Assembly (NCBI RefSeq): GCF_002252445.1
Contig: NZ_NNRJ01000012.1
Coordinates: 1-64,000 of the forward strand
Direction of reading: 5' to 3'
Length of the DNA: 64,000 nt
Source: Brucella thiophenivorans
GTDB taxonomy: Bacteria > Pseudomonadota > Alphaproteobacteria > Rhizobiales > Rhizobiaceae
In this document: one piece after another, positions 1 through 64,000 of the stretch
Layout: each line of letters begins with the position of its first letter
How positions within the stretch are numbered: position 1 is the stretch's first letter
Made by a program: the position numbers and the translations under genes
The notes under the pieces: generated by a model
Databases searched by the model: none
Told to the model about the DNA's origin: nothing
Seen by the model: the letters and a program-made list of their open reading frames with translations, nothing else

Positions 1-50
1 TTAACAAATCTTAACCAAACAAACAGCACGATTCTTATTCAAAAACATCA

Positions 51-69
51 AGGGCGCTTAAAGCGCCCT
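51..69 (-). terminator. Rho-independent terminator after the IclR gene
   Basis: A 9-bp perfect inverted repeat (arms AGGGCGCTT and AAGCGCCCT) lies 30 bases past the stop of the minus-strand IclR gene. A short T-rich run follows on the minus strand (complement of positions 42-46). Confidence 0.6.
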
Positions 70-98
70 CACACAGATCAATCACTATATAATAGCAC

Positions 99-899
99 TC
101 AATGCGACGGCGAACTAACCCAGCCCATGCGCTCACCAAGACTATCCGCCAAAGCCCGCACACGTGTACCGATTGCTGCCACCGTTTCAGGCCGCGCCTC
201 CGCAGCCATCATCGAAAGAGCAATACCTGCGGTCGGATGATGAGGACGGTCACAGATCGAAGCGCCAATACAAAACATCCCCTCACGCAACTGACCATCA
301 TCAACCGAATAGCCTTTAGCCCTCACCTCAGCCATTTCCGCTTCGAGGTTCCTCAGCGACTGGACACTTGATGGGGTGATTGGATGCGGCCATTCAGAAG
401 GAAGGTGCCGAGCCAGTTCCTGCTCAGACATTGCCGCCAACATTGCCTTGCCCGTTGCAGTAAAGACGGCTGGTACACGCATACCGATGCGGAACGTAAT
501 ACCAAGCGGCGCGGATGAGTTGCGGCAGGAAAGATAGATGACTTCCGCGCCCTCAAGATGTGAAAGCGTCAATGTATAAGCGCCGAGTTCTTCGGCTTCA
601 GCCACGACATCATGAAAAGCATCGACAATATCGCTGCTTGCCAGAAAGACGTTGGCCCAGCGAACCGACTGCGGCCCCATCGTAAAACATCCGTCGCCAT
701 TAAGCTTCAGCAGCTTAAGATGCGTCAATGTCTGGCAAAGGCCGTGAACACTGCTTTTCGGTAGCCCGGTCTTGCGGACGATATCTGATAGCTTCACCCC
801 ATCGCGGTACTCGGCGACACAATCAAGAATCTGCGATGCCCGCATAACTGCAGGAACCAGTTTTAGGGAACTTTCTTCATCGAGTATGGTTTTGTCCAT
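99..899 (-). CDS. IclR-family transcriptional regulator
   Basis: A 266-residue regulator with an N-terminal winged HTH (about residues 15-75, with the LSDIVRKTGLPKSSVHGLCQTL recognition region typical of IclR) and a C-terminal ligand-binding domain containing the family's GITFRIGMRVPAVFTATGKA-like core near residues 133-152. It is divergent from gabD with about 125 bases between the starts, so it is probably a local regulator of that gene; a palindrome lies in the shared promoter region. The effector is unknown. A short acidic N-terminal tail precedes the HTH. Family assignment is firm; the link to gabD is inferred from position. Confidence 0.9.
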   Translation of the reverse strand: MDKTILDEESSLKLVPAVMRASQILDCVAEYRDGVKLSDIVRKTGLPKSSVHGLCQTLTHLKLLKLNGDGCFTMGPQSVRWANVFLASSDIVDAFHDVVAEAEELGAYTLTLSHLEGAEVIYLSCRNSSAPLGITFRIGMRVPAVFTATGKAMLAAMSEQELARHLPSEWPHPITPSSVQSLRNLEAEMAEVRAKGYSVDDGQLREGMFCIGASICDRPHHPTAGIALSMMAAEARPETVAAIGTRVRALADSLGERMGWVSSPSH

Positions 900-972
900 A
901 TGCCCTCTTTGACCAAGCGACAGGCGAATTGACTTTCGCTCTGTCGGCTGATTTATTCAGTATATCGCATGT

Positions 973-990
973 CGTTCAATATAATGAACG
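973..990. promoter_or_regulatory. Candidate IclR operator
   Basis: The 18-bp inverted repeat CGTTCAATATAATGAACG has 6-bp arms around a 6-bp AT-rich centre. It sits between the divergent IclR and gabD genes, 36 bases upstream of the preferred gabD start. IclR-type operators are short AT-centred palindromes, so this is a reasonable binding site, but it is inferred. Confidence 0.5.
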
Positions 991-1025
991 GCCATCTAGC
1001 GCAACATCGGGATGGAATATCAGAT

Positions 1026-2477
1026 ATGCTCGCTTTAAAAGACCCCTCACTGCTTAAATCGCAATGCCTCGTTGATGGAAACTGGATAAACGCAGCAGAC
1101 GGCAAAACGATTGACGTGACCAACCCGGCAGACGGCTCCGTGATTGGCACCGTTCCATCCCTCTCCGTTGCTATTATTAAAGAGACAATCGACGCGTCAA
1201 ACAAGGCACTTCCGGCATGGGCTGCGAAGACCGCCAAAGAACGCGCCGGAATCCTGCGCAAATGGTTTGATCTGATCGTTGCTAATGCAGACGACATTGC
1301 CCTTATCATGACATCGGAACAGGGCAAGCCGCTCACAGAGGCACGTGGCGAAGTTCTTTATGCAGCCTCTTTCATCGAATGGTTCGCAGAAGAAGCCAAA
1401 CGCGCCTATGGCGATACGATTCCGGCAACACAGCCCGGCCAGCGTTTGACTGTGATCCGTCAGCCAGTCGGTGTGACCGCTGCAATTACGCCATGGAACT
1501 TCCCGGCGGCAATGATCACCCGTAAGGCAGCACCCGCACTGGCTGCTGGCTGCACGATGATCGTGCGTCCCGCCGATCTCACCCCGCTAACCGCACTGGC
1601 GCTTGGCGTTCTGGCTGAAAAGGCTGGTATTCCTGGAGGCGTTCTCCAGATCGTGACCGGTAAGGCCCGCGAAATCGGTGCCGAACTCACCAGCAACGAT
1701 ATTGTCCGCAAGCTTTCTTTCACCGGCTCGACAGAAGTTGGTCGCCTGCTGATGGCGCAGTGCGCACCGACCATCAAGCGCATCTCGCTTGAACTTGGCG
1801 GCAATGCACCTTTCATCGTGTTCGATGATGCAGACATCGATGCCGCTGTGGACGGCGCGATGCTTTCTAAGTATCGCAATGCCGGTCAGACCTGTGTTTG
1901 CGCCAATCGCATCTATGTTCAGCGCGGTGTTTACGACAAGTTCGCTGAAAAGCTGGCGGCCAAAGTCAAAGAGCTGAAAGTCGGTAACGGCACCGAGCCG
2001 GGTGTCGTCATCGGCCCGATGATCGAAGAAAAAGCCATCACTAAGGTCAAAGCGCATATTGATGACGCTGTGTCCAAAGGCGCAAAGCTCATCGCAGGCG
2101 GCAAGGAACTGGGTGGCCTGTTCTTTGAACCGGGCATTCTGACCGGCGTCACCTCGGATATGCTTGTTGCCAAGGAAGAAACCTTTGGCCCGCTCGCACC
2201 ACTCTTTGCCTTCGACACAGAAGAAGAAGTGATCGCTGCTGCCAACGACACGATCTTCGGTCTGGCTGCCTACTTCTATACTGAGAACTTCAGCCGCGCG
2301 ATCCGCGTCAGCGAAGGCCTGGAATATGGCATGGTCGGACACAATACCGGCCTGATCTCCAACGAAGTCGCACCATTCGGCGGCGTGAAGCAGTCGGGCC
2401 TCGGTCGCGAAGGCTCGAAATATGGCATCGAGGAATATCTCGAAACCAAGTACATCTGCAGCGCCTACAAGCGCTGA
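1026..2477 (+). CDS. gabD: NAD(P)-dependent succinate-semialdehyde dehydrogenase
   Basis: Oxidises succinic semialdehyde to succinate, the last step of GABA degradation, in the cytoplasm. The protein (483 residues from this start) has the aldehyde dehydrogenase signatures: general base Glu256 in LELGGN and catalytic Cys290 in GQTCVCANR, plus the ITPWNFP cofactor segment. An upstream in-frame ATG at 969 exists, but ATG 1026 has GGGATGGA at 1009-1016 with good spacing and gives almost the same length as E. coli GabD. It is divergent from an IclR regulator and has its own terminator. Substrate is assigned by family similarity; a related semialdehyde is possible. Confidence 0.9.
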   Translation: MLALKDPSLLKSQCLVDGNWINAADGKTIDVTNPADGSVIGTVPSLSVAIIKETIDASNKALPAWAAKTAKERAGILRKWFDLIVANADDIALIMTSEQGKPLTEARGEVLYAASFIEWFAEEAKRAYGDTIPATQPGQRLTVIRQPVGVTAAITPWNFPAAMITRKAAPALAAGCTMIVRPADLTPLTALALGVLAEKAGIPGGVLQIVTGKAREIGAELTSNDIVRKLSFTGSTEVGRLLMAQCAPTIKRISLELGGNAPFIVFDDADIDAAVDGAMLSKYRNAGQTCVCANRIYVQRGVYDKFAEKLAAKVKELKVGNGTEPGVVIGPMIEEKAITKVKAHIDDAVSKGAKLIAGGKELGGLFFEPGILTGVTSDMLVAKEETFGPLAPLFAFDTEEEVIAAANDTIFGLAAYFYTENFSRAIRVSEGLEYGMVGHNTGLISNEVAPFGGVKQSGLGREGSKYGIEEYLETKYICSAYKR

Positions 2478-2496
2478 AATTACACTTAGCGACATT

Positions 2497-2532
2497 AAAA
2501 GGTGGCATGCATTGTTCGTGCCACCTTTTTTA
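2497..2532 (+). terminator. Terminator after gabD
   Basis: A stem of AAAGGTGGCA with TGCCACCTTT around a short loop is followed by a T run, 20 bases after the gabD stop. Confidence 0.85.
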
Positions 2533-2590
2533 TTTATAGAGAGTGCAAATAATCCCCGAATGTTTGCACCTATAAAAATCCGGAAAAATC

Positions 2591-3181
2591 ATGCTGCGCC
2601 GACTCTATGACTGGACGATCTCGCTTGCCGCCCGAAAGTCTGCCGAATATTGGCTCGCTTTCATCGCTTTTGTAGAAAGCTCAGTGTTTCTGGTGCCAGC
2701 TGATGTGCTGTTTCTTCCTATGGCGCTCGCACGGCCTGAACGCGCCTATCGCTATGCGCTTGTAGCGACGATCTTTTCCGTTCTTGGCGGCATAGCGGGA
2801 TGGTATCTCGGCTATCATGCTTATGAACAGGTCGCCAAACCTGTGCTTGAAATGTATGGCAAGCTCGACACGTTTGAGCAAATGCGCGGAACGACCAGCG
2901 CAGACATGATTTTGCTGATGCTCATCACATCCGGCCTATCGCATTTGCCGCCAATCAAAGTGGTGACAATTCTTTCAGGTGCAGCGGGCATCAATATCTG
3001 GCTGTTTATTGCATCAGCAATCATCGCTCGCGGCGCTCGTTTCTTCTTCCTCGCATGGCTGTTGAAGCGTTATGGCGAGCCGATCCGTCACTTTATCGAA
3101 AAGCGCCTCGGCCTGCTGGCTGGCCTAGTAGCGGTCGTGCTAATTGCACTGTTCCTAGCGGTTAAATATCTTCATTTTTGA
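2591..3181 (+). CDS. DedA/YqaA-family inner membrane protein
   Basis: A 196-residue protein with about four to five hydrophobic segments. It shows the DedA-family pattern of Phe-Val-Glu-Ser followed by a Pro-Ala-Asp turn (FVESSVFLVPADVLFLP) near residue 27, and a conserved Arg-containing region in GARFFFLAWLLKRYG near residue 148. The family is implicated in lipid flipping and envelope homeostasis; the specific role here is not known. The leader (2534-2576) can fold into a hairpin with arms GTGCAAA and TTTGCAC. It is followed by dsbB in the same direction after 90 bases. Confidence 0.8.
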   Translation: MLRRLYDWTISLAARKSAEYWLAFIAFVESSVFLVPADVLFLPMALARPERAYRYALVATIFSVLGGIAGWYLGYHAYEQVAKPVLEMYGKLDTFEQMRGTTSADMILLMLITSGLSHLPPIKVVTILSGAAGINIWLFIASAIIARGARFFFLAWLLKRYGEPIRHFIEKRLGLLAGLVAVVLIALFLAVKYLHF

Positions 3182-3271
3182 TTTTGCCTCAAGTCAGTCA
3201 AATTTAATTGCTTGGAGACAAGGCAGTATTTTGGACTACTGATAAAGCCAGTGTGGCGCAGGAAATTTCAT

Positions 3272-3796
3272 ATGGCATTTGCCCTTAACAAACCGGTTGG
3301 CAAAACTCAGGCTTGGACCGCAGGCATCATGACAGTAGGCCTTGCCGCAACTGTCGGAACAGCTTTAGGCTTTGAACACCTTGCAGGCTTCATGCCCTGC
3401 AAGCTGTGCCTTGAAGAACGCACGCCATATTATTTCGGCGTTCCGGTTCTTGCCGCAGCCTGGATTTCCTACGGATTGAAATGGCTCCCGGTTCTCACGC
3501 GCAGCCTGATCCTGATCGGCGCGCTACTCATGACCTTTGGCCTTGCGCTTGCCATTTATCACACCGGTGTCGAACTCAAATACTGGCCGGGCCCGGCTGA
3601 TTGCAGTGCAGCCACCATGAAGGTCACACTCGATGCAGGCAATTTGCTTGGCGATCTCAACGCGACCCGCCCGCCTGCATGTGACAGCGCGCCGGGCTTC
3701 TTCCTCGGCCTGTCATTTGCCGGATGGAACGTCGTTGCAAGCCTGCTCTTTGCAGCGATCGGCTACTACGGCGCTTTTGCAAAAGGTGAGAAGTAA
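3272..3796 (+). CDS. dsbB: DsbB-family disulfide bond formation protein
   Basis: An inner membrane quinone-linked oxidoreductase that would reoxidise a periplasmic DsbA. The 174-residue protein has four hydrophobic segments, the first cysteine pair C43-KL-C46 (PCKLCLEER) and the second periplasmic pair at C111 and C137. The ATG at 3272 is preferred over an upstream in-frame start at 3212 because AGGA at 3260-3263 is well spaced and the protein then begins just before the first membrane helix. It could be a DsbI-type variant, but both Cys pairs are present. Confidence 0.85.
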   Translation: MAFALNKPVGKTQAWTAGIMTVGLAATVGTALGFEHLAGFMPCKLCLEERTPYYFGVPVLAAAWISYGLKWLPVLTRSLILIGALLMTFGLALAIYHTGVELKYWPGPADCSAATMKVTLDAGNLLGDLNATRPPACDSAPGFFLGLSFAGWNVVASLLFAAIGYYGAFAKGEK

Positions 3797-3865
3797 GAGT
3801 TGGTTCTGAGGGAGTTTTTCTTTCTTCGCAACACGCTCAGGTACCTTGATCAAAAAGCGGCAGGC

Positions 3866-3960
3866 CGTGGCGAAAATGGTGATTTTCGAGTACCGAAGCG
3901 GAGTGTACTTTTGGGTACATGAGCATCGGAACGCAGACAAATTGCCATTTGCAGACCGGC
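3866..3960. repeat. Interspersed palindromic element, Bru-RS-like (copy 1)
   Basis: This intergenic element has outer arms AAATGGTGATTT and AAATTGCCATTT and an inner block with GTGTACTTTTGGGTACATGA followed by AGCATCGGAA. A related copy at 41733-41852 shares GTGTACTTTTGGGTA and AGCATCGGAA, and a more diverged one lies near 61437. It resembles the short palindromic repeats described in Brucella (Bru-RS), but I cannot align it here. Confidence 0.6.
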
Positions 3961-3982
3961 ATGGCGATTTATGGAAAAGATA

Positions 3983-4555
3983 CTAAGGTTCCAGTTCGAC
4001 ATCCCAGTACAGAAAGTCGAGCCAGCTGTAGTGGAGATGGTTGGGGGGGAAAAGACGTCCATTATTGTGCAGATCATGCATTGTGGGCTGAACCGGCTTC
4101 TGGCGCGGCCACATATGTGCGCGCGCTGGCATCAAGCCGCCTTTGCGCAAATTGCATGGAGAACAGGCGGCGACCACATTTTCCCACGTCGTCGCACCGC
4201 CATGGCAACGCGGGGTAACGTGATCAAAGGTCAGATCATGCGGTGAGCCGCAATACTGACATTCAAACCGATCACGCAGGAACAGATTGAAGCGTGTAAA
4301 TGCCGGATGGCGCGGCGGCTGCACATAATCCTTGAGGCAAATCACACTCGGCAAGCGCATGGAGAATGTTGGCGATGATACGACATGATCATATTCAGCC
4401 ACGATATGCACACGTTCAAGAAAAACTGCCTTGATCGCATCCTGCCAAGACCAGAGCGACAATGGATAATAGCTGAGCGGGCGATAATCCGCATTAAGAA
4501 CCAGAGCAGGCAAACCGCTGCTCGACACCGTTCGGGGAGAGACGGCTACATTCAA
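3983..4555 (-). CDS. HNH endonuclease
   Basis: A 190-residue protein with a C-terminal HNH nuclease fold: zinc-binding C99-xx-C102, the Asp111-His112 catalytic pair, and C131-xx-C134 followed by Asn135, all in the canonical order. The N-terminal 90 residues are of the type found in many rhizobial stand-alone HNH proteins. The start is a TTG at 4555: the strong GGAGG at 4563-4567 is 7 bases from it, whereas the in-frame GTG at 4561 lies almost on top of the ribosome site. It is conserved and not mobile-looking; its role (repair or nicking) is unknown. Confidence 0.8.
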   Translation of the reverse strand: MNVAVSPRTVSSSGLPALVLNADYRPLSYYPLSLWSWQDAIKAVFLERVHIVAEYDHVVSSPTFSMRLPSVICLKDYVQPPRHPAFTRFNLFLRDRFECQYCGSPHDLTFDHVTPRCHGGATTWENVVAACSPCNLRKGGLMPARAHMWPRQKPVQPTMHDLHNNGRLFPPNHLHYSWLDFLYWDVELEP

Positions 4556-4670
4556 GGGCACACCTCCTTCAGAACAATTCCGAAAGAAAAGTGCGATAGC
4601 TTTCCATGCGGGATTGCGCTTCTGACGAGAGCGCCGCGCGTCCACCATGGGCGCAACCTACGACGCTCCA

Positions 4671-4740
4671 ACCTTGTAATAGCATTTCCAGCAAAAGTGC
4701 GAAGCGGTTTTGCGTAGGATAATGCGTAGAAACAGATGGT
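4671..4740. repeat. RIME-like intergenic repeat (copy 1)
   Basis: Contains CATTTCCAGCAAAAGTGCG, a T-rich GCGGTTTTGCGT centre and GGATAATGCGTA, with GCTCCAAC at the left edge. The same modules recur at 14771-14873 and 24121-24225. Such elements are common in intergenic spaces of Rhizobiales genomes (RIME and related mosaics). Confidence 0.7.
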
Positions 4741-4898
4741 TACAGCGGGGCAACCGCTGTAAGGCGGCAGCGCGATAGGCAGGGTACCAAGTTTCTGCGA
4801 ATCGAAATGCCGTCATTCACCTGATGCGAATAATGTAATCCCGACGTGACAGCATTGTGAAGCAGAAACGCATTTATGCCCCCGGAAACACGCAAGAT

Positions 4899-5543
4899 TT
4901 ACAGAAGCGGAGCAGCCTCCCGTCCCTTGATCGCAGCGTAATATGCCCAGAACAAACGTGCTGCCACGCCACGCCATGGCGCCCAGTCTTCCGCAAGCAA
5001 GCGAAGCGCCTTTGTATCGGGTCTCGTTTCATGCGCAAAAGCGTGACCGACCGCCGTTTGCAACGCCACATCGCCCGCCGGAAACACATCCGGATGACCA
5101 GCGGCAAACAGCAGATAGACTTCAGCCGTCCATGGACCGATGCCCTTGATAGCGGTCAGTGTCTTGATCGCTTCTTCGGCAGGCAGATCGCACAGCCCAT
5201 GCAGATCGATTGCCTCTTCTGCCAAAGCTTCACTCAAAGCAAACAGCGTTCTCTGTTTTGGTCGCGAAAGCCCGGCAAAACGCCATGCCTCTTCCCCGCC
5301 TGCAATATAAGCCTCGGGTGTCATCGGATCGATTACCTGCTTGAACCGCGCCCATATTGCTGTCGCACTGGCTGTTGAAACCTGTTGCGCAACGATAATC
5401 GAGGCAAGACTTTCAAAGCCCGGCTGAGACCTGCGAAGCGGTACAGCGTGGGACCGACTGCGGATATCTAGCAACCGTGCGTCGGCTGATCCCAGTGCTT
5501 CAAGCCCGGCTTCAATATCGTCCAATGTATCGATCCGCCGCAT
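4899..5543 (-). CDS. DNA-3-methyladenine glycosylase II family (HhH-GPD)
   Basis: A base excision repair glycosylase removing alkylated bases. The 214-residue protein has the helix-hairpin-helix motif IKGIGPWTAEVY (residues 132-143) and the downstream catalytic Asp158 in FPAGDVAL, as in AlkA/MAG enzymes. It lacks the N-terminal AlkA domain of E. coli and so matches the shorter bacterial MAG type. The ATG at 5543 is preferred, with GAAAGG 7 bases upstream; earlier in-frame starts lack a good site. It is divergent from gluQ with 63 bases between the starts. Confidence 0.85.
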   Translation of the reverse strand: MRRIDTLDDIEAGLEALGSADARLLDIRSRSHAVPLRRSQPGFESLASIIVAQQVSTASATAIWARFKQVIDPMTPEAYIAGGEEAWRFAGLSRPKQRTLFALSEALAEEAIDLHGLCDLPAEEAIKTLTAIKGIGPWTAEVYLLFAAGHPDVFPAGDVALQTAVGHAFAHETRPDTKALRLLAEDWAPWRGVAARLFWAYYAAIKGREAAPLL

Positions 5544-5606
5544 CGTCAAGCCTTTCATTTCGGTGTGGCACAACGTACCAATGCAATCAGATGACAATCA
5601 ACTGAC

Positions 5607-6470
5607 ATGATCATGACCCAGCCTGTATATCGCTTCGCACCGAGCCCCAATGGGCAATTGCATCTTGGCCACGCCTATTCCGCACTTCTCAATGCACAAA
5701 TGGCGCATACCAGTAATGGGCGCTTTCTCCTTCGCATGGAAGACATCGACACCGCACGCTGCACACCGCAACTCGAACAGGGCATCTATGATGATCTCCG
5801 CTGGCTCGGGCTTGAATGGGAACAGCCGGTACGCCGCCAATCGGAGCATTTTGGCGAATATCGCAATGCACTGACCAAGCTTGCCGACAAGGGGCTCGTC
5901 TATCCCGCCTTTCTGAGCCGCACCGTGGTGCGCGAGATCATCGGCGAAGCACATGCCAAAGGCCAGGAATGGCCCGCCGACCCTGACGGCACACCGCTTT
6001 ATCCACAGGGCGAACGAAACTTGAGCGAAACAGAGCAGATGGAGCGCATCGTCTCCGGTGCGCCCTATGCATGGCGGCTCAATATGGAGAAGGCGCTCGA
6101 AGTGGCTGGCGAAACGCTTTTCTGGAACGAAAGTGGCACCGGGCCTGTCGAGGCAAATCCTGCGCAATGGGGCGACGTGGTGATTGCCCGCAAGGACACA
6201 CCGACGAGCTACCATCTTTCCGTCGTGGTGGATGATGCGCTGCAAGGCATCACGCATATTGTTCGCGGACGCGATCTGTTTCATGCAACATCCGTGCATC
6301 GGCTTCTACAAAAGCTTCTGGGCCTGCCAGAGCCACTTTATCACCATCATGATCTCGTGCTGGGCGATGACGGTCTGAAACTCTCCAAAAGCCGCAAGGA
6401 CACAGCACTCACATCGTTGCGTGAACAGGGCTGGACTCCCGACCAGATTAAAAACACCTTGAATTTATGA
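5607..6470 (+). CDS. gluQ: Glutamyl-Q tRNA(Asp) synthetase
   Basis: A paralogue of the GluRS catalytic domain that attaches glutamate to queuosine in the anticodon of tRNA(Asp). The 287-residue protein has the class I HIGH signature as HLGH (residues 19-22, in APSPNGQLHLGH) and a KMSKS-like LKLSKSRKD near the C-terminus, and it lacks the anticodon-binding domain of true GluRS, as expected. ATG 5613 is an alternative start two codons later. The next gene, glcB, follows after 136 bases. Confidence 0.92.
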   Translation: MIMTQPVYRFAPSPNGQLHLGHAYSALLNAQMAHTSNGRFLLRMEDIDTARCTPQLEQGIYDDLRWLGLEWEQPVRRQSEHFGEYRNALTKLADKGLVYPAFLSRTVVREIIGEAHAKGQEWPADPDGTPLYPQGERNLSETEQMERIVSGAPYAWRLNMEKALEVAGETLFWNESGTGPVEANPAQWGDVVIARKDTPTSYHLSVVVDDALQGITHIVRGRDLFHATSVHRLLQKLLGLPEPLYHHHDLVLGDDGLKLSKSRKDTALTSLREQGWTPDQIKNTLNL

Positions 6471-6606
6471 TCGATTTTCGCCGCAGCGTCACAGATGATG
6501 TGCCCGCACACCAATTGACGCGAGCGCGAGAAAGCGGTTCAAAGACAGCATGATAGCTGGCGTTGAAAAATGCTGGCGGTATTTTATTTTTAAAGGAGCC
6601 GGAGCC

Positions 6607-8778
6607 ATGAAGAATTACGTTGAGATTGAAGGCTTGCGCGTTGCCCCTGAACTGGTTGAATTTCTGGCAAACGAGGCTACACCCGGCACTGGCGTTGAAC
6701 CCACGAAGTTCTGGCAGGGCTTTGCCGCCATCATCCATGATCTGGCACCCAAAAACCGTGCACTCCTGAAAAAGCGCGACGATCTGCAGGCCAAGATCGA
6801 TGCCTGGTACAAAGACAATCGCGACAAAGGCTATTCGCAGGCTGATTATCAGCAGTTCCTAAAAGAAATCGGATATCTGCTGCCGGAAGGCGGAGAATTC
6901 AAGGTCTCAACAGCCAATGTCGATCCGGAAATCATGCATATTGCAGGACCACAGCTCGTCGTTCCGGTCATGAATGCCCGCTATGCGCTCAATGCCGCCA
7001 ATGCACGCTGGGGTTCGCTCTATGATGCGCTTTACGGCACCGATGCTATCTCTGAAGATGATGGTGCGGAAAAAGGCAAAAGCTACAACCCAAAGCGCGG
7101 CAAAAAAGTTATCGCATGGGCCAAGAATTTTCTCGACGAAAGCGCACCACTGACTTCCGGCAAATGGGCTGATGTGTCAGGCCTTTCCGTCAAGGACGGC
7201 AAGTTGGCCATCACACTGACCGACGGCTTTGCTAGCAGCTTGAAAGATGAAAGCCAGTTCAAGGGATATAATGGCGGTGAGAGCGCACCAACCAATGTGC
7301 TGCTGGCCAAGAACAACATGCATGTTGATATCGTGATCAATGCGGACAGCCCGATCGGCAAGACCGACCCGGCGCATATCGCAGACATGGTTCTGGAATC
7401 GGCCATCAGCACGATTCAGGATTGCGAGGATTCGATTGCAGCAGTCGACGCGGAAGACAAGATTGCCGTCTACCGCAACTGGCTCGGCCTGATGAATGGC
7501 AAGCTCGCAGACACATTTGAGAAGGGCGGCAAGCAGATGACGCGCCGCCTCAATGGCGACAGAAGCTACAAAGCGCCCGATGGCTCGGACCTTAGCCTCA
7601 AGGGCCGTTCGCTGATGCTCATTCGTAATGTCGGCCACCTGATGACCAATCCAGCGATCATTGATGCCGACGGCCATGAAGTACCGGAAGGTATCATGGA
7701 TGCAGCTTTCACCAGCCTGATTGCGCTGCATGATATTGGCCCAAATGGTCGCCACATGAATTCGCGCGAAGGCTCGGTCTATATCGTCAAGCCAAAGATG
7801 CACGGGCCGGAAGAAGTGGCATTCGCCAATGAAATCTTCACCCGCACCGAAGAGCTGCTCGGCATGAAGCCGAACACGCTGAAAATCGGCATCATGGATG
7901 AAGAACGCCGCACCACGGTTAACCTCAAGGAAGCGATCCGCGCTGCCAAGGAACGCGTCGTGTTCATCAATACCGGCTTCCTTGATCGCACCGGCGACGA
8001 AATCCATACTTCGATGGAAGCTGGCCCGATGATCCGCAAGGGCGACATGAAGCAGGCTTCATGGATCGGCGCTTATGAACAGTGGAATGTCGATATCGGT
8101 CTTGAATGCGGTCTTTCCGGCCATGCGCAGATCGGCAAGGGCATGTGGGCCATGCCGGACCTGATGGCTGCGATGCTGGAACAGAAAATCGCGCATCCGC
8201 AGGCTGGTGCGAACACTGCCTGGGTGCCATCGCCAACCGCTGCAACACTTCACGCAACTCATTATCATCAGGTTGATGTAGCTGCGGTTCAGGATAAGCT
8301 GAAAAGTCGCCCGCGTGCAAAGCTCGACGATATTCTCTCGGTGCCGGTAGCCAGCCGTCCAAACTGGACACCGGAAGACATCCAGCACGAGATCGACAAC
8401 AATGCACAGGGCATCCTCGGCTATGTCGTGCGCTGGGTTGATCAGGGCGTTGGCTGCTCGAAAGTGCCGGACATCAATAATGTCGGCCTGATGGAAGATC
8501 GCGCAACACTGCGCATTTCAGCACAGCACATTGCGAACTGGCTCTATCATGGCGTGGTGACACAAGATCAGGTTATGGAAACCCTCAAGCGCATGGCAGC
8601 CGTCGTGGACAAGCAGAATAAGGGCGATCCGCTTTATCGCCCGATGGCCGCAAATTTTGACAAGTCGATTGCTTTCCAGGCCGCTTGCGATCTGGTCTTC
8701 AAGGGCCGCGAACAGCCAAACGGCTATACCGAGCCAGTCCTGCATCGCCGCCGTTTGGAGCTAAAAGCTCAGAGTTAA
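6607..8778 (+). CDS. glcB: Malate synthase G
   Basis: Condenses glyoxylate with acetyl-CoA to malate in the glyoxylate cycle. The protein from ATG 6607 has 723 residues, the same as the E. coli enzyme, with GGAG repeated upstream (6595-6605). Family hallmarks include the [17 protein letters not shown] segment, [11 protein letters not shown], the [12 protein letters not shown] strand and [10 protein letters not shown] longer reading frame begins at 6550 without support. A terminator follows. No isocitrate lyase is in the window. Confidence 0.95.
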
Positions 8779-8805
8779 TCAGGAATTATTCGGACAGAAA
8801 GAATG

Positions 8806-8832
8806 CGGCGGGAGAAATCCCGCCGTTTCTGT
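8806..8832 (+). terminator. Terminator after glcB
   Basis: An 8-bp GC-rich stem (CGGCGGGA with TCCCGCCG) with a GAAA tetraloop is followed by TTTCTGTTTT. Confidence 0.85.
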
Positions 8833-8879
8833 TTTCGAAATAGCTTGACTCCATTATAATAGATATTAATTCTAAGATA

Positions 8880-9461
8880 ATGGAAAACATGAATGAGCAT
8901 CTCGACAACGCCATTGGCGAAAATCTGCGCCGCCTGCGCCTTGCGCAAGGTATGACGCTGGATGCGCTTGGTGACGCGTCAGGTGTCAGCCGCGCCATGA
9001 TCTCGCGGATCGAGCGTGGCGAAACCAGCCCGACCGCACAGCTTCTGGCGCGCATTTGTGCAGCGCTCGGCACATCGCTCTCAGCCTTCTTTGCCGATGC
9101 GGAAGCCCCCGCCTCTCCCTTGCTCACGCATGATCGCCAACCAGTCTGGCGTGATCCGGATACGGGCTATATCCGGCGGTCTGTTTCACCACCGGCAATG
9201 GGGTCGAATATCGACATGATCGAGGTCGAATTTCCCGCAGGCGCCAGAGTGGCTTTCGCACCACAGGCGGCCAATGCAGGCATCACACAGCATTTGTGGC
9301 TCCTGAATGGGCAGATGGAAATCACCGTTGGAGCAACCACCTATCAGCTTCATACCGGCGACTGTCTTTATATGCCGCTCGTTGAAGGCATTACCTTTCA
9401 TAATCCCGGCACCTCGACCGCACGTTATGCAATCGTGCTCGAGCGCCGCAGCAGTCTCTGA
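8880..9461 (+). CDS. XRE-family regulator with C-terminal cupin
   Basis: A 193-residue two-domain regulator: an HTH_3 domain at about residues 13-67 (LGDASGVSRAMISRIERGE) and a double-stranded beta-helix cupin at about 105-190 (HTGDCLYMPLVEGITFHNPG). This architecture is common in sensors of small metabolites such as amino acids or polyamines. It leads an apparent operon with two acetyltransferases (10-base and 1-base gaps), so it may regulate them. The upstream AT-rich region holds an imperfect palindrome with TAGA and TCTA half-sites at about 8859-8873. The ligand is unknown; ATG 8889 is an alternative start. Confidence 0.85.
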   Translation: MENMNEHLDNAIGENLRRLRLAQGMTLDALGDASGVSRAMISRIERGETSPTAQLLARICAALGTSLSAFFADAEAPASPLLTHDRQPVWRDPDTGYIRRSVSPPAMGSNIDMIEVEFPAGARVAFAPQAANAGITQHLWLLNGQMEITVGATTYQLHTGDCLYMPLVEGITFHNPGTSTARYAIVLERRSSL

Positions 9462-9470
9462 AAGTACAAT

Positions 9471-9980
9471 ATGATTCGTGTCCTTAACTACGAAGACGCT
9501 GGCTCCTCGCTTCTCCCACTGGCAGAAATCCTGACCGATTGCGTTAATGATGGCGCGTCAGTTGGTTTCATGGCGCCATGTGAATGGCAGGGCTTCATCC
9601 CCTACTGGAACCGCGTCTTTAATGAAGTAGAGCGAGGCGATACGGCCCTTCTGGTTGCAGAACATAACGGCGAAATCGTCGGTACGGCTCAGCTTGGTCT
9701 TGCTCAAATGCCCAATCAGCCGCATCGTGCAGATCTTAAAAAACTGCTGATCCATCGCAAGGCGCGCGGCCTTGGTCTTGCGCGCAAACTGATGGAAGCC
9801 GTTGAAGAAGAAGCACGTAACAAACGCAAGACACTGATCTGCCTCGACACTGCTACCGGCAGTCCGGCGGAAGCAATCTATACCCATCTTGGCTGGGAAC
9901 GGGTCGGCGTTATCCCGAATTATGCGCTTTATCCTGACGGGAGCCCCTGCGCGACCACACTTTTCTATAAAGGCCTCTGA
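9471..9980 (+). CDS. GNAT-family N-acetyltransferase
   Basis: A 169-residue acetyltransferase with the acetyl-CoA site of motif A near residues 95-112 (LLIHRKARGLGLARKLM, with the Arg-x-x-Gly-x-Gly/Ala pyrophosphate loop) and a late LGW core (IYTHLGWERVG). The substrate cannot be read from the sequence. It starts 10 bases after the XRE-cupin gene and is followed by a second acetyltransferase after one base, so co-transcription is likely. Confidence 0.85.
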   Translation: MIRVLNYEDAGSSLLPLAEILTDCVNDGASVGFMAPCEWQGFIPYWNRVFNEVERGDTALLVAEHNGEIVGTAQLGLAQMPNQPHRADLKKLLIHRKARGLGLARKLMEAVEEEARNKRKTLICLDTATGSPAEAIYTHLGWERVGVIPNYALYPDGSPCATTLFYKGL

Positions 9981-9981
9981 A

Positions 9982-10476
9982 ATGACCCTCACCATCCGCT
10001 TTGCCAACGAAGCTGACCTCCCTGCTCTGCTTGCGATCTATAATGATGCAGTCGAGAACACGCTTGCGATCTGGAACGAAACGCTCGTCGATCTGGAAAA
10101 CCGTCGCGAATGGCTCAAAGCCCGCAACCGTGACGGCTTTCCGGTTCTGGTGGCCGAACGTGAGGAACAGGTCGTCGGCTATGCGAGTTATGGCCCATTC
10201 CGCCCGTTTGAAGGTTTCCGCCACTCATCGGAACTCTCTGTTTATGTGGCAAGCGATGCACGCGGCGGCGGTATCGGACGCGCACTTCTGGCAGAGCTTG
10301 TGGAAGAAGCACGCGAGCGTAAAGTCCATGTGCTGGTGGCGGGTATTGAAGCAGGCAACACCGCATCCATCGCGCTCCACAAATCGCAGGGCTTTGAGCA
10401 ATGCGGCACACTCAAACAGGTCGGCCAAAAATTCGGCCGCTGGCTTGATCTGATCTTCATGCAGAAAATTCTTTGA
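9982..10476 (+). CDS. GNAT acetyltransferase, phosphinothricin/methionine sulfoximine type
   Basis: A 164-residue protein of the PAT/MnaT-like group: it has the YASYGPFRPFEGFRHSSELSVYV strand pair, the SDARGGGIGRALL acetyl-CoA loop near residue 90 and the SIALHKSQGFEQCG segment near residue 130. Relatives acetylate phosphinothricin, methionine sulfoximine or related amino acid analogues. The true start is the ATG at 9982, one base after the stop of the preceding acetyltransferase; the longer frame from 9889 runs inside that gene. Confidence 0.85.
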   Translation: MTLTIRFANEADLPALLAIYNDAVENTLAIWNETLVDLENRREWLKARNRDGFPVLVAEREEQVVGYASYGPFRPFEGFRHSSELSVYVASDARGGGIGRALLAELVEEARERKVHVLVAGIEAGNTASIALHKSQGFEQCGTLKQVGQKFGRWLDLIFMQKIL

Positions 10477-10485
10477 ATATATAAG

Positions 10486-10516
10486 AATAAGGCCGCTTTC
10501 GCGGCCTTATTTTCTT
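10486..10516. terminator. Bidirectional terminator
   Basis: An 11-bp stem (AATAAGGCCGC and GCGGCCTTATT) with a TTTC loop and T/A runs on both sides. It serves the convergent acetyltransferase and MFS genes and overlaps the last bases of the MFS stop. Confidence 0.85.
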
Positions 10517-11867
10517 AACTTGTCTGCGAAACAGTACTTCCAGCAGGCAGTTCACCAAGGCCGATCGCCCCTTCGACCTGATCGCCGCGAGCCATCAGAT
10601 AGAAGCCAAGTGCCGAGGTCAGTACGGCTATGAACACCAGATACCAAGCATGCGCCATTGGGTTGATAGCCAAAAATGACGTCACAAGGATTGGCGTCAG
10701 ACCGCCAAAAATCGCATAGGAAACATTGTAGGAGAACGACAGGCCCGAAAAGCGCACCGGTGCCGGAAACGCGCGCACCATAACATAAGGAACGGCACCG
10801 ACCATGCCGACCGAAAGCCCCATAACCGCATAAAGCGCAAAGAGGACAGGCAGCGAAACCGCCGCATAGGTATAGAATACAAAGGTCGCAACACCAAAGA
10901 AAATGCCTGCTGCGGCAAAGAACCGACCGCTACCAATGCGATCCACAATTGCGCCGGCGCTGACCGTACCAAACATCAAGAACAATGTGCCAAAGCTTGT
11001 CGCCGCCAGTGATTGGAGTGGCGTATAGCCATAAAGCTTTTGCAGGAACGTGGCGGTCATCAGCGTAGTCACAACGATGCCCGCCGACAAGATCCAGGTC
11101 AGCAGCATCGAAATAATAACCCCATGCATATGTTCGCGCAGAACCGTACCCAGCGGCAACTTGTCTTTTAGCAGGTGGCTGTTCTTCATCTCGGTGAAAA
11201 CTGGCGTTTCCGAGAGCCAGCGGCGCAGATAAACCGCAAACAGGCCAAAAATACCGCCAATGAAGAAAGGAATGCGCCATGCATAGGCTGCCACATCTTC
11301 CGGTGTGAAAATCCAATTGATAGCGGTCGCAATCAGTGAGCCTATCATGATGCCTAGTGTGAGGCCCGAGCAAAGGAAGCCGCAAGCCATGCCGACACGA
11401 TTTGCAGGCACATGCTCCGCCACAAATGTCCATGCACCGGGCACTTCACCGCCAATGGCAGCACCCTGCAACATGCGAAAAATAATAAGAAGGATCGGTG
11501 CACCGATTCCGAGCGTCGCGTATGTCGGGAGACAAGCCATGGCCAGCGTCGAAATCGACATTAAAAACACCGAGAACGCGAAGACGCGCTTGCGACCAAA
11601 CTTGTCGCCAAAATGCGCCAGCACAATTCCGCCAATTGGACGCACCAGATAGCCGGCTGCGAAAATGCCAAAAGTCTGGATCAGCACCAGCCACTCCGGC
11701 ATGTCGGGCGGAAAAAACAGATGACCGATAACGCTCGCAAAAAACACGAAAATGATGAAATCATAAAACTCCAGCGCGCCACCCAATGCCGAAAGGCCAA
11801 GGGTGCGGAAATCCTGCCGGTTTAGCGGTCGGGAGTTGGTGCTTGTTTGGGAGTTTGTCGATGCCAT
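10515..11867 (-). CDS. MFS metabolite:H+ symporter
   Basis: A 450-residue, 12-helix transporter of the metabolite:H+ symporter family (relatives include ProP, KgtP and ShiA). It carries the MHS-type first helix GGALEFYDFIIFVFF near residue 30, the GDKFGRKR loop 2-3 motif, and FRMLQGAAIGGEVPGA after helix 4. The substrate, probably an organic acid or amino-acid-like compound, cannot be assigned. The start at 11867 gives a normal short N-terminus; the longer frame to 11954 adds a basic tail without support. Its promoter lies in the region shared with mbfA. Confidence 0.88.
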   Translation of the reverse strand: MASTNSQTSTNSRPLNRQDFRTLGLSALGGALEFYDFIIFVFFASVIGHLFFPPDMPEWLVLIQTFGIFAAGYLVRPIGGIVLAHFGDKFGRKRVFAFSVFLMSISTLAMACLPTYATLGIGAPILLIIFRMLQGAAIGGEVPGAWTFVAEHVPANRVGMACGFLCSGLTLGIMIGSLIATAINWIFTPEDVAAYAWRIPFFIGGIFGLFAVYLRRWLSETPVFTEMKNSHLLKDKLPLGTVLREHMHGVIISMLLTWILSAGIVVTTLMTATFLQKLYGYTPLQSLAATSFGTLFLMFGTVSAGAIVDRIGSGRFFAAAGIFFGVATFVFYTYAAVSLPVLFALYAVMGLSVGMVGAVPYVMVRAFPAPVRFSGLSFSYNVSYAIFGGLTPILVTSFLAINPMAHAWYLVFIAVLTSALGFYLMARGDQVEGAIGLGELPAGSTVSQTS

Positions 11868-11982
11868 CGATTCGTTCTCTTTTGATCGGGTATCCTGAAA
11901 TGAAGCCTTTTCATTGGGCCGAGGCTTAATGCGCCAATTGCACCGCCGCCGCAAGGCTTGACTTTAGGCTAATTATGTCTAT

Positions 11983-11999
11983 TTTAGAACTATTCTAAA
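11983..11999. promoter_or_regulatory. Irr box (iron control element) upstream of mbfA
   Basis: TTTAGAACTATTCTAAA is a perfect 7-3-7 palindrome matching the ICE motif bound by Irr in rhizobia and Brucella. It lies 17 bases before the mbfA start, where binding would block transcription, as described for mbfA in Bradyrhizobium and Agrobacterium. Confidence 0.88.
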
Positions 12000-12015
12000 T
12001 TATGGATTTTTAAGA

Positions 12016-12999
12016 ATGCTGAGCCGTTTTTTTCTCAATCATCGTAAACCTTTCAATTCACTATCAGAACAGGAAATTCTAGCACTCGCTATTTCATCCG
12101 AAGAAGATGATGCACGCATCTATCTTGCCTATGCGGATGGGCTGCGTGACGAGTTTCCGCAATCAGCAAAAATATTTGAACAAATGGCAGCGGAAGAACA
12201 CGAGCATCGCGACGCGCTGATCGAACGCTACCGCACACGCTTTGGCGACCATATTCCGCTGATCCGGCGCGAACATGTCAGCGGATATTTTGAGCGCAAG
12301 CCTGACTGGCTCGTGCGCCCGCTCGGTATCGACAAAGTGCGCGAGGCTGCAACGCAAATGGAAGAGCAAGCCTATCGTTTTTATATCGAAGCATCAAAAC
12401 ACGTCACCGATGCACAAACCCGCAAGCTTCTTGGCGATCTGGCGCAGCAGGAAAAGAAGCACGAAGCGACAGCCGAATTACTAGAAGATGAATTAACACC
12501 TCATGATGTTCAGGACGGCGAACGGACACTCGAACGCAAGCAGTTTATCCTGACCTATGTGCAGCCAGGACTCGCCGGACTTATGGATGGCTCCGTCTCT
12601 ACACTTGCGCCCATTTTCGCAGCCGCCTTTGCGACGCAGGATACGTGGCAGACCTTTCTGGTGGGTCTATCCGCGTCAGTGGGCGCCGGTATTTCAATGG
12701 GCTTTACGGAAGCTGTGCATGATGATGGTAAATTGTCAGGCCGCGGCTCACCAATCAAACGCGGCATTTCTTGTGGCGTGATGACAACGCTGGGTGGTCT
12801 CGGCCATACGCTGCCTTATCTGATCAAGGACTTCTGGACCGCGACAAGCATTGCAGCGATTCTCGTCTTTTTCGAATTATGGGCTATCGCCTTCATACAG
12901 AACCGCTATATGGAAACGCCATTTTTCCGGGCAGCCCTTCAGGTCGTGTTCGGCGGCGCACTGGTTCTGGCAGTCGGTATATTGATCGGCAGTGCTTAA
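12016..12999 (+). CDS. mbfA: Membrane-bound ferritin-like iron exporter MbfA
   Basis: Exports iron across the inner membrane and protects against iron and peroxide stress. The 327-residue protein fuses an N-terminal ferritin-like (erythrin) domain, residues 1-165, with metal ligands in E61-x-x-H64, the MEEQAYRFY segment (Glu116/117) and E146-KK-H149, to a C-terminal VIT1/CCC1 transporter domain, residues 175-327 (GLMDGSVSTLAPIFAAA). This fusion is diagnostic of MbfA. The Irr box in the promoter supports repression under iron limitation. It is convergent with, and overlaps by 4 bases, the amidotransferase gene. Confidence 0.93.
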   Translation: MLSRFFLNHRKPFNSLSEQEILALAISSEEDDARIYLAYADGLRDEFPQSAKIFEQMAAEEHEHRDALIERYRTRFGDHIPLIRREHVSGYFERKPDWLVRPLGIDKVREAATQMEEQAYRFYIEASKHVTDAQTRKLLGDLAQQEKKHEATAELLEDELTPHDVQDGERTLERKQFILTYVQPGLAGLMDGSVSTLAPIFAAAFATQDTWQTFLVGLSASVGAGISMGFTEAVHDDGKLSGRGSPIKRGISCGVMTTLGGLGHTLPYLIKDFWTATSIAAILVFFELWAIAFIQNRYMETPFFRAALQVVFGGALVLAVGILIGSA

Positions 13000-13805
13000 A
13001 CTGCCACCGCATCTTGTGGCAGCGAAACTGGCCCATCAAAAACATCAATGGCAATGCGCCCCTGCCTGGAAACAGTAACAAAACTGTTTGCCGGGACGGA
13101 CATCCAGTTTGCGACCTCCCCATCAAGCGGCTCCGAAACCACGCAAATGCCAGAAGCGCTGCCGAGCGTTGCCGTATAAAGTGTGGGCGCAAAAGCATCG
13201 GTTGCATAGCGTATCGCGTAAAGCTGATTGCCGTCGGAGAAGGCTGCCGTCAGGCGCAAGAATGGCGGCACGCCAACACACACGGCATCTTCCACGATTG
13301 TCGAAACCATGCGCTTCATGGCCAGAACAGGATCACTATCAAGGCCAAATTCCAGCATCAGAAGAAAGATCAGTTCCGAATCCGTTGCACCATGTTTCTG
13401 CGCATAGACCGCGTCGCTCAGATGGCTTTCAAGCCTGCGGCGCAAGCGGTCGAAATTGCCGATCTGTCCGTTATGCATGAAGCTCCAGCGACCTGAAACG
13501 AAGGGATGGCAATTGGAGCGACTGGTCAACCCGCCGGTTGAAGCCCGCACATGCGCAAGAAAAAGGCGCGACCTGATCTGCCGCGCCAGACTGCGCAAAT
13601 TCTGATCCGACCAAGCCGGCAGAATATCCCGATAAAGCCCCGGCTCGCCGCGATCGCCATACCAGGCAACACCAAAACCATCGCCATTGGTGCGGGTTTT
13701 GGCTTCATGCGCATCGTGGCTTTGCGCCACGAGCGAATGACAGGGAGACGAAATAATGTCTTCCAGATAAGTCTCAGGTCCGAGATAGGCTGCCCATCGA
13801 CACAT
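12996..13805 (-). CDS. Class II glutamine amidotransferase (YafJ/EgtC-like)
   Basis: A 269-residue Ntn-type glutaminase domain. The nucleophile is Cys2 (MCRWAAYLG), and NGDGFGVAWY, AHVRASTGG and CHPFVSGRWSFMHNGQIGN follow in family order. Such stand-alone proteins hydrolyse gamma-glutamyl compounds; EgtC does so in ergothioneine synthesis, but no egt genes are nearby, so the substrate is open. Its end overlaps mbfA. Confidence 0.88.
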   Translation of the reverse strand: MCRWAAYLGPETYLEDIISSPCHSLVAQSHDAHEAKTRTNGDGFGVAWYGDRGEPGLYRDILPAWSDQNLRSLARQIRSRLFLAHVRASTGGLTSRSNCHPFVSGRWSFMHNGQIGNFDRLRRRLESHLSDAVYAQKHGATDSELIFLLMLEFGLDSDPVLAMKRMVSTIVEDAVCVGVPPFLRLTAAFSDGNQLYAIRYATDAFAPTLYTATLGSASGICVVSEPLDGEVANWMSVPANSFVTVSRQGRIAIDVFDGPVSLPQDAVAV

Positions 13806-13819
13806 ATTTGATCCGGAAA

Positions 13820-14035
13820 TTACCGGCCCCGGTTGTGCGTCCGCTCATAAAGCTGGCGAACGACTGTGCTCGCAGTCTTCTCGAACAAAAATGGCAAAAT
13901 TGCATGGATCAGCGCTGCAAAAGCCGCACCAAAAAGCTTGAATGAAAAACGACCCGCAAAGGCCATATGCTGAAAATAGGTTTCATCGACCGATTCAGGG
14001 TGCTCGGTAAAAAGGCGCGTAATACGTGTTGTCAT
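13820..14035 (-). CDS. Small DUF6356-like protein
   Basis: About 71 residues with one hydrophobic segment (FGAAFAALIHAILPFLF, near residues 35-51) after an N-terminal THxPExVxExYxxHMxFA pattern, which resembles the DUF6356 family of small alphaproteobacterial proteins. ATG 14035 has CGGGAG upstream; an upstream TTG is unlikely. Function unknown. It is divergent from an Lrp regulator. Confidence 0.7.
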   Translation of the reverse strand: MTTRITRLFTEHPESVDETYFQHMAFAGRFSFKLFGAAFAALIHAILPFLFEKTASTVVRQLYERTHNRGR

Positions 14036-14121
14036 TGGAAATACTCCCGTCAATGAGTAATTTGTTCCCGTTTTTGAGGCACCAAAGCGCCTTACTGGAA
14101 AATCATTTTAGCAAAGCCACG

Positions 14122-14160
14122 TGAGATGAAATCTCAATTTGTCCTTGAAAAATGAGATTT
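14122..14160. promoter_or_regulatory. Candidate Lrp operator array
   Basis: Three half-sites in tandem: TGAGAT (14122-14127), ATCTCA (14131-14136) and TGAGATTT (14153-14160), with a partial TGAGA further on. The inverted pair and repeat spacing suit an octameric Lrp/AsnC protein autoregulating its own promoter, 21 bases upstream of the start. Confidence 0.5.
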
Positions 14161-14180
14161 TATGAGACAATCATCCCAAC

Positions 14181-14651
14181 ATGAAACTCTCATTGGATGA
14201 AATTGATCGCAAAATCTTGGGTGAGCTGCAAATTGACGGCACTTTGTCAGTTGATTCTTTGTCCGAGCGTGTGCACCTTTCGCGCAATGCCTGCTGGCGA
14301 CGCGTCAAGCGCATGGAAGATGATGGGATCATCAAGGCACGCGTGGCACTAGTAGACGCAGAGGTGGCAGGCTGCGGCCTCTCCGTTTTCATTTTGGTGC
14401 GCACATCAAGCCATGATCCGGACTGGCTCGGTAAGTTTCGCTCGGCCATGGCACGCTTTCCAGAAATCGTCGGCGTTTATCGCATGACCGGAGATCTTGA
14501 CTATGTTCTCAAAGCACGTGTCGCCGATGTCAAAGCCTATGACCGGCTCTATCAGCGGCTCATTGCAAGCGTGCCGCTGTCGGATGTATCCGCTTCTTTC
14601 GTGATGGAAGAAATCAAAGAAACCACCGCCGTCCCACTGGATCGCGGTTGA
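14181..14651 (+). CDS. Lrp/AsnC-family regulator
   Basis: A 156-residue regulator with an N-terminal HTH (LDEIDRKILGELQIDG then SLSERVHLSRNACWRRVKRME, residues 5-50) and a C-terminal RAM/ActR ligand domain with the PEIVGVYRMTGDLDYVLKARV signature near residues 93-115. It is divergent from a small DUF6356-like gene. Effector and regulon are not visible; relatives respond to amino acids. Confidence 0.9.
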   Translation: MKLSLDEIDRKILGELQIDGTLSVDSLSERVHLSRNACWRRVKRMEDDGIIKARVALVDAEVAGCGLSVFILVRTSSHDPDWLGKFRSAMARFPEIVGVYRMTGDLDYVLKARVADVKAYDRLYQRLIASVPLSDVSASFVMEEIKETTAVPLDRG

Positions 14652-14770
14652 ACTACCGTTCAGAGTGCATCTCATGGTGTAAAAGCATGACCCTGTGCAG
14701 CACTATCATTGCAAAACGTCAAATAGGCTGTACACCTTTGATGCAATTTCACGTATGAGCATCGCCAAAT

Positions 14771-14873
14771 TAGCATTTCCAGCAAAAGTGCGTGAGCCTT
14801 TTGCATAGGATAATGCGGAAAACAAATAATTAGAGCGTTTCTTATGATGCAATCAAAACAGGAAACGCTCTAA
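14771..14873. repeat. RIME-like intergenic repeat (copy 2) with terminal hairpin
   Basis: Shares CATTTCCAGCAAAAGTGCG and GGATAATGCG with the copies near 4680 and 24121. It ends in a perfect 12-bp inverted repeat (TTAGAGCGTTTC at 14830-14841, GAAACGCTCTAA at 14862-14873). It lies immediately upstream of dut, so it could become part of the dut leader. Confidence 0.75.
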
Positions 14874-14896
14874 CTTTTCGCACGAAAGGCTCCGTC

Positions 14897-15355
14897 ATGA
14901 CCGTACCAACGCTCGGCATTATTCGCCTCGAACATGCAGAAGGCCTTGAACTCCCAGCTTATGAAACATCTGGCTCTGCTGGCATGGATCTTCGTGCCGC
15001 TGTTGCCGAAGATCGTCAGATCGTACTTTTGCCGGGCCGCCGCACTTTGGTTCCAACTGGCCTCATCTTCGAAATCCCCGAAGGCTACGAAGTGCAAATC
15101 CGCCCACGCTCGGGCCTCGCCTTCAAGCATGGCATCACCTGCCTCAATACGCCAGGAACAATCGATTCAGATTATCGCGGCGAAGTGAAAGTGCTGCTGG
15201 TTAATCTTGGCGACGATGATTTCCGCATTGAACGCGGTATGCGCATCGCACAGGCCGTCTTTGCTCCGGTCGTTCAGCCGAAAATCGAAGAGCGCACCGA
15301 GATCAGCGAAACCAAACGCGGCGCAGGCGGCTTCGGTTCAACCGGAACGGCCTGA
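14897..15355 (+). CDS. dut: dUTP diphosphatase
   Basis: Hydrolyses dUTP to dUMP and keeps uracil out of DNA. The 152-residue trimeric dUTPase has all five motifs in order: [45 protein letters not shown] and the flexible C-terminal [10 protein letters not shown]. The A/G-rich AAAGG site (14885-14890) precedes the ATG. It is followed by a strong terminator. Confidence 0.95.
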
Positions 15356-15380
15356 TCAGTTCGACACAGTGATGATGACA

Positions 15381-15412
15381 AAAAGCCGGGGCAAACCCGG
15401 CTTTTCTTTTGT
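15381..15412 (+). terminator. Terminator after dut
   Basis: A 10-bp stem (AAAAGCCGGG and CCCGGCTTTT) with a CAAA loop is followed by TCTTTTG. Confidence 0.85.
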
Positions 15413-15546
15413 CTTCAATGTCTGGATATTAACCACGGCCTTTAGGACTATTGGGCGCATGACAAATATTTAAGATGAATTCTGGAGTAGGGAGACATAG
15501 ATAACCATTCAAGACTGTTTTGATATTGATTTTCAGGGGTTGCAGG

Positions 15547-16764
15547 GTGCTCAAATCCAACGATTCACTTGCCACAGCTTCAAAGGCAAAGCGCTCGAAA
15601 CGCGCTCGCAGCCGTCTTTGGGTTTTGGTGCCACTCGCTGTGATCATGCTAGGCGCTGGCTGGTACTTTCTAAGCACCCGCGATACCGGCAGCCAGCAAA
15701 GCGCTTATCTGGCTGAAACCGTGGAACGCGGGAATATCGAAAACTCCATCACTGCCGTTGGCAAATTGAGCGCACTGCGCAGCATCAATGTCGGCGCACA
15801 GGTTTCAGGCCAGCTAAAAACTGTCAAGGTCGAGGTTGGCGATCAGGTTAAACAGAACGATCTGATTGCGGAAATCGACCCCTCCCCTTTCGAAAAGAAA
15901 GTGGAAATCGCGAGCGCTCAACTCGATAATCTCAAAGCGCAATTGTTAAACAAGCAGGCACAGCTAACACTGAAAAAATCCAACGCGGCCCGCCAGCGTA
16001 CTTTGCTCGCCACGCGCAACGCATCGCAATCGACAATCGATCAGGCCGATGCAGACCTTGCCATGGCCGACGCAGACGTAAAAGCCTTAAACGCGCAAAT
16101 CCGCCAGCAAGAAGCACAGCTTTCGAGCGACAAAGTCGATCTCGGCTACACCAAGATATACAGCCCCATGGTTGGCACGGTCGTTGATCAGGCGGCCAAG
16201 GAAGGCGAAACGCTCAACGCAGTTCAAAGTGCGCCAACAGTTGTCACCGTTGCGGACCTTCAGGTCATGACCGTTGAAGCACAGGTTTCAGAAGCCGACA
16301 TCAGCAAGCTCACGCCCGGCATGCCGGTCTATTTCACGCTGCTTGGTCAGCCCGACAAGCGCTTCACCGGCACATTGCGCCAGATCAAGCCGACACCACA
16401 GACCGACAACAATGTCGTTCTTTATTATGCGCTGTTCGATGTTCCAAACCCAACCGGCGAACTGATGATTAATATGAGCGCACAGGTCTATTTCGTCATT
16501 GATCAGGCCGATAATGTGCTGATTGTCCCAACCGCAGCGCTTCATACAAAGCGCGAAGGTTCAGAAAAGCAGCAAACAACGGTTCAGGTTGTCGATCAGA
16601 ACGGTTCGGTGGCAGAGCGCAGCGTTGAAGTCGGTGTTCGCAACCGCGTACAGGCCGAAATCAAAAGCGGCCTTGAACAAGGCGACAAGGTCGTCGTCAC
16701 CTCAGCATCGGATACCGCAGGCTCAGGTCAGCGCGGTCGCAGGCCCGGCGGCATGTTCTTCTGA
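15547..16764 (+). CDS. macA: MacA-like periplasmic adaptor (membrane fusion protein)
   Basis: Adaptor of an ABC-type tripartite efflux pump. From the GTG at 15547 (AGGGG upstream) the protein has 405 residues: a basic N-terminus, one membrane helix ([18 protein letters not shown]), a lipoyl domain ([22 protein letters not shown] region), a coiled-coil hairpin about residues 105-190, and a beta-barrel domain. The next gene starts within its stop codon, so the two are co-translated. The exported compound is unknown, and no outer membrane channel gene lies beside it. Confidence 0.87.
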
Positions 16765-18719
16765 TGGAACCAGTCATGAACGACACGCCGCTCATCCGAT
16801 TGCAGGATATTCGCAAGACCTATCACAATGGCGACCTTGCGGTCGAAGTACTGCATGGCATTACGCTGGATATTCGCGCCGGTGAGTTTGTCGCCATCAA
16901 AGGTGCTTCCGGTTCAGGCAAATCGACGCTCATGAATATTCTAGGCTGCCTAGACAGTCCGAGCGGCGGCGAATATTGGTTGGACGGCGAAGATGTATCG
17001 ACACTGGATGCCGATGAACTGGCCGCTCTGCGCCGCCGGACTTTCGGCTTCGTGTTTCAGAGCTATAATCTCATTGCCACTTCGACCGCGCAGGAAAATG
17101 TCGAAGTTCCGGCGATCTATGCCGGGGTGCCCGCAGCCGAACGCCATGAGCGTGCTGCCGAGCTTCTGAATTCGCTTAAACTTGGCGATCGGCTGGATCA
17201 TCGCCCCAACCAACTTTCCGGTGGTCAGCAGCAGCGCGTCTCGATTGCCCGCGCGCTGATGAATGGCGGACGCATTATTCTGGCAGATGAGCCGACAGGC
17301 GCGCTCGATAGCCAGAGCGGCGAAGACGTCATGGCGCTGCTGCGCTCCATGCATGAACAGGGCCATACGATCATCGTCATTACCCATGCCCGCGAAGTTG
17401 CAGAACGCGCGGACCGGCTGATCGAGATTCGCGACGGCCAAATCCTGTCCGACACGGTAACGCGTGAAATGCCGGATAGCGATGCGCCCCAGCAGCTGCA
17501 ACAAATAACGGCAAATAATGCCGCAGGCATGGCCGATATTTCAGAAGCGGTGAAAATGGCAATGCGTGCCTTGCGCGCCAATATCTTCCGCACAGTGCTG
17601 ACTTTGCTCGGCATCATCATTGGTGTGAGTTCGGTCGTCACCATGCTTGCGATTGGCACCGGCGCACAGAATTCGATCCTTGATCGTATCAATGCGATGG
17701 GCACAGATCTCATACTCATCCGGCCATCCATGCCGGGCTTCCGCGGTTCAGGCTCTGTAGCAACACTTATCCCCGAAGATGCAGATGCTATCCTCCAATT
17801 ACCCAATGTAAAATCTGCGGTGCCGGAAGTGACGGGCAGCGTGACGCTAAGACGTGGAAATGTCGATTATCAGTCGCAGGCCAATGGAACGGTTCCCGCT
17901 TTCTCGACGGCAAAATCCTGGAAAATCGAAAGCGGCGATTTCATTACAGACTATGACATGGACAGCTATGCGCCTGTTGCAGTCATTGGAAAAACAATCG
18001 AAAAAACGCTGTTTCCAGATGGGTCAAATCCGATTGGACAATATATTCTGATCCAGAAAATTCCGTTTCAGGTGATCGGCACGATGGAGACGAAAGGTGC
18101 AGGCTTTGGCGGCTCTGATCAAGACGATGTTGTAATCGTGCCGCTTTCAACGGGCAATCTGCGACTGTTCGGCCAGAAATATGTCCGCACCATCACGGTT
18201 CAGGTGAAGGATTCGGATCTTATCAACACCACACAGGATCAGATTCAGGACTTGCTCGACCAGCGACACAAGCAGCGCGATACGATGATCAACAACATGT
18301 CGTCCATTCGCGACGATGCTGCGGCCATGGGCTCGACGCTAACGGTGTTTCTCGGGTCGGTTGCAGCAATCTCACTTCTGGTTGGCGGCATTGGCGTGAT
18401 GAATATCATGCTTGTGAGCGTCACCGAACGCACACGCGAGATTGGTGTTCGTATGGCAACGGGTGCACGCCGACGTGATATTCTTCTGCAATTCATCACC
18501 GAAGCTCTGACCGTCTCGGCAATCGGTGGTGCTATCGGCGTGGTTGTCGGTTTGGGCGCTGCAACTCTTGCAGGTCTGGCCGGATTGACAATCGGCTATA
18601 GTGCAGGCCCGGTTCTGCTGGCTTTTGCCTGTGCCTTTGCCACTGGTCTTGTATTTGGCTTCCTGCCAGCCCGCAAAGCTTCACGGCTGCTTCCCGCCGT
18701 TGCGCTTTCATCGGAATAA
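16764..18719 (+). CDS. macB: MacB-like ABC transporter (ATPase-permease fusion)
   Basis: A 651-residue inner membrane protein with an N-terminal ATPase (Walker A GASGSGKS, signature LSGGQQQR, Walker B IILADEP, about residues 8-230), then a first helix near 285, a large periplasmic domain, and three C-terminal helices of the FtsX type. This is the MacB architecture, for efflux of macrolides, lipids or peptides. The start overlaps the adaptor's stop by one base (TGATG). The substrate is not predictable from sequence. Confidence 0.9.
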
Positions 18720-18734
18720 AAAAATCGCACATCA

Positions 18735-18770
18735 AAAAAAGCCGACCCGTTTTCACGGGTCGGTTTTATT
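18735..18770. terminator. Terminator between macB and tonB
   Basis: A stem (GCCGACCCG and CGGGTCGGT) around TTTTCA with an A run on the left and T run on the right can act for both convergent genes. Confidence 0.8.
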
Positions 18771-18791
18771 ATTTCGATCAATTGTCGACGC

Positions 18792-19712
18792 CTATTTGAA
18801 CTGGATTGGCACCGTGATCGGCATACGCGGCTTAGCAATCGCTGCTGGAGGAGCAGGCACAGGCGAAGAATTGCGTGTGGCCTGTACTGCTAATTCATCA
18901 ACAGTCGGGTTGCCCGATGAGCGTGCCAGTTTCACCGAGAGAATATTTCCCGACTGATCAACAACAAACGCAACCTGTGCGGTTCCTTTGACGCCTCTGC
19001 CAGCCTGACGCTGCAAAGAACGCGTTCGACGCAGCAGATGCGAATAAAGCTTGGATTGCCACTTATTGGAACTGACACCAGCAGAGGCATTGTTATCGCC
19101 ACGGCGATTAGCAACAGCCTTGGAACCCGAATCCACATCCATACGTGGCGCACTCGCCTCACGCGTTTCGGGAGCCTTTTCCGCCTTCTTAGGCTTCGGC
19201 TTTTCGACTTTCTTGACCGGCTTTGGCTTTTCTACCTTCGGCTTCTTTTCCTTAGGCTTCTCAATCTTTGGCTCTGGCTTTTCAACAGGAGCAGGGACTG
19301 CAACTTCTGGCTTCGGTGCTTCGACAATATCAGGAATGACTTCTTCCGGTTCTTCGATAACTTCAGGCTCAGGTTCCGGTTCTGGTTCCTTGATTTCTTC
19401 CACAACAGGTTCCGGTTGAGGCTCTTCAACAGGCTCTGCAGCCGTCTCCTGCTGTGGTGCTTCAGAGACCATTTCTTCCATCGGAGCTTCCGGCTCAGGC
19501 GCAAACTCCACCACCATCGCGGCAACTTGCGCGCCATCCGGCTGATCTTCGTCCTGATTCAGGCTCACCGCATAAGCACCCGCGGCATGTACACTTAAGA
19601 CAATAATCCCCGCACCGATCCAACGCCCTGCATCATGCCAAAAGGAATGATGATGGCTATCCATCGATGCCACATTTTTAATTGGGGGATGTTCGGGCGG
19701 CAGTCTGTCCAT
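18792..19712 (-). CDS. tonB: TonB energy transducer
   Basis: Links the ExbB-ExbD proton motor to outer membrane receptors for iron and other large ligands. The 306-residue protein has a single N-terminal anchor (residues 30-50), a long proline/glutamate and then proline/lysine-rich spacer (about 70-180) spanning the periplasm, and a C-terminal TonB domain (VKGTAQVAFVVDQSGNI onward, about 235-306). It starts next to the exbD stop, so it is in one operon with exbD and exbB. No receptor gene is adjacent. Confidence 0.9.
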   Translation of the reverse strand: MDRLPPEHPPIKNVASMDSHHHSFWHDAGRWIGAGIIVLSVHAAGAYAVSLNQDEDQPDGAQVAAMVVEFAPEPEAPMEEMVSEAPQQETAAEPVEEPQPEPVVEEIKEPEPEPEPEVIEEPEEVIPDIVEAPKPEVAVPAPVEKPEPKIEKPKEKKPKVEKPKPVKKVEKPKPKKAEKAPETREASAPRMDVDSGSKAVANRRGDNNASAGVSSNKWQSKLYSHLLRRTRSLQRQAGRGVKGTAQVAFVVDQSGNILSVKLARSSGNPTVDELAVQATRNSSPVPAPPAAIAKPRMPITVPIQFK

Positions 19713-20213
19713 TTATTCAGCTCCCTGACCAGCCGGTGCCGATTCTGGCCCTAGTGTCGATGCGGGCACTGAACCATCAGCAGCAGGAGCGGCACCCACT
19801 GTTTCAAGACCAACCAGCGCAATCTTGAGATAACCCGCTTCACGCAGCAGGTTCATTACACGCATCAATTCGCCATAGCCAACAGCCTTGTCAGCACGCA
19901 GAAACACGCGCGCGTCCTTGTTCTGCTCGGATACACCGTCAAGCTTCGGGCCAAGCCCTTCGCGCGCAACCACGTCGTTACCAACGTTAATCGAGAGGTC
20001 TTCCTTAAGCGTCACATAGATCGGTTTATCCGGGCGCGGCGCAGGCGTTGCACTCGACGCAGGCAGATCCACATTGATATCAACGGTTGCGAGCGGTGCT
20101 GCAACCATGAAGATGATCAGCAGAACCAGCATAACGTCGATGAACGGCGTCACGTTGATTTCGTGGTTCAGTTCCAGATCGTCTCCACCGCCTTCGCGAA
20201 CTTTGCCAGCCAT
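19713..20213 (-). CDS. exbD: ExbD biopolymer transport protein
   Basis: Component of the TonB motor. The 166-residue protein has one membrane helix with the proton-translocating Asp in NVTPFIDVMLVLLIIFMV (about residues 20-37) and a C-terminal periplasmic domain, with an alanine/proline-rich tail. ATG 20213 follows the exbB stop closely (4-base gap); the longer frame from 20276 runs within exbB. Confidence 0.9.
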   Translation of the reverse strand: MAGKVREGGGDDLELNHEINVTPFIDVMLVLLIIFMVAAPLATVDINVDLPASSATPAPRPDKPIYVTLKEDLSINVGNDVVAREGLGPKLDGVSEQNKDARVFLRADKAVGYGELMRVMNLLREAGYLKIALVGLETVGAAPAADGSVPASTLGPESAPAGQGAE

Positions 20214-20217
20214 GATA

Positions 20218-21198
20218 CTACTCCGCTGCGTGCAGCGCGCCTTCACGCACGCCGGCTGTTCTAAAGTCGAGATCACGGCTCACAAGACGCTCAACACCTG
20301 CCGAAGCATCGGCAAGCAGCGAACGATAGCCAGTGATCGCACGGGCAAAAACGTTATAAATCACTACCGCAGGAATAGCGGCGACGAGGCCGATCGCCGT
20401 GGCAAGCAGCGCTTCCGCAATACCGGGAGCAACGACGGCAAGGTTGGTCGTCTGTGCCTGACTGATGCCGATAAATGAATTCATGATGCCCCACACGGTG
20501 CCGAACAGACCGACAAAGGGCGCAACCGAACCAATGGTTGCGAGAATGCCGGTACCTTTTGAAAGGCGGCGCCCAGCTTTTGCTTCAATGCGCGACAGTC
20601 GCGAAGTGACACGTTCCTTAAGCCCTTCGCCACCGGCACGCGCCAATGCAGGACCGGACAGGCGAACTTCATCTTCGGCAGCGCGCACCAGAATAGAGGC
20701 TGGCCCCTTTGCACCCTCAAGAGAACGGACGGCTTCGGACAATGTCGCCGAATGACCGATGACCTTCAATGCGCGCTTGGCGCGGCTGCGTGCGCCCGCC
20801 AGTTCAAGCGATTTCGCAATCCAGATTGTCCAGGTTAAAAGCGATGCGATAGCAAGACCAATCATCACGCCTTTCACCACCCAGTCGGCAGCCATGAACA
20901 TGCCCCATGGTGAAAGGTCATGCGGCAAGACAAAAGCAGGCGTTGCCTCGGTCGCGATCACGGGCTCAGCTATGACAGGTTCAGCGGTTGGCTGCTCGAC
21001 AGGCTGTGCTGCCGGTGCCGGACTAGTCGCGGCTGGCTCGCTTACAGCAGGCGCAGGAGGAGCTGGCAATGGGCTTGTTGCAGCCGGATTATTGGTCGCA
21101 GGCGGAGTTGCCTCCTGTGCAGATGCAGAACCCGCAAATGCCAGCAGCCCCATGCCCATTGCTGCGGCCATGAAGCCCTTTCGCCAGAAACCAGTCAT
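20218..21198 (-). CDS. exbB: ExbB biopolymer transport protein
   Basis: Motor protein of the TonB system. The 326-residue protein has a signal-like N-terminus ending in ASA, an alanine/proline-rich periplasmic extension to about residue 90, and three MotA/TolQ/ExbB helices with the GLFGTVWGIMNSFIGI motif near residue 225. The long N-terminal extension is typical of rhizobial ExbB. It leads exbB-exbD-tonB. A 7-9-7 inverted repeat about 95 bases upstream (21293-21315) could be an operator. Confidence 0.9.
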   Translation of the reverse strand: MTGFWRKGFMAAAMGMGLLAFAGSASAQEATPPATNNPAATSPLPAPPAPAVSEPAATSPAPAAQPVEQPTAEPVIAEPVIATEATPAFVLPHDLSPWGMFMAADWVVKGVMIGLAIASLLTWTIWIAKSLELAGARSRAKRALKVIGHSATLSEAVRSLEGAKGPASILVRAAEDEVRLSGPALARAGGEGLKERVTSRLSRIEAKAGRRLSKGTGILATIGSVAPFVGLFGTVWGIMNSFIGISQAQTTNLAVVAPGIAEALLATAIGLVAAIPAVVIYNVFARAITGYRSLLADASAGVERLVSRDLDFRTAGVREGALHAAE

Positions 21199-21292
21199 TT
21201 TGATCGCCTTTTGATTGTTCAGGTCCGAGCGCGCATGACAGGTTGATCATGCAGACTGCCACGCCGCTTGAGGCCTTTTCTTAACTCTCATT

Positions 21293-21315
21293 AACATGAT
21301 GATGCAAGTCATGTT
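21293..21315. promoter_or_regulatory. Inverted repeat upstream of exbB
   Basis: Arms AACATGA and TCATGTT separated by 9 bases. The right half (TGCAAGTCATG) recurs on the opposite strand in a second palindrome at 21706-21728. Confidence 0.45.
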
Positions 21316-21440
21316 TTGAAAATGCAGCTATTTTTAAGCCCCAACAAAAAAATCGCAAAAAAGGAGGAACCAATAATCACGCAATCGCTTATCCGGTTGA
21401 CACTTGCATAAAACCTTCAAATCAGGCGTGATATGCTGGA

Positions 21441-21665
21441 ATGGACAGCCCAAGCATTCCTACATATCGCGAAGGACTGCAGGGAATTCGGGAGGAAACG
21501 CTCATGATGCTTAAAGACATTCAGGCGCTTGAAAACGCTGCTCGTATGGCTATGGCTGGTAACGACGATCCATTGCCTATACAGGCCCAATCTTTAAAGC
21601 CATCCTATTACGGCGGACTGGCTTTTTTAATTGTTGTTTGTGCAGGCTATCTCTTTTTCGCTTAA
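21441..21665 (+). CDS. Small membrane-anchored protein of unknown function
   Basis: A 74-residue protein with a mostly helical soluble part (residues 8-42, heptad-like LQGIREETLMMLKDIQAL) and one C-terminal membrane segment (YYGGLAFLIVVCAGYLFF). I do not recognise a family. The ribosome site is weak (CTGGA). It lies between two related palindromes and before the stress-type gene pair DUF883/holin-X; a role in the envelope or stress response is inference only. Confidence 0.55.
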   Translation: MDSPSIPTYREGLQGIREETLMMLKDIQALENAARMAMAGNDDPLPIQAQSLKPSYYGGLAFLIVVCAGYLFFA

Positions 21666-21705
21666 GGCTAAGCGCGTCTGCCACAGGTGATTCCACCGAT
21701 ATTTA

Positions 21706-21728
21706 CCATGACTTGCAGATAGTCATGG
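21706..21728. promoter_or_regulatory. Inverted repeat, partner of the one near exbB
   Basis: Perfect 8-7-8 palindrome: CCATGACT and AGTCATGG. Its left arm region on the minus strand reads TGCAAGTCATG, identical to 11 bases of the palindrome at 21293-21315. It has no T tract, so an operator is more likely than a terminator. Confidence 0.45.
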
Positions 21729-21756
21729 ATTGAGTTGCTGACTTACGCCTTAGCAT

Positions 21757-21781
21757 GCAACCATTGGGCCTCAACAACGTT
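21757..21781 (+). promoter_or_regulatory. Weak EcfG-type promoter match before the DUF883 gene
   Basis: GCAAC, 17 bases, then GTT: one mismatch to the GGAAC element of the alphaproteobacterial stress sigma factor. It is about 55 bases upstream of the DUF883 start. Function predicted for this gene family (stress-induced) makes it plausible. Confidence 0.35.
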
Positions 21782-21834
21782 ATCCCGGTCGAGCAACACG
21801 TGTTGCAGACCAGTTATCGAACAGGAGGCCTGAA

Positions 21835-22188
21835 ATGGCGCGCGGAGCAACCAATACGACCAAGATCGAGGAAAAGATCGAAGAAGCGTTGACGGATTCG
21901 ACAACCGACGATCTTCAGTCTCAGGTCGAACAACTTAAAGAAGACATTGCCGCGATCGCTGCAACGCTCGCAAATCTCGGATCCCAGAGCGTCCGCGACG
22001 CAAAGCGGACGGCCAAAGAAACCTATAGAAGCGCTTATATTCAGGGCGAAGACGTTGTCGACGATCTGAAGAACAAGGCCCAGGACGTCGAGGCCCAGTT
22101 GACTGAAACTGTTCGTGCCCGACCGATTGCTTCGCTCGCCACAGCAGTTGGCGTTGGCTATCTGCTAGCCCTTCTCTCGCGCCGCTGA
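21835..22188 (+). CDS. DUF883/ElaB-YqjD-like membrane-anchored protein
   Basis: A 117-residue protein with a long amphipathic helical region (residues 10-90, rich in Glu, Asp, Gln and Lys) and a C-terminal membrane segment with the family pattern RPIASLATAVGVGYLLALLSRR. Relatives in enteric bacteria are ribosome-binding or membrane stress proteins expressed in stationary phase. The AGGAGG site at 21824-21829 is strong. The next gene follows after 8 bases. Confidence 0.82.
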   Translation: MARGATNTTKIEEKIEEALTDSTTDDLQSQVEQLKEDIAAIAATLANLGSQSVRDAKRTAKETYRSAYIQGEDVVDDLKNKAQDVEAQLTETVRARPIASLATAVGVGYLLALLSRR

Positions 22189-22196
22189 TACGCGCC

Positions 22197-22625
22197 ATGC
22201 TGAAACTTCTGGCGCCAGTCGTTGCATCCCTTGCTGGTGATGAGCTTAAGCTCCTCACCGGTCGAGCCAAACGTGCAGCAATCTTTGGAGCGATAATCGC
22301 GGTCTTCGGTCTGATTGCCGTTGTATTTCTTTGCGTCGCAGCTTTCCTCGCTTTGGCCGAAAATTATGGTGGCCCGATTGCGGCGCTTATCCTTGCGGGG
22401 CTTTCGCTCATCATTGCGCTGCTTATTCTTGCCGTTTTGAAAATTCAGGCGGCAGCAGAAGAAAAAAAACGCAAACAGCGCATAGCGGCTGATAAATCGG
22501 CATTGATGGCAACGGCTGCAATCGCAACGGTTCCTTCTATTCTGAAACGTCCGATTCTTGCAGTTGCATTGCCACTGGCAGGTATTGCGCTTGTAAGCCT
22601 GCTTTCAGACAAGAAAAAACGTTGA
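22197..22625 (+). CDS. Holin-X-like (PF07332-type) membrane protein
   Basis: A 142-residue protein with two close hydrophobic helices (about residues 28-50 and 60-82) and a lysine-rich segment, then a third hydrophobic stretch near the C-terminus. It matches the phage_holin_3_6/actinobacterial holin-X type family, which commonly follows a DUF883 gene. Despite the family name it is chromosomal and not a lysis gene in this context. It probably forms an operon with the DUF883 gene. Confidence 0.7.
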   Translation: MLKLLAPVVASLAGDELKLLTGRAKRAAIFGAIIAVFGLIAVVFLCVAAFLALAENYGGPIAALILAGLSLIIALLILAVLKIQAAAEEKKRKQRIAADKSALMATAAIATVPSILKRPILAVALPLAGIALVSLLSDKKKR

Positions 22626-22676
22626 TCAAACGGTACTGGCAGCTCCCGATAGAACGTTGGGGGCTGTTATAAATTG

Positions 22677-24104
22677 CTAAGCCTGGCTTTCCTGATCGAC
22701 ATCCGCATGTGCCAGTGACGACAGGCGAACGATCACCCGCGTGCCGGAACCATCCGCACATGTTGCATAGACTGGCTTTTCACCAAACTGCATGCAAAGC
22801 TGCTCGACAACCAGTGTACCCAAGCCATTCTGCTCTTTGGTGCTATCTGTATCATTCCCCTGCCAGCCAATACCGTTATCTTCCACAATCAGTGCTGGCT
22901 TTCCGCTTTCATGGTCGGTTTTGAAGCTGACAGAAATCTCGCCGCCCTGCCGACCCTTGAAAGCATGCTTAATCGCATTGGTGATGAGTTCGCCTAAAAT
23001 AATACCGATTGTCGTGACATCGCGTGATTTGAGATCGAGCGGCTCAAAATCTGTTTTAAAAATAATTTGGCGTTCATCAGCGATTCCCTCGCGAATATCC
23101 TCAATGACCGTCTCCAGAAATTCGTCAATGCGCGTCGATTCCATATCCTCGCCGAGACGCAGCCTGCGATGTGCTGTTGAAACTGTTTGTACGCGATCCC
23201 GCGCCGCAGTTAGGGCCGCGCGCGCTTCTTCGCTACGCGTCTGTCTCAATTGCAATCCCAGCAGCGAAGAAACAGTGGCCAGCGAATTGCCGATGCGGTG
23301 ATTGGAATCCTGTAAAAGTATCTCAACACGATTGCGTTCCCGTTCAGCGATAGCTCGTTCATTTTCCAGTTCAGCAGTACGCTCCTGCACACGATGTTCC
23401 AGAAGCTCTTTCTGCGATAACAATGCCGACTGCCCCTCAAACAGCAGACGTGCGGAACGTTGAACACGCGAAAACAGTAAGAAACCCAGCATGACGGCAG
23501 AAGCGAGCGCAACAATAGAGGTCGCCGTTAACAAAGAACGCATTCGATCAATATTGGCGTTCCGCTGTGCAAGTTCTTGTCCCTCGGTGGCAACAAACTG
23601 CGCTACAGTTGCCGCCAGCTGATCCCTGAGATTTTTACCTTCGTTACTGCGCAATTGTGCAGTCGCTTCGCTAATTTTGCCTTGCTTAGCCAAATTCAGC
23701 GTTTCACGAACATCGTTCTGCCCGCGCTCAACCAATGATTGGAGTTCGATCACCCTCGCATGTTGCTGAGGGTTATTTTCAGTCATGAGGGCAAGGTTGG
23801 AGAGCGTCCCGTCAATATTGGCAATCGACTGCTCGTAACGATTAAGATAGTCTTGGTCCAGCGTGAGAAGATACCCGCGACGGCTCATCTCGATATTATA
23901 CGCAATGCGCGTAACCCTGTTGACCTGCTCGCGCAGCTCAAAGTTTCTCGAAATATCGACAACCTGCTTGTTGACCCCATAAGAGAGAAACAGCGTTATC
24001 AAGGCCGATAACAAAACAAGACTAAGCGACACGATGAAAGCAATCGGGCGCATCGAAGTTTTGAGAGGGCGATTTGAAAATGCTGATGACAACGGTAAAT
24101 CCAC
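22677..24104 (-). CDS. CHASE3-domain sensor histidine kinase (HisKA_2 type)
   Basis: A 475-residue inner membrane kinase: helix 1 at about residues 20-43, a periplasmic CHASE3 domain (50-190), helix 2 at 193-212, a coiled coil, the HisKA_2 phosphoacceptor His269 in LLQDSNHRIGNSL, and a HATPase_c domain (GELITNAIKHAFKG, DNGIGW). Kinases of this type feed PhyR in the alphaproteobacterial general stress response. It is encoded beside ecfG-nepR and phyR, so it is a good candidate PhyR kinase. The signal is unknown. Confidence 0.87.
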   Translation of the reverse strand: MDLPLSSAFSNRPLKTSMRPIAFIVSLSLVLLSALITLFLSYGVNKQVVDISRNFELREQVNRVTRIAYNIEMSRRGYLLTLDQDYLNRYEQSIANIDGTLSNLALMTENNPQQHARVIELQSLVERGQNDVRETLNLAKQGKISEATAQLRSNEGKNLRDQLAATVAQFVATEGQELAQRNANIDRMRSLLTATSIVALASAVMLGFLLFSRVQRSARLLFEGQSALLSQKELLEHRVQERTAELENERAIAERERNRVEILLQDSNHRIGNSLATVSSLLGLQLRQTRSEEARAALTAARDRVQTVSTAHRRLRLGEDMESTRIDEFLETVIEDIREGIADERQIIFKTDFEPLDLKSRDVTTIGIILGELITNAIKHAFKGRQGGEISVSFKTDHESGKPALIVEDNGIGWQGNDTDSTKEQNGLGTLVVEQLCMQFGEKPVYATCADGSGTRVIVRLSSLAHADVDQESQA

Positions 24105-24120
24105 AATAATTCATAGTGAC

Positions 24121-24225
24121 TAGAGCATATCCAGCAAAAGTGCGTGGGCTTTTTGCGTCGGATAATGCGTAAAAGAAAAAGAAAGAGCCGTTCCAACGAT
24201 TCCATTTAACAGGACGCGCTCCAAC
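24121..24225. repeat. RIME-like intergenic repeat (copy 3)
   Basis: Shares CCAGCAAAAGTGCGTG, TTTTTGCGTCGGATAATGCG and an end with GCGCTCCAAC with the copies near 4680 and 14771. It lies upstream of the CHASE3 kinase start. Confidence 0.7.
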
Positions 24226-24410
24226 CAGCACAAAAGACTCCTCGGATCTTTCGTACTGAACTCACAAGCAAATATTAATAGAACGTAATCTTCAAGTGGG
24301 AAAGCGTGCGTTCCAAAAGTCGGAACCGCATTCGCGGGGAAATCAGTCCACTTGACTGACTTCTGCTCCCGCTACTCTGATATGAAAGACATGCGTAAAA
24401 ATCGAAAGCT
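24226..24410. other. Gene-free stretch between kinase and ecfG
   Basis: I see no gene, terminator or clear promoter here. A GGAAC occurs on each strand (near 24310-24330) but neither has a matching -10 element at EcfG spacing. Confidence 0.5.
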
Positions 24411-24983
24411 TCAGGCAAAGCTTCTCAGTGTTGCACGGGATGAATTTGCATCCGGCCCATAGTCTGCATCACCTTCAATTTGCAGTATTTCCTGAAGACG
24501 TGTACGCGCGCGACTGACCCGGCTTTTTATTGTGCCGACAGCACATCCGCAAATTTCAGCCGCTTCTTCATAGGCAAACCCTGATGCACCGATCAAAATG
24601 ATTGCTTCACGCTGATCGTCAGGCAATTGTTCGAGTGCTGCCTTGAAATCTTGTAAATCAAGCATGCCATACTGCGAGGGATGCACAGCGAGTTGTTCAC
24701 TGAATACACCATCCGTATCCTGAACCTCACGGCCACGCTTTCGCATCTGGGTGTAGAATTCATTGCGCAGGATGGTGAACAGCCAAGCCTTAATGTTAGT
24801 CCCCAGTTCGAAGGACTCCTGCTTTGCCCAGGCTTTCATAATCGTATCCTGAACAAGATCGTCAGCACGATCATGCTGGCCGATCAACGATACCGCAAAC
24901 GCACGCAAACTCGGCAGAGACGCCAGAAGCTCACGCTTGAATTGCGCCAACTCCTCAGCCGACGGAACCGATGCTGTGCTCAC
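24411..24983 (-). CDS. ecfG: General stress response sigma factor EcfG
   Basis: ECF sigma factor of the EcfG (ECF15) group that drives the general stress regulon. From GTG 24983 it has 190 residues with region 2 (DRADDLVQDTIMKAWAKQESFELGTNIKAWLFTILRNEF) and region 4 (LEQLPDDQREAIILIGASGFAYEEAAEICGCAVGTIKSRVSRAR). The GTG is chosen because AGGAGAG lies just upstream; the gene overlaps nepR by 29 bases, the usual translationally coupled pair. NepR binds and inhibits it until PhyR is phosphorylated. Confidence 0.93.
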   Translation of the reverse strand: MSTASVPSAEELAQFKRELLASLPSLRAFAVSLIGQHDRADDLVQDTIMKAWAKQESFELGTNIKAWLFTILRNEFYTQMRKRGREVQDTDGVFSEQLAVHPSQYGMLDLQDFKAALEQLPDDQREAIILIGASGFAYEEAAEICGCAVGTIKSRVSRARTRLQEILQIEGDADYGPDANSSRATLRSFA

Positions 24984-25182
24984 GCGTACTCTCCTGTTCA
25001 GCCTGATCGAGTTTTTCCAATAGATCGAGAAAACGATCTGGAATTGTCTCGTCTTGTATAGAGGTATAAAGCGCCTTGAGTTTGAGGCCGACTTCACAGT
25101 TCGGCCCCAAAATGTCCCTTCGGACGCGCCCGTCGAACCGCACTTCGGTCCCGTTCGCTTGAGGGTTTTTCTTCTCTGTCAT
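24955..25182 (-). CDS. nepR: Anti-sigma factor NepR
   Basis: A 75-residue NepR protein that holds EcfG inactive and releases it when phospho-PhyR takes its place in the complex. The conserved core is IGPNCEVGLKLKALYTSIQDETIPDRFLDLLEKLDQAE-like (residues 25-62), forming the two helices seen in NepR. The gene is upstream of and overlaps ecfG, and is divergent from phyR. Confidence 0.93.
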   Translation of the reverse strand: MTEKKNPQANGTEVRFDGRVRRDILGPNCEVGLKLKALYTSIQDETIPDRFLDLLEKLDQAEQESTREHSIGSVG

Positions 25183-25245
25183 CTCTTATTCAATCCAGGC
25201 ATCTAGCCGTGTTTCAATATCATCATGCTATTACTCAGTAGTCTA

Positions 25246-25270
25246 AATGCAGCTGATCTGAAAAAGTTCC
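25246..25270 (-). promoter_or_regulatory. Imperfect EcfG-type promoter for nepR-ecfG
   Basis: On the minus strand: GGAAC, 16 bases, then CATT, one base off the usual CGTT. It is about 65 bases upstream of nepR. Autoregulation of nepR-ecfG is common in related bacteria, so the site is plausible but not perfect. Confidence 0.45.
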
Positions 25271-25290
25271 CTTCATTTTTTCATTTGTAC

Positions 25291-25315
25291 GGAACTTTTC
25301 TCAATCTGCGACGTT
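25291..25315 (+). promoter_or_regulatory. EcfG-dependent promoter of phyR
   Basis: A perfect match to the general stress promoter: GGAAC (25291-25295), 16 bases, CGTT (25312-25315), about 100 bases upstream of phyR and pointing to it. Confidence 0.85.
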
Positions 25316-25417
25316 TGAGTACCATTATGCCGTGTTCTATAGCATTACCAAGAGACTGTTAGCTCGAATGGCTAATGTAAAAAAACAAAAATCGCGGCAG
25401 CGAGGAGTCTAAGAACC

Positions 25418-26212
25418 ATGACGTTATCGACGCGTATTGCGCCGCACCTTCCCTATCTTCGCCGTTTTTCGCGCGCCTTGACCGGCTCGCAGGCATCAGG
25501 CGATGCCTATGTGGCAGCGACATTGGAAGCCCTGATCGCGGACATCAGCATTTTCCCGCCATCGTCAGCCGACCGGATCGCGCTGTATCGCCTGTTCTGT
25601 AATCTTTACAAAACGGCCTCTGTCGAAATTCCAGAACTTGCTTCTGAGTTTGCGTGGGAAAAACAGGCGGCTCGCAATCTTTCCTACATTTCGCCTCTGC
25701 CCAGACAAGCGTTTTTGCTGGTCGCTGTTGAAGGCTTCAACGATAAGGAAGCTGCGGAAATTCTCGAAATTGACGATCATGAATTTGGTCGCGTTTTGAC
25801 ATCGGCTTCAACGGAAATTTCCAAGCAGGTTGCGACCCGCATCATGATCATCGAAGATGAACCTCTCATCGCGATGGACATTGAGCAGATGGTTGAAAGC
25901 CTAGGCCACGAAGTCGTTGGAATTGCACGCACGAAAGATGAGGCGCTCGCTCTTTATAAAAAAGAAAAGCCTCGCATGGTGCTAGCAGATATTCAGCTCG
26001 CGGACGGAAGCTCCGGCATTGATGCTGTTAACGAAATTTTGCAGGATGGTACGATACCTGTGATCTTCATCACTGCTTTCCCCGAGCGGCTTTTGACCGG
26101 CGAGCGGCCTGAACCGACTTTCCTTGTAACCAAACCGTTCAACCCGGACATGGTCAAGGCGCTCATTAGTCAGGCACTGTTCTTTGAAGAAGCCGCTCAG
26201 GTAGCAGCCTGA
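25418..26212 (+). CDS. phyR: General stress response regulator PhyR
   Basis: A 264-residue anti-anti-sigma factor: an EcfG-like output domain (residues 1-130) that binds NepR, fused to a receiver domain (140-262) with acidic pair Glu146/Asp147, phospho-acceptor Asp191 (VLADIQLAD), Thr219 and Lys239 (LVTKPFNP). The segment around residue 217 (FITAF) fits the FAT-GUY receivers typical of PhyR. Phosphorylation exposes the sigma-like domain, which sequesters NepR. An EcfG promoter upstream gives positive feedback. Confidence 0.95.
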   Translation: MTLSTRIAPHLPYLRRFSRALTGSQASGDAYVAATLEALIADISIFPPSSADRIALYRLFCNLYKTASVEIPELASEFAWEKQAARNLSYISPLPRQAFLLVAVEGFNDKEAAEILEIDDHEFGRVLTSASTEISKQVATRIMIIEDEPLIAMDIEQMVESLGHEVVGIARTKDEALALYKKEKPRMVLADIQLADGSSGIDAVNEILQDGTIPVIFITAFPERLLTGERPEPTFLVTKPFNPDMVKALISQALFFEEAAQVAA

Positions 26213-26344
26213 GGCAAAAGTCATCGCGCAAATTAACTCCCTCGCAAAGAACGATTCGTTGCGGGGGCGTTGGCGTCAAAAGATAATTATGCTCTTAAAT
26301 GCGCGATTTATTTGCGGTCTGGACCTTCAAGTTGTCTAATTCAA

Positions 26345-26370
26345 GGAACCAAAAGCATCAATCAGGCGTT
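26345..26370 (+). promoter_or_regulatory. EcfG-type promoter before the DUF1328 gene
   Basis: GGAAC (26345-26349), 17 bases, CGTT (26367-26370), 31 bases upstream of a small membrane protein gene. Spacing of 16-17 is the accepted range, so this gene probably belongs to the stress regulon. Confidence 0.75.
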
Positions 26371-26401
26371 TCCCTTTCAATAAATGAAAAGGAGATCCAC
26401 A

Positions 26402-26566
26402 ATGCTTTATTATGCTCTCGTATTTCTTGTAGTTGCTCTGGTCGCAGGCGCTCTGGGCTTCGGTGGTATCGCCGGTGCATCAGCGGGTATTGCGCAGATA
26501 CTATTCTTCGTATTCCTTGCGCTACTCGTTATATCTCTCATCGCGTCGGCCATCCGCAAGGCATAA
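26402..26566 (+). CDS. DUF1328 small membrane protein
   Basis: A 54-residue protein with two hydrophobic helices separated by [16 protein letters not shown], the classic DUF1328 (UPF0391) pattern. The ATG at 26402 has a strong AAGGAG (26389-26394); an earlier in-frame ATG at 26384 precedes the ribosome site and is unlikely. Function unknown, but relatives are among the most strongly stress-induced genes in alphaproteobacteria, and an EcfG promoter lies upstream. Confidence 0.85.
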
Positions 26567-26604
26567 AAGCGCAAGTTTTTGACTTGGACAAATATCGTGA
26601 AAAG

Positions 26605-26646
26605 TCGCGCCGTTGTATAGCCTCAGCCAACGGCGCGATTATTTAT
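26605..26646 (+). terminator. Terminator after the DUF1328 gene
   Basis: A perfect 11-bp stem (TCGCGCCGTTG and CAACGGCGCGA) with a 12-base loop, followed by TTATTTAT. Confidence 0.75.
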
Positions 26647-26665
26647 ATTAAAGATAATCAGAACC

Positions 26666-26679
26666 CATTGAGCTCAATG
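26666..26679. promoter_or_regulatory. 14-bp perfect palindrome upstream of the HWE kinase
   Basis: CATTGAGCTCAATG is fully self-complementary and lies about 85 bases before the kinase start. It could be an operator for an unknown regulator. Confidence 0.35.
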
Positions 26680-26764
26680 TCTGTCCATTCTCATTTTTAT
26701 CAGCCAAGTTTTTGTCATTCACCCAGCTATTTTCAATCTACAACGCATGGTAATTGAGGCATTC

Positions 26765-27775
26765 ATGACCGCGTTAACCCCATCCCCCCTTAAAGAAACA
26801 GAGCCTGATGCAGCACGTCTACGCGCATTGCTGGGTGCTGTGCGCAATAGCAATATCTGCGTACTCTATCAGACGCTCGATATGCTCTATGCATGGGGTG
26901 AGAATATTCCAAGCTATTGGCAGGAAAAATGGAAAGCGGGCGGAAACGATTGCGATTTTATTTTCTCCACTTCGATGTCAAGACTGGAACACGCAAAGCG
27001 CACCGCAATTGATACAGGTACAGCGCAGAATGTTGAACTCGCCATCAATGATGGCGATAAGCTTCGTTGGATCGATTTCCACATCGACTGCGACCGTGAT
27101 TCCAGTGGCGAGATCATTGGCCTGGTTACGACAGCACTCGAAATAAGTGAGCTAAAACGCCGCGAGCAAGTTTTAAAGACGCTTTTGCGCGAGGTCAGCC
27201 ATCGCTCGAAAAATCTTCTCGCCATTGTGCAGAGCATCGCAACGCAAACAGCGCGCTTCACTGATTCTGTCGATGATTTTCTTCTCAAGTTCCGCGGACG
27301 CATCCAGTCGCTGTCCCATTCACAGGATCTGGTTACAGATTCCAACTGGCACGGTGCATTGTTTCTGGACCTCGTTCATTCGCAGATAGAAAAATATATC
27401 GACATCAATGACGAACGACTAACCGTTGAAAGCGATAATCCCTACCTGTTTCCGGGGGCAGCCCTTCATGTCGGCCTCGCATTGCATGAGCTGATCATCA
27501 ACGCGACATCCTTTGGGGGGCTGTCTATCCCCTATGGACGCGTAATCATTTCTGCAAAAATCCTCCAGACAGACACAGGCGAAGATGAGCTGGTCTTTCA
27601 CTGGGAAGAGACAAATCCAGCCATGCCGGAAGTCTTTCAGCACGATCCGCGCTTCGGCAGTGCAGTTTTGCAGCGCATTGTGCCGTCAGCCGTGAATGGT
27701 AAGGCGGAATATCGCGTTGATGGAGCAGGCGCAGTCTATTCCCTGCGCGTCCCAGCAGAACAATTTGACGGTTAG
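26765..27775 (+). CDS. HWE-family sensor histidine kinase
   Basis: A 336-residue soluble kinase: a PAS-like sensor (about residues 20-130, ending in the GEIIGLVTTALEISELKRRE linker), a phosphoacceptor His146 in LLREVSHRSKNLLAIVQSIA, and an HWE ATPase domain with ALHELIINATSFGGLS and the diagnostic His-Trp-Glu (VFHWEE). Such kinases act on PhyR-type or single-domain receivers; with phyR and nepR nearby it is a second candidate input to the stress response. The start at 26765 is preferred to 26747. A terminator-like hairpin follows. Confidence 0.87.
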   Translation: MTALTPSPLKETEPDAARLRALLGAVRNSNICVLYQTLDMLYAWGENIPSYWQEKWKAGGNDCDFIFSTSMSRLEHAKRTAIDTGTAQNVELAINDGDKLRWIDFHIDCDRDSSGEIIGLVTTALEISELKRREQVLKTLLREVSHRSKNLLAIVQSIATQTARFTDSVDDFLLKFRGRIQSLSHSQDLVTDSNWHGALFLDLVHSQIEKYIDINDERLTVESDNPYLFPGAALHVGLALHELIINATSFGGLSIPYGRVIISAKILQTDTGEDELVFHWEETNPAMPEVFQHDPRFGSAVLQRIVPSAVNGKAEYRVDGAGAVYSLRVPAEQFDG

Positions 27776-27871
27776 AGCTTGCTTCTTTCTGAACGAATGA
27801 AATCGATACTATCCGTCTTTATACTTCCGAAATGATCTGATCTTACTTCGTTGAAACAAAATCATAAAAGA

Positions 27872-27906
27872 AAAGCCGTCATGGTTTTGACCACAACGGC
27901 TTTACT
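27872..27906 (+). terminator. Terminator after the HWE kinase
   Basis: A two-part stem (AAAGCCGT with ACGGCTTT outside, TGGT with ACCA inside) about 95 bases past the stop, followed by TTTACTTG. Confidence 0.6.
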
Positions 27907-28063
27907 TGAAAATGCGGAACGCCAGCGACATAACGGGGGCGTCTGTGCGGCATTCTCGCTACCAACTCCGAACGGGGAGATCGAAGTCAGCTGATGAAGA
28001 CCATTTGCGGGGGCATATCACAGTCTTCTAAACCAATAACGATGATCGAAAACTTTGGTTCCA

Positions 28064-28489
28064 TCAGGTTTCAATTTTTTTACAATAAAGTTCGAGACGG
28101 TGATGCACAATCTTATAGCCCAGCGACCGGGCGATTTCTTCCTGCAGTTTTTCAATTTTCTCTGAACTGAATTCGACAACCTCACCTGAATCCATATCGA
28201 TAATATGGTCGTGATGTGCACCGCTTGCCTGCTCAAAGCGCGATGGGCCGCCGGCAAAGGCATGGCGATGGATAGCGCCAAGCTCTTCTAGAAGCTTCAT
28301 CGTCCGATAAACGGTCGACAGAGAAATGCTATTATCAATTTTAACCGCACGCCGAAAAATTTCCAGCGCATCGGGATGATCTTCCGTTTCGGTCAATATG
28401 TTGAGGATGATGCGACGCGGCCGCGTGATGCGGATACCGGCCTGCCTCAATTCCTGCTCATAATCGGGTTTCTTGTGCGATTCACTCAT
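28064..28489 (-). CDS. Mur-like Fur-family metalloregulator
   Basis: A 141-residue regulator with a winged HTH (residues 12-80, [17 protein letters not shown]) and a dimerisation domain with H92-H93-D94-H95 and His-rich IVHHRLELY. It lacks the CxxC pairs of zinc-structured Fur and has a single Cys136, as in rhizobial Mur, which senses manganese and represses sitABCD. In this group Mur is the main Fur homologue, while Irr handles iron. ATG 28489 is preferred over an in-frame start at 28558. The island's left boundary is 84 bases upstream of the start. Confidence 0.8.
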
Positions 28490-28572
28490 GGTGCAATTAT
28501 GCACCCACAACGCCCCAGTTGCAAATATTCGCAACTGGAAAGGAGAACATCTCCCCAAGGCATTTTGAATTC

Positions 28573-28620
28573 TGGTACGCCCAAGGGGAATCGAACCCCT
28601 GTTTGCGCCGTGAGAGGGCG
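28573..28620. repeat. Left att repeat (partial tRNA-Glu copy)
   Basis: Identical over 48 bases to the 3' half of the intact tRNA-Glu at 34995-35042, from the CCA end to the anticodon stem. It lacks the 5' half, so it is an integration scar, not a tRNA. Confidence 0.95.
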
Positions 28621-28857
28621 AATGTCAAGAATTTCACTTTTCACCATTGACCGTCACTACCCTGTTTGAACCCTTTTTGTTTTTCTTGTGTTCCGGATAT
28701 CTATAATTTAACGTCGTAGTTGACCGTCACTATGCGCGGTTGCTTATTAGACGGTTATTAGACGACTTTTGGAAACACATGTCCAAGACGCTTCAAGAAT
28801 CTTCGCTTACAACGCCGAACGCTCGTAAGGGATTGCCGATAGGCAACCACTGGCGAA
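28621..28857. other. Island left end with repeat sequences
   Basis: Holds two copies of TTGACCGTCACTA (28647-28659 and 28720-28732) and a 28-bp block (28742-28769) with tandem TTATTAGACG units that recurs near the right end at 34936-34963 with two mismatches. These look like arm-type recombinase sites. A 35-codon frame starts at 28779. Confidence 0.65.
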
Positions 28858-28886
28858 GTGTTAGTGCCGAAGTTCATCTTGGATAA
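28779..28886 (+). CDS. Possible very small island gene
   Basis: A 35-codon frame (starts MSKTLQESSLTTPN) just inside the left end. It overlaps the start of the next frame in another register, which may mean a frameshifted remnant of one longer gene. No family recognised; no clear ribosome site. Confidence 0.25.
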   Translation: MSKTLQESSLTTPNARKGLPIGNHWRSVSAEVHLG

Positions 28887-29160
28887 CTATCTCATTCCGG
28901 TTGGCCGCAGCAATGGCATCACGGTTTATCGCATCGACAACCCGCATCATGAGCGAGTTCAGATGCATATTCCGGAATTGGAAGAACGCCAGCGCGAAAT
29001 TAAAGCCGATCAGAATGTACGCAATAGGCCGCAATCCAGCATGGCAAATAATGCCCACCTTGAGCCTGCAAGGGTGGCAGAAGTTGCCCACCCTGAAAAT
29101 GACAAGGACGGCAATATATGCCCACCAAGGTGGGCAGAAAATGCCACCAATTACCTTTAA
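28858..29160 (+). CDS. Island protein of unknown function with motif-rich C-terminus
   Basis: About 100 residues. The start is probably a GTG at 28858 (VLVPKFILDN), but this is uncertain. The N-terminal half has a basic/aromatic VGRSNGITVYRIDN patch; the C-terminal half holds repeating Ala-His-Leu/Pro-Glu units encoded by the TGCCCACC motif array (29052-29136). Its 3' end overlaps the next gene by 20 bases. It may be a phage replication-region remnant, but I do not recognise the family. Confidence 0.4.
   Translation: MLVPKFILDNYLIPVGRSNGITVYRIDNPHHERVQMHIPELEERQREIKADQNVRNRPQSSMANNAHLEPARVAEVAHPENDKDGNICPPRWAENATNYL
29052..29136. repeat. TGCCCACC motif array, iteron-like
   Basis: Direct copies of TGCCCACC at 29052-29059, 29085-29092 and 29119-29126, with reverse copies GGTGGCA at 29073-29079 and GGTGGGCA at 29129-29136. 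The direct copies are 33 and 34 bases apart, close to three helical turns. Confidence 0.55.
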
Positions 29161-29533
29161 GGAATACCTTACAGGATTACCTGTAATAAACGGCTATGAA
29201 GTGAGCGACGGTTCTCCAGTTATGGGTGACGTTGAGGGGGAGCGAAGCGCGCAAATAAAAAGCGCTGTAGCAAGCTCCCCCGACTTCCCGGCAAAGAAAA
29301 AAAACGGGTATGCACTCGCAGCAAACGGCGAAGATGAAAACACGCCTTTTGCGGTTCCAGCATCACAGCAGGAGGCCAATAAATTTTTAGCGACCGTGTT
29401 CGGCTCAGATTTGAGAAGATTGCATGAGCGCGTGCTGGACGGGTGCCGTAGACGCCTGATGAATGGTTTGCTCACACCGGCGTTTGTTCGTGCGCGTATC
29501 GATACACTGGAAAAGTCGCAGCCAGCTTTCTGA
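29141..29533 (+). CDS. Island hypothetical protein
   Basis: A 130-residue protein from ATG 29141, with AAGGTGG 8 bases upstream. The N-terminal ITFKEYLTGLPVINGYEVSD segment is followed by a polar linker and a basic helical C-terminus (RRLHERVLDGCRRRLMNGLLTPAFVRARIDTLEKS). The longer frame from 28901 has no support. No family is recognised; the context suggests a phage-type regulatory or replication protein. Confidence 0.5.
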   Translation: MPPITFKEYLTGLPVINGYEVSDGSPVMGDVEGERSAQIKSAVASSPDFPAKKKNGYALAANGEDENTPFAVPASQQEANKFLATVFGSDLRRLHERVLDGCRRRLMNGLLTPAFVRARIDTLEKSQPAF

Positions 29534-29694
29534 GGTGCTTCCCATGCTCGACAAGCTGCTGCCCGGCCACGTTAATGCATTGAACCATTCTGTTTTACGA
29601 TTATTGTGATTGTGAAGGTCTTGAAACCGATAGATTGGTAACTAAATCGAAACCGTCATTCCAACATTTAACGTTCGATCAAATGGAGGTTTCG

Positions 29695-29997
29695 ATGAGC
29701 GACCGTTTGTTTGACAGTCCTGTTTTTGTGAAGGACGGCCCTTACCTTGTTCGAGAAATTGCCAGCATCGGGGATGCTTTAGATTTTCTTTATGAATGGC
29801 CCGAATACGACCGTGGCCTCATTTATGAAACCGCTTGGAAAGCGTGCTGCGATAGCCACGATGGCATCAAACCAGTGGAAGCAGTAGAGAGCGCCATTCG
29901 AGGTTTCGCCAAGAAGACCGGAATTCTCGAAGAACCAGAAGTCGCGCTTCCATGGATGAAGGGCAAAAAATCAGGAGGCGGCCTAGTTCAGGCTTGA
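29695..29997 (+). CDS. DUF982 protein
   Basis: A 100-residue protein with the DUF982 pattern: a short N-terminus, GPYLVREIASIGDALDFLYEWPEYDRGLIYETAWKAC, then a Glu/Ala helical tail. DUF982 genes are abundant and largely confined to Rhizobiales, often on plasmids and islands; function unknown. ATG 29695 has a strong GGAGGT (29685-29690). A tiny membrane peptide gene follows. Confidence 0.75.
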   Translation: MSDRLFDSPVFVKDGPYLVREIASIGDALDFLYEWPEYDRGLIYETAWKACCDSHDGIKPVEAVESAIRGFAKKTGILEEPEVALPWMKGKKSGGGLVQA

Positions 29998-30006
29998 AGA
30001 CGCATC

Positions 30007-30096
30007 ATGATTTGGTTTCTAATAATTGAAGCGGCTATTCTTGCTGCACTATCTTATGTGTTAGCTTTTATCGGCTGGAAAGAGATCCGGTATTAA
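30007..30096 (+). CDS. Possible 29-residue membrane peptide
   Basis: An open frame with one hydrophobic helix (IIEAAILAALSYVLAFIGW) and a basic end, 9 bases after the DUF982 stop. The ribosome site is weak. Too short for a family call; it could be a small membrane protein or chance. Confidence 0.3.
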   Translation: MIWFLIIEAAILAALSYVLAFIGWKEIRY

Positions 30097-30138
30097 ATGA
30101 ACCACCGACGAAAACTATAATACCCTTTATAAACCAGA

Positions 30139-30164
30139 CCCCGGCCTCATCGCCGGGGTTTTTT
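30139..30164 (+). terminator. Terminator after the DUF982 unit
   Basis: A 7-bp GC stem (CCCCGGC and GCCGGGG) with a CTCATC loop, followed by six T residues. Confidence 0.88.
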
Positions 30165-30254
30165 GTTTTGGCTTGGTTTTCCAATTGCTCTTCAGACCTA
30201 ACAAGCGTTAGGCTCATGTCTGTTCGCTTTAAAGGAATTTTAGGAGGGCGGAAT

Positions 30255-30665
30255 ATGTCCACAATCACTAGGTTCGCTTTAATTGTCTTGGCTGGCTCAT
30301 TGTTCATATACCCGGCTACCGCAGCAGTGGATTGCACAGGAGTAGATCAAGCACTAACGAAAGAGCGAAAGACTGAATACGCGAAACTTATCTCTGAAAG
30401 CCTCAAAGAAAAGGTCAAACCAGCCAAGGTCGAAGTTGACAGTTTTATGCAGTCGGGTGACTGGACTGTAGTTTATGCCTCAACGCCTGTGGCCGACCCC
30501 GGCTATTTTTTCTTTGACAACTCCTCCGGCAAGCAGACGTTTAAAGATGTCTGGGGCGGTATGGCTGATGACGGCGATGGATCTCAGCTGGTGAAATTTG
30601 CGAAGGACCTCGGAGCCAACGAGAAAATCGCGATTTGTTTTTCGAAGGTGGTCATGAGCGATTAA
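30255..30665 (+). CDS. Exported island protein (mature end Val-Asp-Cys)
   Basis: A 136-residue protein with a clear Sec signal (MSTITRFALIVLAGSLFIYP) and probable cleavage at ATA or TAA just before Val-Asp-Cys. The mature protein has two cysteines (the N-terminal one and one near the end, AICFSK), suggesting a disulfide across the chain. A strong AGGAGGG precedes the start. No family is recognised. Its mature start resembles two other exported proteins in this island. Confidence 0.65.
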   Translation: MSTITRFALIVLAGSLFIYPATAAVDCTGVDQALTKERKTEYAKLISESLKEKVKPAKVEVDSFMQSGDWTVVYASTPVADPGYFFFDNSSGKQTFKDVWGGMADDGDGSQLVKFAKDLGANEKIAICFSKVVMSD

Positions 30666-30826
30666 TCATTTGCAATAATCTGGAAGCCCTTTCTGCGAGG
30701 AGCAATGCCGGAAGGCATACACCGGCAAGGCCGTTTCGAGGTGATGCCTGTTGTCTTATGTTGACATCAAAATCATTTTTCACTCCGCTTCGCTTAGGAA
30801 ACTCACCTCACTGGGCACGATATTGC

Positions 30827-31204
30827 CTAATCACGATTACCCAAGCGCAATCCTAGAACGACGGCGATATAACCGAGAACAATACTCAGCGCCAAATAGA
30901 GCAACGCTGACATCATTCCGGCTGTCGATCCTGACATGAGGACATATGCCCCGTAAACAAAGCTGGAGAAGGTCGAAAGCCCGCCCATTATGCCAGTCGC
31001 TACCAATGTGTTGACGCCTTGGCTGAGCGTGCCTTTCTGATAAAGGCTGGTCGTAAGTCCGAGCAGAAAAGAGGCGACGACGTTAGCGACGAGGATTGAC
31101 ATCGGAATGCCGTCTGAAAGGTTTGGGACGCCCAACATTAGAAATTCACGGAGCATGGCACCCACAGCGCCGCCGACGAAAACGAATATGATTGTATTAA
31201 TCAT
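30827..31204 (-). CDS. crcB: Fluoride channel subunit CrcB (second of pair)
   Basis: A 125-residue four-helix protein of the CrcB/FEX family that exports fluoride as a dual-topology channel. It has GGAVGAMLREFL near the start, VANVVASFLLG, and the GGLSTFSSFVYG pore motif near residue 75. Together with the neighbour 10 bases upstream it would form a heterodimer, as in organisms with paired crcB genes. Confidence 0.88.
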   Translation of the reverse strand: MINTIIFVFVGGAVGAMLREFLMLGVPNLSDGIPMSILVANVVASFLLGLTTSLYQKGTLSQGVNTLVATGIMGGLSTFSSFVYGAYVLMSGSTAGMMSALLYLALSIVLGYIAVVLGLRLGNRD

Positions 31205-31214
31205 CGCGACACCC

Positions 31215-31604
31215 TCACCCTATCCAGCTTGCTAACAAGCCACCGAATGCTGCTGCGGCCAAACCGGCAAAAACAGATCCGAAAAGATACACGATTGCTA
31301 GGCTTTGGTATCGCTCCCGCGCCAGCTTCACTGCATCGAGCTGCATCGAACTGAATGTTGTGTATCCGCCGAGAAAGCCGGTTAGAATGCCAGCTTTCAA
31401 GATATCGCCAAATCGCTCATACCACTCGACGGAAAACAACACCGACAGAAAACCTATGGCAAAAGCGCCTGTCACGTTGATCAAGAATGTTCCAAGCGGG
31501 AATTTCCCCTGATAGCTTTCGCCAGCCAGTTTACCAACCCACCACCGAAACACCGAGCCAAGCCCGCCTCCGAGACCGACCCAAAGTATATCCAACGGCT
31601 GCAT
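31215..31604 (-). CDS. crcB: Fluoride channel subunit CrcB (first of pair)
   Basis: A 129-residue CrcB protein with GGGLGSVFRWWVG at the N-terminus, LINVTGAFAIGFL and the GGYTTFSSMQLD pore motif near residue 80. It is the first gene of the pair; GAGGGG precedes the ATG by 8 bases. A perfect 10-4-10 palindrome sits 18 bases upstream. The pair is island cargo and would confer fluoride tolerance. Confidence 0.9.
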   Translation of the reverse strand: MQPLDILWVGLGGGLGSVFRWWVGKLAGESYQGKFPLGTFLINVTGAFAIGFLSVLFSVEWYERFGDILKAGILTGFLGGYTTFSSMQLDAVKLARERYQSLAIVYLFGSVFAGLAAAAFGGLLASWIG

Positions 31605-31621
31605 ATGAACCCCTCATCGCC

Positions 31622-31645
31622 AATCTAGTTAGTAGTAACTAGATT
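31622..31645. promoter_or_regulatory. Perfect palindrome upstream of the crcB pair
   Basis: Arms AATCTAGTTA and TAACTAGATT separated by GTAG. At 18 bases before the crcB start it is well placed as a repressor operator, or as an RNA hairpin in the leader. It does not match the fluoride riboswitch. Confidence 0.55.
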
Positions 31646-31802
31646 TGGACCGCAGGCAAGATGCTAGCAAAGGTCTCCTGAATTTTAAGGAGGGGGACGC
31701 ATAGTTTTATGCAGACCCACGTTCGATCTAAGCCGAAACCCATAAACTTGTGCTTGACCACCCGGCACCCCTCTGCCAGCTTGTGGCAATTAGGTGTCGA
31801 TA

Positions 31803-32363
31803 ATGAATAACTTTCCGATTGTTGCGACGGTTTTATCGTTGGTGCTAGGCCTATCGGTAACGCGCCTTCTACTGGGATTGGTAACAGTTTTTCGTATCCG
31901 TAGAACATCACCTGTGGACTGGGTGCCGCTGGCTTGGAGCGGTGTCTTATTTATTGTTCAGTTGGAATATTGGTGGGCGATTAATCAGCTACCGACACTT
32001 CGCCCGACATACCGATTCACCGATTTTGTTTTCATCGTATTGATGACGCTAATGCTGTTTTTAACAGCAGCGTTGATACTTCCTAGCCGGAGCGAAGATG
32101 AAACAGTAAGCCTTCGGATATATTTCGAGAAAGATGGACGATTTGCGCTTCTGTCATTTACAGGCTTTTTACTGTTCGCCTTCGTATTAAATGTTGTCTT
32201 TCTAAATAGTCCAATAAACGGTGTATGGGCACTCACCGACATCCCAATGATTGTTCTGCCAGTGCTGGCGTTCTTAACTCGTCAGCGAAAACACTATGCA
32301 CTAATTACAGCTTTTTATTTGCCCCTAACTTTACTTGATGTTTGGATTTCGCTTTTAGGCTGA
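31803..32363 (+). CDS. Island multi-pass membrane protein
   Basis: A 186-residue protein with about six hydrophobic segments spread over its length, aromatic-rich loops (VQLEYWWAINQLP) and a basic RTRR-like patch near residue 30. No family is recognised. It is divergent from the crcB pair with about 200 bases between, and may be another cargo gene. Confidence 0.5.
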   Translation: MNNFPIVATVLSLVLGLSVTRLLLGLVTVFRIRRTSPVDWVPLAWSGVLFIVQLEYWWAINQLPTLRPTYRFTDFVFIVLMTLMLFLTAALILPSRSEDETVSLRIYFEKDGRFALLSFTGFLLFAFVLNVVFLNSPINGVWALTDIPMIVLPVLAFLTRQRKHYALITAFYLPLTLLDVWISLLG

Positions 32364-32452
32364 AACTTGTATCTGTCGCACTGACCTGTACTAGGGCGAC
32401 ATTTTCACTATTATGCACACTTTTAACAACTTGCGGGAAAGTACGGGGTTAG

Positions 32453-32683
32453 ATGGGCCTTTTCATAAAGATAATTGGAATACTCGCATTGATACCCGGC
32501 GCGACAATTCTTGTATTTGGTGTCGCGACAACTGGCACTGACAGGCTTGTTCTCCTGTCTTGCGGGATTAGCTTGTGCTTATCCGGCTTGGTGTTGATCT
32601 GCCTTGGCATCGTTATAGAGCATCTCTACGATATGAAAAAAACGCACGAGCGCCTCATCAAGCTTTTGGAAGAACGCAAATAA
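32453..32683 (+). CDS. Small island membrane protein
   Basis: A 76-residue protein with two hydrophobic helices (residues 4-25 and 32-53) and a charged C-terminal helix (YDMKKTHERLIKLLEERK). Resembles small phage or stress membrane proteins but is not assignable. The ribosome site is GGGG-poor; support is from composition and the lack of a competing frame. Confidence 0.45.
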   Translation: MGLFIKIIGILALIPGATILVFGVATTGTDRLVLLSCGISLCLSGLVLICLGIVIEHLYDMKKTHERLIKLLEERK

Positions 32684-32939
32684 ATCGAAAAGCTAAAAAG
32701 CCAAAGGCAGGATGCAGTCGCATTGAGTATTGCGGACGCAGTTAGGGCCATGTTGTAAATCAGCAATCATGAGCGCCGGACGCACAAGAGACGCAGGCCG
32801 GACGTATCGCTCAAATCTGACGGATCAAACATTCCCCAGTGGAGAAAGCCGGTCAAACCCAGCCATGCCACATGAACATGGTGCAGCACTGTCTTTCATG
32901 TCCAAAGGTCAGCAGCTCTCGAGCCGCTTGTGTGACGGT
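32684..32939. other. Gene-free stretch in the island
   Basis: Contains short open frames without coding character or a ribosome site. I see no tRNA, hairpin or repeat of note. Confidence 0.4.
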
Positions 32940-33116
32940 TTAATGCGGAAGAATTGCATTAATTTGGGTCACCATATCATTTAGCTGAATGCGCAACTCC
33001 GCATCCTGCTCTTCTCGTTCGTGGTCGGATAGACCAGAACGTGCATGAATTTTAGCCTTAACCTCATCGATCTTAGCTTTGATGTGCTCAATCTCAGATT
33101 TGATGACGTGTGACAT
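32940..33116 (-). CDS. 58-residue coiled-coil protein
   Basis: A short minus-strand gene with AAGGGA upstream of ATG 33116. The protein is a charged amphipathic helix with heptad spacing (SEIEHIKAKIDEVKAKIHA, then EEQDAELRIQLNDMVTQINAIL). It has no membrane segment or catalytic motif. A DNA-bound or regulatory phage protein is possible, but no family is recognised. Confidence 0.5.
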   Translation of the reverse strand: MSHVIKSEIEHIKAKIDEVKAKIHARSGLSDHEREEQDAELRIQLNDMVTQINAILPH

Positions 33117-33267
33117 TGTCTATCCCTTAATGTGATTGGTGAATCTGAACCTACACAATTGATTGACGGAAGCAAATAATTCGGTGCCAGCCACATCGTC
33201 ACCTAATGACATAGGGAAGACTGGTTATATGCGGGGCATGCGTCAAGCCAAGCTATCAAGCCATATT

Positions 33268-33438
33268 TTATTGGGTTGTCTTCCTGCCCGGCTGCAAACC
33301 ACGTTCGGTATTGCCCCAAGTAGGGTCAATGCCATGGTAAGCGTCATATGCTCGTTTGGAAAGAACCACGAGTAGTATTGCACCGCATATGACGCAGAGT
33401 ATGGTCAAGAACTTCCGAGAAGGGGCTCTGTTAGGCAC
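33268..33438 (-). CDS. Small single-pass membrane protein
   Basis: A 56-residue protein with one membrane helix (FLTILCVICGAILLVVL) and a basic N-terminus. The start is taken as GTG 33438 because GGAG lies 7 bases upstream; a TTG at 33459 is an alternative. No family recognised. Confidence 0.4.
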   Translation of the reverse strand: MPNRAPSRKFLTILCVICGAILLVVLSKRAYDAYHGIDPTWGNTERGLQPGRKTTQ

Positions 33439-33681
33439 TCCATATCTCCAGTGATGCAAGGATTATCGATTAACTTGCATTTGTGGAGGTGAATATATGT
33501 TTAATATATCGAATGCGGTCACAATGACTGTACTAACGAGCCTGTCGCGATTGCCCAAGTTAGGTAAATTCCAGCTACTGCCGATGAAATGTAGATTGAT
33601 CTTTTGAGTAACGTATCCATCCGGGGCGTTTAGACAGACTGCCATTAAACAGCAATACAAAAATAAATAAAACCACAGTTT

Positions 33682-33706
33682 AGCCTCGCTCACGCGGGGC
33701 TTTTTG
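33682..33706 (+). terminator. Orphan terminator in the island
   Basis: A stem of AGCCTCGC with GCGGGGCT (one non-canonical pair), TCAC loop, and a T run. No plus-strand gene lies close upstream; the next gene starts 31 bases later. Confidence 0.6.
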
Positions 33707-33736
33707 CTCTTTCAGCAACAAAATCGAGGAAATCAC

Positions 33737-34012
33737 ATGAAGCTGTTCCGAAGTCTGTTCTTCGGCTGCGCTGCTATGCTCGCGGCTGTTCTTTGCATGA
33801 GTGCACCGGCATCGGCTGTTGATTGCAGTCCAGGCGTGTTTCAGATCCACTCAGTCAGTTATGATTATGTCGTGCCTGACGTTTTAAATTGCTGGCCAAA
33901 CCTGCGCTGCCAATTAAGGTTTAGCGCAGGTGCTCATATCCATTTTTTGACAGAGAGTGACTATTCAGATGGCACCGGACATGAAAGGTCGCCTTCTTCG
34001 CATCTCAAATAG
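33737..34012 (+). CDS. Exported island protein, probably truncated
   Basis: A 91-residue product with a signal peptide (MKLFRSLFFGCAAMLAAVL) and cleavage near SA before Val-Asp-Cys. It then runs 50 residues and ends over the 3' end of the convergent LprI-like gene (52-base overlap). The C-terminal part is low in recognisable pattern, which suggests it has lost its original end. CGAGGA precedes the ATG. Confidence 0.5.
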   Translation: MKLFRSLFFGCAAMLAAVLCMSAPASAVDCSPGVFQIHSVSYDYVVPDVLNCWPNLRCQLRFSAGAHIHFLTESDYSDGTGHERSPSSHLK

Positions 34013-34365
34013 TCGGATAGTTGATTGTTGCGTTCTGAAGTTAGTTGGGTCCTGCACATTACAACCATCATTGGGTATATGCTTCCGCCAGCGGTTCCTG
34101 ATGCCGCAAAATCACATTCAGCATCTCTAAATTTTATCCATGCACGCTGTGAAGATATCAAGAGTTTCTTCGTGTCTGGATCGTCAGCGAGCCGCTGCTC
34201 AATTTTTTTGTAGGTTCCGTTTAGTAGCTTATCAATTTTAACTAATTCATCACTGGCACATTGGTTCATCGTGACTTGATCGTCGGCCTTATCACAGTCG
34301 ACTGCTGCAAGTGTTGGTAATGACCATAATGCTGCTGTCATCGCAGTTAAAGTAAATAGCTTCAT
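33961..34365 (-). CDS. LprI-type (DUF1311) lysozyme inhibitor-like protein
   Basis: A 134-residue exported protein: signal peptide to about residue 21 (LPTLAA), then a four-cysteine helical domain with DDQVTMNQCASDELVKIDKLLNGTYKKI and SQRAWIKFRDAECDF, the PF07007/LprI pattern. Such proteins inhibit lysozyme or act in host interaction, though many are uncharacterised. ATG 34365 has GGGGAGGCGGGA directly upstream. The mature N-terminus is Val-Asp-Cys. Confidence 0.75.
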   Translation of the reverse strand: MKLFTLTAMTAALWSLPTLAAVDCDKADDQVTMNQCASDELVKIDKLLNGTYKKIEQRLADDPDTKKLLISSQRAWIKFRDAECDFAASGTAGGSIYPMMVVMCRTQLTSERNNQLSDYLRCEEGDLSCPVPSE

Positions 34366-34426
34366 TCCCGCCTCCCCTTTTTCGGGAGTAAACCTTGACC
34401 CACACATTAAATCAAGAGGGTCGCGG

Positions 34427-34540
34427 ATGACCGAAAAGTTTCCCGCTCTCTCTGCGTGTATCCTCCTTGCCTCATGCGCATTACCTTACGAGCGTCACTG
34501 CTCATTCAACGATTATCTGACAAAGACGTGGTGTAAGTGA
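34427..34540 (+). CDS. Small gene coupled to the terminase-like gene
   Basis: A 37-residue product whose stop overlaps the next start (TGATG), with AGAGGG upstream. It has a short hydrophobic stretch and three cysteines (MTEKFPALSACILLASCAL, then YERHC). Tight coupling supports translation; function unknown. It is shorter than usual gene-finding limits. Confidence 0.45.
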   Translation: MTEKFPALSACILLASCALPYERHCSFNDYLTKTWCK

Positions 34541-34866
34541 TGAGTGATGAAGCCTCGTCAGTAGGAAGGCCAGCAATATTCCGTCAGGAACTGGCTGATC
34601 AGATATGCGAGCGTATTGCAGACGGGGATAGCTTGCGGACCATTTGCGCATATGAAAGCTTCCCGTCTCGCACTACGGTTTTCAAGTGGTTATCACACAG
34701 CGCTGAATTTGTGGACCAATACGCACGCGCACGCGAGGCTTCACCGATTAATCTGACATCACTACGCGAGAGAAACCTGGAGAAGGTATATCCAATTATG
34801 GAGACAACCCTACGCGCAGTTAAGGCGCATTCACTAAAAACTGAGACTTTCGCGATTGGGCATTAA
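34540..34866 (+). CDS. Phage terminase small subunit-like protein (partial)
   Basis: A 108-residue product with an HTH typical of small terminases in alphaproteobacterial phages: GRPAIFRQELADQICERIADGDSLRTICAYESFPSRTTVFKWL, then FVDQYARAREA. In phages the domain recognises the cohesive-end or pac site. The C-terminus differs from usual members and may be truncated or replaced. No large terminase follows, so it is a remnant next to the island's right end. Confidence 0.7.
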   Translation: MSDEASSVGRPAIFRQELADQICERIADGDSLRTICAYESFPSRTTVFKWLSHSAEFVDQYARAREASPINLTSLRERNLEKVYPIMETTLRAVKAHSLKTETFAIGH

Positions 34867-34935
34867 TGACAGATTGTCGCAGAAAGCTTTTCCAGACCGC
34901 CGTATCAGACGACAATGAGTGCTTTCCTAGAAACC

Positions 34936-34963
34936 GCTTATTTGACGGTTATTAGACAACTTT
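34936..34963. repeat. Inner repeat at the island's right end
   Basis: 28 bases (begins GCTTATTTGACGGTTATT) matching 28742-28769 with two mismatches, in direct orientation, 32 bases inside the right att repeat. Such paired repeats suit integrase arm sites. Confidence 0.6.
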
Positions 34964-34994
34964 CTGCGTAACCGATCTAAGTGATTGATTTTAT

Positions 34995-35042
34995 TGGTAC
35001 GCCCAAGGGGAATCGAACCCCTGTTTGCGCCGTGAGAGGGCG
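34995..35042. repeat. Right att repeat (within tRNA-Glu)
   Basis: The 48 bases shared exactly with 28573-28620. They cover the tRNA from its CCA end to the anticodon stem. Confidence 0.95.
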
Positions 35043-35069
35043 CCGTCCTAACCGCTAGACGATGGGCGC
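34995..35069 (-). tRNA. tRNA-Glu(CTC)
   Basis: A complete cloverleaf read on the minus strand: acceptor GCGCCCA pairing with TGGGCGT, an anticodon stem GCGCC/GGCGC with loop CTCTCAC (anticodon CTC), a T-arm GGGGTTCGATTCCCC, and an encoded CCA. The element integrated downstream and left the tRNA intact. Confidence 0.96.
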
Positions 35070-35134
35070 AGAATGCTAATGCTGTTATAGGATTGGCAAT
35101 CCCAAAACACAATGGCAGCGATAACAACTGAAAA

Positions 35135-35153
35135 GGGCGGGAAAAAACCGCCC
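35135..35153 (-). terminator. Terminator after the TM-anchored gene
   Basis: Stem CCGCCC/GGGCGG with a seven-base loop, followed on the minus strand by TTTTC. It ends the minus-strand gene at 35164. Confidence 0.75.
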
Positions 35154-35163
35154 TCATCACAAA

Positions 35164-35646
35164 CTATTCGACGTTGCCGAGCTTTATACGACCGAGAATA
35201 CGCGATTCACGATAGTCATAAATTATGAGTTCCGTACCGCCATCAGGCAGCAGGGTTTCCAGCGAGAGCTGATCGCCCGACAGACTTTGTGATAACAGAC
35301 GTGTGCCAGGCGCAAGATCAATCTGTGATTCAATAAGCTTTGGCGGCTCCGGTTTAACCGGCAGTGGTGCAACCAGTCCCGGAATCTCTGAACGTGCAGC
35401 TTCAGTCTCTGTTGTATCGGGCGCACGATTGATCTTGTAGACAACTGCGACAAGCACAGCCATAAGACCAATCAACATAACACCAATGGAAACCGCAAGC
35501 AGACGGATCATCTTGCGACGGACTTTCTCCATCGCTGGATCAAGCGGGGGTTCCGGCTGTTGTTGGTCCGGGTAATAGCCCTGCTGATAGTCCTGATAGC
35601 CAGAATCCTGTTGATTCTGATATCTCGGATAGTGTGGATCCTGCAT
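35164..35646 (-). CDS. Conserved single-TM protein of unknown function
   Basis: A 160-residue protein with a polar Tyr/Gln/Pro-rich N-terminus (residues 3-40), one membrane helix (LLAVSIGVMLIGLMAVLVAVVY, about 50-71) and a periplasmic beta-rich domain with GTRLLSQSLSGDQLSLETLL. I do not recognise a named family; it seems a rhizobial core gene. ATG 35646 has GGAGTC upstream; the longer frame from 35703 crosses into the rluD start region. It is divergent from rluD. Confidence 0.65.
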   Translation of the reverse strand: MQDPHYPRYQNQQDSGYQDYQQGYYPDQQQPEPPLDPAMEKVRRKMIRLLAVSIGVMLIGLMAVLVAVVYKINRAPDTTETEAARSEIPGLVAPLPVKPEPPKLIESQIDLAPGTRLLSQSLSGDQLSLETLLPDGGTELIIYDYRESRILGRIKLGNVE

Positions 35647-35703
35647 TAAATGACTCCGGTTCATGCACCCGCGTGGGCGCGTGATAACGAAGGGAAGAGA
35701 CAA

Positions 35704-36708
35704 TTGAAAGAACTAATTACCGACACGGATGCTGCAGGCAAAAGATTAGACCAGTGGCTGGCCGCAGCATTGGGGCCGGAACTCTCCCGCAGTCGCGTCC
35801 AGTCCCTGATTGCTGATGGCCATGTAACCATCGATGATGTTCCTGCCAGCGGTGCTAAGCAAAAGCTGCGCGGGGGCATGAAGATTGCCATCGTGCTGCC
35901 AGAGCCTGAACCAGCGGAGCCGCAAGGCGAGAACATTCCACTCGACATTCTCTATGAAGACGATGATCTCATCGTCATCAACAAACCCGCAGGTCTTGTT
36001 GTCCATCCGGGCAACGGCAACTGGACGGGAACACTGGTCAATGCCCTCATACATCATTGTGGCGATAGCTTGTCAGGGATAGGCGGCGTTCGGCGTCCGG
36101 GTATCGTCCATCGTCTTGACAAAGACACCAGCGGCGTGATGGTGGTTGCGAAGAATGACCTTTCTCACCGCCATCTAAGCGACCAATTTGCTGACCATGG
36201 CCGCACCGGCGATCTGGAACGCGCCTATCTCGCAGTTGTGTGGGGTATGACTGAGCGTCCACAAGGCGTGATTGACGCACATCTTGGCCGCTCGCATCGC
36301 GACCGCACCAAGCAGGCTGTCGTAAAAGCAGAGCGTGAAGATGCACGTCACGCCGTCACCCATTATACGACGATTGAAAAATTCGCGCCGCAGGAAGATG
36401 CCACATCGCTTGCGTCACTGGTTGAATGCCGCCTTGAGACGGGCCGCACCCATCAGATTCGTGTTCATATGGCCCATATCGGCCACCCACTGGTGGGCGA
36501 CATGGATTATGGTGGCTCGTACAAGACCAAAGCCAACAAGCTGCCAGAACCGCTGAAAGACGCCGTAAACGGCTTTCACCGTCAGGCATTGCATGCATGG
36601 TTGCTCGCCTTCACGCACCCCACAACCGAAGAACTCATGCGCTTTGAAGCCGAAATGCCCAAAGATATGGAGCATCTTCTGGAAAATTTCCGTCAGCACT
36701 CTAAATGA
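35704..36708 (+). CDS. rluD: RluD-type 23S rRNA pseudouridine synthase
   Basis: Converts uridines in helix 69 of 23S rRNA to pseudouridine. About 334 residues with an N-terminal S4 RNA-binding domain (DAAGKRLDQWLAAAL onward) and a catalytic domain with the RluA/RluD signature Asp in PGIVHRLDKDTSGVMVVAKN, then GRTHQIRVHMAHIGHPLVGD. The start is uncertain: TTG 35704 has AAGGGA 7 bases upstream, while an earlier in-frame ATG lies at 35650. RluA/RluC paralogues have a similar look, but the S4 domain and core fit RluD. Confidence 0.87.
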   Translation: MKELITDTDAAGKRLDQWLAAALGPELSRSRVQSLIADGHVTIDDVPASGAKQKLRGGMKIAIVLPEPEPAEPQGENIPLDILYEDDDLIVINKPAGLVVHPGNGNWTGTLVNALIHHCGDSLSGIGGVRRPGIVHRLDKDTSGVMVVAKNDLSHRHLSDQFADHGRTGDLERAYLAVVWGMTERPQGVIDAHLGRSHRDRTKQAVVKAEREDARHAVTHYTTIEKFAPQEDATSLASLVECRLETGRTHQIRVHMAHIGHPLVGDMDYGGSYKTKANKLPEPLKDAVNGFHRQALHAWLLAFTHPTTEELMRFEAEMPKDMEHLLENFRQHSK

Positions 36709-36919
36709 AACTGTAAATAATACAGGCTCTGAAACAGCCAGCAGATATGCAAATCTCCGCTGGCGTTCACATTCTAGTGACACATTGTTTCATGAGTTTA
36801 AAGATCGTGTTTTCGCCAAAATCATGCCTATATATGTAAGTTCGCGCAGGAAGTGCAGGAGGCAGCCAGCGCGACAGGTTCGCCAGAAGGGAGCCTGAAT
36901 CTATAAAGGAGGGTGCTCT

Positions 36920-37831
36920 ATGGCCCACGTTAATTTACCCAGCATTACTTCCGGTGACGGCGGCCTTACCCGTTATCTGGAAGAAATTCGCCGCTTTCCA
37001 ATGCTTCAGCCGCAGGAAGAGTACATGCTGGCGAAGCGTTATCATGAACATACGGACCCAAAAGCCGCACATAAGCTTGTGACCAGCCATTTGCGTCTCG
37101 TGGCAAAAATTGCCATGGGTTATCGCGGTTATGGCCTGCCGATCGGGGAAGTCATTTCCGAAGGCAATGTCGGCCTGATGCAGGCAGTTAAACGCTTTGA
37201 ACCGGAACGCGGTTTCCGTCTTGCCACCTATGCAATGTGGTGGATCAAGGCTTCGATCCAGGAATATATCCTGCGTTCGTGGAGCCTTGTGAAAATGGGA
37301 ACGACCGCCAATCAAAAGCGCCTGTTTTTCAATCTCCGCAAGATGAAGAGCAAGATTCAGGCGCTTGATGACGGCGATCTCAATCCCGATCAGGTCAAGC
37401 AGATCGCGACCAAGCTGCAGGTCAGTGAAGCCGAAGTAGTTTCCATGAACCGCCGACTTTCTGGCGACGCCTCACTGAACGCGCCTTTGCGCGCAGCCGA
37501 AGGTGAATCGGGCGAATGGCAGGACTGGCTTGTCGATGACAGCAGCAGCCAGGAGCAGATTCTGATCGAACAGGATGAGCTGGAAAGCCGTCGCTCTTTG
37601 CTTGAACAGGCGATGGATACGCTCAACGAACGCGAACGTCGCATTTTTCAGGCTAGGCGCTTGTCGGAAGACCCGATGACGCTGGAAGACCTTTCCGGTG
37701 AGTTCGGTATCAGCCGCGAACGCGTGCGCCAGATTGAAGTGCGCGCTTTTGAAAAGGTGCAGGCCGCAGTGAAGGCTGCTGCCTACAAACAGCAGAAAGC
37801 GTTGAACCATGTCGAGGATGCGCACGCTTAA
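36920..37831 (+). CDS. rpoH: RNA polymerase sigma-32 factor RpoH
   Basis: Heat-shock sigma factor. The 303-residue protein has region 2 (ISEGNVGLMQAVKRFEPERGFRLATYAMWWIKASIQEYILRSW), the RpoH box QKRLFFNLR (residues 132-140), and region 4 HTH (LEDLSGEFGISRERVRQIEVRAFEK). AAAGGAGGG precedes the ATG. Alphaproteobacteria often carry two rpoH genes; this looks like the conserved RpoH1 type. An earlier 200-base leader has no clear element I can name. Confidence 0.93.
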   Translation: MAHVNLPSITSGDGGLTRYLEEIRRFPMLQPQEEYMLAKRYHEHTDPKAAHKLVTSHLRLVAKIAMGYRGYGLPIGEVISEGNVGLMQAVKRFEPERGFRLATYAMWWIKASIQEYILRSWSLVKMGTTANQKRLFFNLRKMKSKIQALDDGDLNPDQVKQIATKLQVSEAEVVSMNRRLSGDASLNAPLRAAEGESGEWQDWLVDDSSSQEQILIEQDELESRRSLLEQAMDTLNERERRIFQARRLSEDPMTLEDLSGEFGISRERVRQIEVRAFEKVQAAVKAAAYKQQKALNHVEDAHA

Positions 37832-37851
37832 ATCTTACATGTTTGGATTTT

Positions 37852-37892
37852 ACTGCCGCAGATGGATCACACCATTTTGCGGCAGTTTGGTT
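37852..37892 (+). terminator. Terminator after rpoH
   Basis: A 9-bp stem (ACTGCCGCA and TGCGGCAGT) with a long loop, followed by TTGGTTTCTG. Confidence 0.7.
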
Positions 37893-37985
37893 TCTGTCAT
37901 CCAATCGATAAAAATCCGTCAAATAACTGTAATGGAATGGCTTTAGGCAACTGGACGTATTTCACCAAAACCTGAAGGTCTCCCA

Positions 37986-38588
37986 ATGAAAAAGCTCCTG
38001 CTTGCCGCAGCCCTCGCCCTCACCGCTGCGACTGCCGTTTCTGCGTCTGAATATGTCTCATACCTTGACTATCCTCAGAAGGAGCAAGACGGCAAAGAAT
38101 TCTACACCGCGATTGAAATTCCTCAGGGCAGCTTCACCAAATACGAAATCGACGACAAGACCGGCCACATCATCGTTGACCGCTACCAGTCGATGCCCGT
38201 GATCTATCCTGCGAATTACGGCTCGATCACCAGCACGCTTGCTGGCGACGGCGATCCGCTTGACGCGCTCGTCTATACCCGTGAGCCGATCGTTCCAGGT
38301 GCAATCATCAAGGTTCGTCCGATCGGCGTGCTGAAGATGATCGATGGCGGCGAACAAGACGACAAGATTGTTGCTGTGCCAACCTCGAAAATCGACCCAA
38401 CTTATGACGATATCAAGGAACTGTCCGATCTGCCAAAGATCGAACTCCAGCGCCTTAAAGCCTTCTTCCGCGTTTACAAGCAGCTTCCAGAAGGCCGTAA
38501 GGTCGTAGAGCTAAACGGTTTCGACAGTGTTGAAACAGCGCAGAACGAAGTCGCGAAGGCGATTAAGGCTTTCTCTGAAAAGAAGTAA
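37986..38588 (+). CDS. Exported family I inorganic pyrophosphatase
   Basis: Hydrolyses pyrophosphate. The 200-residue protein has a clear Sec signal (MKKLLLAAALALTAATAVSA, residues 1-20), unlike the cytoplasmic Ppa, and then the full family I core: KYEIDDKTG, YPANYGSI, the DGDPLDALV metal site and DGGEQDDK (second acidic cluster). So the enzyme probably acts in the periplasm. The ribosome site GAAGG is ahead of the ATG. The usual ppa would be a separate gene. Confidence 0.87.
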   Translation: MKKLLLAAALALTAATAVSASEYVSYLDYPQKEQDGKEFYTAIEIPQGSFTKYEIDDKTGHIIVDRYQSMPVIYPANYGSITSTLAGDGDPLDALVYTREPIVPGAIIKVRPIGVLKMIDGGEQDDKIVAVPTSKIDPTYDDIKELSDLPKIELQRLKAFFRVYKQLPEGRKVVELNGFDSVETAQNEVAKAIKAFSEKK

Positions 38589-38611
38589 TCAAGGCATGTG
38601 CCTCTAAACGA

Positions 38612-38639
38612 AAAAGGCCGCTTGAAGCGGCCTTTTTTG
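38612..38639 (+). terminator. Terminator after the pyrophosphatase gene
   Basis: A 12-bp stem (AAAAAGGCCGCT and AGCGGCCTTTTT) with a TGA loop and T run. Confidence 0.9.
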
Positions 38640-38658
38640 ATTCTTGTTTTTAAAAGTT

Positions 38659-40050
38659 TTAGCTTGCGCCCAGAACGTCATTAAAGACCTTTTCGCCAGC
38701 CACGCCTTTTTCAAGGCTGATCAGAGCGCGACGGCCATTACGATAAGAAACCGGAATATCGATCCATTGCAGACGGCGCATCAGCGAAAGATTGGTATCC
38801 TGCGCGGTCTTCGCATCGTTGAGCCAGATGATGAAAAAATTATCCGCAATCTTGGAAGGCACCGCAATCAGCGGATTGCCTGCAGCCTGTTCGGTGTCCT
38901 TGAACGTGATGCGCTGAACATTATCAACCACACCACCTGAAAAATTCTCAGGCACCGTAAACACCATCTCGATCAGATGACTGGCTGGAATTGACTGATC
39001 CGTATTCTTGCGGATCGTCATTTTCAGATCAAGATTGCTCTCGGGCATCGAGACGGTTGCTCGAATGGCAGGTGCTGCCGGTTCACCTTCGCTTGGGCTT
39101 TCTTCAATCTCGGACCAAACCACATTGCCGCGCTCAACCGAGCCGGTTTCCGTGCCGCCACGCTCTTCGTAAAGAAGCGCCTGCTGACCAACGGCCACAG
39201 CCTGCTGCGTCGGATTTTGCGTGTTGGTCTGCTCAGTGGTTGGGGTGGAAGCCGCGAGCGACTTGCCTTCGCCAATGCCAGCATCACCGCCCGATGGGCC
39301 ATCATCGACTTCACTGCCATCCGGCATGAGACGCTGCGTCATCTTTTGTTCTTCAGAGGATGGCTGTTGCGCGCTCTGCGGTTGCTCAGTTGCCGCCGGA
39401 GGCGTCTCCGGCTGGGTGGTCGTATCACCAGTTGCAGGCGCATCGCTGCGGCCAAGGCTGGACGCCATTTCCTGCAACTTATCTTTATTACTCCAGACGA
39501 CATAGCCGCCTGCGCCAACAGCCAGAAGCGCAATCAGCCCAATGATCGGTGCCGTGTAGGAACGCTTTGCCTTTGGGCGATCAACATCGGTATATTCTGT
39601 GCGGCGAGAATAGGTCTGCTCATCCGAACCATCCCGGTCACGTTCCACGGCCCAGTCGTCATGACGGCGGGAATAGACGGGCGCGTCCTCACGTTCATCA
39701 TCAGCATGATTGTCGGAGGCGCGGCGGTCCGTTGAAACCGGAGCCTCATCATCATAGGAAGGTGACGCGGATGAACGCGTTGATTCGTGCAGAAAATCTT
39801 CCAGCGCATCGGTCTGCGGCTCTTCAACCACAGGCGCGTGAGCTGGCGGAGCGTAAAATGCCTCTACTTCTTCAATAGCATCTTCAAGAATTTTGCGCTG
39901 GCGAACAGCAACAGCCTGCGAGGCATTTGCCGTCACAAGCTTCTGTTCAATCGTTCCGCGTGCCTTTGCATAGACACGCTGGCGCAGCTCAGGCGATTTG
40001 TCTGCCTGCGCGTCGATTGTCTTTTTCAGAACCGCTACAAAATCCGCCAT
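38659..40050 (-). CDS. Large single-TM protein of unknown function
   Basis: A 463-residue protein with an N-terminal helical region (residues 1-60, rich in Lys/Arg/Glu), a long acidic and Ser/Arg-rich linker to about 165, one membrane helix (APIIGLIALLAVGAGGYVVW), a Gln/Thr/Pro-rich linker, and a C-terminal soluble domain from about 320. It is recognisable as a conserved rhizobial protein but not a named family. Possibly membrane-anchored envelope or cell-cycle related; no function claimed. It is convergent with the pyrophosphatase gene. Confidence 0.65.
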   Translation of the reverse strand: MADFVAVLKKTIDAQADKSPELRQRVYAKARGTIEQKLVTANASQAVAVRQRKILEDAIEEVEAFYAPPAHAPVVEEPQTDALEDFLHESTRSSASPSYDDEAPVSTDRRASDNHADDEREDAPVYSRRHDDWAVERDRDGSDEQTYSRRTEYTDVDRPKAKRSYTAPIIGLIALLAVGAGGYVVWSNKDKLQEMASSLGRSDAPATGDTTTQPETPPAATEQPQSAQQPSSEEQKMTQRLMPDGSEVDDGPSGGDAGIGEGKSLAASTPTTEQTNTQNPTQQAVAVGQQALLYEERGGTETGSVERGNVVWSEIEESPSEGEPAAPAIRATVSMPESNLDLKMTIRKNTDQSIPASHLIEMVFTVPENFSGGVVDNVQRITFKDTEQAAGNPLIAVPSKIADNFFIIWLNDAKTAQDTNLSLMRRLQWIDIPVSYRNGRRALISLEKGVAGEKVFNDVLGAS

Positions 40051-40177
40051 GCCGCCTTACCCAGTTTCCGCAAGTTCGAAATGCAGTAAATGTCTCAATA
40101 ATCACAATAATCAATAGAAAGCAAAGGTCTGCAGCACGATTAAGTGAACCCTTTCAAAATGATCGCAAAAAAACCTT

Positions 40178-40214
40178 AAAAAAATACCCGGTCCGCCACG
40201 ATGACAAACCGGGT
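40178..40214 (-). terminator. Terminator after purA
   Basis: A 7-bp stem (ACCCGGT and ACCGGGT) with a 15-base loop, followed on the minus strand by a T run. Confidence 0.7.
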
Positions 40215-40248
40215 GATTTATTCTTAGCACAAACAACGTTTAGCTTAA

Positions 40249-41538
40249 TTAATCCTGAAATGGATCCGTAACGAGAATTGTGTCTTCGCGTTCCGGGCTT
40301 GTCGACAGCATCGACACAGGCGCACCGATCAGTTCTTCAATATGACGAACATATTTGACTGCCTGTGCTGGAAGATCGTTCCATGAACGCGCACCAGCAG
40401 TCGTTTCCGACCAGCCTGGCAGGGTTTCATAGATCGGCTTCACACGGGCCTGCGCACCCATTGAGGACGGCAGATAATCAATGCGCTTACCATCAAGCTC
40501 GTAAGCAACGCAGATCTTGATTTCGTCAAGACCGTCGAGAACGTCGAGCTTGGTCAGCGCAATGCCTGTGATACCGGATGTGCGGACCGTCTGACGAACA
40601 ATGACCGCATCAAACCAGCCACAACGACGCTTACGTCCCGTCACCACGCCAAATTCATGGCCTTTGGTGCCGAGGAATTCACCGATTTCATCGTTGAGTT
40701 CGGTCGGGAACGGACCTTCACCAACGCGGGTTGTATAAGCCTTGGTAATGCCAAGCACGTAGCCAATGGCTGTCGGGCCGAGACCCGAACCCGCTGCGGC
40801 CTGACCGGCAACCGTGTTCGACGAAGTGACGAACGGGTAAGTACCGTGGTCGTTATCAAGCAGCGCACCCTGCGCACCTTCGAACAGAATACGCGCACCA
40901 GCCTTGCGGCGCTCATCGAGAACGCGCCAGACCTGATCGATATAAGGAAGAATCTTATCGGCAACCGAAGTCAGTTCTTCAAGAATCGTCGCAACCGAGA
41001 TTTCTTCAAGACCCATGCCGCGACGCAGCAGATTGTGATGGGTGAGCAGACGCTCAACCTTTGGCTCAAGTGTGTCCGGCTCGGTCAGGTCGATAACGCG
41101 GATTGCACGACGGCCAACCTTGTCTTCATAAGCAGGGCCAATACCGCGCTTGGTGGTGCCAATCTTGAGACCTTCGGTAGCGCCTTCGCGCATCGCGTCG
41201 AGTTCGCGGTGAACCGAGAGAATCAGCGGAGCGTTTTCTGCTATGCGCAGCACGTCAGGCGTAATTTCGATGCCCTGTGCGCGCAGTTTTTCGACTTCCA
41301 GTACGAAATGATGCGGATCAACCACCACACCATTGCCGATCACGCTCAGCTTGCCACGCACAAGTCCAGATGGCAGCAGCGAAAGCTTGTAGCTGACGCC
41401 ATCGATGACAAGCGTATGACCCGCATTATGACCGCCCTGATAGCGCACGATTACATCGGCGCGCTCGGACAACCAGTCCACGATCTTTCCCTTGCCCTCG
41501 TCGCCCCATTGCGACCCGACGACAACTACATTAGCCAT
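40249..41538 (-). CDS. purA: Adenylosuccinate synthetase
   Basis: GTP-dependent conversion of IMP and aspartate to adenylosuccinate in purine synthesis. The 429-residue protein has the PurA N-terminus [15 protein letters not shown] with the P-loop, [22 protein letters not shown] and [13 protein letters not shown] 41538 has GAGGAG upstream; the frame to 41562 is not needed. It is followed by its own terminator. Confidence 0.96.
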
Positions 41539-41732
41539 TGAGAAAACTCCTCGGTCCGGCATTTCAGCCGTAATGTATAACCCAAGGATCGCAAGCAGCC
41601 CCGACTGTTTGACGCGAGGTGCTGATCCCTCGTCTCTATACAGACTGAATTCCGCTTGCGCGACTCCTTACATGCAAAAAATGCGAATATTTTCACGATA
41701 ACGTGGAAAAACAGCGTCCGATCATTTGAGAT
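41539..41732. other. purA leader region
   Basis: A 5' region of purA without a recognisable riboswitch or gene. It runs into the Bru-RS-like repeat at 41733. Confidence 0.4.
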
Positions 41733-41852
41733 TCCAGCTATGGCGCGACGAAAATGCTGTTCTTTGAGAACCGAAAGCGGGGGTGTACTTTTGGGTAAAT
41801 CAGCATCGGAAGCACAGAATGACGGTATTTGCAGTCTGCCATAGCCGGAATA
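41733..41852. repeat. Interspersed palindromic element, Bru-RS-like (copy 2)
   Basis: Shares GTGTACTTTTGGGTA and AGCATCGGAA with the copy at 3866-3960. Its outer parts (GCTATGGCG on the left, TGCCATAGCC on the right) are inverted, giving the palindromic layout. Confidence 0.6.
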
Positions 41853-41860
41853 TCGATGAT

Positions 41861-42370
41861 CTAGCCGACGCGCGCCATATAAATCGCCTCGTCAGAATAG
41901 CCTTTCAGCTTTTCTTCAAGAGCAGGCACGTCGCGAGCGATGAAGCCCTTCTTTTCCCAAAACCCCTGTGAGCCATTAACAGCAACAAGTGCCATGGTCG
42001 CAAAACCATCACGCTCAGCTTGAGCGGCCATCAGTTCGACAACGCGCGACGCTTGTCCGCCTGAACGAACCGTCGGCAGCAGCGCAATGTCATGAATATA
42101 ATAGGTGCTGGTTTCTTTTGGCAGGTGACCCAAAACAGAGTTAAGCGCCGGAACAGAATCAAGCTGCCACGGATGGCTGATGCCATAGCCAAGAATTTCG
42201 CCGCCCTTAGCCAACACAAAGCAGCCCGCCGGATAAATTTTGAAGCGGTCCCGGAAGACCACCTCATCCTCGAAGAAGTCGGGATGAACAATATTGGCCA
42301 CTGCTGTTACACCTGCAATGTCCTGCGCTTGCAGGCGTCGCCATTCTGCCTGTTCAATCCCGTCTGTCAT
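41861..42370 (-). CDS. GNAT-family N-acetyltransferase
   Basis: A 169-residue acetyltransferase with a YYIHDIALLPTVRSGGQASRVVELM acetyl-CoA site near residue 97 and a late SQGFWEKKGF segment. ATG 42370 lies 6 bases after the serA stop, so it may be expressed with the serine genes. Substrate unknown. Confidence 0.82.
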   Translation of the reverse strand: MTDGIEQAEWRRLQAQDIAGVTAVANIVHPDFFEDEVVFRDRFKIYPAGCFVLAKGGEILGYGISHPWQLDSVPALNSVLGHLPKETSTYYIHDIALLPTVRSGGQASRVVELMAAQAERDGFATMALVAVNGSQGFWEKKGFIARDVPALEEKLKGYSDEAIYMARVG

Positions 42371-42375
42371 ATCGC

Positions 42376-43977
42376 TCAAGCTTCCTCGATGTTGAATTCC
42401 AAAGGTCTTGCTGCCTTGATTGCCTCTTGAGCAATCAGTTCGTCAAGTGCTGCCTGTGGAATCCTTTCATCGACATAGAGCATCGCAATGGCATTCCCGC
42501 CGGGATGATCGCGTCCAAGAGCGAAGTTTGCGATGTTGATATTGTGTTTACCGCAGATCGTACCAAGCAGACCGATCATGCCCGGAATGTCGACATTGGT
42601 CACATAAAGCATATGCGGACCAACTTCCGCATCAAGGTTGATGTCCTTGATCTGGATAAACCGCGCCTTGCCATCCGAAAAACACGTGCCCGCAATTGAT
42701 CGCTCGCGTTCGGTCGTCTTCACGATCAGCTTGATATAACCGTCAAAAATGCCCGACTTGTCACGCTTGATTTCGGAAACGATGATTCCGCGTTCCTTCA
42801 CCATGATCGGTGCTGAAACCATATTCACATCGGCCACCTGGGGACGGATAAGACCGGCAAGCGCCGCGCTTATCAGAGCGCGCGTATTCATGGCGGCAGT
42901 CGCTCCATCAAAAAGCACTTCCACTTCCTGAATAGGTTCGTCCGTCACCTGACCGACAAAGGCACCCAGAACTTCTGCGAGCTTGACGAAAGGCTTGAGA
43001 CGCGGCGCTTCCTCAGCCGTGATCGACGGCATGTTGATCGCGTTGGAAACAGCACCCTTGACCAGATAATCCGACATTTGCTCGGCCACCTGGATCGCCA
43101 CATTTTCCTGCGCTTCGGAAGTCGAAGCACCAAGATGCGGTGTGCAGACCACGTTGGGCAGATTGAACAGTTCGTTGTCTGTTGCTGGCTCAGTCTCGAA
43201 AACATCGATACCAGCACCGGCAACATGACCGGATTTCAGCGCTGCAACCAGATCCTTTTCAACGATCAGACCGCCGCGTGCGCAGTTGATAATGCGGACG
43301 CCCGGCTTGGTCTTAGCCAGTGCGTCGGCATTGATGATGCCGCGTGTCTTGTCAGTCAGTGGCGTATGCAAGGTAATGAAATCGGCACGCGCCAGAAGTT
43401 CATCCAGCTCAAGCTTTTCGACGCCAAGTTCCTGCGCCCGCGCTTCCGATAGAAACGGATCGAACGCAACAACATGCATCTTGAGGCCGATGCCGCGCGC
43501 TGCAACCACAGCGCCGATATTGCCACAACCGACAACACCAAGCGTCTTGCCGGTAATTTCCACACCCATGAAGCGGTTCTTTTCCCACTTGCCAGCGCGG
43601 GTGGAAACATCGGCTTCGGGCAACTGACGCGCAACTGCAAACATCAATGCAATGGCGTGTTCTGCCGTGGTGATGGAATTGCCGAAAGGCGTATTCATCA
43701 CAATGATACCACGGCGCGACGCTGCCGGAATATCAACATTATCCACGCCAATACCGGCGCGACCGATGACCTTCAGCTTGGTTGCTGCTGCGATCAGCTT
43801 TTCCGTTGCCTTGGTAGCGGAACGGATAGCAAGACCATCATACTGGCCGATGACTTCGAGCAGTTTTTCTTTGTCCTTGCCAATATCTGGCAGGTAATCA
43901 ACTTCAACGCCGCGGTCTTTGAAAATCTGAACGGCGGTAGGCGACAATTTATCGGATACGAGTACGCGAGGTGCCAT
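42376..43977 (-). CDS. serA: D-3-phosphoglycerate dehydrogenase
   Basis: First step of serine synthesis from 3-phosphoglycerate. The 533-residue protein has NAD-binding GCGNIGAVVA, catalytic Arg in INCARGG, Glu in GAGIDVFETEP and the His in TPHLGAS, followed by an ASB domain and a C-terminal ACT domain (the long SerA type). ATG 43977 has AAGGAGG upstream. serC lies upstream on the same strand after an 83-base gap. Confidence 0.95.
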   Translation of the reverse strand: MAPRVLVSDKLSPTAVQIFKDRGVEVDYLPDIGKDKEKLLEVIGQYDGLAIRSATKATEKLIAAATKLKVIGRAGIGVDNVDIPAASRRGIIVMNTPFGNSITTAEHAIALMFAVARQLPEADVSTRAGKWEKNRFMGVEITGKTLGVVGCGNIGAVVAARGIGLKMHVVAFDPFLSEARAQELGVEKLELDELLARADFITLHTPLTDKTRGIINADALAKTKPGVRIINCARGGLIVEKDLVAALKSGHVAGAGIDVFETEPATDNELFNLPNVVCTPHLGASTSEAQENVAIQVAEQMSDYLVKGAVSNAINMPSITAEEAPRLKPFVKLAEVLGAFVGQVTDEPIQEVEVLFDGATAAMNTRALISAALAGLIRPQVADVNMVSAPIMVKERGIIVSEIKRDKSGIFDGYIKLIVKTTERERSIAGTCFSDGKARFIQIKDINLDAEVGPHMLYVTNVDIPGMIGLLGTICGKHNINIANFALGRDHPGGNAIAMLYVDERIPQAALDELIAQEAIKAARPLEFNIEEA

Positions 43978-44060
43978 AAGGGCCTCCTTCGGATTGTACG
44001 ATAATAAGACGCAGGCTATGGCCGTCCCAACTCCGGCCACAACGCTGTCATCGCTTGCTT

Positions 44061-45236
44061 TTATGCGGCAGCTTTAAGTGCAGCTTTCTGCGCGGCAAAA
44101 GCCCAGTCGAGCCATGCCGTGAGTGCTTCAAGATCAGAAGCTTCAACCGTAGCCCCTGCCCAGATACGCAAGCCCGACGGTGCATCCCGATACGCACCGA
44201 TGTCGAAGGCAACGCCTTCTTTTTCGAGCGCCGAGACGATACCCTTGGCAAATGCTGCCTGCTGATCTTCTGAAAGTGCACTCACTTCTGGATCAACAAT
44301 CGTCAGACATACGGATGTATTGGAACGCGTTTCTGGCTTTTGCGCCAGATTGGCAATCCATGGCGTTTTCTCGACAAATGCATCAAGAACGGCAAAATTT
44401 GCATCCGCACGTCCGACCAAACCGTCAAGACCACCGACCGAACGCGCCCAGCTCAGCGCATCAAGATAATCTTCAACGCAAAGCATCGACGGCGTGTTGA
44501 TGGTTTCGCCGAGGAATATACCTTCGATCAGCTTGCCGCCAGAAGTGAGGCGGAAAATCTTTGGCAAAGGCCATGCAGGCTTGTAGCTTTCCAGACGCGC
44601 AACCGCGCGCGGGGAAAGAATGAGAATGCCGTGCGCACCTTCACCGCCCAGCACTTTCTGCCAGGAGAAAGTGACGACATCAAGCTTTGCAAAATCGAGA
44701 CGCTGTGCAAACGCAGCCGATGTTGCATCGCAAATGGTCAGGCCTTTACGGTTTGACGGGATGAAATCAGCATTGGGAACACGCACGCCCGAGGTAGTGC
44801 CATTCCATGTGAACACCACGTCACGATCAAAATCGACCTGATCGAAATCAACCAGTTCGCCATACGGTGCTGCAAAGCTGCGGGTATCTTCCAGCTTGAG
44901 CTGCTTGATCACGTCTGTGACCCAGCCCGAGCCGAAGCTTTCCCACGCGACCATATCAACGCCGCGCTCACCGAGCAGCGACCACAAGGCCATTTCGACC
45001 GCACCCGTATCGGATGCAGGCACGATGCCGATGCGGTAATCAGCAGGAACACCGAGAATTTCGCGGGTAAGGTCGATGGCTTCTTTGAGCTTGTTCTTGC
45101 CGATTTTCGCACGGTGCGAACGGCCAAGCGGCGCATCGGCAAGCGCTTGAAGCGACCAGCCGGGGCGTTTTGCACAGGGACCAGATGAAAAATTAGGGTT
45201 AGCCGGGCGAACTGCCGGCTTCGCAATCGTCGTCAT
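44061..45236 (-). CDS. serC: Phosphoserine aminotransferase
   Basis: Second step of serine synthesis, PLP dependent. The 391-residue protein carries the PLP lysine in [26 protein letters not shown], and the MosC/rhizobial-type SerC N-terminus ([15 protein letters not shown]). It is the long alphaproteobacterial form rather than the E. coli one. Its leader holds two hairpins at 45245-45284 that match the serC RNA motif of Rhizobiales. Confidence 0.94.
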
Positions 45237-45244
45237 TTTGTTTC

Positions 45245-45289
45245 CTATCCTCACAGATAGCACGCGCCTCGTTGGGGAGGCGTGGCCCG
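45245..45289 (-). ncRNA. serC leader RNA (serC motif)
   Basis: On the minus strand, a GC-rich hairpin (CACGCCTC paired with GAGGCGcGTG; 45261-45284) is followed by a second hairpin (CTATC paired with GATAG; 45245-45260) that ends next to the GATAGGA ribosome site. Two tandem hairpins directly before serC match the described serC RNA motif, a proposed cis-regulator. Confidence 0.72.
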
Positions 45290-45352
45290 CTGATGAAAAT
45301 ATCGAAAAGCAAAAATTTCACAAGACGAATCGCAAGATATTTTATTCCAAAC

Positions 45353-45374
45353 GAAAAAACCCGGTTTCCCAGGC
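45353..45374 (-). terminator. Terminator between the porin gene and serC
   Basis: On the minus strand: CCTGG GAAA CCGGG followed by a T run. Confidence 0.7.
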
Positions 45375-45396
45375 TTTTCATCTTAATATCTGAATA

Positions 45397-46134
45397 TTAG
45401 CCGCCGAAAGCGTAACGCAAGCCAACGCGGACATCATGAATATGCATGCCCTTGTCGTAGCCGTCGCCAACACCATACTTGGCGTTGAACATCTGCCCGC
45501 CATTGACGTGACGATAGCGATAACCGGCATCAAGCTTGAGATTATGCGTCAGATCAACCGAAGCACCCGCCATAAGAGCGTAGGTGAAACGCCAGTTAGC
45601 ATCGCCCGGCAGGGCACCACCGTTTTGCGTGTCGACAAGGTCAGCCCATTTCACGCGCGTGCCACCGATACCGGCACCCACATAAGGCGTCACGCCTGCA
45701 AAATTACCAAGATCAACATAGGCATTGGCCAGAAGCGACAAGGCCGACATATGGCTTTCGTCACGGTCGCTGGTAAACTTTGAGCGCGTCATATAGTCGA
45801 GCGTCAAATCGGTGCGGAAATAATCTGTAACCTGATAGCCAACACCGCCGCCAAGCAGGAATGAACCTTTAAGCTTGCCGCCGTGAATTTGCGGCTGACC
45901 ACCATTGCATGAGCCGCAACTGCCACCACCCGGCAAAGTATAGGTCGCACCACGGAATTTTGCTGCAGAATATCCAATATCCCCGCGCAGATACCAGCCA
46001 CCAACCGCAGGCGGAGTCATAATCACTTCCGGTACTGGTTCGACATAATCTGCGGCCATCGCTGCTGGAGCAAATGCCACCACCGCTGCCGATACCGCAA
46101 GGCTGCTGCAAAAGCTTTTAATAAGACTGTTCAT
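45397..46134 (-). CDS. RopB/Omp25-like outer membrane protein
   Basis: A 245-residue outer membrane beta-barrel: a Sec signal to AMA (residues 1-27, MNSLIKSFCSSLAVSAAVV), a Val-Pro-rich linker, then a porin-like barrel with WYLRGDIGYS, VGYQVTDYFRTDLTLDY, YVGAGIGG and a final aromatic VGLRYAFGG. Brucella-group relatives are Omp22/Omp25/Omp31. The exact paralogue cannot be fixed here. A terminator follows. Confidence 0.8.
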   Translation of the reverse strand: MNSLIKSFCSSLAVSAAVVAFAPAAMAADYVEPVPEVIMTPPAVGGWYLRGDIGYSAAKFRGATYTLPGGGSCGSCNGGQPQIHGGKLKGSFLLGGGVGYQVTDYFRTDLTLDYMTRSKFTSDRDESHMSALSLLANAYVDLGNFAGVTPYVGAGIGGTRVKWADLVDTQNGGALPGDANWRFTYALMAGASVDLTHNLKLDAGYRYRHVNGGQMFNAKYGVGDGYDKGMHIHDVRVGLRYAFGG

Positions 46135-46286
46135 TCATCTGTCCCATCAATCTGTCACGCCGCAACCGCGTCGGACACGAATTCTGAGAGGCACGCTAAA
46201 GATGAAAAGTTAAATACAACTTAACCTTGTTTTTTAACTGTGTTTATTAAGGTTATCTAAATTAGTTACGTGCCGATTCCGGCAAT

Positions 46287-46316
46287 AAAAAAGCGCGGAA
46301 AATTCCGCGCTTTTTT
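46287..46316 (-). terminator. Terminator after glmM
   Basis: A stem of AAAAAAGCGCGGAA with TTCCGCGCTTTTTT; it serves the minus-strand glmM. Confidence 0.88.
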
Positions 46317-46337
46317 GTTTATCGTACTGAAATCTGA

Positions 46338-47690
46338 TCAGGCCGCAGCATTTTCCGAAGAAATCACGTTAATGATGTCATTAACGACTTTTTCTACGAG
46401 TACGCGGTCGTCGCCTTCTGCCATCACGCGGATGAGCGGCTCGGTTCCTGATGGACGAATGACCAGACGACCCTGCGTACCAAGACGGTCCGTGGCTTCA
46501 TCAATCGCGCTTTTGACCTTCTTGTTTTCAAGTGGCTTGCCGCCAGAGGTACGCACATTTTTGAGAAGCTGCGGCACCGGCTCAAACTTACGGCAGAGTT
46601 CACTCAATGGCTTGTTTTCTTCCTGCGCCACCGCAAGAATCTGCAACGCAGACACCAGTCCATCGCCGGTCGTGGCGAAATCCGACAAAACAATATGGCC
46701 AGATTGTTCACCACCCACATTGAAACCATGCTCCCGCATATGCTCAACCACATAGCGATCTCCGACCTTGGTACGGGCTAAAGTCATATTGTGATCGGAC
46801 AAAAAGCGCTCCAGGCCGAGATTGGACATAATCGTCGCAACAATACCACCGCCCTGCAAACGATCAGAGCGCGCCCATGATTCGGCAATTACCGCCAGAA
46901 GCTGATCACCATCAATTACGGTTCCATTTTCATCGACCAGCAGAACACGATCCGCATCACCATCCAGCGCAATGCCAACATCGGCACGAACTTCATGCAC
47001 CTTCTTCATCAGGCCAATCGGGTGCGTCGAACCGCAATCCTCATTGATGTTAATGCCGTTCGGCTCATCATTGATGGTGATGACTTCGGCGCCAAGCTCC
47101 CACAGAGCCGCCGGTGCCACCTTGTAACCAGCCCCATTGGCGCAATCGACTACAACGCGCAGACCATTGAGCGAAATATTTCGCGGCAATGTGCGCTTAG
47201 CAAATTCGATATAGCGATAAATATCGCCATCGACGCGCTTGGCCTTACCCACTTCGCCATGGGTTGCAAGATGTGAAGACAAGTCGCTGTCAATCAGGCT
47301 CTCGATCTTAAGCTCAATCTCATCGGAGAGCTTGAAGCCATCAGGGCCGAAAAGCTTGATCCCATTGTCGTAGAAAGGATTATGCGAAGCGGAAATCATC
47401 ACACCTATATCCGCACGCAAAGAACGACAGAGCATGGCAACAGCAGGTGTTGGAATAGGCCCCAGCAGAAACACATCCATTCCAGCAGCGGTGAAGCCTG
47501 CAACAAGCGCGTTTTCCAGCATATAGCCTGAACGACGCGTATCTTTGCCGATCACCACGCGCGAGGCTTGCCCCTTGCGACGGAAAATATGCCCGACAGC
47601 CATGCCAACTTTCATGGCAATATCCGGCGTCATCGGAAAGCTGTTTGCCTTGCCGCGAATGCCATCGGTTCCAAAATATTTGCGTGTCAT
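46338..47690 (-). CDS. glmM: Phosphoglucosamine mutase
   Basis: Converts glucosamine-6-phosphate to the 1-phosphate for cell wall precursors. The 450-residue protein has the phosphoserine loop [14 protein letters not shown], metal site DGDADRVLL, sugar loop GGEQSGHIV and C-terminal [18 protein letters not shown] 47690 gives the family's standard [13 protein letters not shown] start; an in-frame ATG at 47714 exists. It is in the same direction as ftsH. Confidence 0.95.
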
Positions 47691-47947
47691 ATTCTTAGCC
47701 TTGCGTTGCGCCATAGAGCTATCTCGAAGCAATCAAATAGTGTCGTTCATTCAGAATGCGAAACAGCGATGGTCGTCGGGCCGCATCATGAAGCGGCGAA
47801 GTTATCAAGCTATTATCTCAAAACGACGCATCATTGCAATTTCACCTTTCGGGGAAAATCTGCTGCACGGGCGGTAGGCCGATGCACTTTGCTTATGATG
47901 CGCCCAAATCCTTAACCGAGCCTTTCAGGCAAGCTCATCTTAAAACG
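47691..47947. other. Gene-free stretch between glmM and ftsH
   Basis: Apart from the terminator at 47948-47979 I see no gene or repeat. It presumably holds the glmM promoter. Confidence 0.5.
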
Positions 47948-47979
47948 ACAAGAGCCGGACGATATGCCCGGCTCTTGTA
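47948..47979 (-). terminator. Terminator after ftsH
   Basis: A 10-bp-plus stem (ACAAGAGCCGG and CCGGCTCTTGT) with a loop, and TTTTA downstream on the minus strand. Confidence 0.85.
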
Positions 47980-47995
47980 ATTGTTTTCCAAGCGC

Positions 47996-49930
<1,935 letters not shown>

Positions 49931-50043
49931 AACAGGTCCAATCGATACCACGGCCAGCCCGCGAGAGCGGGACTATGTTTGATCCTAACATAGGATCGAA
50001 GGAAGGCCTTGCCAAGGCGGGAGAGCCCCCCAGTCTTCGATTC

Positions 50044-51402
50044 TTATAAAACTGGTTTATAAAAATTAGGACATTCTCGTCCAAACCGCTGCTCAAAGGC
50101 ATTTGCCAAGCCAAAATCATACCCCGGCAGCACATGATCAAACAACGCGAAGTGTCTCTCAACGCTGATTCCCGCAGGCAATTTCTGCCCGTCGATCATT
50201 GGAAGCCGCAAAACTTTGCCCTCTTCATAAAAAGCAGGCGAAACGAGCAAGGCTTCGCGCTGTGCAGAAGTAATTTCCAATCCGGCGTCTTTGGCGAAAT
50301 CTCCGAGCTCTTTGCGGTCAGGCGCCGCGACGTCAAATGAAGCCTTGCCTTCATTCAGAATGCGAAAACGCCCATCCCAGATAATCGTCTGTCCCGGCTC
50401 GATACGCATGACGGGAAGATTGCGCCGTTCACGTCGAAACCGATGGGGGTGGCCCCTCATCCCCAGTTCCACAAGTGTACCAAAAACCGTCAATCGACTG
50501 TTTTTATCCTGCCCTGACAAAAGCCTCTCAATGCGGGATCGCTCAGCATCACCCGGAAGAAAGCGGCGTCCACCGGCAAGAGAGGCAAGCAGACCCGATA
50601 AAAGCCGACGGATATTTTCCGGCAAAGCTGCGTAAATATTTGCATCGACCAAAATCGTGCCAAGCGGATCCATGTGAAGACAATCAGAACTTGTGAGAGC
50701 AGCGATCAAAATAGCATTGTCACGCTTTCGCGCAGCACGCGCCAAGGCAATGTTTCCCAAGACTATGTCGGGATCAACCTGTGCCGCTGACGTTGCACGC
50801 ACCCGCGGACGCTCGTAACTCGTATTCACATTGCTGGGATCATCGATCCAGACAACGCTCCTTTTGCAAAGCTCATCACGCAAGTCTGAACGCGACTGCT
50901 CAAGCAGAGGCCGGATCAGTTCGACGGAATTTTCCAATCGCGAGTGTGAAGCCATGGCAGCCAATCCACGTGCTTCCGCATGCGAACTGCGTTCTTTGCG
51001 CATTAAAAATGTTTCAATCTGATCGTCCCTTGTATGGCCAGTGGCGATGATATCTGCGCCCACTTCGTGAGCTGCCTGAACCAGCAGGCGATACCGCGCA
51101 GAGCGTGCCGCTGCAGCAATGCCTGTTGTGGGCTTGGCTTCGTCCCATGTGAGAACACGATGAGAAAGCCCATGCGTCTTGCAAAGCTGGCCTACATCTT
51201 GCGCCTCTTTGGCCGATTCGGCCCGCAAGCGATGATCAATGGTCACGACAGTGAGCGGCGGCGGTTTCGTGAGCGTCGCGAGATAGGCTTTCAACAAAAA
51301 GAGCAATGCGAGTGAATCACTGCCACCTGATACAGCAGCAACAATTCCCTTGGCATGCTCTAGTTGGAAAGGTTTAAAAATATCGATCGGGGAAAGCCCC
51401 AC
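50044..51402 (-). CDS. tilS: tRNA(Ile)-lysidine synthase
   Basis: Modifies the CAT anticodon of tRNA-Ile2 to read ATA. The 452-residue protein has the PP-loop [27 protein letters not shown], and a C-terminal TilS domain. The GTG at 51402 is preferred because GGAG lies 7 bases upstream; a longer TTG start (51417) overlaps the cpoB stop. It is tilS-ftsH-glmM in order on the strand. Confidence 0.93.
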
Positions 51403-51417
51403 AAATGATCTCCACAA

Positions 51418-52884
51418 TCAGCATTTAATGCGCGCGCGTTCATCCGTAACCCGCTTCAAAACGGCAGGTGCTGCATTCGGATAGCGCTCGGGAATCTGTC
51501 TGAATGTCGCACAGGCAACATCGTTATTGTCCATCTTTTCAAGCGTCAGGCCAAGCTTGAACATGTTTTCAGGCGCACGTTTTGAATCGGGATAATCGCG
51601 CTGCGTATCGATGAAAACGGTTGCGGCCTCAGGATAGCGCGATTGACCATACAATGATTCACCCAGCCAATAACGTGCCTCGGCAGTGGTCGGATCGGCT
51701 GGATAGCGCTTGATATGCTCACGGAAACCGGTTTCTGCAGCCTTGTAATCACCCGACATCAAATATTGATAAGCGGCCTGATAAAGCGAATTCGGATTAT
51801 CATCGGTCGGCAGAGACGCCACCGTATCGCTGCCTGCCGGAAGGGCTGCACCCTGCTCAACCGGGCGCGGTTGAGCATTCATCGTTTCGCCGATTACATT
51901 GCCATTGTTATCAAACTGGATAGAGCCAAGCGTTCTTGGTGGCTCCCCACGTTGTGGGCCACCTTGTGAGGCAGTGCCCGAACCAATAGCCATGGAATCG
52001 GCGCCCGATGTATCATTGGTCGCCGTCTGTGAAGAAGAACCGAAATTGCCGTTTTGGCCATCTGGTAGAGCGCTTCCGGAAACCCCGTCATCGGGGCCTC
52101 CGGCTGGTGTCGCATCTGCGAGCGTGGTGTCACCGGCTGCACCGCCTGCATCGGCACGATCACTACCTTCCAACTTCTGGAAGCGGCGTTCGTTTTCTTC
52201 CTGCATTTTCTGCATTTGGTCCTGCAATTCCAGAACCTGAAAATTCATAGCTTCTGCACGATTTCCAAGCATATCAGAAATGCTGACAGGATTGCCCATG
52301 CCCTGCGCACAAAGATCACTGCCCGGTGGTGGCGTCACAGCGGCATTCTGTGAGATATTTGATTTTGCAGGGGCCGCAACGCCCTGTTTCTTTTCCAGCT
52401 CTTCAAAGCGGAAATCATTGTCTTCCTGCGTCTTTTGCAACAGCTCGTTGGTAAACGAAATCTGCGCATCGACATCCTCAACCTTACCCGTGAGATTGCG
52501 AATCAGTTCCTGCTGAAGCCCGGGGCTTTGATAACCACCCTCCCCGCCTGTGCCGCCACTGTCACGCATGGCATCATCAAGGATCGCGGTCGAACCGATC
52601 GCAACGCGATTTTGCGCACCACCCTTACCTTTTTCAAGCGACTGAAAGCGGGTTTCGTTCTCGCGCTGAATTTTCAGCATATTATCGCGCAATTGCATGA
52701 TACGGGCATAGGACTGCGCATTTTGATGTGCGAGATTACAGACCTGTTGCGAAAACTGGCCGCCACTTGGATCACCCGCCTGCGCGAGCTGAATAGTCCC
52801 CTGCTGTGAAAAACCAGGTGCCGCCAGAACCGGGGCACTTGCCAAAAGCGGCAGCATGGCAATTGCCAGCGTCACTTTTCTCAT
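51418..52884 (-). CDS. cpoB: Tol-Pal-associated protein CpoB (YbgF)
   Basis: Periplasmic partner of TolA that coordinates peptidoglycan synthesis with outer membrane constriction. The 488-residue protein has a signal peptide ending in VLA, then three homologous coiled-coil segments (residues 68-85, 147-165 and 222-240, all with Gln-x-Glu-x-Asn...Arg-Phe-x-x-Leu-Glu), a Gly/Ser/Gln-rich linker and C-terminal TPR repeats (about 365-480). The usual YbgF has one coiled coil; three are notable. ATG 52884 has GAGGAAACC upstream; an earlier ATG at 52896 is possible. Confidence 0.9.
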   Translation of the reverse strand: MRKVTLAIAMLPLLASAPVLAAPGFSQQGTIQLAQAGDPSGGQFSQQVCNLAHQNAQSYARIMQLRDNMLKIQRENETRFQSLEKGKGGAQNRVAIGSTAILDDAMRDSGGTGGEGGYQSPGLQQELIRNLTGKVEDVDAQISFTNELLQKTQEDNDFRFEELEKKQGVAAPAKSNISQNAAVTPPPGSDLCAQGMGNPVSISDMLGNRAEAMNFQVLELQDQMQKMQEENERRFQKLEGSDRADAGGAAGDTTLADATPAGGPDDGVSGSALPDGQNGNFGSSSQTATNDTSGADSMAIGSGTASQGGPQRGEPPRTLGSIQFDNNGNVIGETMNAQPRPVEQGAALPAGSDTVASLPTDDNPNSLYQAAYQYLMSGDYKAAETGFREHIKRYPADPTTAEARYWLGESLYGQSRYPEAATVFIDTQRDYPDSKRAPENMFKLGLTLEKMDNNDVACATFRQIPERYPNAAPAVLKRVTDERARIKC

Positions 52885-53077
52885 TGGTTTCCTCATTCCC
52901 TTTTGCCCCTATCGCTCATGTGCCCTAAAACCTTTCGACCGCGGTGATCATGTTCGTGCTCATATTGAGATCTGATGCCTGAATATCAAATGAACACCCG
53001 ATTTCTCACGGCCCTTCTCAGCTTTTAGAGAAAATCCATAAAAAGCAAAGATGCTTTCCCTATCACATCAGTGCGCC

Positions 53078-53095
53078 GTGCGCCTGTTGGCGCAC
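53078..53095. repeat. Perfect short hairpin
   Basis: GTGCGCC and GGCGCAC around TGTT. It lies between pal and cpoB and has no T tract. Confidence 0.5.
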
Positions 53096-53122
53096 AAAGG
53101 ACGCTCTAACATTTTAATTTGG

Positions 53123-53165
53123 CTACATAATTTCTCAATTCTCTTGAATTTGAGGAATTATGTAG
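53123..53165. repeat. Long AT-rich hairpin between pal and cpoB
   Basis: 16-bp arms CTACATAATTTCTCAA and TTGAGGAATTATGTAG (one mismatch) around an 11-base loop. No gene overlaps it. It could be a MITE-like element, an RNA structure in the cpoB leader or a binding site. Confidence 0.65.
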
Positions 53166-53217
53166 TTGTGAGTTCGTCCAAAATTTGTCGAAGCTCCTAA
53201 TAAGTTGGCCCCTGAAA

Positions 53218-53246
53218 CAAAAAAAGCGACCCGAAGGCCGCTTTTT
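53218..53246 (-). terminator. Terminator after pal
   Basis: A stem AAAAAGCGACC with GGCCGCTTTTT, loop CGAA; the T run is on the minus strand. Confidence 0.85.
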
Positions 53247-53275
53247 CTGGATTAGGTTCGGCTATTTGCTTATAC

Positions 53276-53782
53276 TTAGCTACCTGCACCGTTGAGCACG
53301 GTGACGGCGCGACGGTTCTGTGACCAGCACGAGTTATTATCGCAAACAGCGATTGGACGCTCGTTACCATAAGAAACCGTGCGCATACGGCTGGTAGGAA
53401 CACCACGCGCTGCCAGGAAGTCACGGGTTGCAGCTGCGCGACGCTGACCGAGGGCCAGATTGTATTCGCGTGTACCGCGTTCGTCAGCATGGCCTTCAAC
53501 AGTAATGGAATACTGCGGATAGCGCTGAAGCCACTGAGCCTGCTTCGACAAAGTCTGCTGTGCATCGCCACGGATCAGCGAAGAATCGAGATCGAACAGA
53601 ATGCGGTCACCGACATTCACAGTGAAGTCCTGTGCGGAACCGGGTGTAGAAGCACCGCCAGCAAGGCCAAGATCACCGGCATTGTTCGGAAGGTTCTTTT
53701 TGGACGCACAACCAACAACGGCGAGCGACATGAAAAGGGCAATAGCGATAGGGCTACGTGCAATCGACTGGATACGGCGCAT
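53276..53782 (-). CDS. pal: Peptidoglycan-associated lipoprotein Pal (Omp16 type)
   Basis: Outer membrane lipoprotein that binds peptidoglycan through an OmpA domain and anchors the Tol-Pal system. The 168-residue protein has a lipobox ending in Cys24 (LAVVGCAS), and the OmpA-like domain with TVEGHADERGTREYNLALGQRRA. ATG 53782 has AAGGAG upstream. In Brucella this is Omp16. Confidence 0.95.
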   Translation of the reverse strand: MRRIQSIARSPIAIALFMSLAVVGCASKKNLPNNAGDLGLAGGASTPGSAQDFTVNVGDRILFDLDSSLIRGDAQQTLSKQAQWLQRYPQYSITVEGHADERGTREYNLALGQRRAAATRDFLAARGVPTSRMRTVSYGNERPIAVCDNNSCWSQNRRAVTVLNGAGS

Positions 53783-54043
53783 GGGCCGGAGCTCCTTAAG
53801 ATTTGATGTTCCTGCGTAACCAACCAATAATCATATTTAGGTTAAGGCAGGCTCAAGAAGTATGGTTAACGATTTCTTACGGCCGTATGCAGAGGTTTTT
53901 TCCAACTGCAATTCTGCTTTTAGGCCTTGATGGCTAAATGCGGCAGAAACACGGCCCAAAGGCTATAATTGTGGCAAAAAGCCATGAAAAAGGCACGCAG
54001 CCAATGCTACGTGCCTCCAGACCTGTTTTTGACACAGAACAAA

Positions 54044-55375
54044 TTACTCAAGCAGTGGCGACCAGGCAGGATCAGAACCGAAGTTCGGAGTCTGGATCTG
54101 GCGTTCATTGCGGCCAGTCAAATCAATGGTGAAAAGCTTCGGACCACCGGCACCCGCAGCCTTGCGGAAGAACATCAACACGCGACCATTCGGAGCCCAT
54201 GTTGGACCTTCATTATGGAAACCCGAAGTCAGCAAACGCTCACCTGTGCCATCCGTTTTCATAACACCGATCGAAAACTGACCCTGAGACTGCTTGGTGA
54301 AGGCAATCAAATCGCCGCGTGGCGACCATACAGGCGTGGAATAGCTACCATCACCAGACGAGATGCGACGTGGATTGGAACCATCAGCACCCATGACATA
54401 GAGCTGCGGACGTCCGCCACGATCCGACGAGAAGACAATCTGCGAACCATCTGGCGAATAGGATGCACTTGTATCAATCGCCTGACTGCTGGTGAGGCGT
54501 GTTGTCGAACGATTGCGCAAATCCATCGTGTAGATATTGGCGCTCCCATCATCCTGCAAAAGGCTCATAACAACCTTCTGACCATCGGGTGAAAAGCGCG
54601 GTGCAATCGTCATGCCGGGAAAATTCCCGACCAATTCACGCTGTCCGGTTTCAAGCTGCAACAGATAAACGCGCGGCGAGCCACCTTCAAAGGACATGTA
54701 AGTGACTTCCTGACGGTTCGGTGAGAACCTTGGGGTCAGCGACATAGCGCGTCCATCGGACAGGTAACGAATATTCGCACCGTCCTGATCCATGATCGCA
54801 AGTCGCTTGACGCGCTTCTGCGCTGGACCGGATTCGTCGACAAATACAACGCGGGTGTCGAAATAGCCCTTTTCACCCGTCAGGCGCTCATAAATCGCAT
54901 CCGCAATAATATGCGCAACGCGGCGCCAATTATCCGGTGTGGTGAAAAACTGCTGGCCGATCAGCTGTTGACCACCAAATGTATCCCAAAGACGGAATTC
55001 AGCCTTGAGCCGCCCATCGGGCTGCTTGGTGATGCGGCCGGTTACCAGCGCCTGTGCATTGATAACTTTCCAGTCTTCAAAGCGCGGCGATGCATCCGGG
55101 TTGGAAATTGTTTCGATGAATGCAGCCTTGTTGATCGGCGCAAAAAGGCCCGAACGTTCAAGATCGGCTGCAATCACCGACGTGATATTTGCCCCGAGCT
55201 GATCTCCCGAAAGAAAATCGGTGACCGCAATCGGCAATGGCTCGACCACACCCTTGTTGATGTTGATTTCCACCACCGCATGCGCAGGCATGGTGGAAAC
55301 AAGACTTGCAGCGATCACACAGGCAAAAGCCGATAAGGCTGCGCGGATCTTTGTTTTCATGATGCCTATTTTCAT
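54044..55375 (-). CDS. tolB: Tol-Pal system translocation protein TolB
   Basis: Periplasmic beta-propeller protein that binds Pal and TolA. The 443-residue protein has a Sec signal ending in AHA, an N-terminal alpha/beta domain (about 25-170) and a six-bladed propeller with repeated FSPDG and WSPxG motifs. ATG 55375 or 55360 could be the start. It lies between tolA and pal in the operon. Confidence 0.94.
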
Positions 55376-55431
55376 ATCTTCTGGGACCTCTTTTGTCCTT
55401 GGCATTCGTTAGGAGCGACCAGTCAGGCTGA

Positions 55432-56502
55432 TCAGAACATTTCGCTTGGGTCGAAGTTAACGATCACTTCCGACCATGAATCATATTTATCTGCTGGCAG
55501 ATTATAAGGTGCGCAGCGTGCCACAGCGCGACGTGCACTTTCAGCCGCCGCACGCCCCACACCGTCACCACCGCCACCGGAAGTCACTTCAGGCGAGCCC
55601 TGAATGGAGCCATCCTGATTAAGATGCATCTTCACCGTAACAACCAGTCCCGGCGCATCTGCAACACCGGCAGGCACATTCCAGCACTTGGAAATTGCAC
55701 CGCGAAGCGCGTCCATTTCATTCTGGCTCAGTTTTGAGCCACCCGTATTCTTCTTGCCTCCAAGTGAGGCCTGATCGGTCGAACGCTTTGCACCGCCGCC
55801 CGATGCCTTCTGCTTGTTAAGAAGCGCTGCCACTTCATCAGCAATGGCATCGTTTTTTGGCTGCGATGTCTGCGAAGCAGACTGCGTAGGCTTCTTTTCT
55901 TCCACAGGCTTGCGATCCGGCGTCTTTGCGGTCTGCGCCTGTGGTGGTTTAGGCTTTGCCTGTGGTGCGGGCACATTATCGGGCAGTTTCGGCGCGGTCT
56001 GATCAGGCGCTTCCGCCTGTTTTTCAATGGCTTCCGCCACTGGATCTGGCTTCACTTCCTGCTTTTCTTCAGGCTTGGTCTGCACTTCCGTCGCAGGCAC
56101 CGGCGTTGGCTTTTCTTGCGGAGTCGGTTCAGGCTTTGGATCGGGCTTCGGCTCCGGCTTTTTTACCGGCTCGGGCTGTGCCTTTGGTTCTTGGGCTGCT
56201 TCAACTGGCTTGGCCTTGGTGTCCGGCGTAGGCGGCGTCTGGCTATCCACCTCCTGATCGCCGAACTCTTGCGCATCAGCAACTGTCTGCGGCCTAGTTG
56301 TCGGAACAGGTGCCGACTTTTCCTTCATCGGCGCTTTTTTATCACCCTGCTGGATTTGGGTAATCGATTCAATCGGCACGATGTCGACTGGAAACGACTC
56401 TGAATCCTGCACGTCGAATGCCTTCGGCGCGGTAAAGGAGAAGAGCCCCAATCCAATAACAACGGTATGGAACACAATAGAAGATGTAAGGCCAGCCTTC
56501 AT
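55432..56502 (-). CDS. tolA: Tol-Pal system protein TolA
   Basis: Inner membrane protein that spans the periplasm to Pal and TolB. The 356-residue protein has an N-terminal helix (SSIVFHTVVIGLGLFSF), a very long Pro/Glu/Lys/Gln-rich middle (about 60-250) and a C-terminal TolA/TonB-like domain (VVTVKMHLNQDGSIQG onward). It is preceded by tolR after 7 bases and followed by tolB. Confidence 0.9.
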   Translation of the reverse strand: MKAGLTSSIVFHTVVIGLGLFSFTAPKAFDVQDSESFPVDIVPIESITQIQQGDKKAPMKEKSAPVPTTRPQTVADAQEFGDQEVDSQTPPTPDTKAKPVEAAQEPKAQPEPVKKPEPKPDPKPEPTPQEKPTPVPATEVQTKPEEKQEVKPDPVAEAIEKQAEAPDQTAPKLPDNVPAPQAKPKPPQAQTAKTPDRKPVEEKKPTQSASQTSQPKNDAIADEVAALLNKQKASGGGAKRSTDQASLGGKKNTGGSKLSQNEMDALRGAISKCWNVPAGVADAPGLVVTVKMHLNQDGSIQGSPEVTSGGGGDGVGRAAAESARRAVARCAPYNLPADKYDSWSEVIVNFDPSEMF

Positions 56503-56509
56503 GATGGCG

Positions 56510-56962
56510 TCAGCTATCCTGCTCCTGGAGTGTCACAAGGCCGATATTCTTGAAACCGGCGGCGGAAATACGAGCCATAACTTTCATGACAGTGCCGTAA
56601 TCGGCAGCCTTGTCACCGCGCACGAAAATACGCTCTTCATAACCCGTCTTGGCAATCGCCTGAAGCTTTGCAACAACTTCATCGATTGGAATTTCAGTTT
56701 CCTGAAGGAAAATCTTGCCTTCATTGCTCACCGATACAGTGATCGGTTGCGTGTCGGCATTCATGGCTTTCGCCTGCGTATCCGGCAGATCAATCGGCAC
56801 GCCAACGGTCAGAAGCGGTGCGGAAACCATGAAGATGATCAACAGAACCAGCATCACGTCCACAAATGGCGTAACGTTGATTTCGCTCATCAATGCCTTC
56901 TTGCGGCCACGCCTGCGGCGACCACCCGACTGCATTCCCTGATTTCCAACTGACATGCCCAT
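56510..56962 (-). CDS. tolR: Tol-Pal system protein TolR
   Basis: ExbD-like proton channel partner of TolQ. The 150-residue protein has one helix with the ion-translocating Asp in NVTPFVDVMLVLLIIFMVSAPLL (about 27-49) and a periplasmic domain. It differs from the exbD at 19713 and belongs to the Tol operon by its neighbours tolQ and tolA. Confidence 0.94.
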   Translation of the reverse strand: MGMSVGNQGMQSGGRRRRGRKKALMSEINVTPFVDVMLVLLIIFMVSAPLLTVGVPIDLPDTQAKAMNADTQPITVSVSNEGKIFLQETEIPIDEVVAKLQAIAKTGYEERIFVRGDKAADYGTVMKVMARISAAGFKNIGLVTLQEQDS

Positions 56963-57009
56963 TTCAATATTCCTGAAGGCTTGATTTCAACGATTATTGC
57001 TGGAGCGCA

Positions 57010-57720
57010 TTAACTACGCGGCGTCAGCTTCTCATCAATTTGGCGCGACAGTATGGCGGAGAACTCATCGGCAAAGCCTTCAAGGCGTCCGCTGATCTTG
57101 CCGGAATCGCTTGACAGCTTGTTGTAGGCGATAACGGCAGGGATAGCTGCGAGCAGACCAATTGCTGTTGCAAGCAGCGCTTCGGCGATACCGGGAGCCA
57201 CAACCGCGAGGCTGGTGTTCTTCGAAGCTGCGATCGCCTGAAACGAAGTCATAATACCAACGACGGTACCGAACAAACCGACAAATGGTGCTGCTGAACC
57301 TGTGGTTGCGAGAAAGCCCAGACGCGATTCAAGCTTTTCACCCTCACGCGCCAGCGCCACATCCATCGCCTTATCGATACGCATCTGAAGTGCAATCGGC
57401 GAGCGAGCGCCCTTCTCGAACGACTTTTTCCATTCGCGCATAGCGGCAATAAAAATTGCAGCCATGCCGGTGGTGCGGCGCTCATTTAAAGTACGGTAGA
57501 GTTCTTCGAGCGACTGACCGGACCAGAAAGCCTGTTCAAAGCGATCAATGGCACGACGTGCGCGGCCATAGGACACGATCTTGTCCACGATGATAGCCCA
57601 GGTCCAGACCGAGGCGACTATCAGGCCAAGCATAACCAGCTTAACCACCCAGCCGGCATGCATGAACAAGCCCCAGAGGGTAATATCGGCGGCCGGAGCC
57701 GCAAGCGCAATATTTTCCAT
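57010..57720 (-). CDS. tolQ: Tol-Pal system protein TolQ
   Basis: ExbB-like motor subunit. The 236-residue protein has three helices, with GLFGTVVGIMTSFQAI near residue 148 and ATTGSAAPFVGLFG. The start at 57720 gives the normal TolQ length and MENIALAAP; a long upstream extension to 57816 is not supported. It begins the tolQ-tolR-tolA-tolB-pal run. Confidence 0.94.
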   Translation of the reverse strand: MENIALAAPAADITLWGLFMHAGWVVKLVMLGLIVASVWTWAIIVDKIVSYGRARRAIDRFEQAFWSGQSLEELYRTLNERRTTGMAAIFIAAMREWKKSFEKGARSPIALQMRIDKAMDVALAREGEKLESRLGFLATTGSAAPFVGLFGTVVGIMTSFQAIAASKNTSLAVVAPGIAEALLATAIGLLAAIPAVIAYNKLSSDSGKISGRLEGFADEFSAILSRQIDEKLTPRS

Positions 57721-57993
57721 CGATCTACCGTCCTCGAATCCAAACGCCCGGCGTTCGACCGGGCGGCATCGCAAATTATTCGAAAAACGTCCGCTTCCGA
57801 ACGCCCCAACCGCCATAATCGGATTTCAACTTTAAATCCGCATAGCGCTTGTCATGGTTAATTTTGGTGAAAGGAAGGCGTTGTCCACCTGCCAGCCCCT
57901 CAACCGATTCCGTCAGCATGATTAATCGGATATTATGGTTAAAGATAAGTTACTCTTAATGTGCGAATAATCGATCGGCACAAAGAATTCCAT

Positions 57994-58617
57994 CTAGCTG
58001 CTAATGCGACGGGCAGTAGCTCTCTGCGTGGCGGCAGTAAATTGCGCCTTCAGTGCCCCGGAATTTGCCAACGCATGGCGCAGTGACAGAGGCAGTTCCA
58101 TCTGCGCGCCCCGGCCCGAATGACAGCGGTTGCACAGATTCACTGGATTGGCAGCAAGGAATGCATGCCCCGATAGGCGTGTGGCAAACCCGGAACTTCT
58201 CAACTCCTCGTCAAGAAGCTCTATAAACTTAGCATCCAGTCCGCCAAGATAAATTGCGTCTTTATCATCCACATCGCCAAGAACCGGCAATTTCTGCAAG
58301 TCTCTTCGGCCATGAATGGCAAGGGCATATTTGGTATGGGAGAGGAGATTATCCATTCTCACTTCAAGAAAGCGATGAGATGTGATGTGAAGGTCTCTCG
58401 CCTTGTTACGATCAATGAGGCCAATGAACGAATAAAAACTATATTGCGCTTCAGCAATTTCATCTGCAAGTTCGGTCGTCAAATATTCGATTGCGCCGCC
58501 ATGCGGGGCGAGGATGACCACTTCCGCACCCGGAACGAAGCGGGTCATGACCGCAAAATCTGTCCCTTCGCTGTAGACCTCGCAAAGCTCCTCAAACGAG
58601 TGGAACCGATCAGTCAT
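57994..58617 (-). CDS. Poly-gamma-glutamate hydrolase family protein
   Basis: A 207-residue protein of the PF05908 Gamma_PGA_hydro family (phage-derived, zinc-dependent hydrolase type): the core is VVILAPHGGAIEYLTTELADEIA, LHITSHRFLE and ALAIHGR. The family degrades poly-gamma-glutamate, but bacterial homologues without such a capsule may act on other gamma-glutamyl links. It overlaps the ybgC end by 8 bases and precedes tolQ. A standard Tol-Pal operon has no such gene here. Confidence 0.8.
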   Translation of the reverse strand: MTDRFHSFEELCEVYSEGTDFAVMTRFVPGAEVVILAPHGGAIEYLTTELADEIAEAQYSFYSFIGLIDRNKARDLHITSHRFLEVRMDNLLSHTKYALAIHGRRDLQKLPVLGDVDDKDAIYLGGLDAKFIELLDEELRSSGFATRLSGHAFLAANPVNLCNRCHSGRGAQMELPLSLRHALANSGALKAQFTAATQRATARRISS

Positions 58618-59059
58618 TGCCTGCCTTCGTGAAAGCTTCGCGCCATTCGTCCGGAATACGACGCGGATGCCCCTGCTTGGTAATCATCACCGCTTCAACT
58701 TTCGCTTCCGAAAGCACCCGCTCGCCACAGGTAATCTTCTGCGCCATGATAACACGAGCACCACGTATTTCGCTGACACGGGTTTCAATCAGAATGAGGT
58801 CATCCATTTTCGCAGGCGATTTATAATCGATCTCCATGCGGCGAGCGACCCAGACCATTTCTTCGCCCAGAGCGCCTTCGGCCAGCTCAATGTGATGCAC
58901 GTCCTGCAAGCGTAGAAAATCGGTGCGACCACGCTCGTAAAATTCGAGATAGCGACCGTGATAAACAAACCCCGAGAAATCCGTATCGGCATAATAGATA
59001 CGGGCGTAAAGATGATGCGTTCCATCTTTCAGTTCGCCCGCAACCTGCGCATGATCCAT
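58610..59059 (-). CDS. ybgC: Tol-Pal acyl-CoA thioesterase YbgC
   Basis: Hot-dog fold thioesterase encoded with Tol-Pal genes. The 149-residue protein has the active Asp in YYADTDFSGFVYHGRYLEFYERGRTDFLR. It lies between ruvB and the gamma-PGA hydrolase-like gene; its start is 2 bases downstream of the ruvB stop. Confidence 0.94.
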   Translation of the reverse strand: MDHAQVAGELKDGTHHLYARIYYADTDFSGFVYHGRYLEFYERGRTDFLRLQDVHHIELAEGALGEEMVWVARRMEIDYKSPAKMDDLILIETRVSEIRGARVIMAQKITCGERVLSEAKVEAVMITKQGHPRRIPDEWREAFTKAGND

Positions 59060-59061
59060 AA

Positions 59062-60105
59062 CTATTCGTCTTCCGTAAAAAGGCCAAACTGCGACTGCTG
59101 CGCGACTTCAGAAGGCGCAGCAAGCCCCAGATGTTGCCAGGCAAGATTAGTCAAAACGCGCCCGCGAGGTGTGCGCTGCAAGAAGCCCTGCTGGATCATA
59201 TAGGGCTCGATAATGTCTTCAATCGCATCACGCGGTTCTGACAAACCGGCTGCAATAGTTTCAATCCCAACAGGACCCCCACCGAAATTACGGGCAATCA
59301 TATCCAAATAACGACGGTCCAGCTGATCAAACCCACGATTATCGACTTCAAGTCGCGACAGAGCCTCATCAGCAATCTTGCGATCAATGACATCGACACC
59401 TGCAACCAGCGCAAAATCGCGCACGCGCCGCAACAAGCGCCCCGCAATACGCGGTGTCCCGCGTGAACGACGTGCAACTTCCAGTGCACCATCCGGTGAA
59501 ATACCCATCTGCATGATGCGCGCACCGCGCCGCACAATATATTCGAGTTCTTCGACCGTATAAAAATTGAGACGTACCGGAATGCCGAAACGATCCCGCA
59601 GCGGCGTGGTCAAAAGCCCCAGACGCGTGGTCGCCGCAACAAGCGTAAATTTGGCAAGATCAATCTTCACGGAACGTGCCGCAGGCCCCTCACCAATGAT
59701 CAGATCAAGCTGAAAATCTTCCATTGCGGGATAGAGAATTTCCTCAACCGCTGGACTTAAACGATGAATTTCGTCGATAAACAGCACATCGCGATCTTCA
59801 AGATTGGTCAGAAGGGCTGCGAGATCACCGGCCTTAGCGATTACCGGACCAGAGGTCGAACGGAAATTGACGCCGAGTTCCTTGGCCATGATCTGTGCAA
59901 GGGTGGTTTTGCCCAGTCCCGGAGGCCCAACGAACAACACATGATCAAGCGCTTCGCCCCGCACTTTTGCAGCCTCAATAAAAACTTTGAGATTGGCGCG
60001 CGCTTGTGCCTGCCCCACAAAATCATTGAGCGTTTGCGGGCGCAGGGTCGTATCGGCATCTTCGACGCGTATATCAGCGTCTATAAGAGGGTTGCGGTCG
60101 CTCAT
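59062..60105 (-). CDS. ruvB: Holliday junction branch migration ATPase RuvB
   Basis: Motor of Holliday junction branch migration. The 347-residue AAA+ protein has Walker A GPPGLGKT, Walker B DEIHRL, and the RuvB winged-helix C-terminus with [15 protein letters not shown]. It follows ruvA and ruvC on the same strand. Confidence 0.96.
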
Positions 60106-60145
60106 GCCAATCCTCTCGCATGAACGCTAAGTTGAGACAAGTATC

Positions 60146-60763
60146 TCACCGCGACAACTCCTTAAGACCAAGCCGAATAAGCTTGGCAGAATCGGCGTCC
60201 TCACCCGCTTCACGAAGGGCAGCCGCCACAGCATTGGCGGCCTGATCACGCGAATAACCAAGATTGGAAAGAGCAGAAACAGCATCACTGACCGGAGCGG
60301 AAGCAACCCCTGCACCAAGATCCTGCTTGAGACCGATTGTTCCGCTCGCATCACCGGCAAAAGCCGGAGCCTTGTTTTTCAACTCGGTGACAATACGCTC
60401 GGCAACCTTCTTGCCAACACCTGGCGCGCGCGACACCATATTTATATCACGCAACGCAATAGCATTGGCGAGTTCAGGCACCGATAGCGTACCGAGCACT
60501 GCAAGTGCCACCTTGGCACCCACGCCCTGCACATTTTGCAACAGGCGAAACCACTCGCGCTCAAGCTGTGACCCGAAACCATAAAGGCGGATCATGTCCT
60601 CACGCACGTAAGTCTCAATAAGCAAGGTTGCCGCCTCGCCCACTCCACCCAGATTGCCAAGCGTACGGGCGGAACAAAAAGCAACATAGCCCACGCCATG
60701 CACATCGATGACGGCATGATCCTCAGCTATTTCATCGATCACGCCCTTAAGCTTGCCGATCAT
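60146..60763 (-). CDS. ruvA: Holliday junction DNA helicase subunit RuvA
   Basis: Tetrameric junction-binding subunit that loads RuvB. The 205-residue protein has the N-terminal OB-fold, two HhH motifs ([16 protein letters not shown] and [17 protein letters not shown]), and a C-terminal UBA-like domain that contacts RuvB. It follows ruvC. Confidence 0.96.
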
Positions 60764-60829
60764 TCTGGTTCTACCCCGCTAAAAGCGCATCCCGAAGAGT
60801 GTATTGCGGTTTTCGGAATAAGATGCGCG

Positions 60830-61348
60830 TTAACTCAAAAGCGCCTGCATTCTGCGTGCACTCACAATGCTCTGTCGATGATGCGCATGGCAAATGGCAA
60901 TGGCGAGCGCATCGGCAGCATCGCTCGTATCGAACGTTGCGCGCGGCATCAAAACCTTCACCATCATATGAATTTGTTGCTTTTCACCATGACCGACGCC
61001 GATCACTGCCTTCTTAACGGCATTGGGCGCATATTCAGCAACCGGAAGCCCCGCCTGTGCAGGGGCCAGAAGTGCGATGCCACGTGCCTGACCAAGTTTC
61101 AGCGTTGCTGTCGCATCCTTATTGACGAAAGTATGCTCGACCGCCGCTTCATGAGGTATGAACTCATGCAGCACCTTCGAAAGCCCTTCATGGAGCTGAC
61201 AAAGCCTGGAAGCCAGATCTAACTCGGCGTTCGAGGTCACCGTTCCAGAGCCTATAAAATGCAGGGAGTTGCCAAGCGATTCGACCACGCCCCAGCCGGT
61301 ACGGCGGAGTCCCGGATCAATACCAATGATGCGAATCGTTTCTTTCAT
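60830..61348 (-). CDS. ruvC: Holliday junction resolvase RuvC
   Basis: Endonuclease that cleaves Holliday junctions. The 172-residue protein has the first catalytic Asp in [14 protein letters not shown] (residues 6-19), [20 protein letters not shown] in the middle and a C-terminal HHRQS-like region with the final Asp in [12 protein letters not shown]. It is the first gene of ruvC-ruvA-ruvB. Confidence 0.95.
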
Positions 61349-61436
61349 ATGTGAATCCTATCCTCAGACAGGTTCACATGACAGCACAAAAGTGAACAAA
61401 AGAGAAACATATGTGCCGGGTGATACGGGAAGCCTG

Positions 61437-61560
61437 CGCAAAATTTGGCTTTGATGAGTGGCAAATCGTGGTCTTTGGGAACCGCAGCGCAGTGCACTTA
61501 AGGGTACGGGAACCTAGGCAACCGCAAAGAGCGCCGTTTGCACGCCATCAAAGGCAAAAT
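61437..61560. repeat. Interspersed palindromic element, Bru-RS-like (copy 3, diverged)
   Basis: Contains GGCAAATCGTGGTCTTTGGG, GCAGTGCACTTAAGGGTACG and, inverted at the other side, CGCCGTTTGC. It follows the plan of the copies at 3866 and 41733 with lower identity. Confidence 0.45.
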
Positions 61561-61561
61561 C

Positions 61562-62089
61562 TTAAGAAGCGCCAAAGGCGGTCTTCAACAGCACAATCTG
61601 ATCGGAAACCGGGTTGCCGCGTGGTACACTCTGAAGCGAAACCACTTCGCCATAAACATTGCGATCCATGCGACGTACGCGGGCCTGAAGGCGGATCGAA
61701 CGTTCGATCAGTTCAATGAAGGCAAACGGTAATTCGTTCCAGCCTGTCGCCACATCACCGGCGGACGGCGTATCAAGACGCACCTTTGCCTTTTCGGCTT
61801 CAACCTGCTTGCGGGACATTTCGCCATTGCGCGCTGCACGCTGCAACAACAGCCACGACGCCACCTGCATGAGGCGCGTGGTCAGGCGCATTGATTCGGC
61901 CGCATAAAGGGTTGCAGCAACACGCGAGAGATTGCGCGCTTCTTCACGGCCTTCACCGTCGAGATAACTCGCCGCTTCCTCGACCATATCCATGCCTTCA
62001 CTGTAAATCGGCTTGAAGGAATCCGAGAACACCATGCGTTCAGCCAAGCTGATCATGTTACCCGGCATTTGTCCCTGTTCGCTAATCAC
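61562..62089 (-). CDS. rcdA: RcdA (DUF1465) cell-cycle proteolysis adaptor
   Basis: A 175-residue helical protein of the DUF1465 family. In Caulobacter, RcdA is an adaptor that helps bring CtrA to ClpXP at the pole. The core is SFKPIYSEGMDMVEEAASYLDGEG, then VAATLYAAESMRLTTRLMQVASWLLLQRA. GTG 62089 is preferred: AAGGTGG lies 5 bases upstream. The reading frame could start later at ATG 62068. Confidence 0.85.
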   Translation of the reverse strand: MISEQGQMPGNMISLAERMVFSDSFKPIYSEGMDMVEEAASYLDGEGREEARNLSRVAATLYAAESMRLTTRLMQVASWLLLQRAARNGEMSRKQVEAEKAKVRLDTPSAGDVATGWNELPFAFIELIERSIRLQARVRRMDRNVYGEVVSLQSVPRGNPVSDQIVLLKTAFGAS

Positions 62090-62354
62090 TGCTGCCACCT
62101 TACATGACCACACAAAGGGCGGTCATTTTGTTGTTCGCATCCTCGTCAAATGGATACGAATAAAATCATTGAACGCTGTTCGATCATAGGGAGGAACGGG
62201 ACGAAACAGCCACATCAGACAAGTCCACGATAAAGTGCACCTTCATGCACCGTCGCGCAAGTTTATGTTTAACGTTCGGTTAATTTTTCAAGATATTTTT
62301 AAACAAAGCGTGAAGAGCAGATAAGGCCAGAGCGCCGATTGCTGAAAAACGCAT

Positions 62355-62468
62355 AAAAAAAAGAGCCGCAAAGGCGGCTCTCAGGAGTTTAACAGGGAGG
62401 CGTCAAACAGAGTGGCTAAAACCACTCGGTAAGAATCCAGCCGAACTGGATATAAACCATTTAACGTT
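62355..62468 (-). ncRNA. Candidate trans-acting small RNA
   Basis: On the minus strand a potential transcript of about 110 bases has hairpins at 62435-62451 (ATCCAG/CTGGAT) and 62410-62427 (GAGTGG/CCACTC), a single-stranded CGCCTCCC and CTCCTG region, and a strong terminator (AGAGCCGC/GCGGCTCT, loop CTTT) with eight T residues at 62354-62361. No gene ends there: the opgC-like gene has its own terminator at 62517. The CCTCC-type loops suggest pairing to ribosome sites. The 5' end is a guess. Confidence 0.6.
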
Positions 62469-62516
62469 ATTAAGATTAATGAAGGGTTAATTTCCGCAAT
62501 CCGAGTGCATATTCAA

Positions 62517-62544
62517 ACAAAAAAGCCGCCCGAAGGCGGCTTTT
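62517..62544 (-). terminator. Terminator after the OpgC-like gene
   Basis: A 10-bp stem (AAAAGCCGCC and GGCGGCTTTT) with a CGAA loop. It ends 13 bases past the stop. Confidence 0.88.
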
Positions 62545-62557
62545 GAAATCAGTTTTA

Positions 62558-63751
62558 TCAGGCCTGCTGCAATGCAGGCTTGGCGGTTGAAACGACCAGA
62601 GCCTTGGAGCCTTCGGCTGCAACCGGCTTTGCGGCTGGCTTCTTGCCCCAACCAATGGTTGGCAGCCATTCCAGATAATACGCAAGTGCGAACTGCATGA
62701 CCACGCCCGTCGCAATCAGCAGCGTATCGTATGGCAGGCCACCCGGATTAACCAGTTTCATAACCTGAGCGACCATCGCCAGAAGTGTACCCGCAATGAA
62801 AACAGGCAGTGAATGCTTACCGAGAATCGCCAGTGGATTATCCGCCGAAGTACGCGCAATGCTGTTTAAGGTCGGCACCACGGCAATCAGATAGGCAATT
62901 GCCAATATATGCAGAAGACGGGGAGCCGACAGGAATGTTTTGTCGAACCCAGTCAGAACCGCAGGCATACCCATCGAGGCATCAATACCCCAAAGTGGCA
63001 GACGAACCCAAGCGAGCGACAGAACCAAATAACCAACAGCTGCTGCAATCAGTGCAGGATGCGTTGTAAGCTTACCGCCACGGCGCACATGGATCGTACC
63101 AGCAATACCAATGGCAAACAGGAACTGCCACGACAGCGGGTTAAGGAACCACACGCCTTCAGTCGGATAGTTGATTGGTGCCACATGATAAAGCCCCGAC
63201 AACAACCAAACCATGCCCGAAACACCAAGCATAAGCGACAAGCTGATACGAGCAAGCAACAGCATCAGCGGCGTGAGAAGAAGCACGACTGCGTACATTG
63301 ACAGAATGTTATTATAGCCAAGCTGATGACCGAGCGTGACCAGACCAAGCAGCGCCTCGACTGGCTGCTTGATCAGTGGTCCGATATTGATCTGGGTGAG
63401 CAATTCGCGATGTTTAAGGAAAACGGCGGCAGCGGCAAAAATACCAATCGTCGCAAGCGTCGTCATAATGTGCGCTGTATAAAGCACACAGGCGCGACGC
63501 CACATTTTCAGCGTCAGCACAAGCTGATTGCCGGGCGCGAACTTGGAACCATAGGCCAATGCAACCGCCATACCTGAAATCAACACAAACGCTTCTGCAG
63601 AATCAGAAAAGCCAAGGTTTTTATGGGTGAAATGCTCGAAGATTGTTCCGGGCACATGATTGATGAAAATCGTAAGCAGAGCCAAAGCGCGAAACACGTC
63701 GATGCGTGTGTCGCGAACCTTTGGCACTATTTTCGCCGTTTCATTCGTCAT
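62558..63751 (-). CDS. OpgC-family membrane protein
   Basis: A 397-residue inner membrane protein with about ten helices of the OpgC domain (PF10129), a family of acyltransferase-like proteins that modify osmoregulated periplasmic glucans, for example by succinylation. It has the N-terminal RIDVFRALALLTIFINHVPGT and SGMAVALAYGSKF signatures. Cyclic glucan is abundant in this group. ATG 63751 is preferred over 63796. Substrate is inferred from family. Confidence 0.85.
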   Translation of the reverse strand: MTNETAKIVPKVRDTRIDVFRALALLTIFINHVPGTIFEHFTHKNLGFSDSAEAFVLISGMAVALAYGSKFAPGNQLVLTLKMWRRACVLYTAHIMTTLATIGIFAAAAVFLKHRELLTQINIGPLIKQPVEALLGLVTLGHQLGYNNILSMYAVVLLLTPLMLLLARISLSLMLGVSGMVWLLSGLYHVAPINYPTEGVWFLNPLSWQFLFAIGIAGTIHVRRGGKLTTHPALIAAAVGYLVLSLAWVRLPLWGIDASMGMPAVLTGFDKTFLSAPRLLHILAIAYLIAVVPTLNSIARTSADNPLAILGKHSLPVFIAGTLLAMVAQVMKLVNPGGLPYDTLLIATGVVMQFALAYYLEWLPTIGWGKKPAAKPVAAEGSKALVVSTAKPALQQA

Positions 63752-64000
63752 TTCGCCTGCCTGCTGTTTGTTTTTCCATCTGCGATAGTGCAGCACTCAT
63801 TGCCGCCTTATATAACGGGTAATTCGGTCAGAACCCGGTTGGTTCCAATCAACTTTCGTTCCAGTGGATAACATAATGCCAACAGCCGGCTTCCACGCCC
63901 CCAACAAAGCTGAGCGAATATAAAGAGGGCTGTTCAACGCACTCCTCTTACTTTATGCCCGAATTCCATCAACATTTTTCGCTAGGTTTGGTTTATGAAC
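63752..64000. other. Upstream region of the OpgC-like gene
   Basis: No gene, repeat or terminator is evident. It likely contains the promoter of the OpgC-like gene on the minus strand. Confidence 0.4.

What the first reader, a model, noticed from the sequence alone, without database searches (positions are those of the whole stretch)
28573..35042. Integrase-less island in tRNA-Glu(CTC) with intact att repeats
A perfect 48-bp copy of the tRNA 3' half bounds 6.4 kb of mixed phage-like and cargo genes, and the tRNA stays whole. No recombinase gene is present, so the element either lost it or is a satellite mobilised by another integrase.
Basis: partly seen in the sequence, partly recalled or inferred. 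Interest (0 to 1): 0.75.

Follow-up and report, generated by a model that had tools for sequence, protein, structure and literature searches.

The report
Decayed tRNA-Glu island, integrase mostly deleted
This is the shrunken leftover of a mobile DNA element that once inserted itself at a glutamate tRNA gene; nearly all of its integrase gene is gone but both insertion ends are intact, which is an ordinary way for such elements to become stranded.

Summary
In detail: an exact 48-bp copy of the 3' half of tRNA-Glu(CTC) bounds 6,422 bp, and the tRNA gene is whole. The element lost its integrase. 206 bp inside the left repeat are the first 35 codons of a tyrosine integrase (28779-28883), cut at about 28885 and joined to the middle of another island gene, most simply by one internal deletion. 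Full-length copies of this integrase lie in a 13.9-kb island at the same tRNA in Ochrobactrum teleogrylli LCB8 (G021) and beside a 46-of-48 copy of the tRNA-Glu repeat in two Mesorhizobium records. The remnant is the only match (E 0.001 or better) in the host draft, so no helper was found. An island-free site exists in G020, another species of the genus. Of 24 genus genomes compared (window included), 3 have both ends (one with a full-length integrase, two truncated at different points), 3 keep only a right-end scar, 18 neither. A terminase small-subunit gene is also truncated; the CrcB pair looks constrained. Best reading: a CIME-like, decayed, phage-related tRNA island; a new member of a known kind, low interest.

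The parts
28064..28540 (-). Fur/Irr-like regulator gene that flanks the site on the left in relatives (name recalled, not scanned)
   Evidence: ORF 28064-28558; this flank matches in 23 of 23 same-genus relatives, in G012 on a separate contig
28573..28620 (-). attL core: displaced copy of the 3' half of tRNA-Glu(CTC)
   Evidence: exact 48-bp repeat
28742..28769 (+). candidate integrase arm-type repeat, left copy (role inferred)
   Evidence: 93% direct repeat with 34936-34963; a copy at both ends of the G021 and G012 islands
28779..28886 (+). 5' remnant of a tyrosine integrase gene: 35 codons, then a stop at the joint
28887..29533 (+). 3' part of an island gene (start lost at the joint, frame interrupted further in); open counterparts of 334 aa in C49 and 262 aa in G021; no Pfam match
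29695..29997 (+). DUF982 protein gene
   Evidence: Pfam PF06169 E 1.1e-9
30255..30665 (+). probably secreted protein (by eye), no family above cut-off, 96% identical to a copy in the own-genome C49 island
30827..31204 (-). CrcB-type gene (fluoride channel family, role recalled), one of a pair
   Evidence: Pfam PF02537 E 3.8e-20; dN/dS 0.10 against the G010 copy
31215..31604 (-). CrcB-type gene, the other of the pair
   Evidence: Pfam PF02537 E 7.3e-25; dN/dS 0.10 against the G010 copy
31794..32363 (+). membrane-protein-like ORF (by eye), no family
32453..32683 (+). small membrane-protein-like ORF (by eye), no family above cut-off
33961..34362 (-). LprI-family gene
   Evidence: Pfam PF07007 E 6.5e-26; phrog_4895
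34427..34540 (+). 37-aa ORF with a lipoprotein-like start (by eye), just upstream of the terminase fragment
   Evidence: DNA 91-96% identical elsewhere in G018, G002 and G019
34537..34866 (+). truncated phage terminase small-subunit gene: about the first 70 of 109 residues match
   Evidence: PF20901 positions 2-54 of 106; phrog_1482 2-68 of 147; a 176-aa terminase small subunit in G014 matches over residues 2-73 only
34936..34963 (+). candidate integrase arm-type repeat, right copy (role inferred)
34995..35069 (-). intact tRNA-Glu(CTC); 34995-35042 is the attR core

Best explanation
It is a decayed integrative island. An ancestor related to the 13.9-kb island of Ochrobactrum teleogrylli LCB8 inserted at tRNA-Glu(CTC) by its own tyrosine integrase. 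It supplied a new 3' half to the tRNA (attR) and left the displaced half as attL. Later a rearrangement, most simply one internal deletion, joined integrase codon 35 (about 28885) to the middle of a distal gene and removed the catalytic part of the integrase and the genes between. A terminase small-subunit gene is truncated too, while cargo such as the CrcB pair stayed open. It now sits as a remnant that cannot excise by itself. Because attL, attR and the flanking repeats persist, an incoming element with the same integrase could in principle excise it or fuse with it, as described for CIMEs. Shown: both repeats, the integrase remnant, the joint, full-length homologues beside the same tRNA repeat, and island-free sites in other species. 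Inferred: the order of events, the immobility, the role of the arm repeats and possible rescue. The confidence covers the remnant reading whichever way the joint arose; the second rival below is a variant within it.
For: Exact 48-bp repeats and a whole tRNA. The integrase start lies 206 bp from the attL core; in G021, G012 and the two Mesorhizobium loci the distance is 197-208 bp. The window aligns to the G021 and G012 integrase starts up to 28885, then from 28887-28888 to a different gene of the C49 and G021 islands. In G021 those two genes are about 10 kb apart inside one island. Full-length open integrase (443-446 aa) in O. teleogrylli LCB8 and two Mesorhizobium records, each beside a core copy with 0-2 mismatches of 48. 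Nine of 13 more distant integrases found in 397 order genomes also sit beside a recognisable core copy, 10 or fewer mismatches. The whole 313-bp left end occurs in 3 of 35 genus genomes, the window included. The joined-flank comparison with G020 shows the island-free site. The 66 bp next to the tRNA are kept in 5 of 23 genus relatives, with a clean gap to the other 18.
Against: No second strain of the same species could be compared (one genome per species is held), so the age and spread of the loss are unknown. The block 28887-30733 is 93% identical to the own-genome C49 island but 85% to G021 over 28888-29551, so the joint could come from recombination between two islands. Four of the 13 distant integrases lack a recognisable core copy beside them, and one of the 13 has a stop inside, so tRNA-Glu use is not shown for the whole integrase family. 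The CrcB pair (dN/dS 0.10) and the secreted protein (0.13) look constrained, so the island is not all junk; LprI could not be rated (dS saturated) and two ORFs had no copy to compare.
Confidence: 0.9

Rival explanations
1. A trans-mobilised satellite or mobilisable island that does not need its own integrase because a resident element supplies it.
For: attL, attR and the candidate arm repeats are intact, and some cargo genes look constrained. The own genome has 10 matches to the phage integrase family.
Against: The only match to the cognate integrase in the draft genome is the 35-codon remnant. None of the 10 integrase-family loci (about 3.4 kb each) carries the core (one has an 11-base match) or a tRNA gene. 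The remnant shows that the element once had its own integrase.
Confidence: 0.06
2. Variant of the best reading: the left joint comes from recombination between two islands (a tRNA-Glu island end plus a C49-type body), not from a simple deletion within one island.
For: The 93% match to the C49 island starts at the joint and runs to 30733, and C49 has further pieces of the window island in the same order up to 34776.
Against: The G021 island at tRNA-Glu carries the same gene inside one element, so an internal deletion suffices.
Confidence: 0.3
3. The repeat is only a tRNA duplication or recombination product unrelated to a mobile element.
For: Two further tRNA-Glu copies (96% identical to the window's) lie 220 bp apart on C56.
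Against: Integrase remnant and arm repeats at the expected spacing; the left copy is a 3' half, not a whole tRNA; island-free sites and an integrase-bearing island at the same place.
Confidence: 0.01

Closest known systems
13.9-kb tRNA-Glu island of Ochrobactrum teleogrylli LCB8 (G021; L037/L068)
   Same: same tRNA, identical 48-bp core, related left and right ends, same integrase start, one shared body gene
   Different: integrase full length, about 10 kb of further genes between integrase and the shared gene, no CrcB match to the window
CIME (cis-mobilizable element: lost integration and transfer genes but kept attL and attR; definition from a passage of PMC5704250)
   Same: retains attL and attR; integrase lost by decay
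   Different: CIMEs are defined there as decayed ICEs or IMEs; the parent here carries phage-like genes, and no conjugation gene was seen among the proteins scanned
tRNA-targeted genomic islands as in the Islander database (PMC4383910; start of abstract in the search listing only)
   Same: regenerated tRNA and displaced fragment mark the ends
   Different: integrase gene truncated here
G012 remnant (Hyphomicrobiales MAG bin_288; L058/L071)
   Same: both tRNA-Glu cores, same integrase start, integrase truncated
   Different: 2.55 kb; integrase N-terminal 214 aa run on into a stretch matching the C-terminal part of phrog_24990, a different break point

Membership tests
tRNA-integrated genomic island | displaced tRNA fragment and whole tRNA gene bounding extra DNA | tested here: met
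tRNA-integrated genomic island | island-free site in relatives | tested here: met
   G020 67 bp, G013 151 bp between flank match and tRNA; other species of the genus, not other strains
tRNA-integrated genomic island | integrase gene inside the ends | tested here: not met
   only a 35-codon remnant; full length in G021. A decayed member by descent, not a working one
CIME (cis-mobilizable element) | attL and attR retained | tested here: met
CIME (cis-mobilizable element) | integration genes lost by decay of a larger element | tested here: met
CIME (cis-mobilizable element) | parent is an ICE or IME | tested here: inconclusive
   Pfam scan of 10 G021 proteins found only the integrase; not every ORF of that island was scanned
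CIME (cis-mobilizable element) | moves by accretion with an incoming element | not testable with these tools
   needs strains or reads
phage satellite | working integrase of its own | tested here: not met
   integrase reduced to 35 codons
phage satellite | packaging by a helper phage | not testable with these tools
   no helper or particle data; the terminase small subunit is truncated

The most novel reading that the evidence does not exclude
A family of phage-related tRNA-Glu islands in Hyphomicrobiales whose members repeatedly lose the integrase body while both att ends, the arm repeats and the integrase start are kept (2 of 3 genus members with both ends, at different break points), because such ends-only islands are now and then re-mobilised in cis by incoming integrase-bearing relatives.
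Probability: 0.08. Interest if true: 0.45.

Novelty: new member of a known kind. Interest (0 to 1): 0.2.

Why it matters
It suggests a simple check for other integrase-less islands: look for an integrase start beside attL. Beyond that it is ordinary genome decay.

Tried and rejected
Phage and plasmid collections: no record covers 80% of the island in one place. All 17 phage records matched only the tRNA; the 20 listed of 83 plasmid records cover at most 8% each, and 63 were not listed. The integrase has one distant plasmid match, Cupriavidus oxalaticus, 26.7%, and no confirmed relative in viral contigs. Rfam: only the tRNA reached a family's gathering score; no fluoride riboswitch was among the 10 matches up to E 5. 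PADLOC: nothing at E 0.01 for the 10 proteins given, 5 from the window and 5 from the G021 and C49 islands. An intact prophage was rejected: no large terminase, portal or capsid family was reported for the window proteins scanned (10, 10). Literature: Ochrobactrum with genomic island, tRNA-Glu and integrase gave 0 papers; phage satellite with integrase and Rhizobiales 0; tRNA-Glu with integrase, genomic island and Mesorhizobium 2, seen in the listing only; six Brucella and island terms 22 papers, 15 listed. Of PMC11476347, on tRNA integration in Sinorhizobium meliloti, I saw passages only and could not tell whether tRNA-Glu(CUC) is used there. PMC5704250 was seen in passages. Searches failed because I gave a wrong reading frame and were repeated. 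Searches stopped partway at the G005 locus; one search replaced the distance table, and the arm positions cited were printed before it stopped. One search was one base out of frame and is replaced.
Full report
Check of the observation. ARAGORN finds one tRNA in the window, tRNA-Glu(CTC), at 34995-35069 on the minus strand. The 48-bp stretch 34995-35042 is repeated without a mismatch at 28573-28620, 6,422 bp away. At 10 or fewer mismatches the core matched nothing in ten other own-genome integrase loci (34 kb, both strands) or in 270 kb of shuffles. G+C per kilobase is 45.6-50.5% between 29 and 35 kb; the 24-29 kb stretch to the left is also low (47.4-49.9%) and the rest of the window mostly 50-57%, so composition alone would not delimit the island.

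The integrase is not simply absent. A search of the own genome with the G021 integrase returns one place at E 0.001 or better, 28779-28979 of the window. The translation from 28779 is 35 codons of integrase followed by a stop. The DNA aligns to the G021 and G012 left ends from the core up to 28885. From 28887-28888 on it aligns instead to the middle of a gene that is open over 334 aa in C49 and 262 aa in G021. In G021 that gene and the integrase lie about 10 kb apart in one island. So the catalytic part of the integrase is missing and two genes are joined at about 28885. The second gene also changes frame further on in the window. A terminase small-subunit gene near the right end keeps about its first 70 residues.

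Where the full-length integrase is. A pattern scan of the named genome collection, which finds close relatives only, gave 4 loci: Ochrobactrum teleogrylli LCB8, two Mesorhizobium records, and a Hyphomicrobiales MAG. The first and last have contigs of the same length as G021:C2 and G012:C279 and are taken to be them. The first three encode a protein of 443-446 aa, 76-77% identical. All four lie beside a copy of the tRNA-Glu core with 0-2 mismatches of 48, 197-208 bp from the integrase start; the window remnant is at 206 bp. In G012 the protein is integrase for 214 residues and then matches the C-terminal part of phrog_24990, a second truncation with a different break. In 397 order genomes drawn evenly, 13 had a relative at E 1e-30 or better, one of them with a stop inside. 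Nine of those 13 loci hold a core copy with 10 or fewer mismatches and 4 do not.

The site in relatives. Forty relatives were searched with the region. The 23 of the same genus were inspected; the 17 of other families were not. Two of the 23 (G021, G012) have two cores. The distance from the flank match (window 28540) to the tRNA could be measured in 22 of 23; in G012 the flank is on another contig. Twenty of the 22 have 67 bp (G020), 151 bp (G013) and upwards to 3,139 bp with a single core; G011 has 14,344 bp with a single core, and G021 14,626 bp with two. Comparing the joined window flanks with G020 and G013 shows the island-free site. The 66 bp to the left of the tRNA are recognisable in 5 of 23 (G021, G012, G006, G019, G022; alignment scores 23 to 50) and in none of the other 18 (scores -7 or lower; best of 500 shuffles -2). 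Thus 3 of 24 genomes, the window included, have both ends, 3 have a right-end scar and 18 have neither. The genus has 35 genomes held; the 11 others were searched for the left end and integrase only. Over all 35 the 313-bp left end is found whole in the window, G012 and G021 only, and so is a match to the integrase.

Is there a helper? The own draft (4.36 Mb, 77 contigs, 98.5% complete) has 10 matches to the phage integrase family. None of these loci, about 3.4 kb each, holds a tRNA gene or more than an 11-base core match. The core occurs only at the two ends here and in two tRNA copies on C56 at 96%. So no cognate integrase is seen; the unfinished draft leaves a small gap, and an integrase with a much shorter core would not show in this test.

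Contents. The island carries a DUF982 gene, a probably secreted protein, two CrcB-family genes, an LprI-family gene and unassigned ORFs. dN/dS against other copies is 0.10 for each CrcB gene, 0.13 for the secreted protein, and 0.11 and 0.56 for DUF982, the latter on 3 differences; LprI could not be rated and two ORFs had no copy among the loci given. Own-genome contig C49 has a related island with 28887-30733 at 93% and further pieces in the same order. It carries another integrase, and a 16-bp repeat links the integrase side to the 3' end of tRNA-Thr(CGT), so it looks like a separate island that shares modules.

Mechanism and filing. Integration of the parent by a tyrosine integrase at tRNA-Glu is well supported by the integrase-bearing relatives. 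That the window element cannot do so itself is inferred from the missing catalytic half. It works like a CIME: ends kept, machinery lost (definition from a passage of PMC5704250). I do not file it as a CIME, since the parent was not shown to be an ICE or IME. It is a new member of a known kind, decayed tRNA islands. The most novel reading, recurrent loss of the integrase with ends kept for re-mobilisation, rests on 2 of 3 members and is not excluded.

Noticed in passing
L035 7045-20000 with L036 1-10303 (own genome, contig C49): A roughly 23-kb island that appears to sit in tRNA-Thr(CGT), with a different integrase, Toprim and DUF3631 genes and a 16-bp repeat; it shares modules with the window island at 93% identity.
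   Followed up: partly
L037 5509-7626 and L035 15134-17250: A three-gene cassette shared by the G021 and C49 islands (by eye). The three G021 proteins had no Pfam match and, with the first C49 protein, no PADLOC match; a defence role is a guess from position only.
   Followed up: partly
L038 1755-14170 (G011): About 14 kb of glycosyltransferase-like and membrane-protein-like ORFs (by eye) sits between the irr-like gene and tRNA-Glu with no second core: the site takes up other DNA too.
   Followed up: no
L058 2115-3476 (G012): Integrase N-terminal 214 aa continues in frame into a stretch matching the C-terminal part of a phage protein family; a second integrase truncation.
   Followed up: partly
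window 29038-29146: Short imperfect direct and inverted repeats of 21-22 bp inside the broken gene, spaced 33-34 bp.
   Followed up: no
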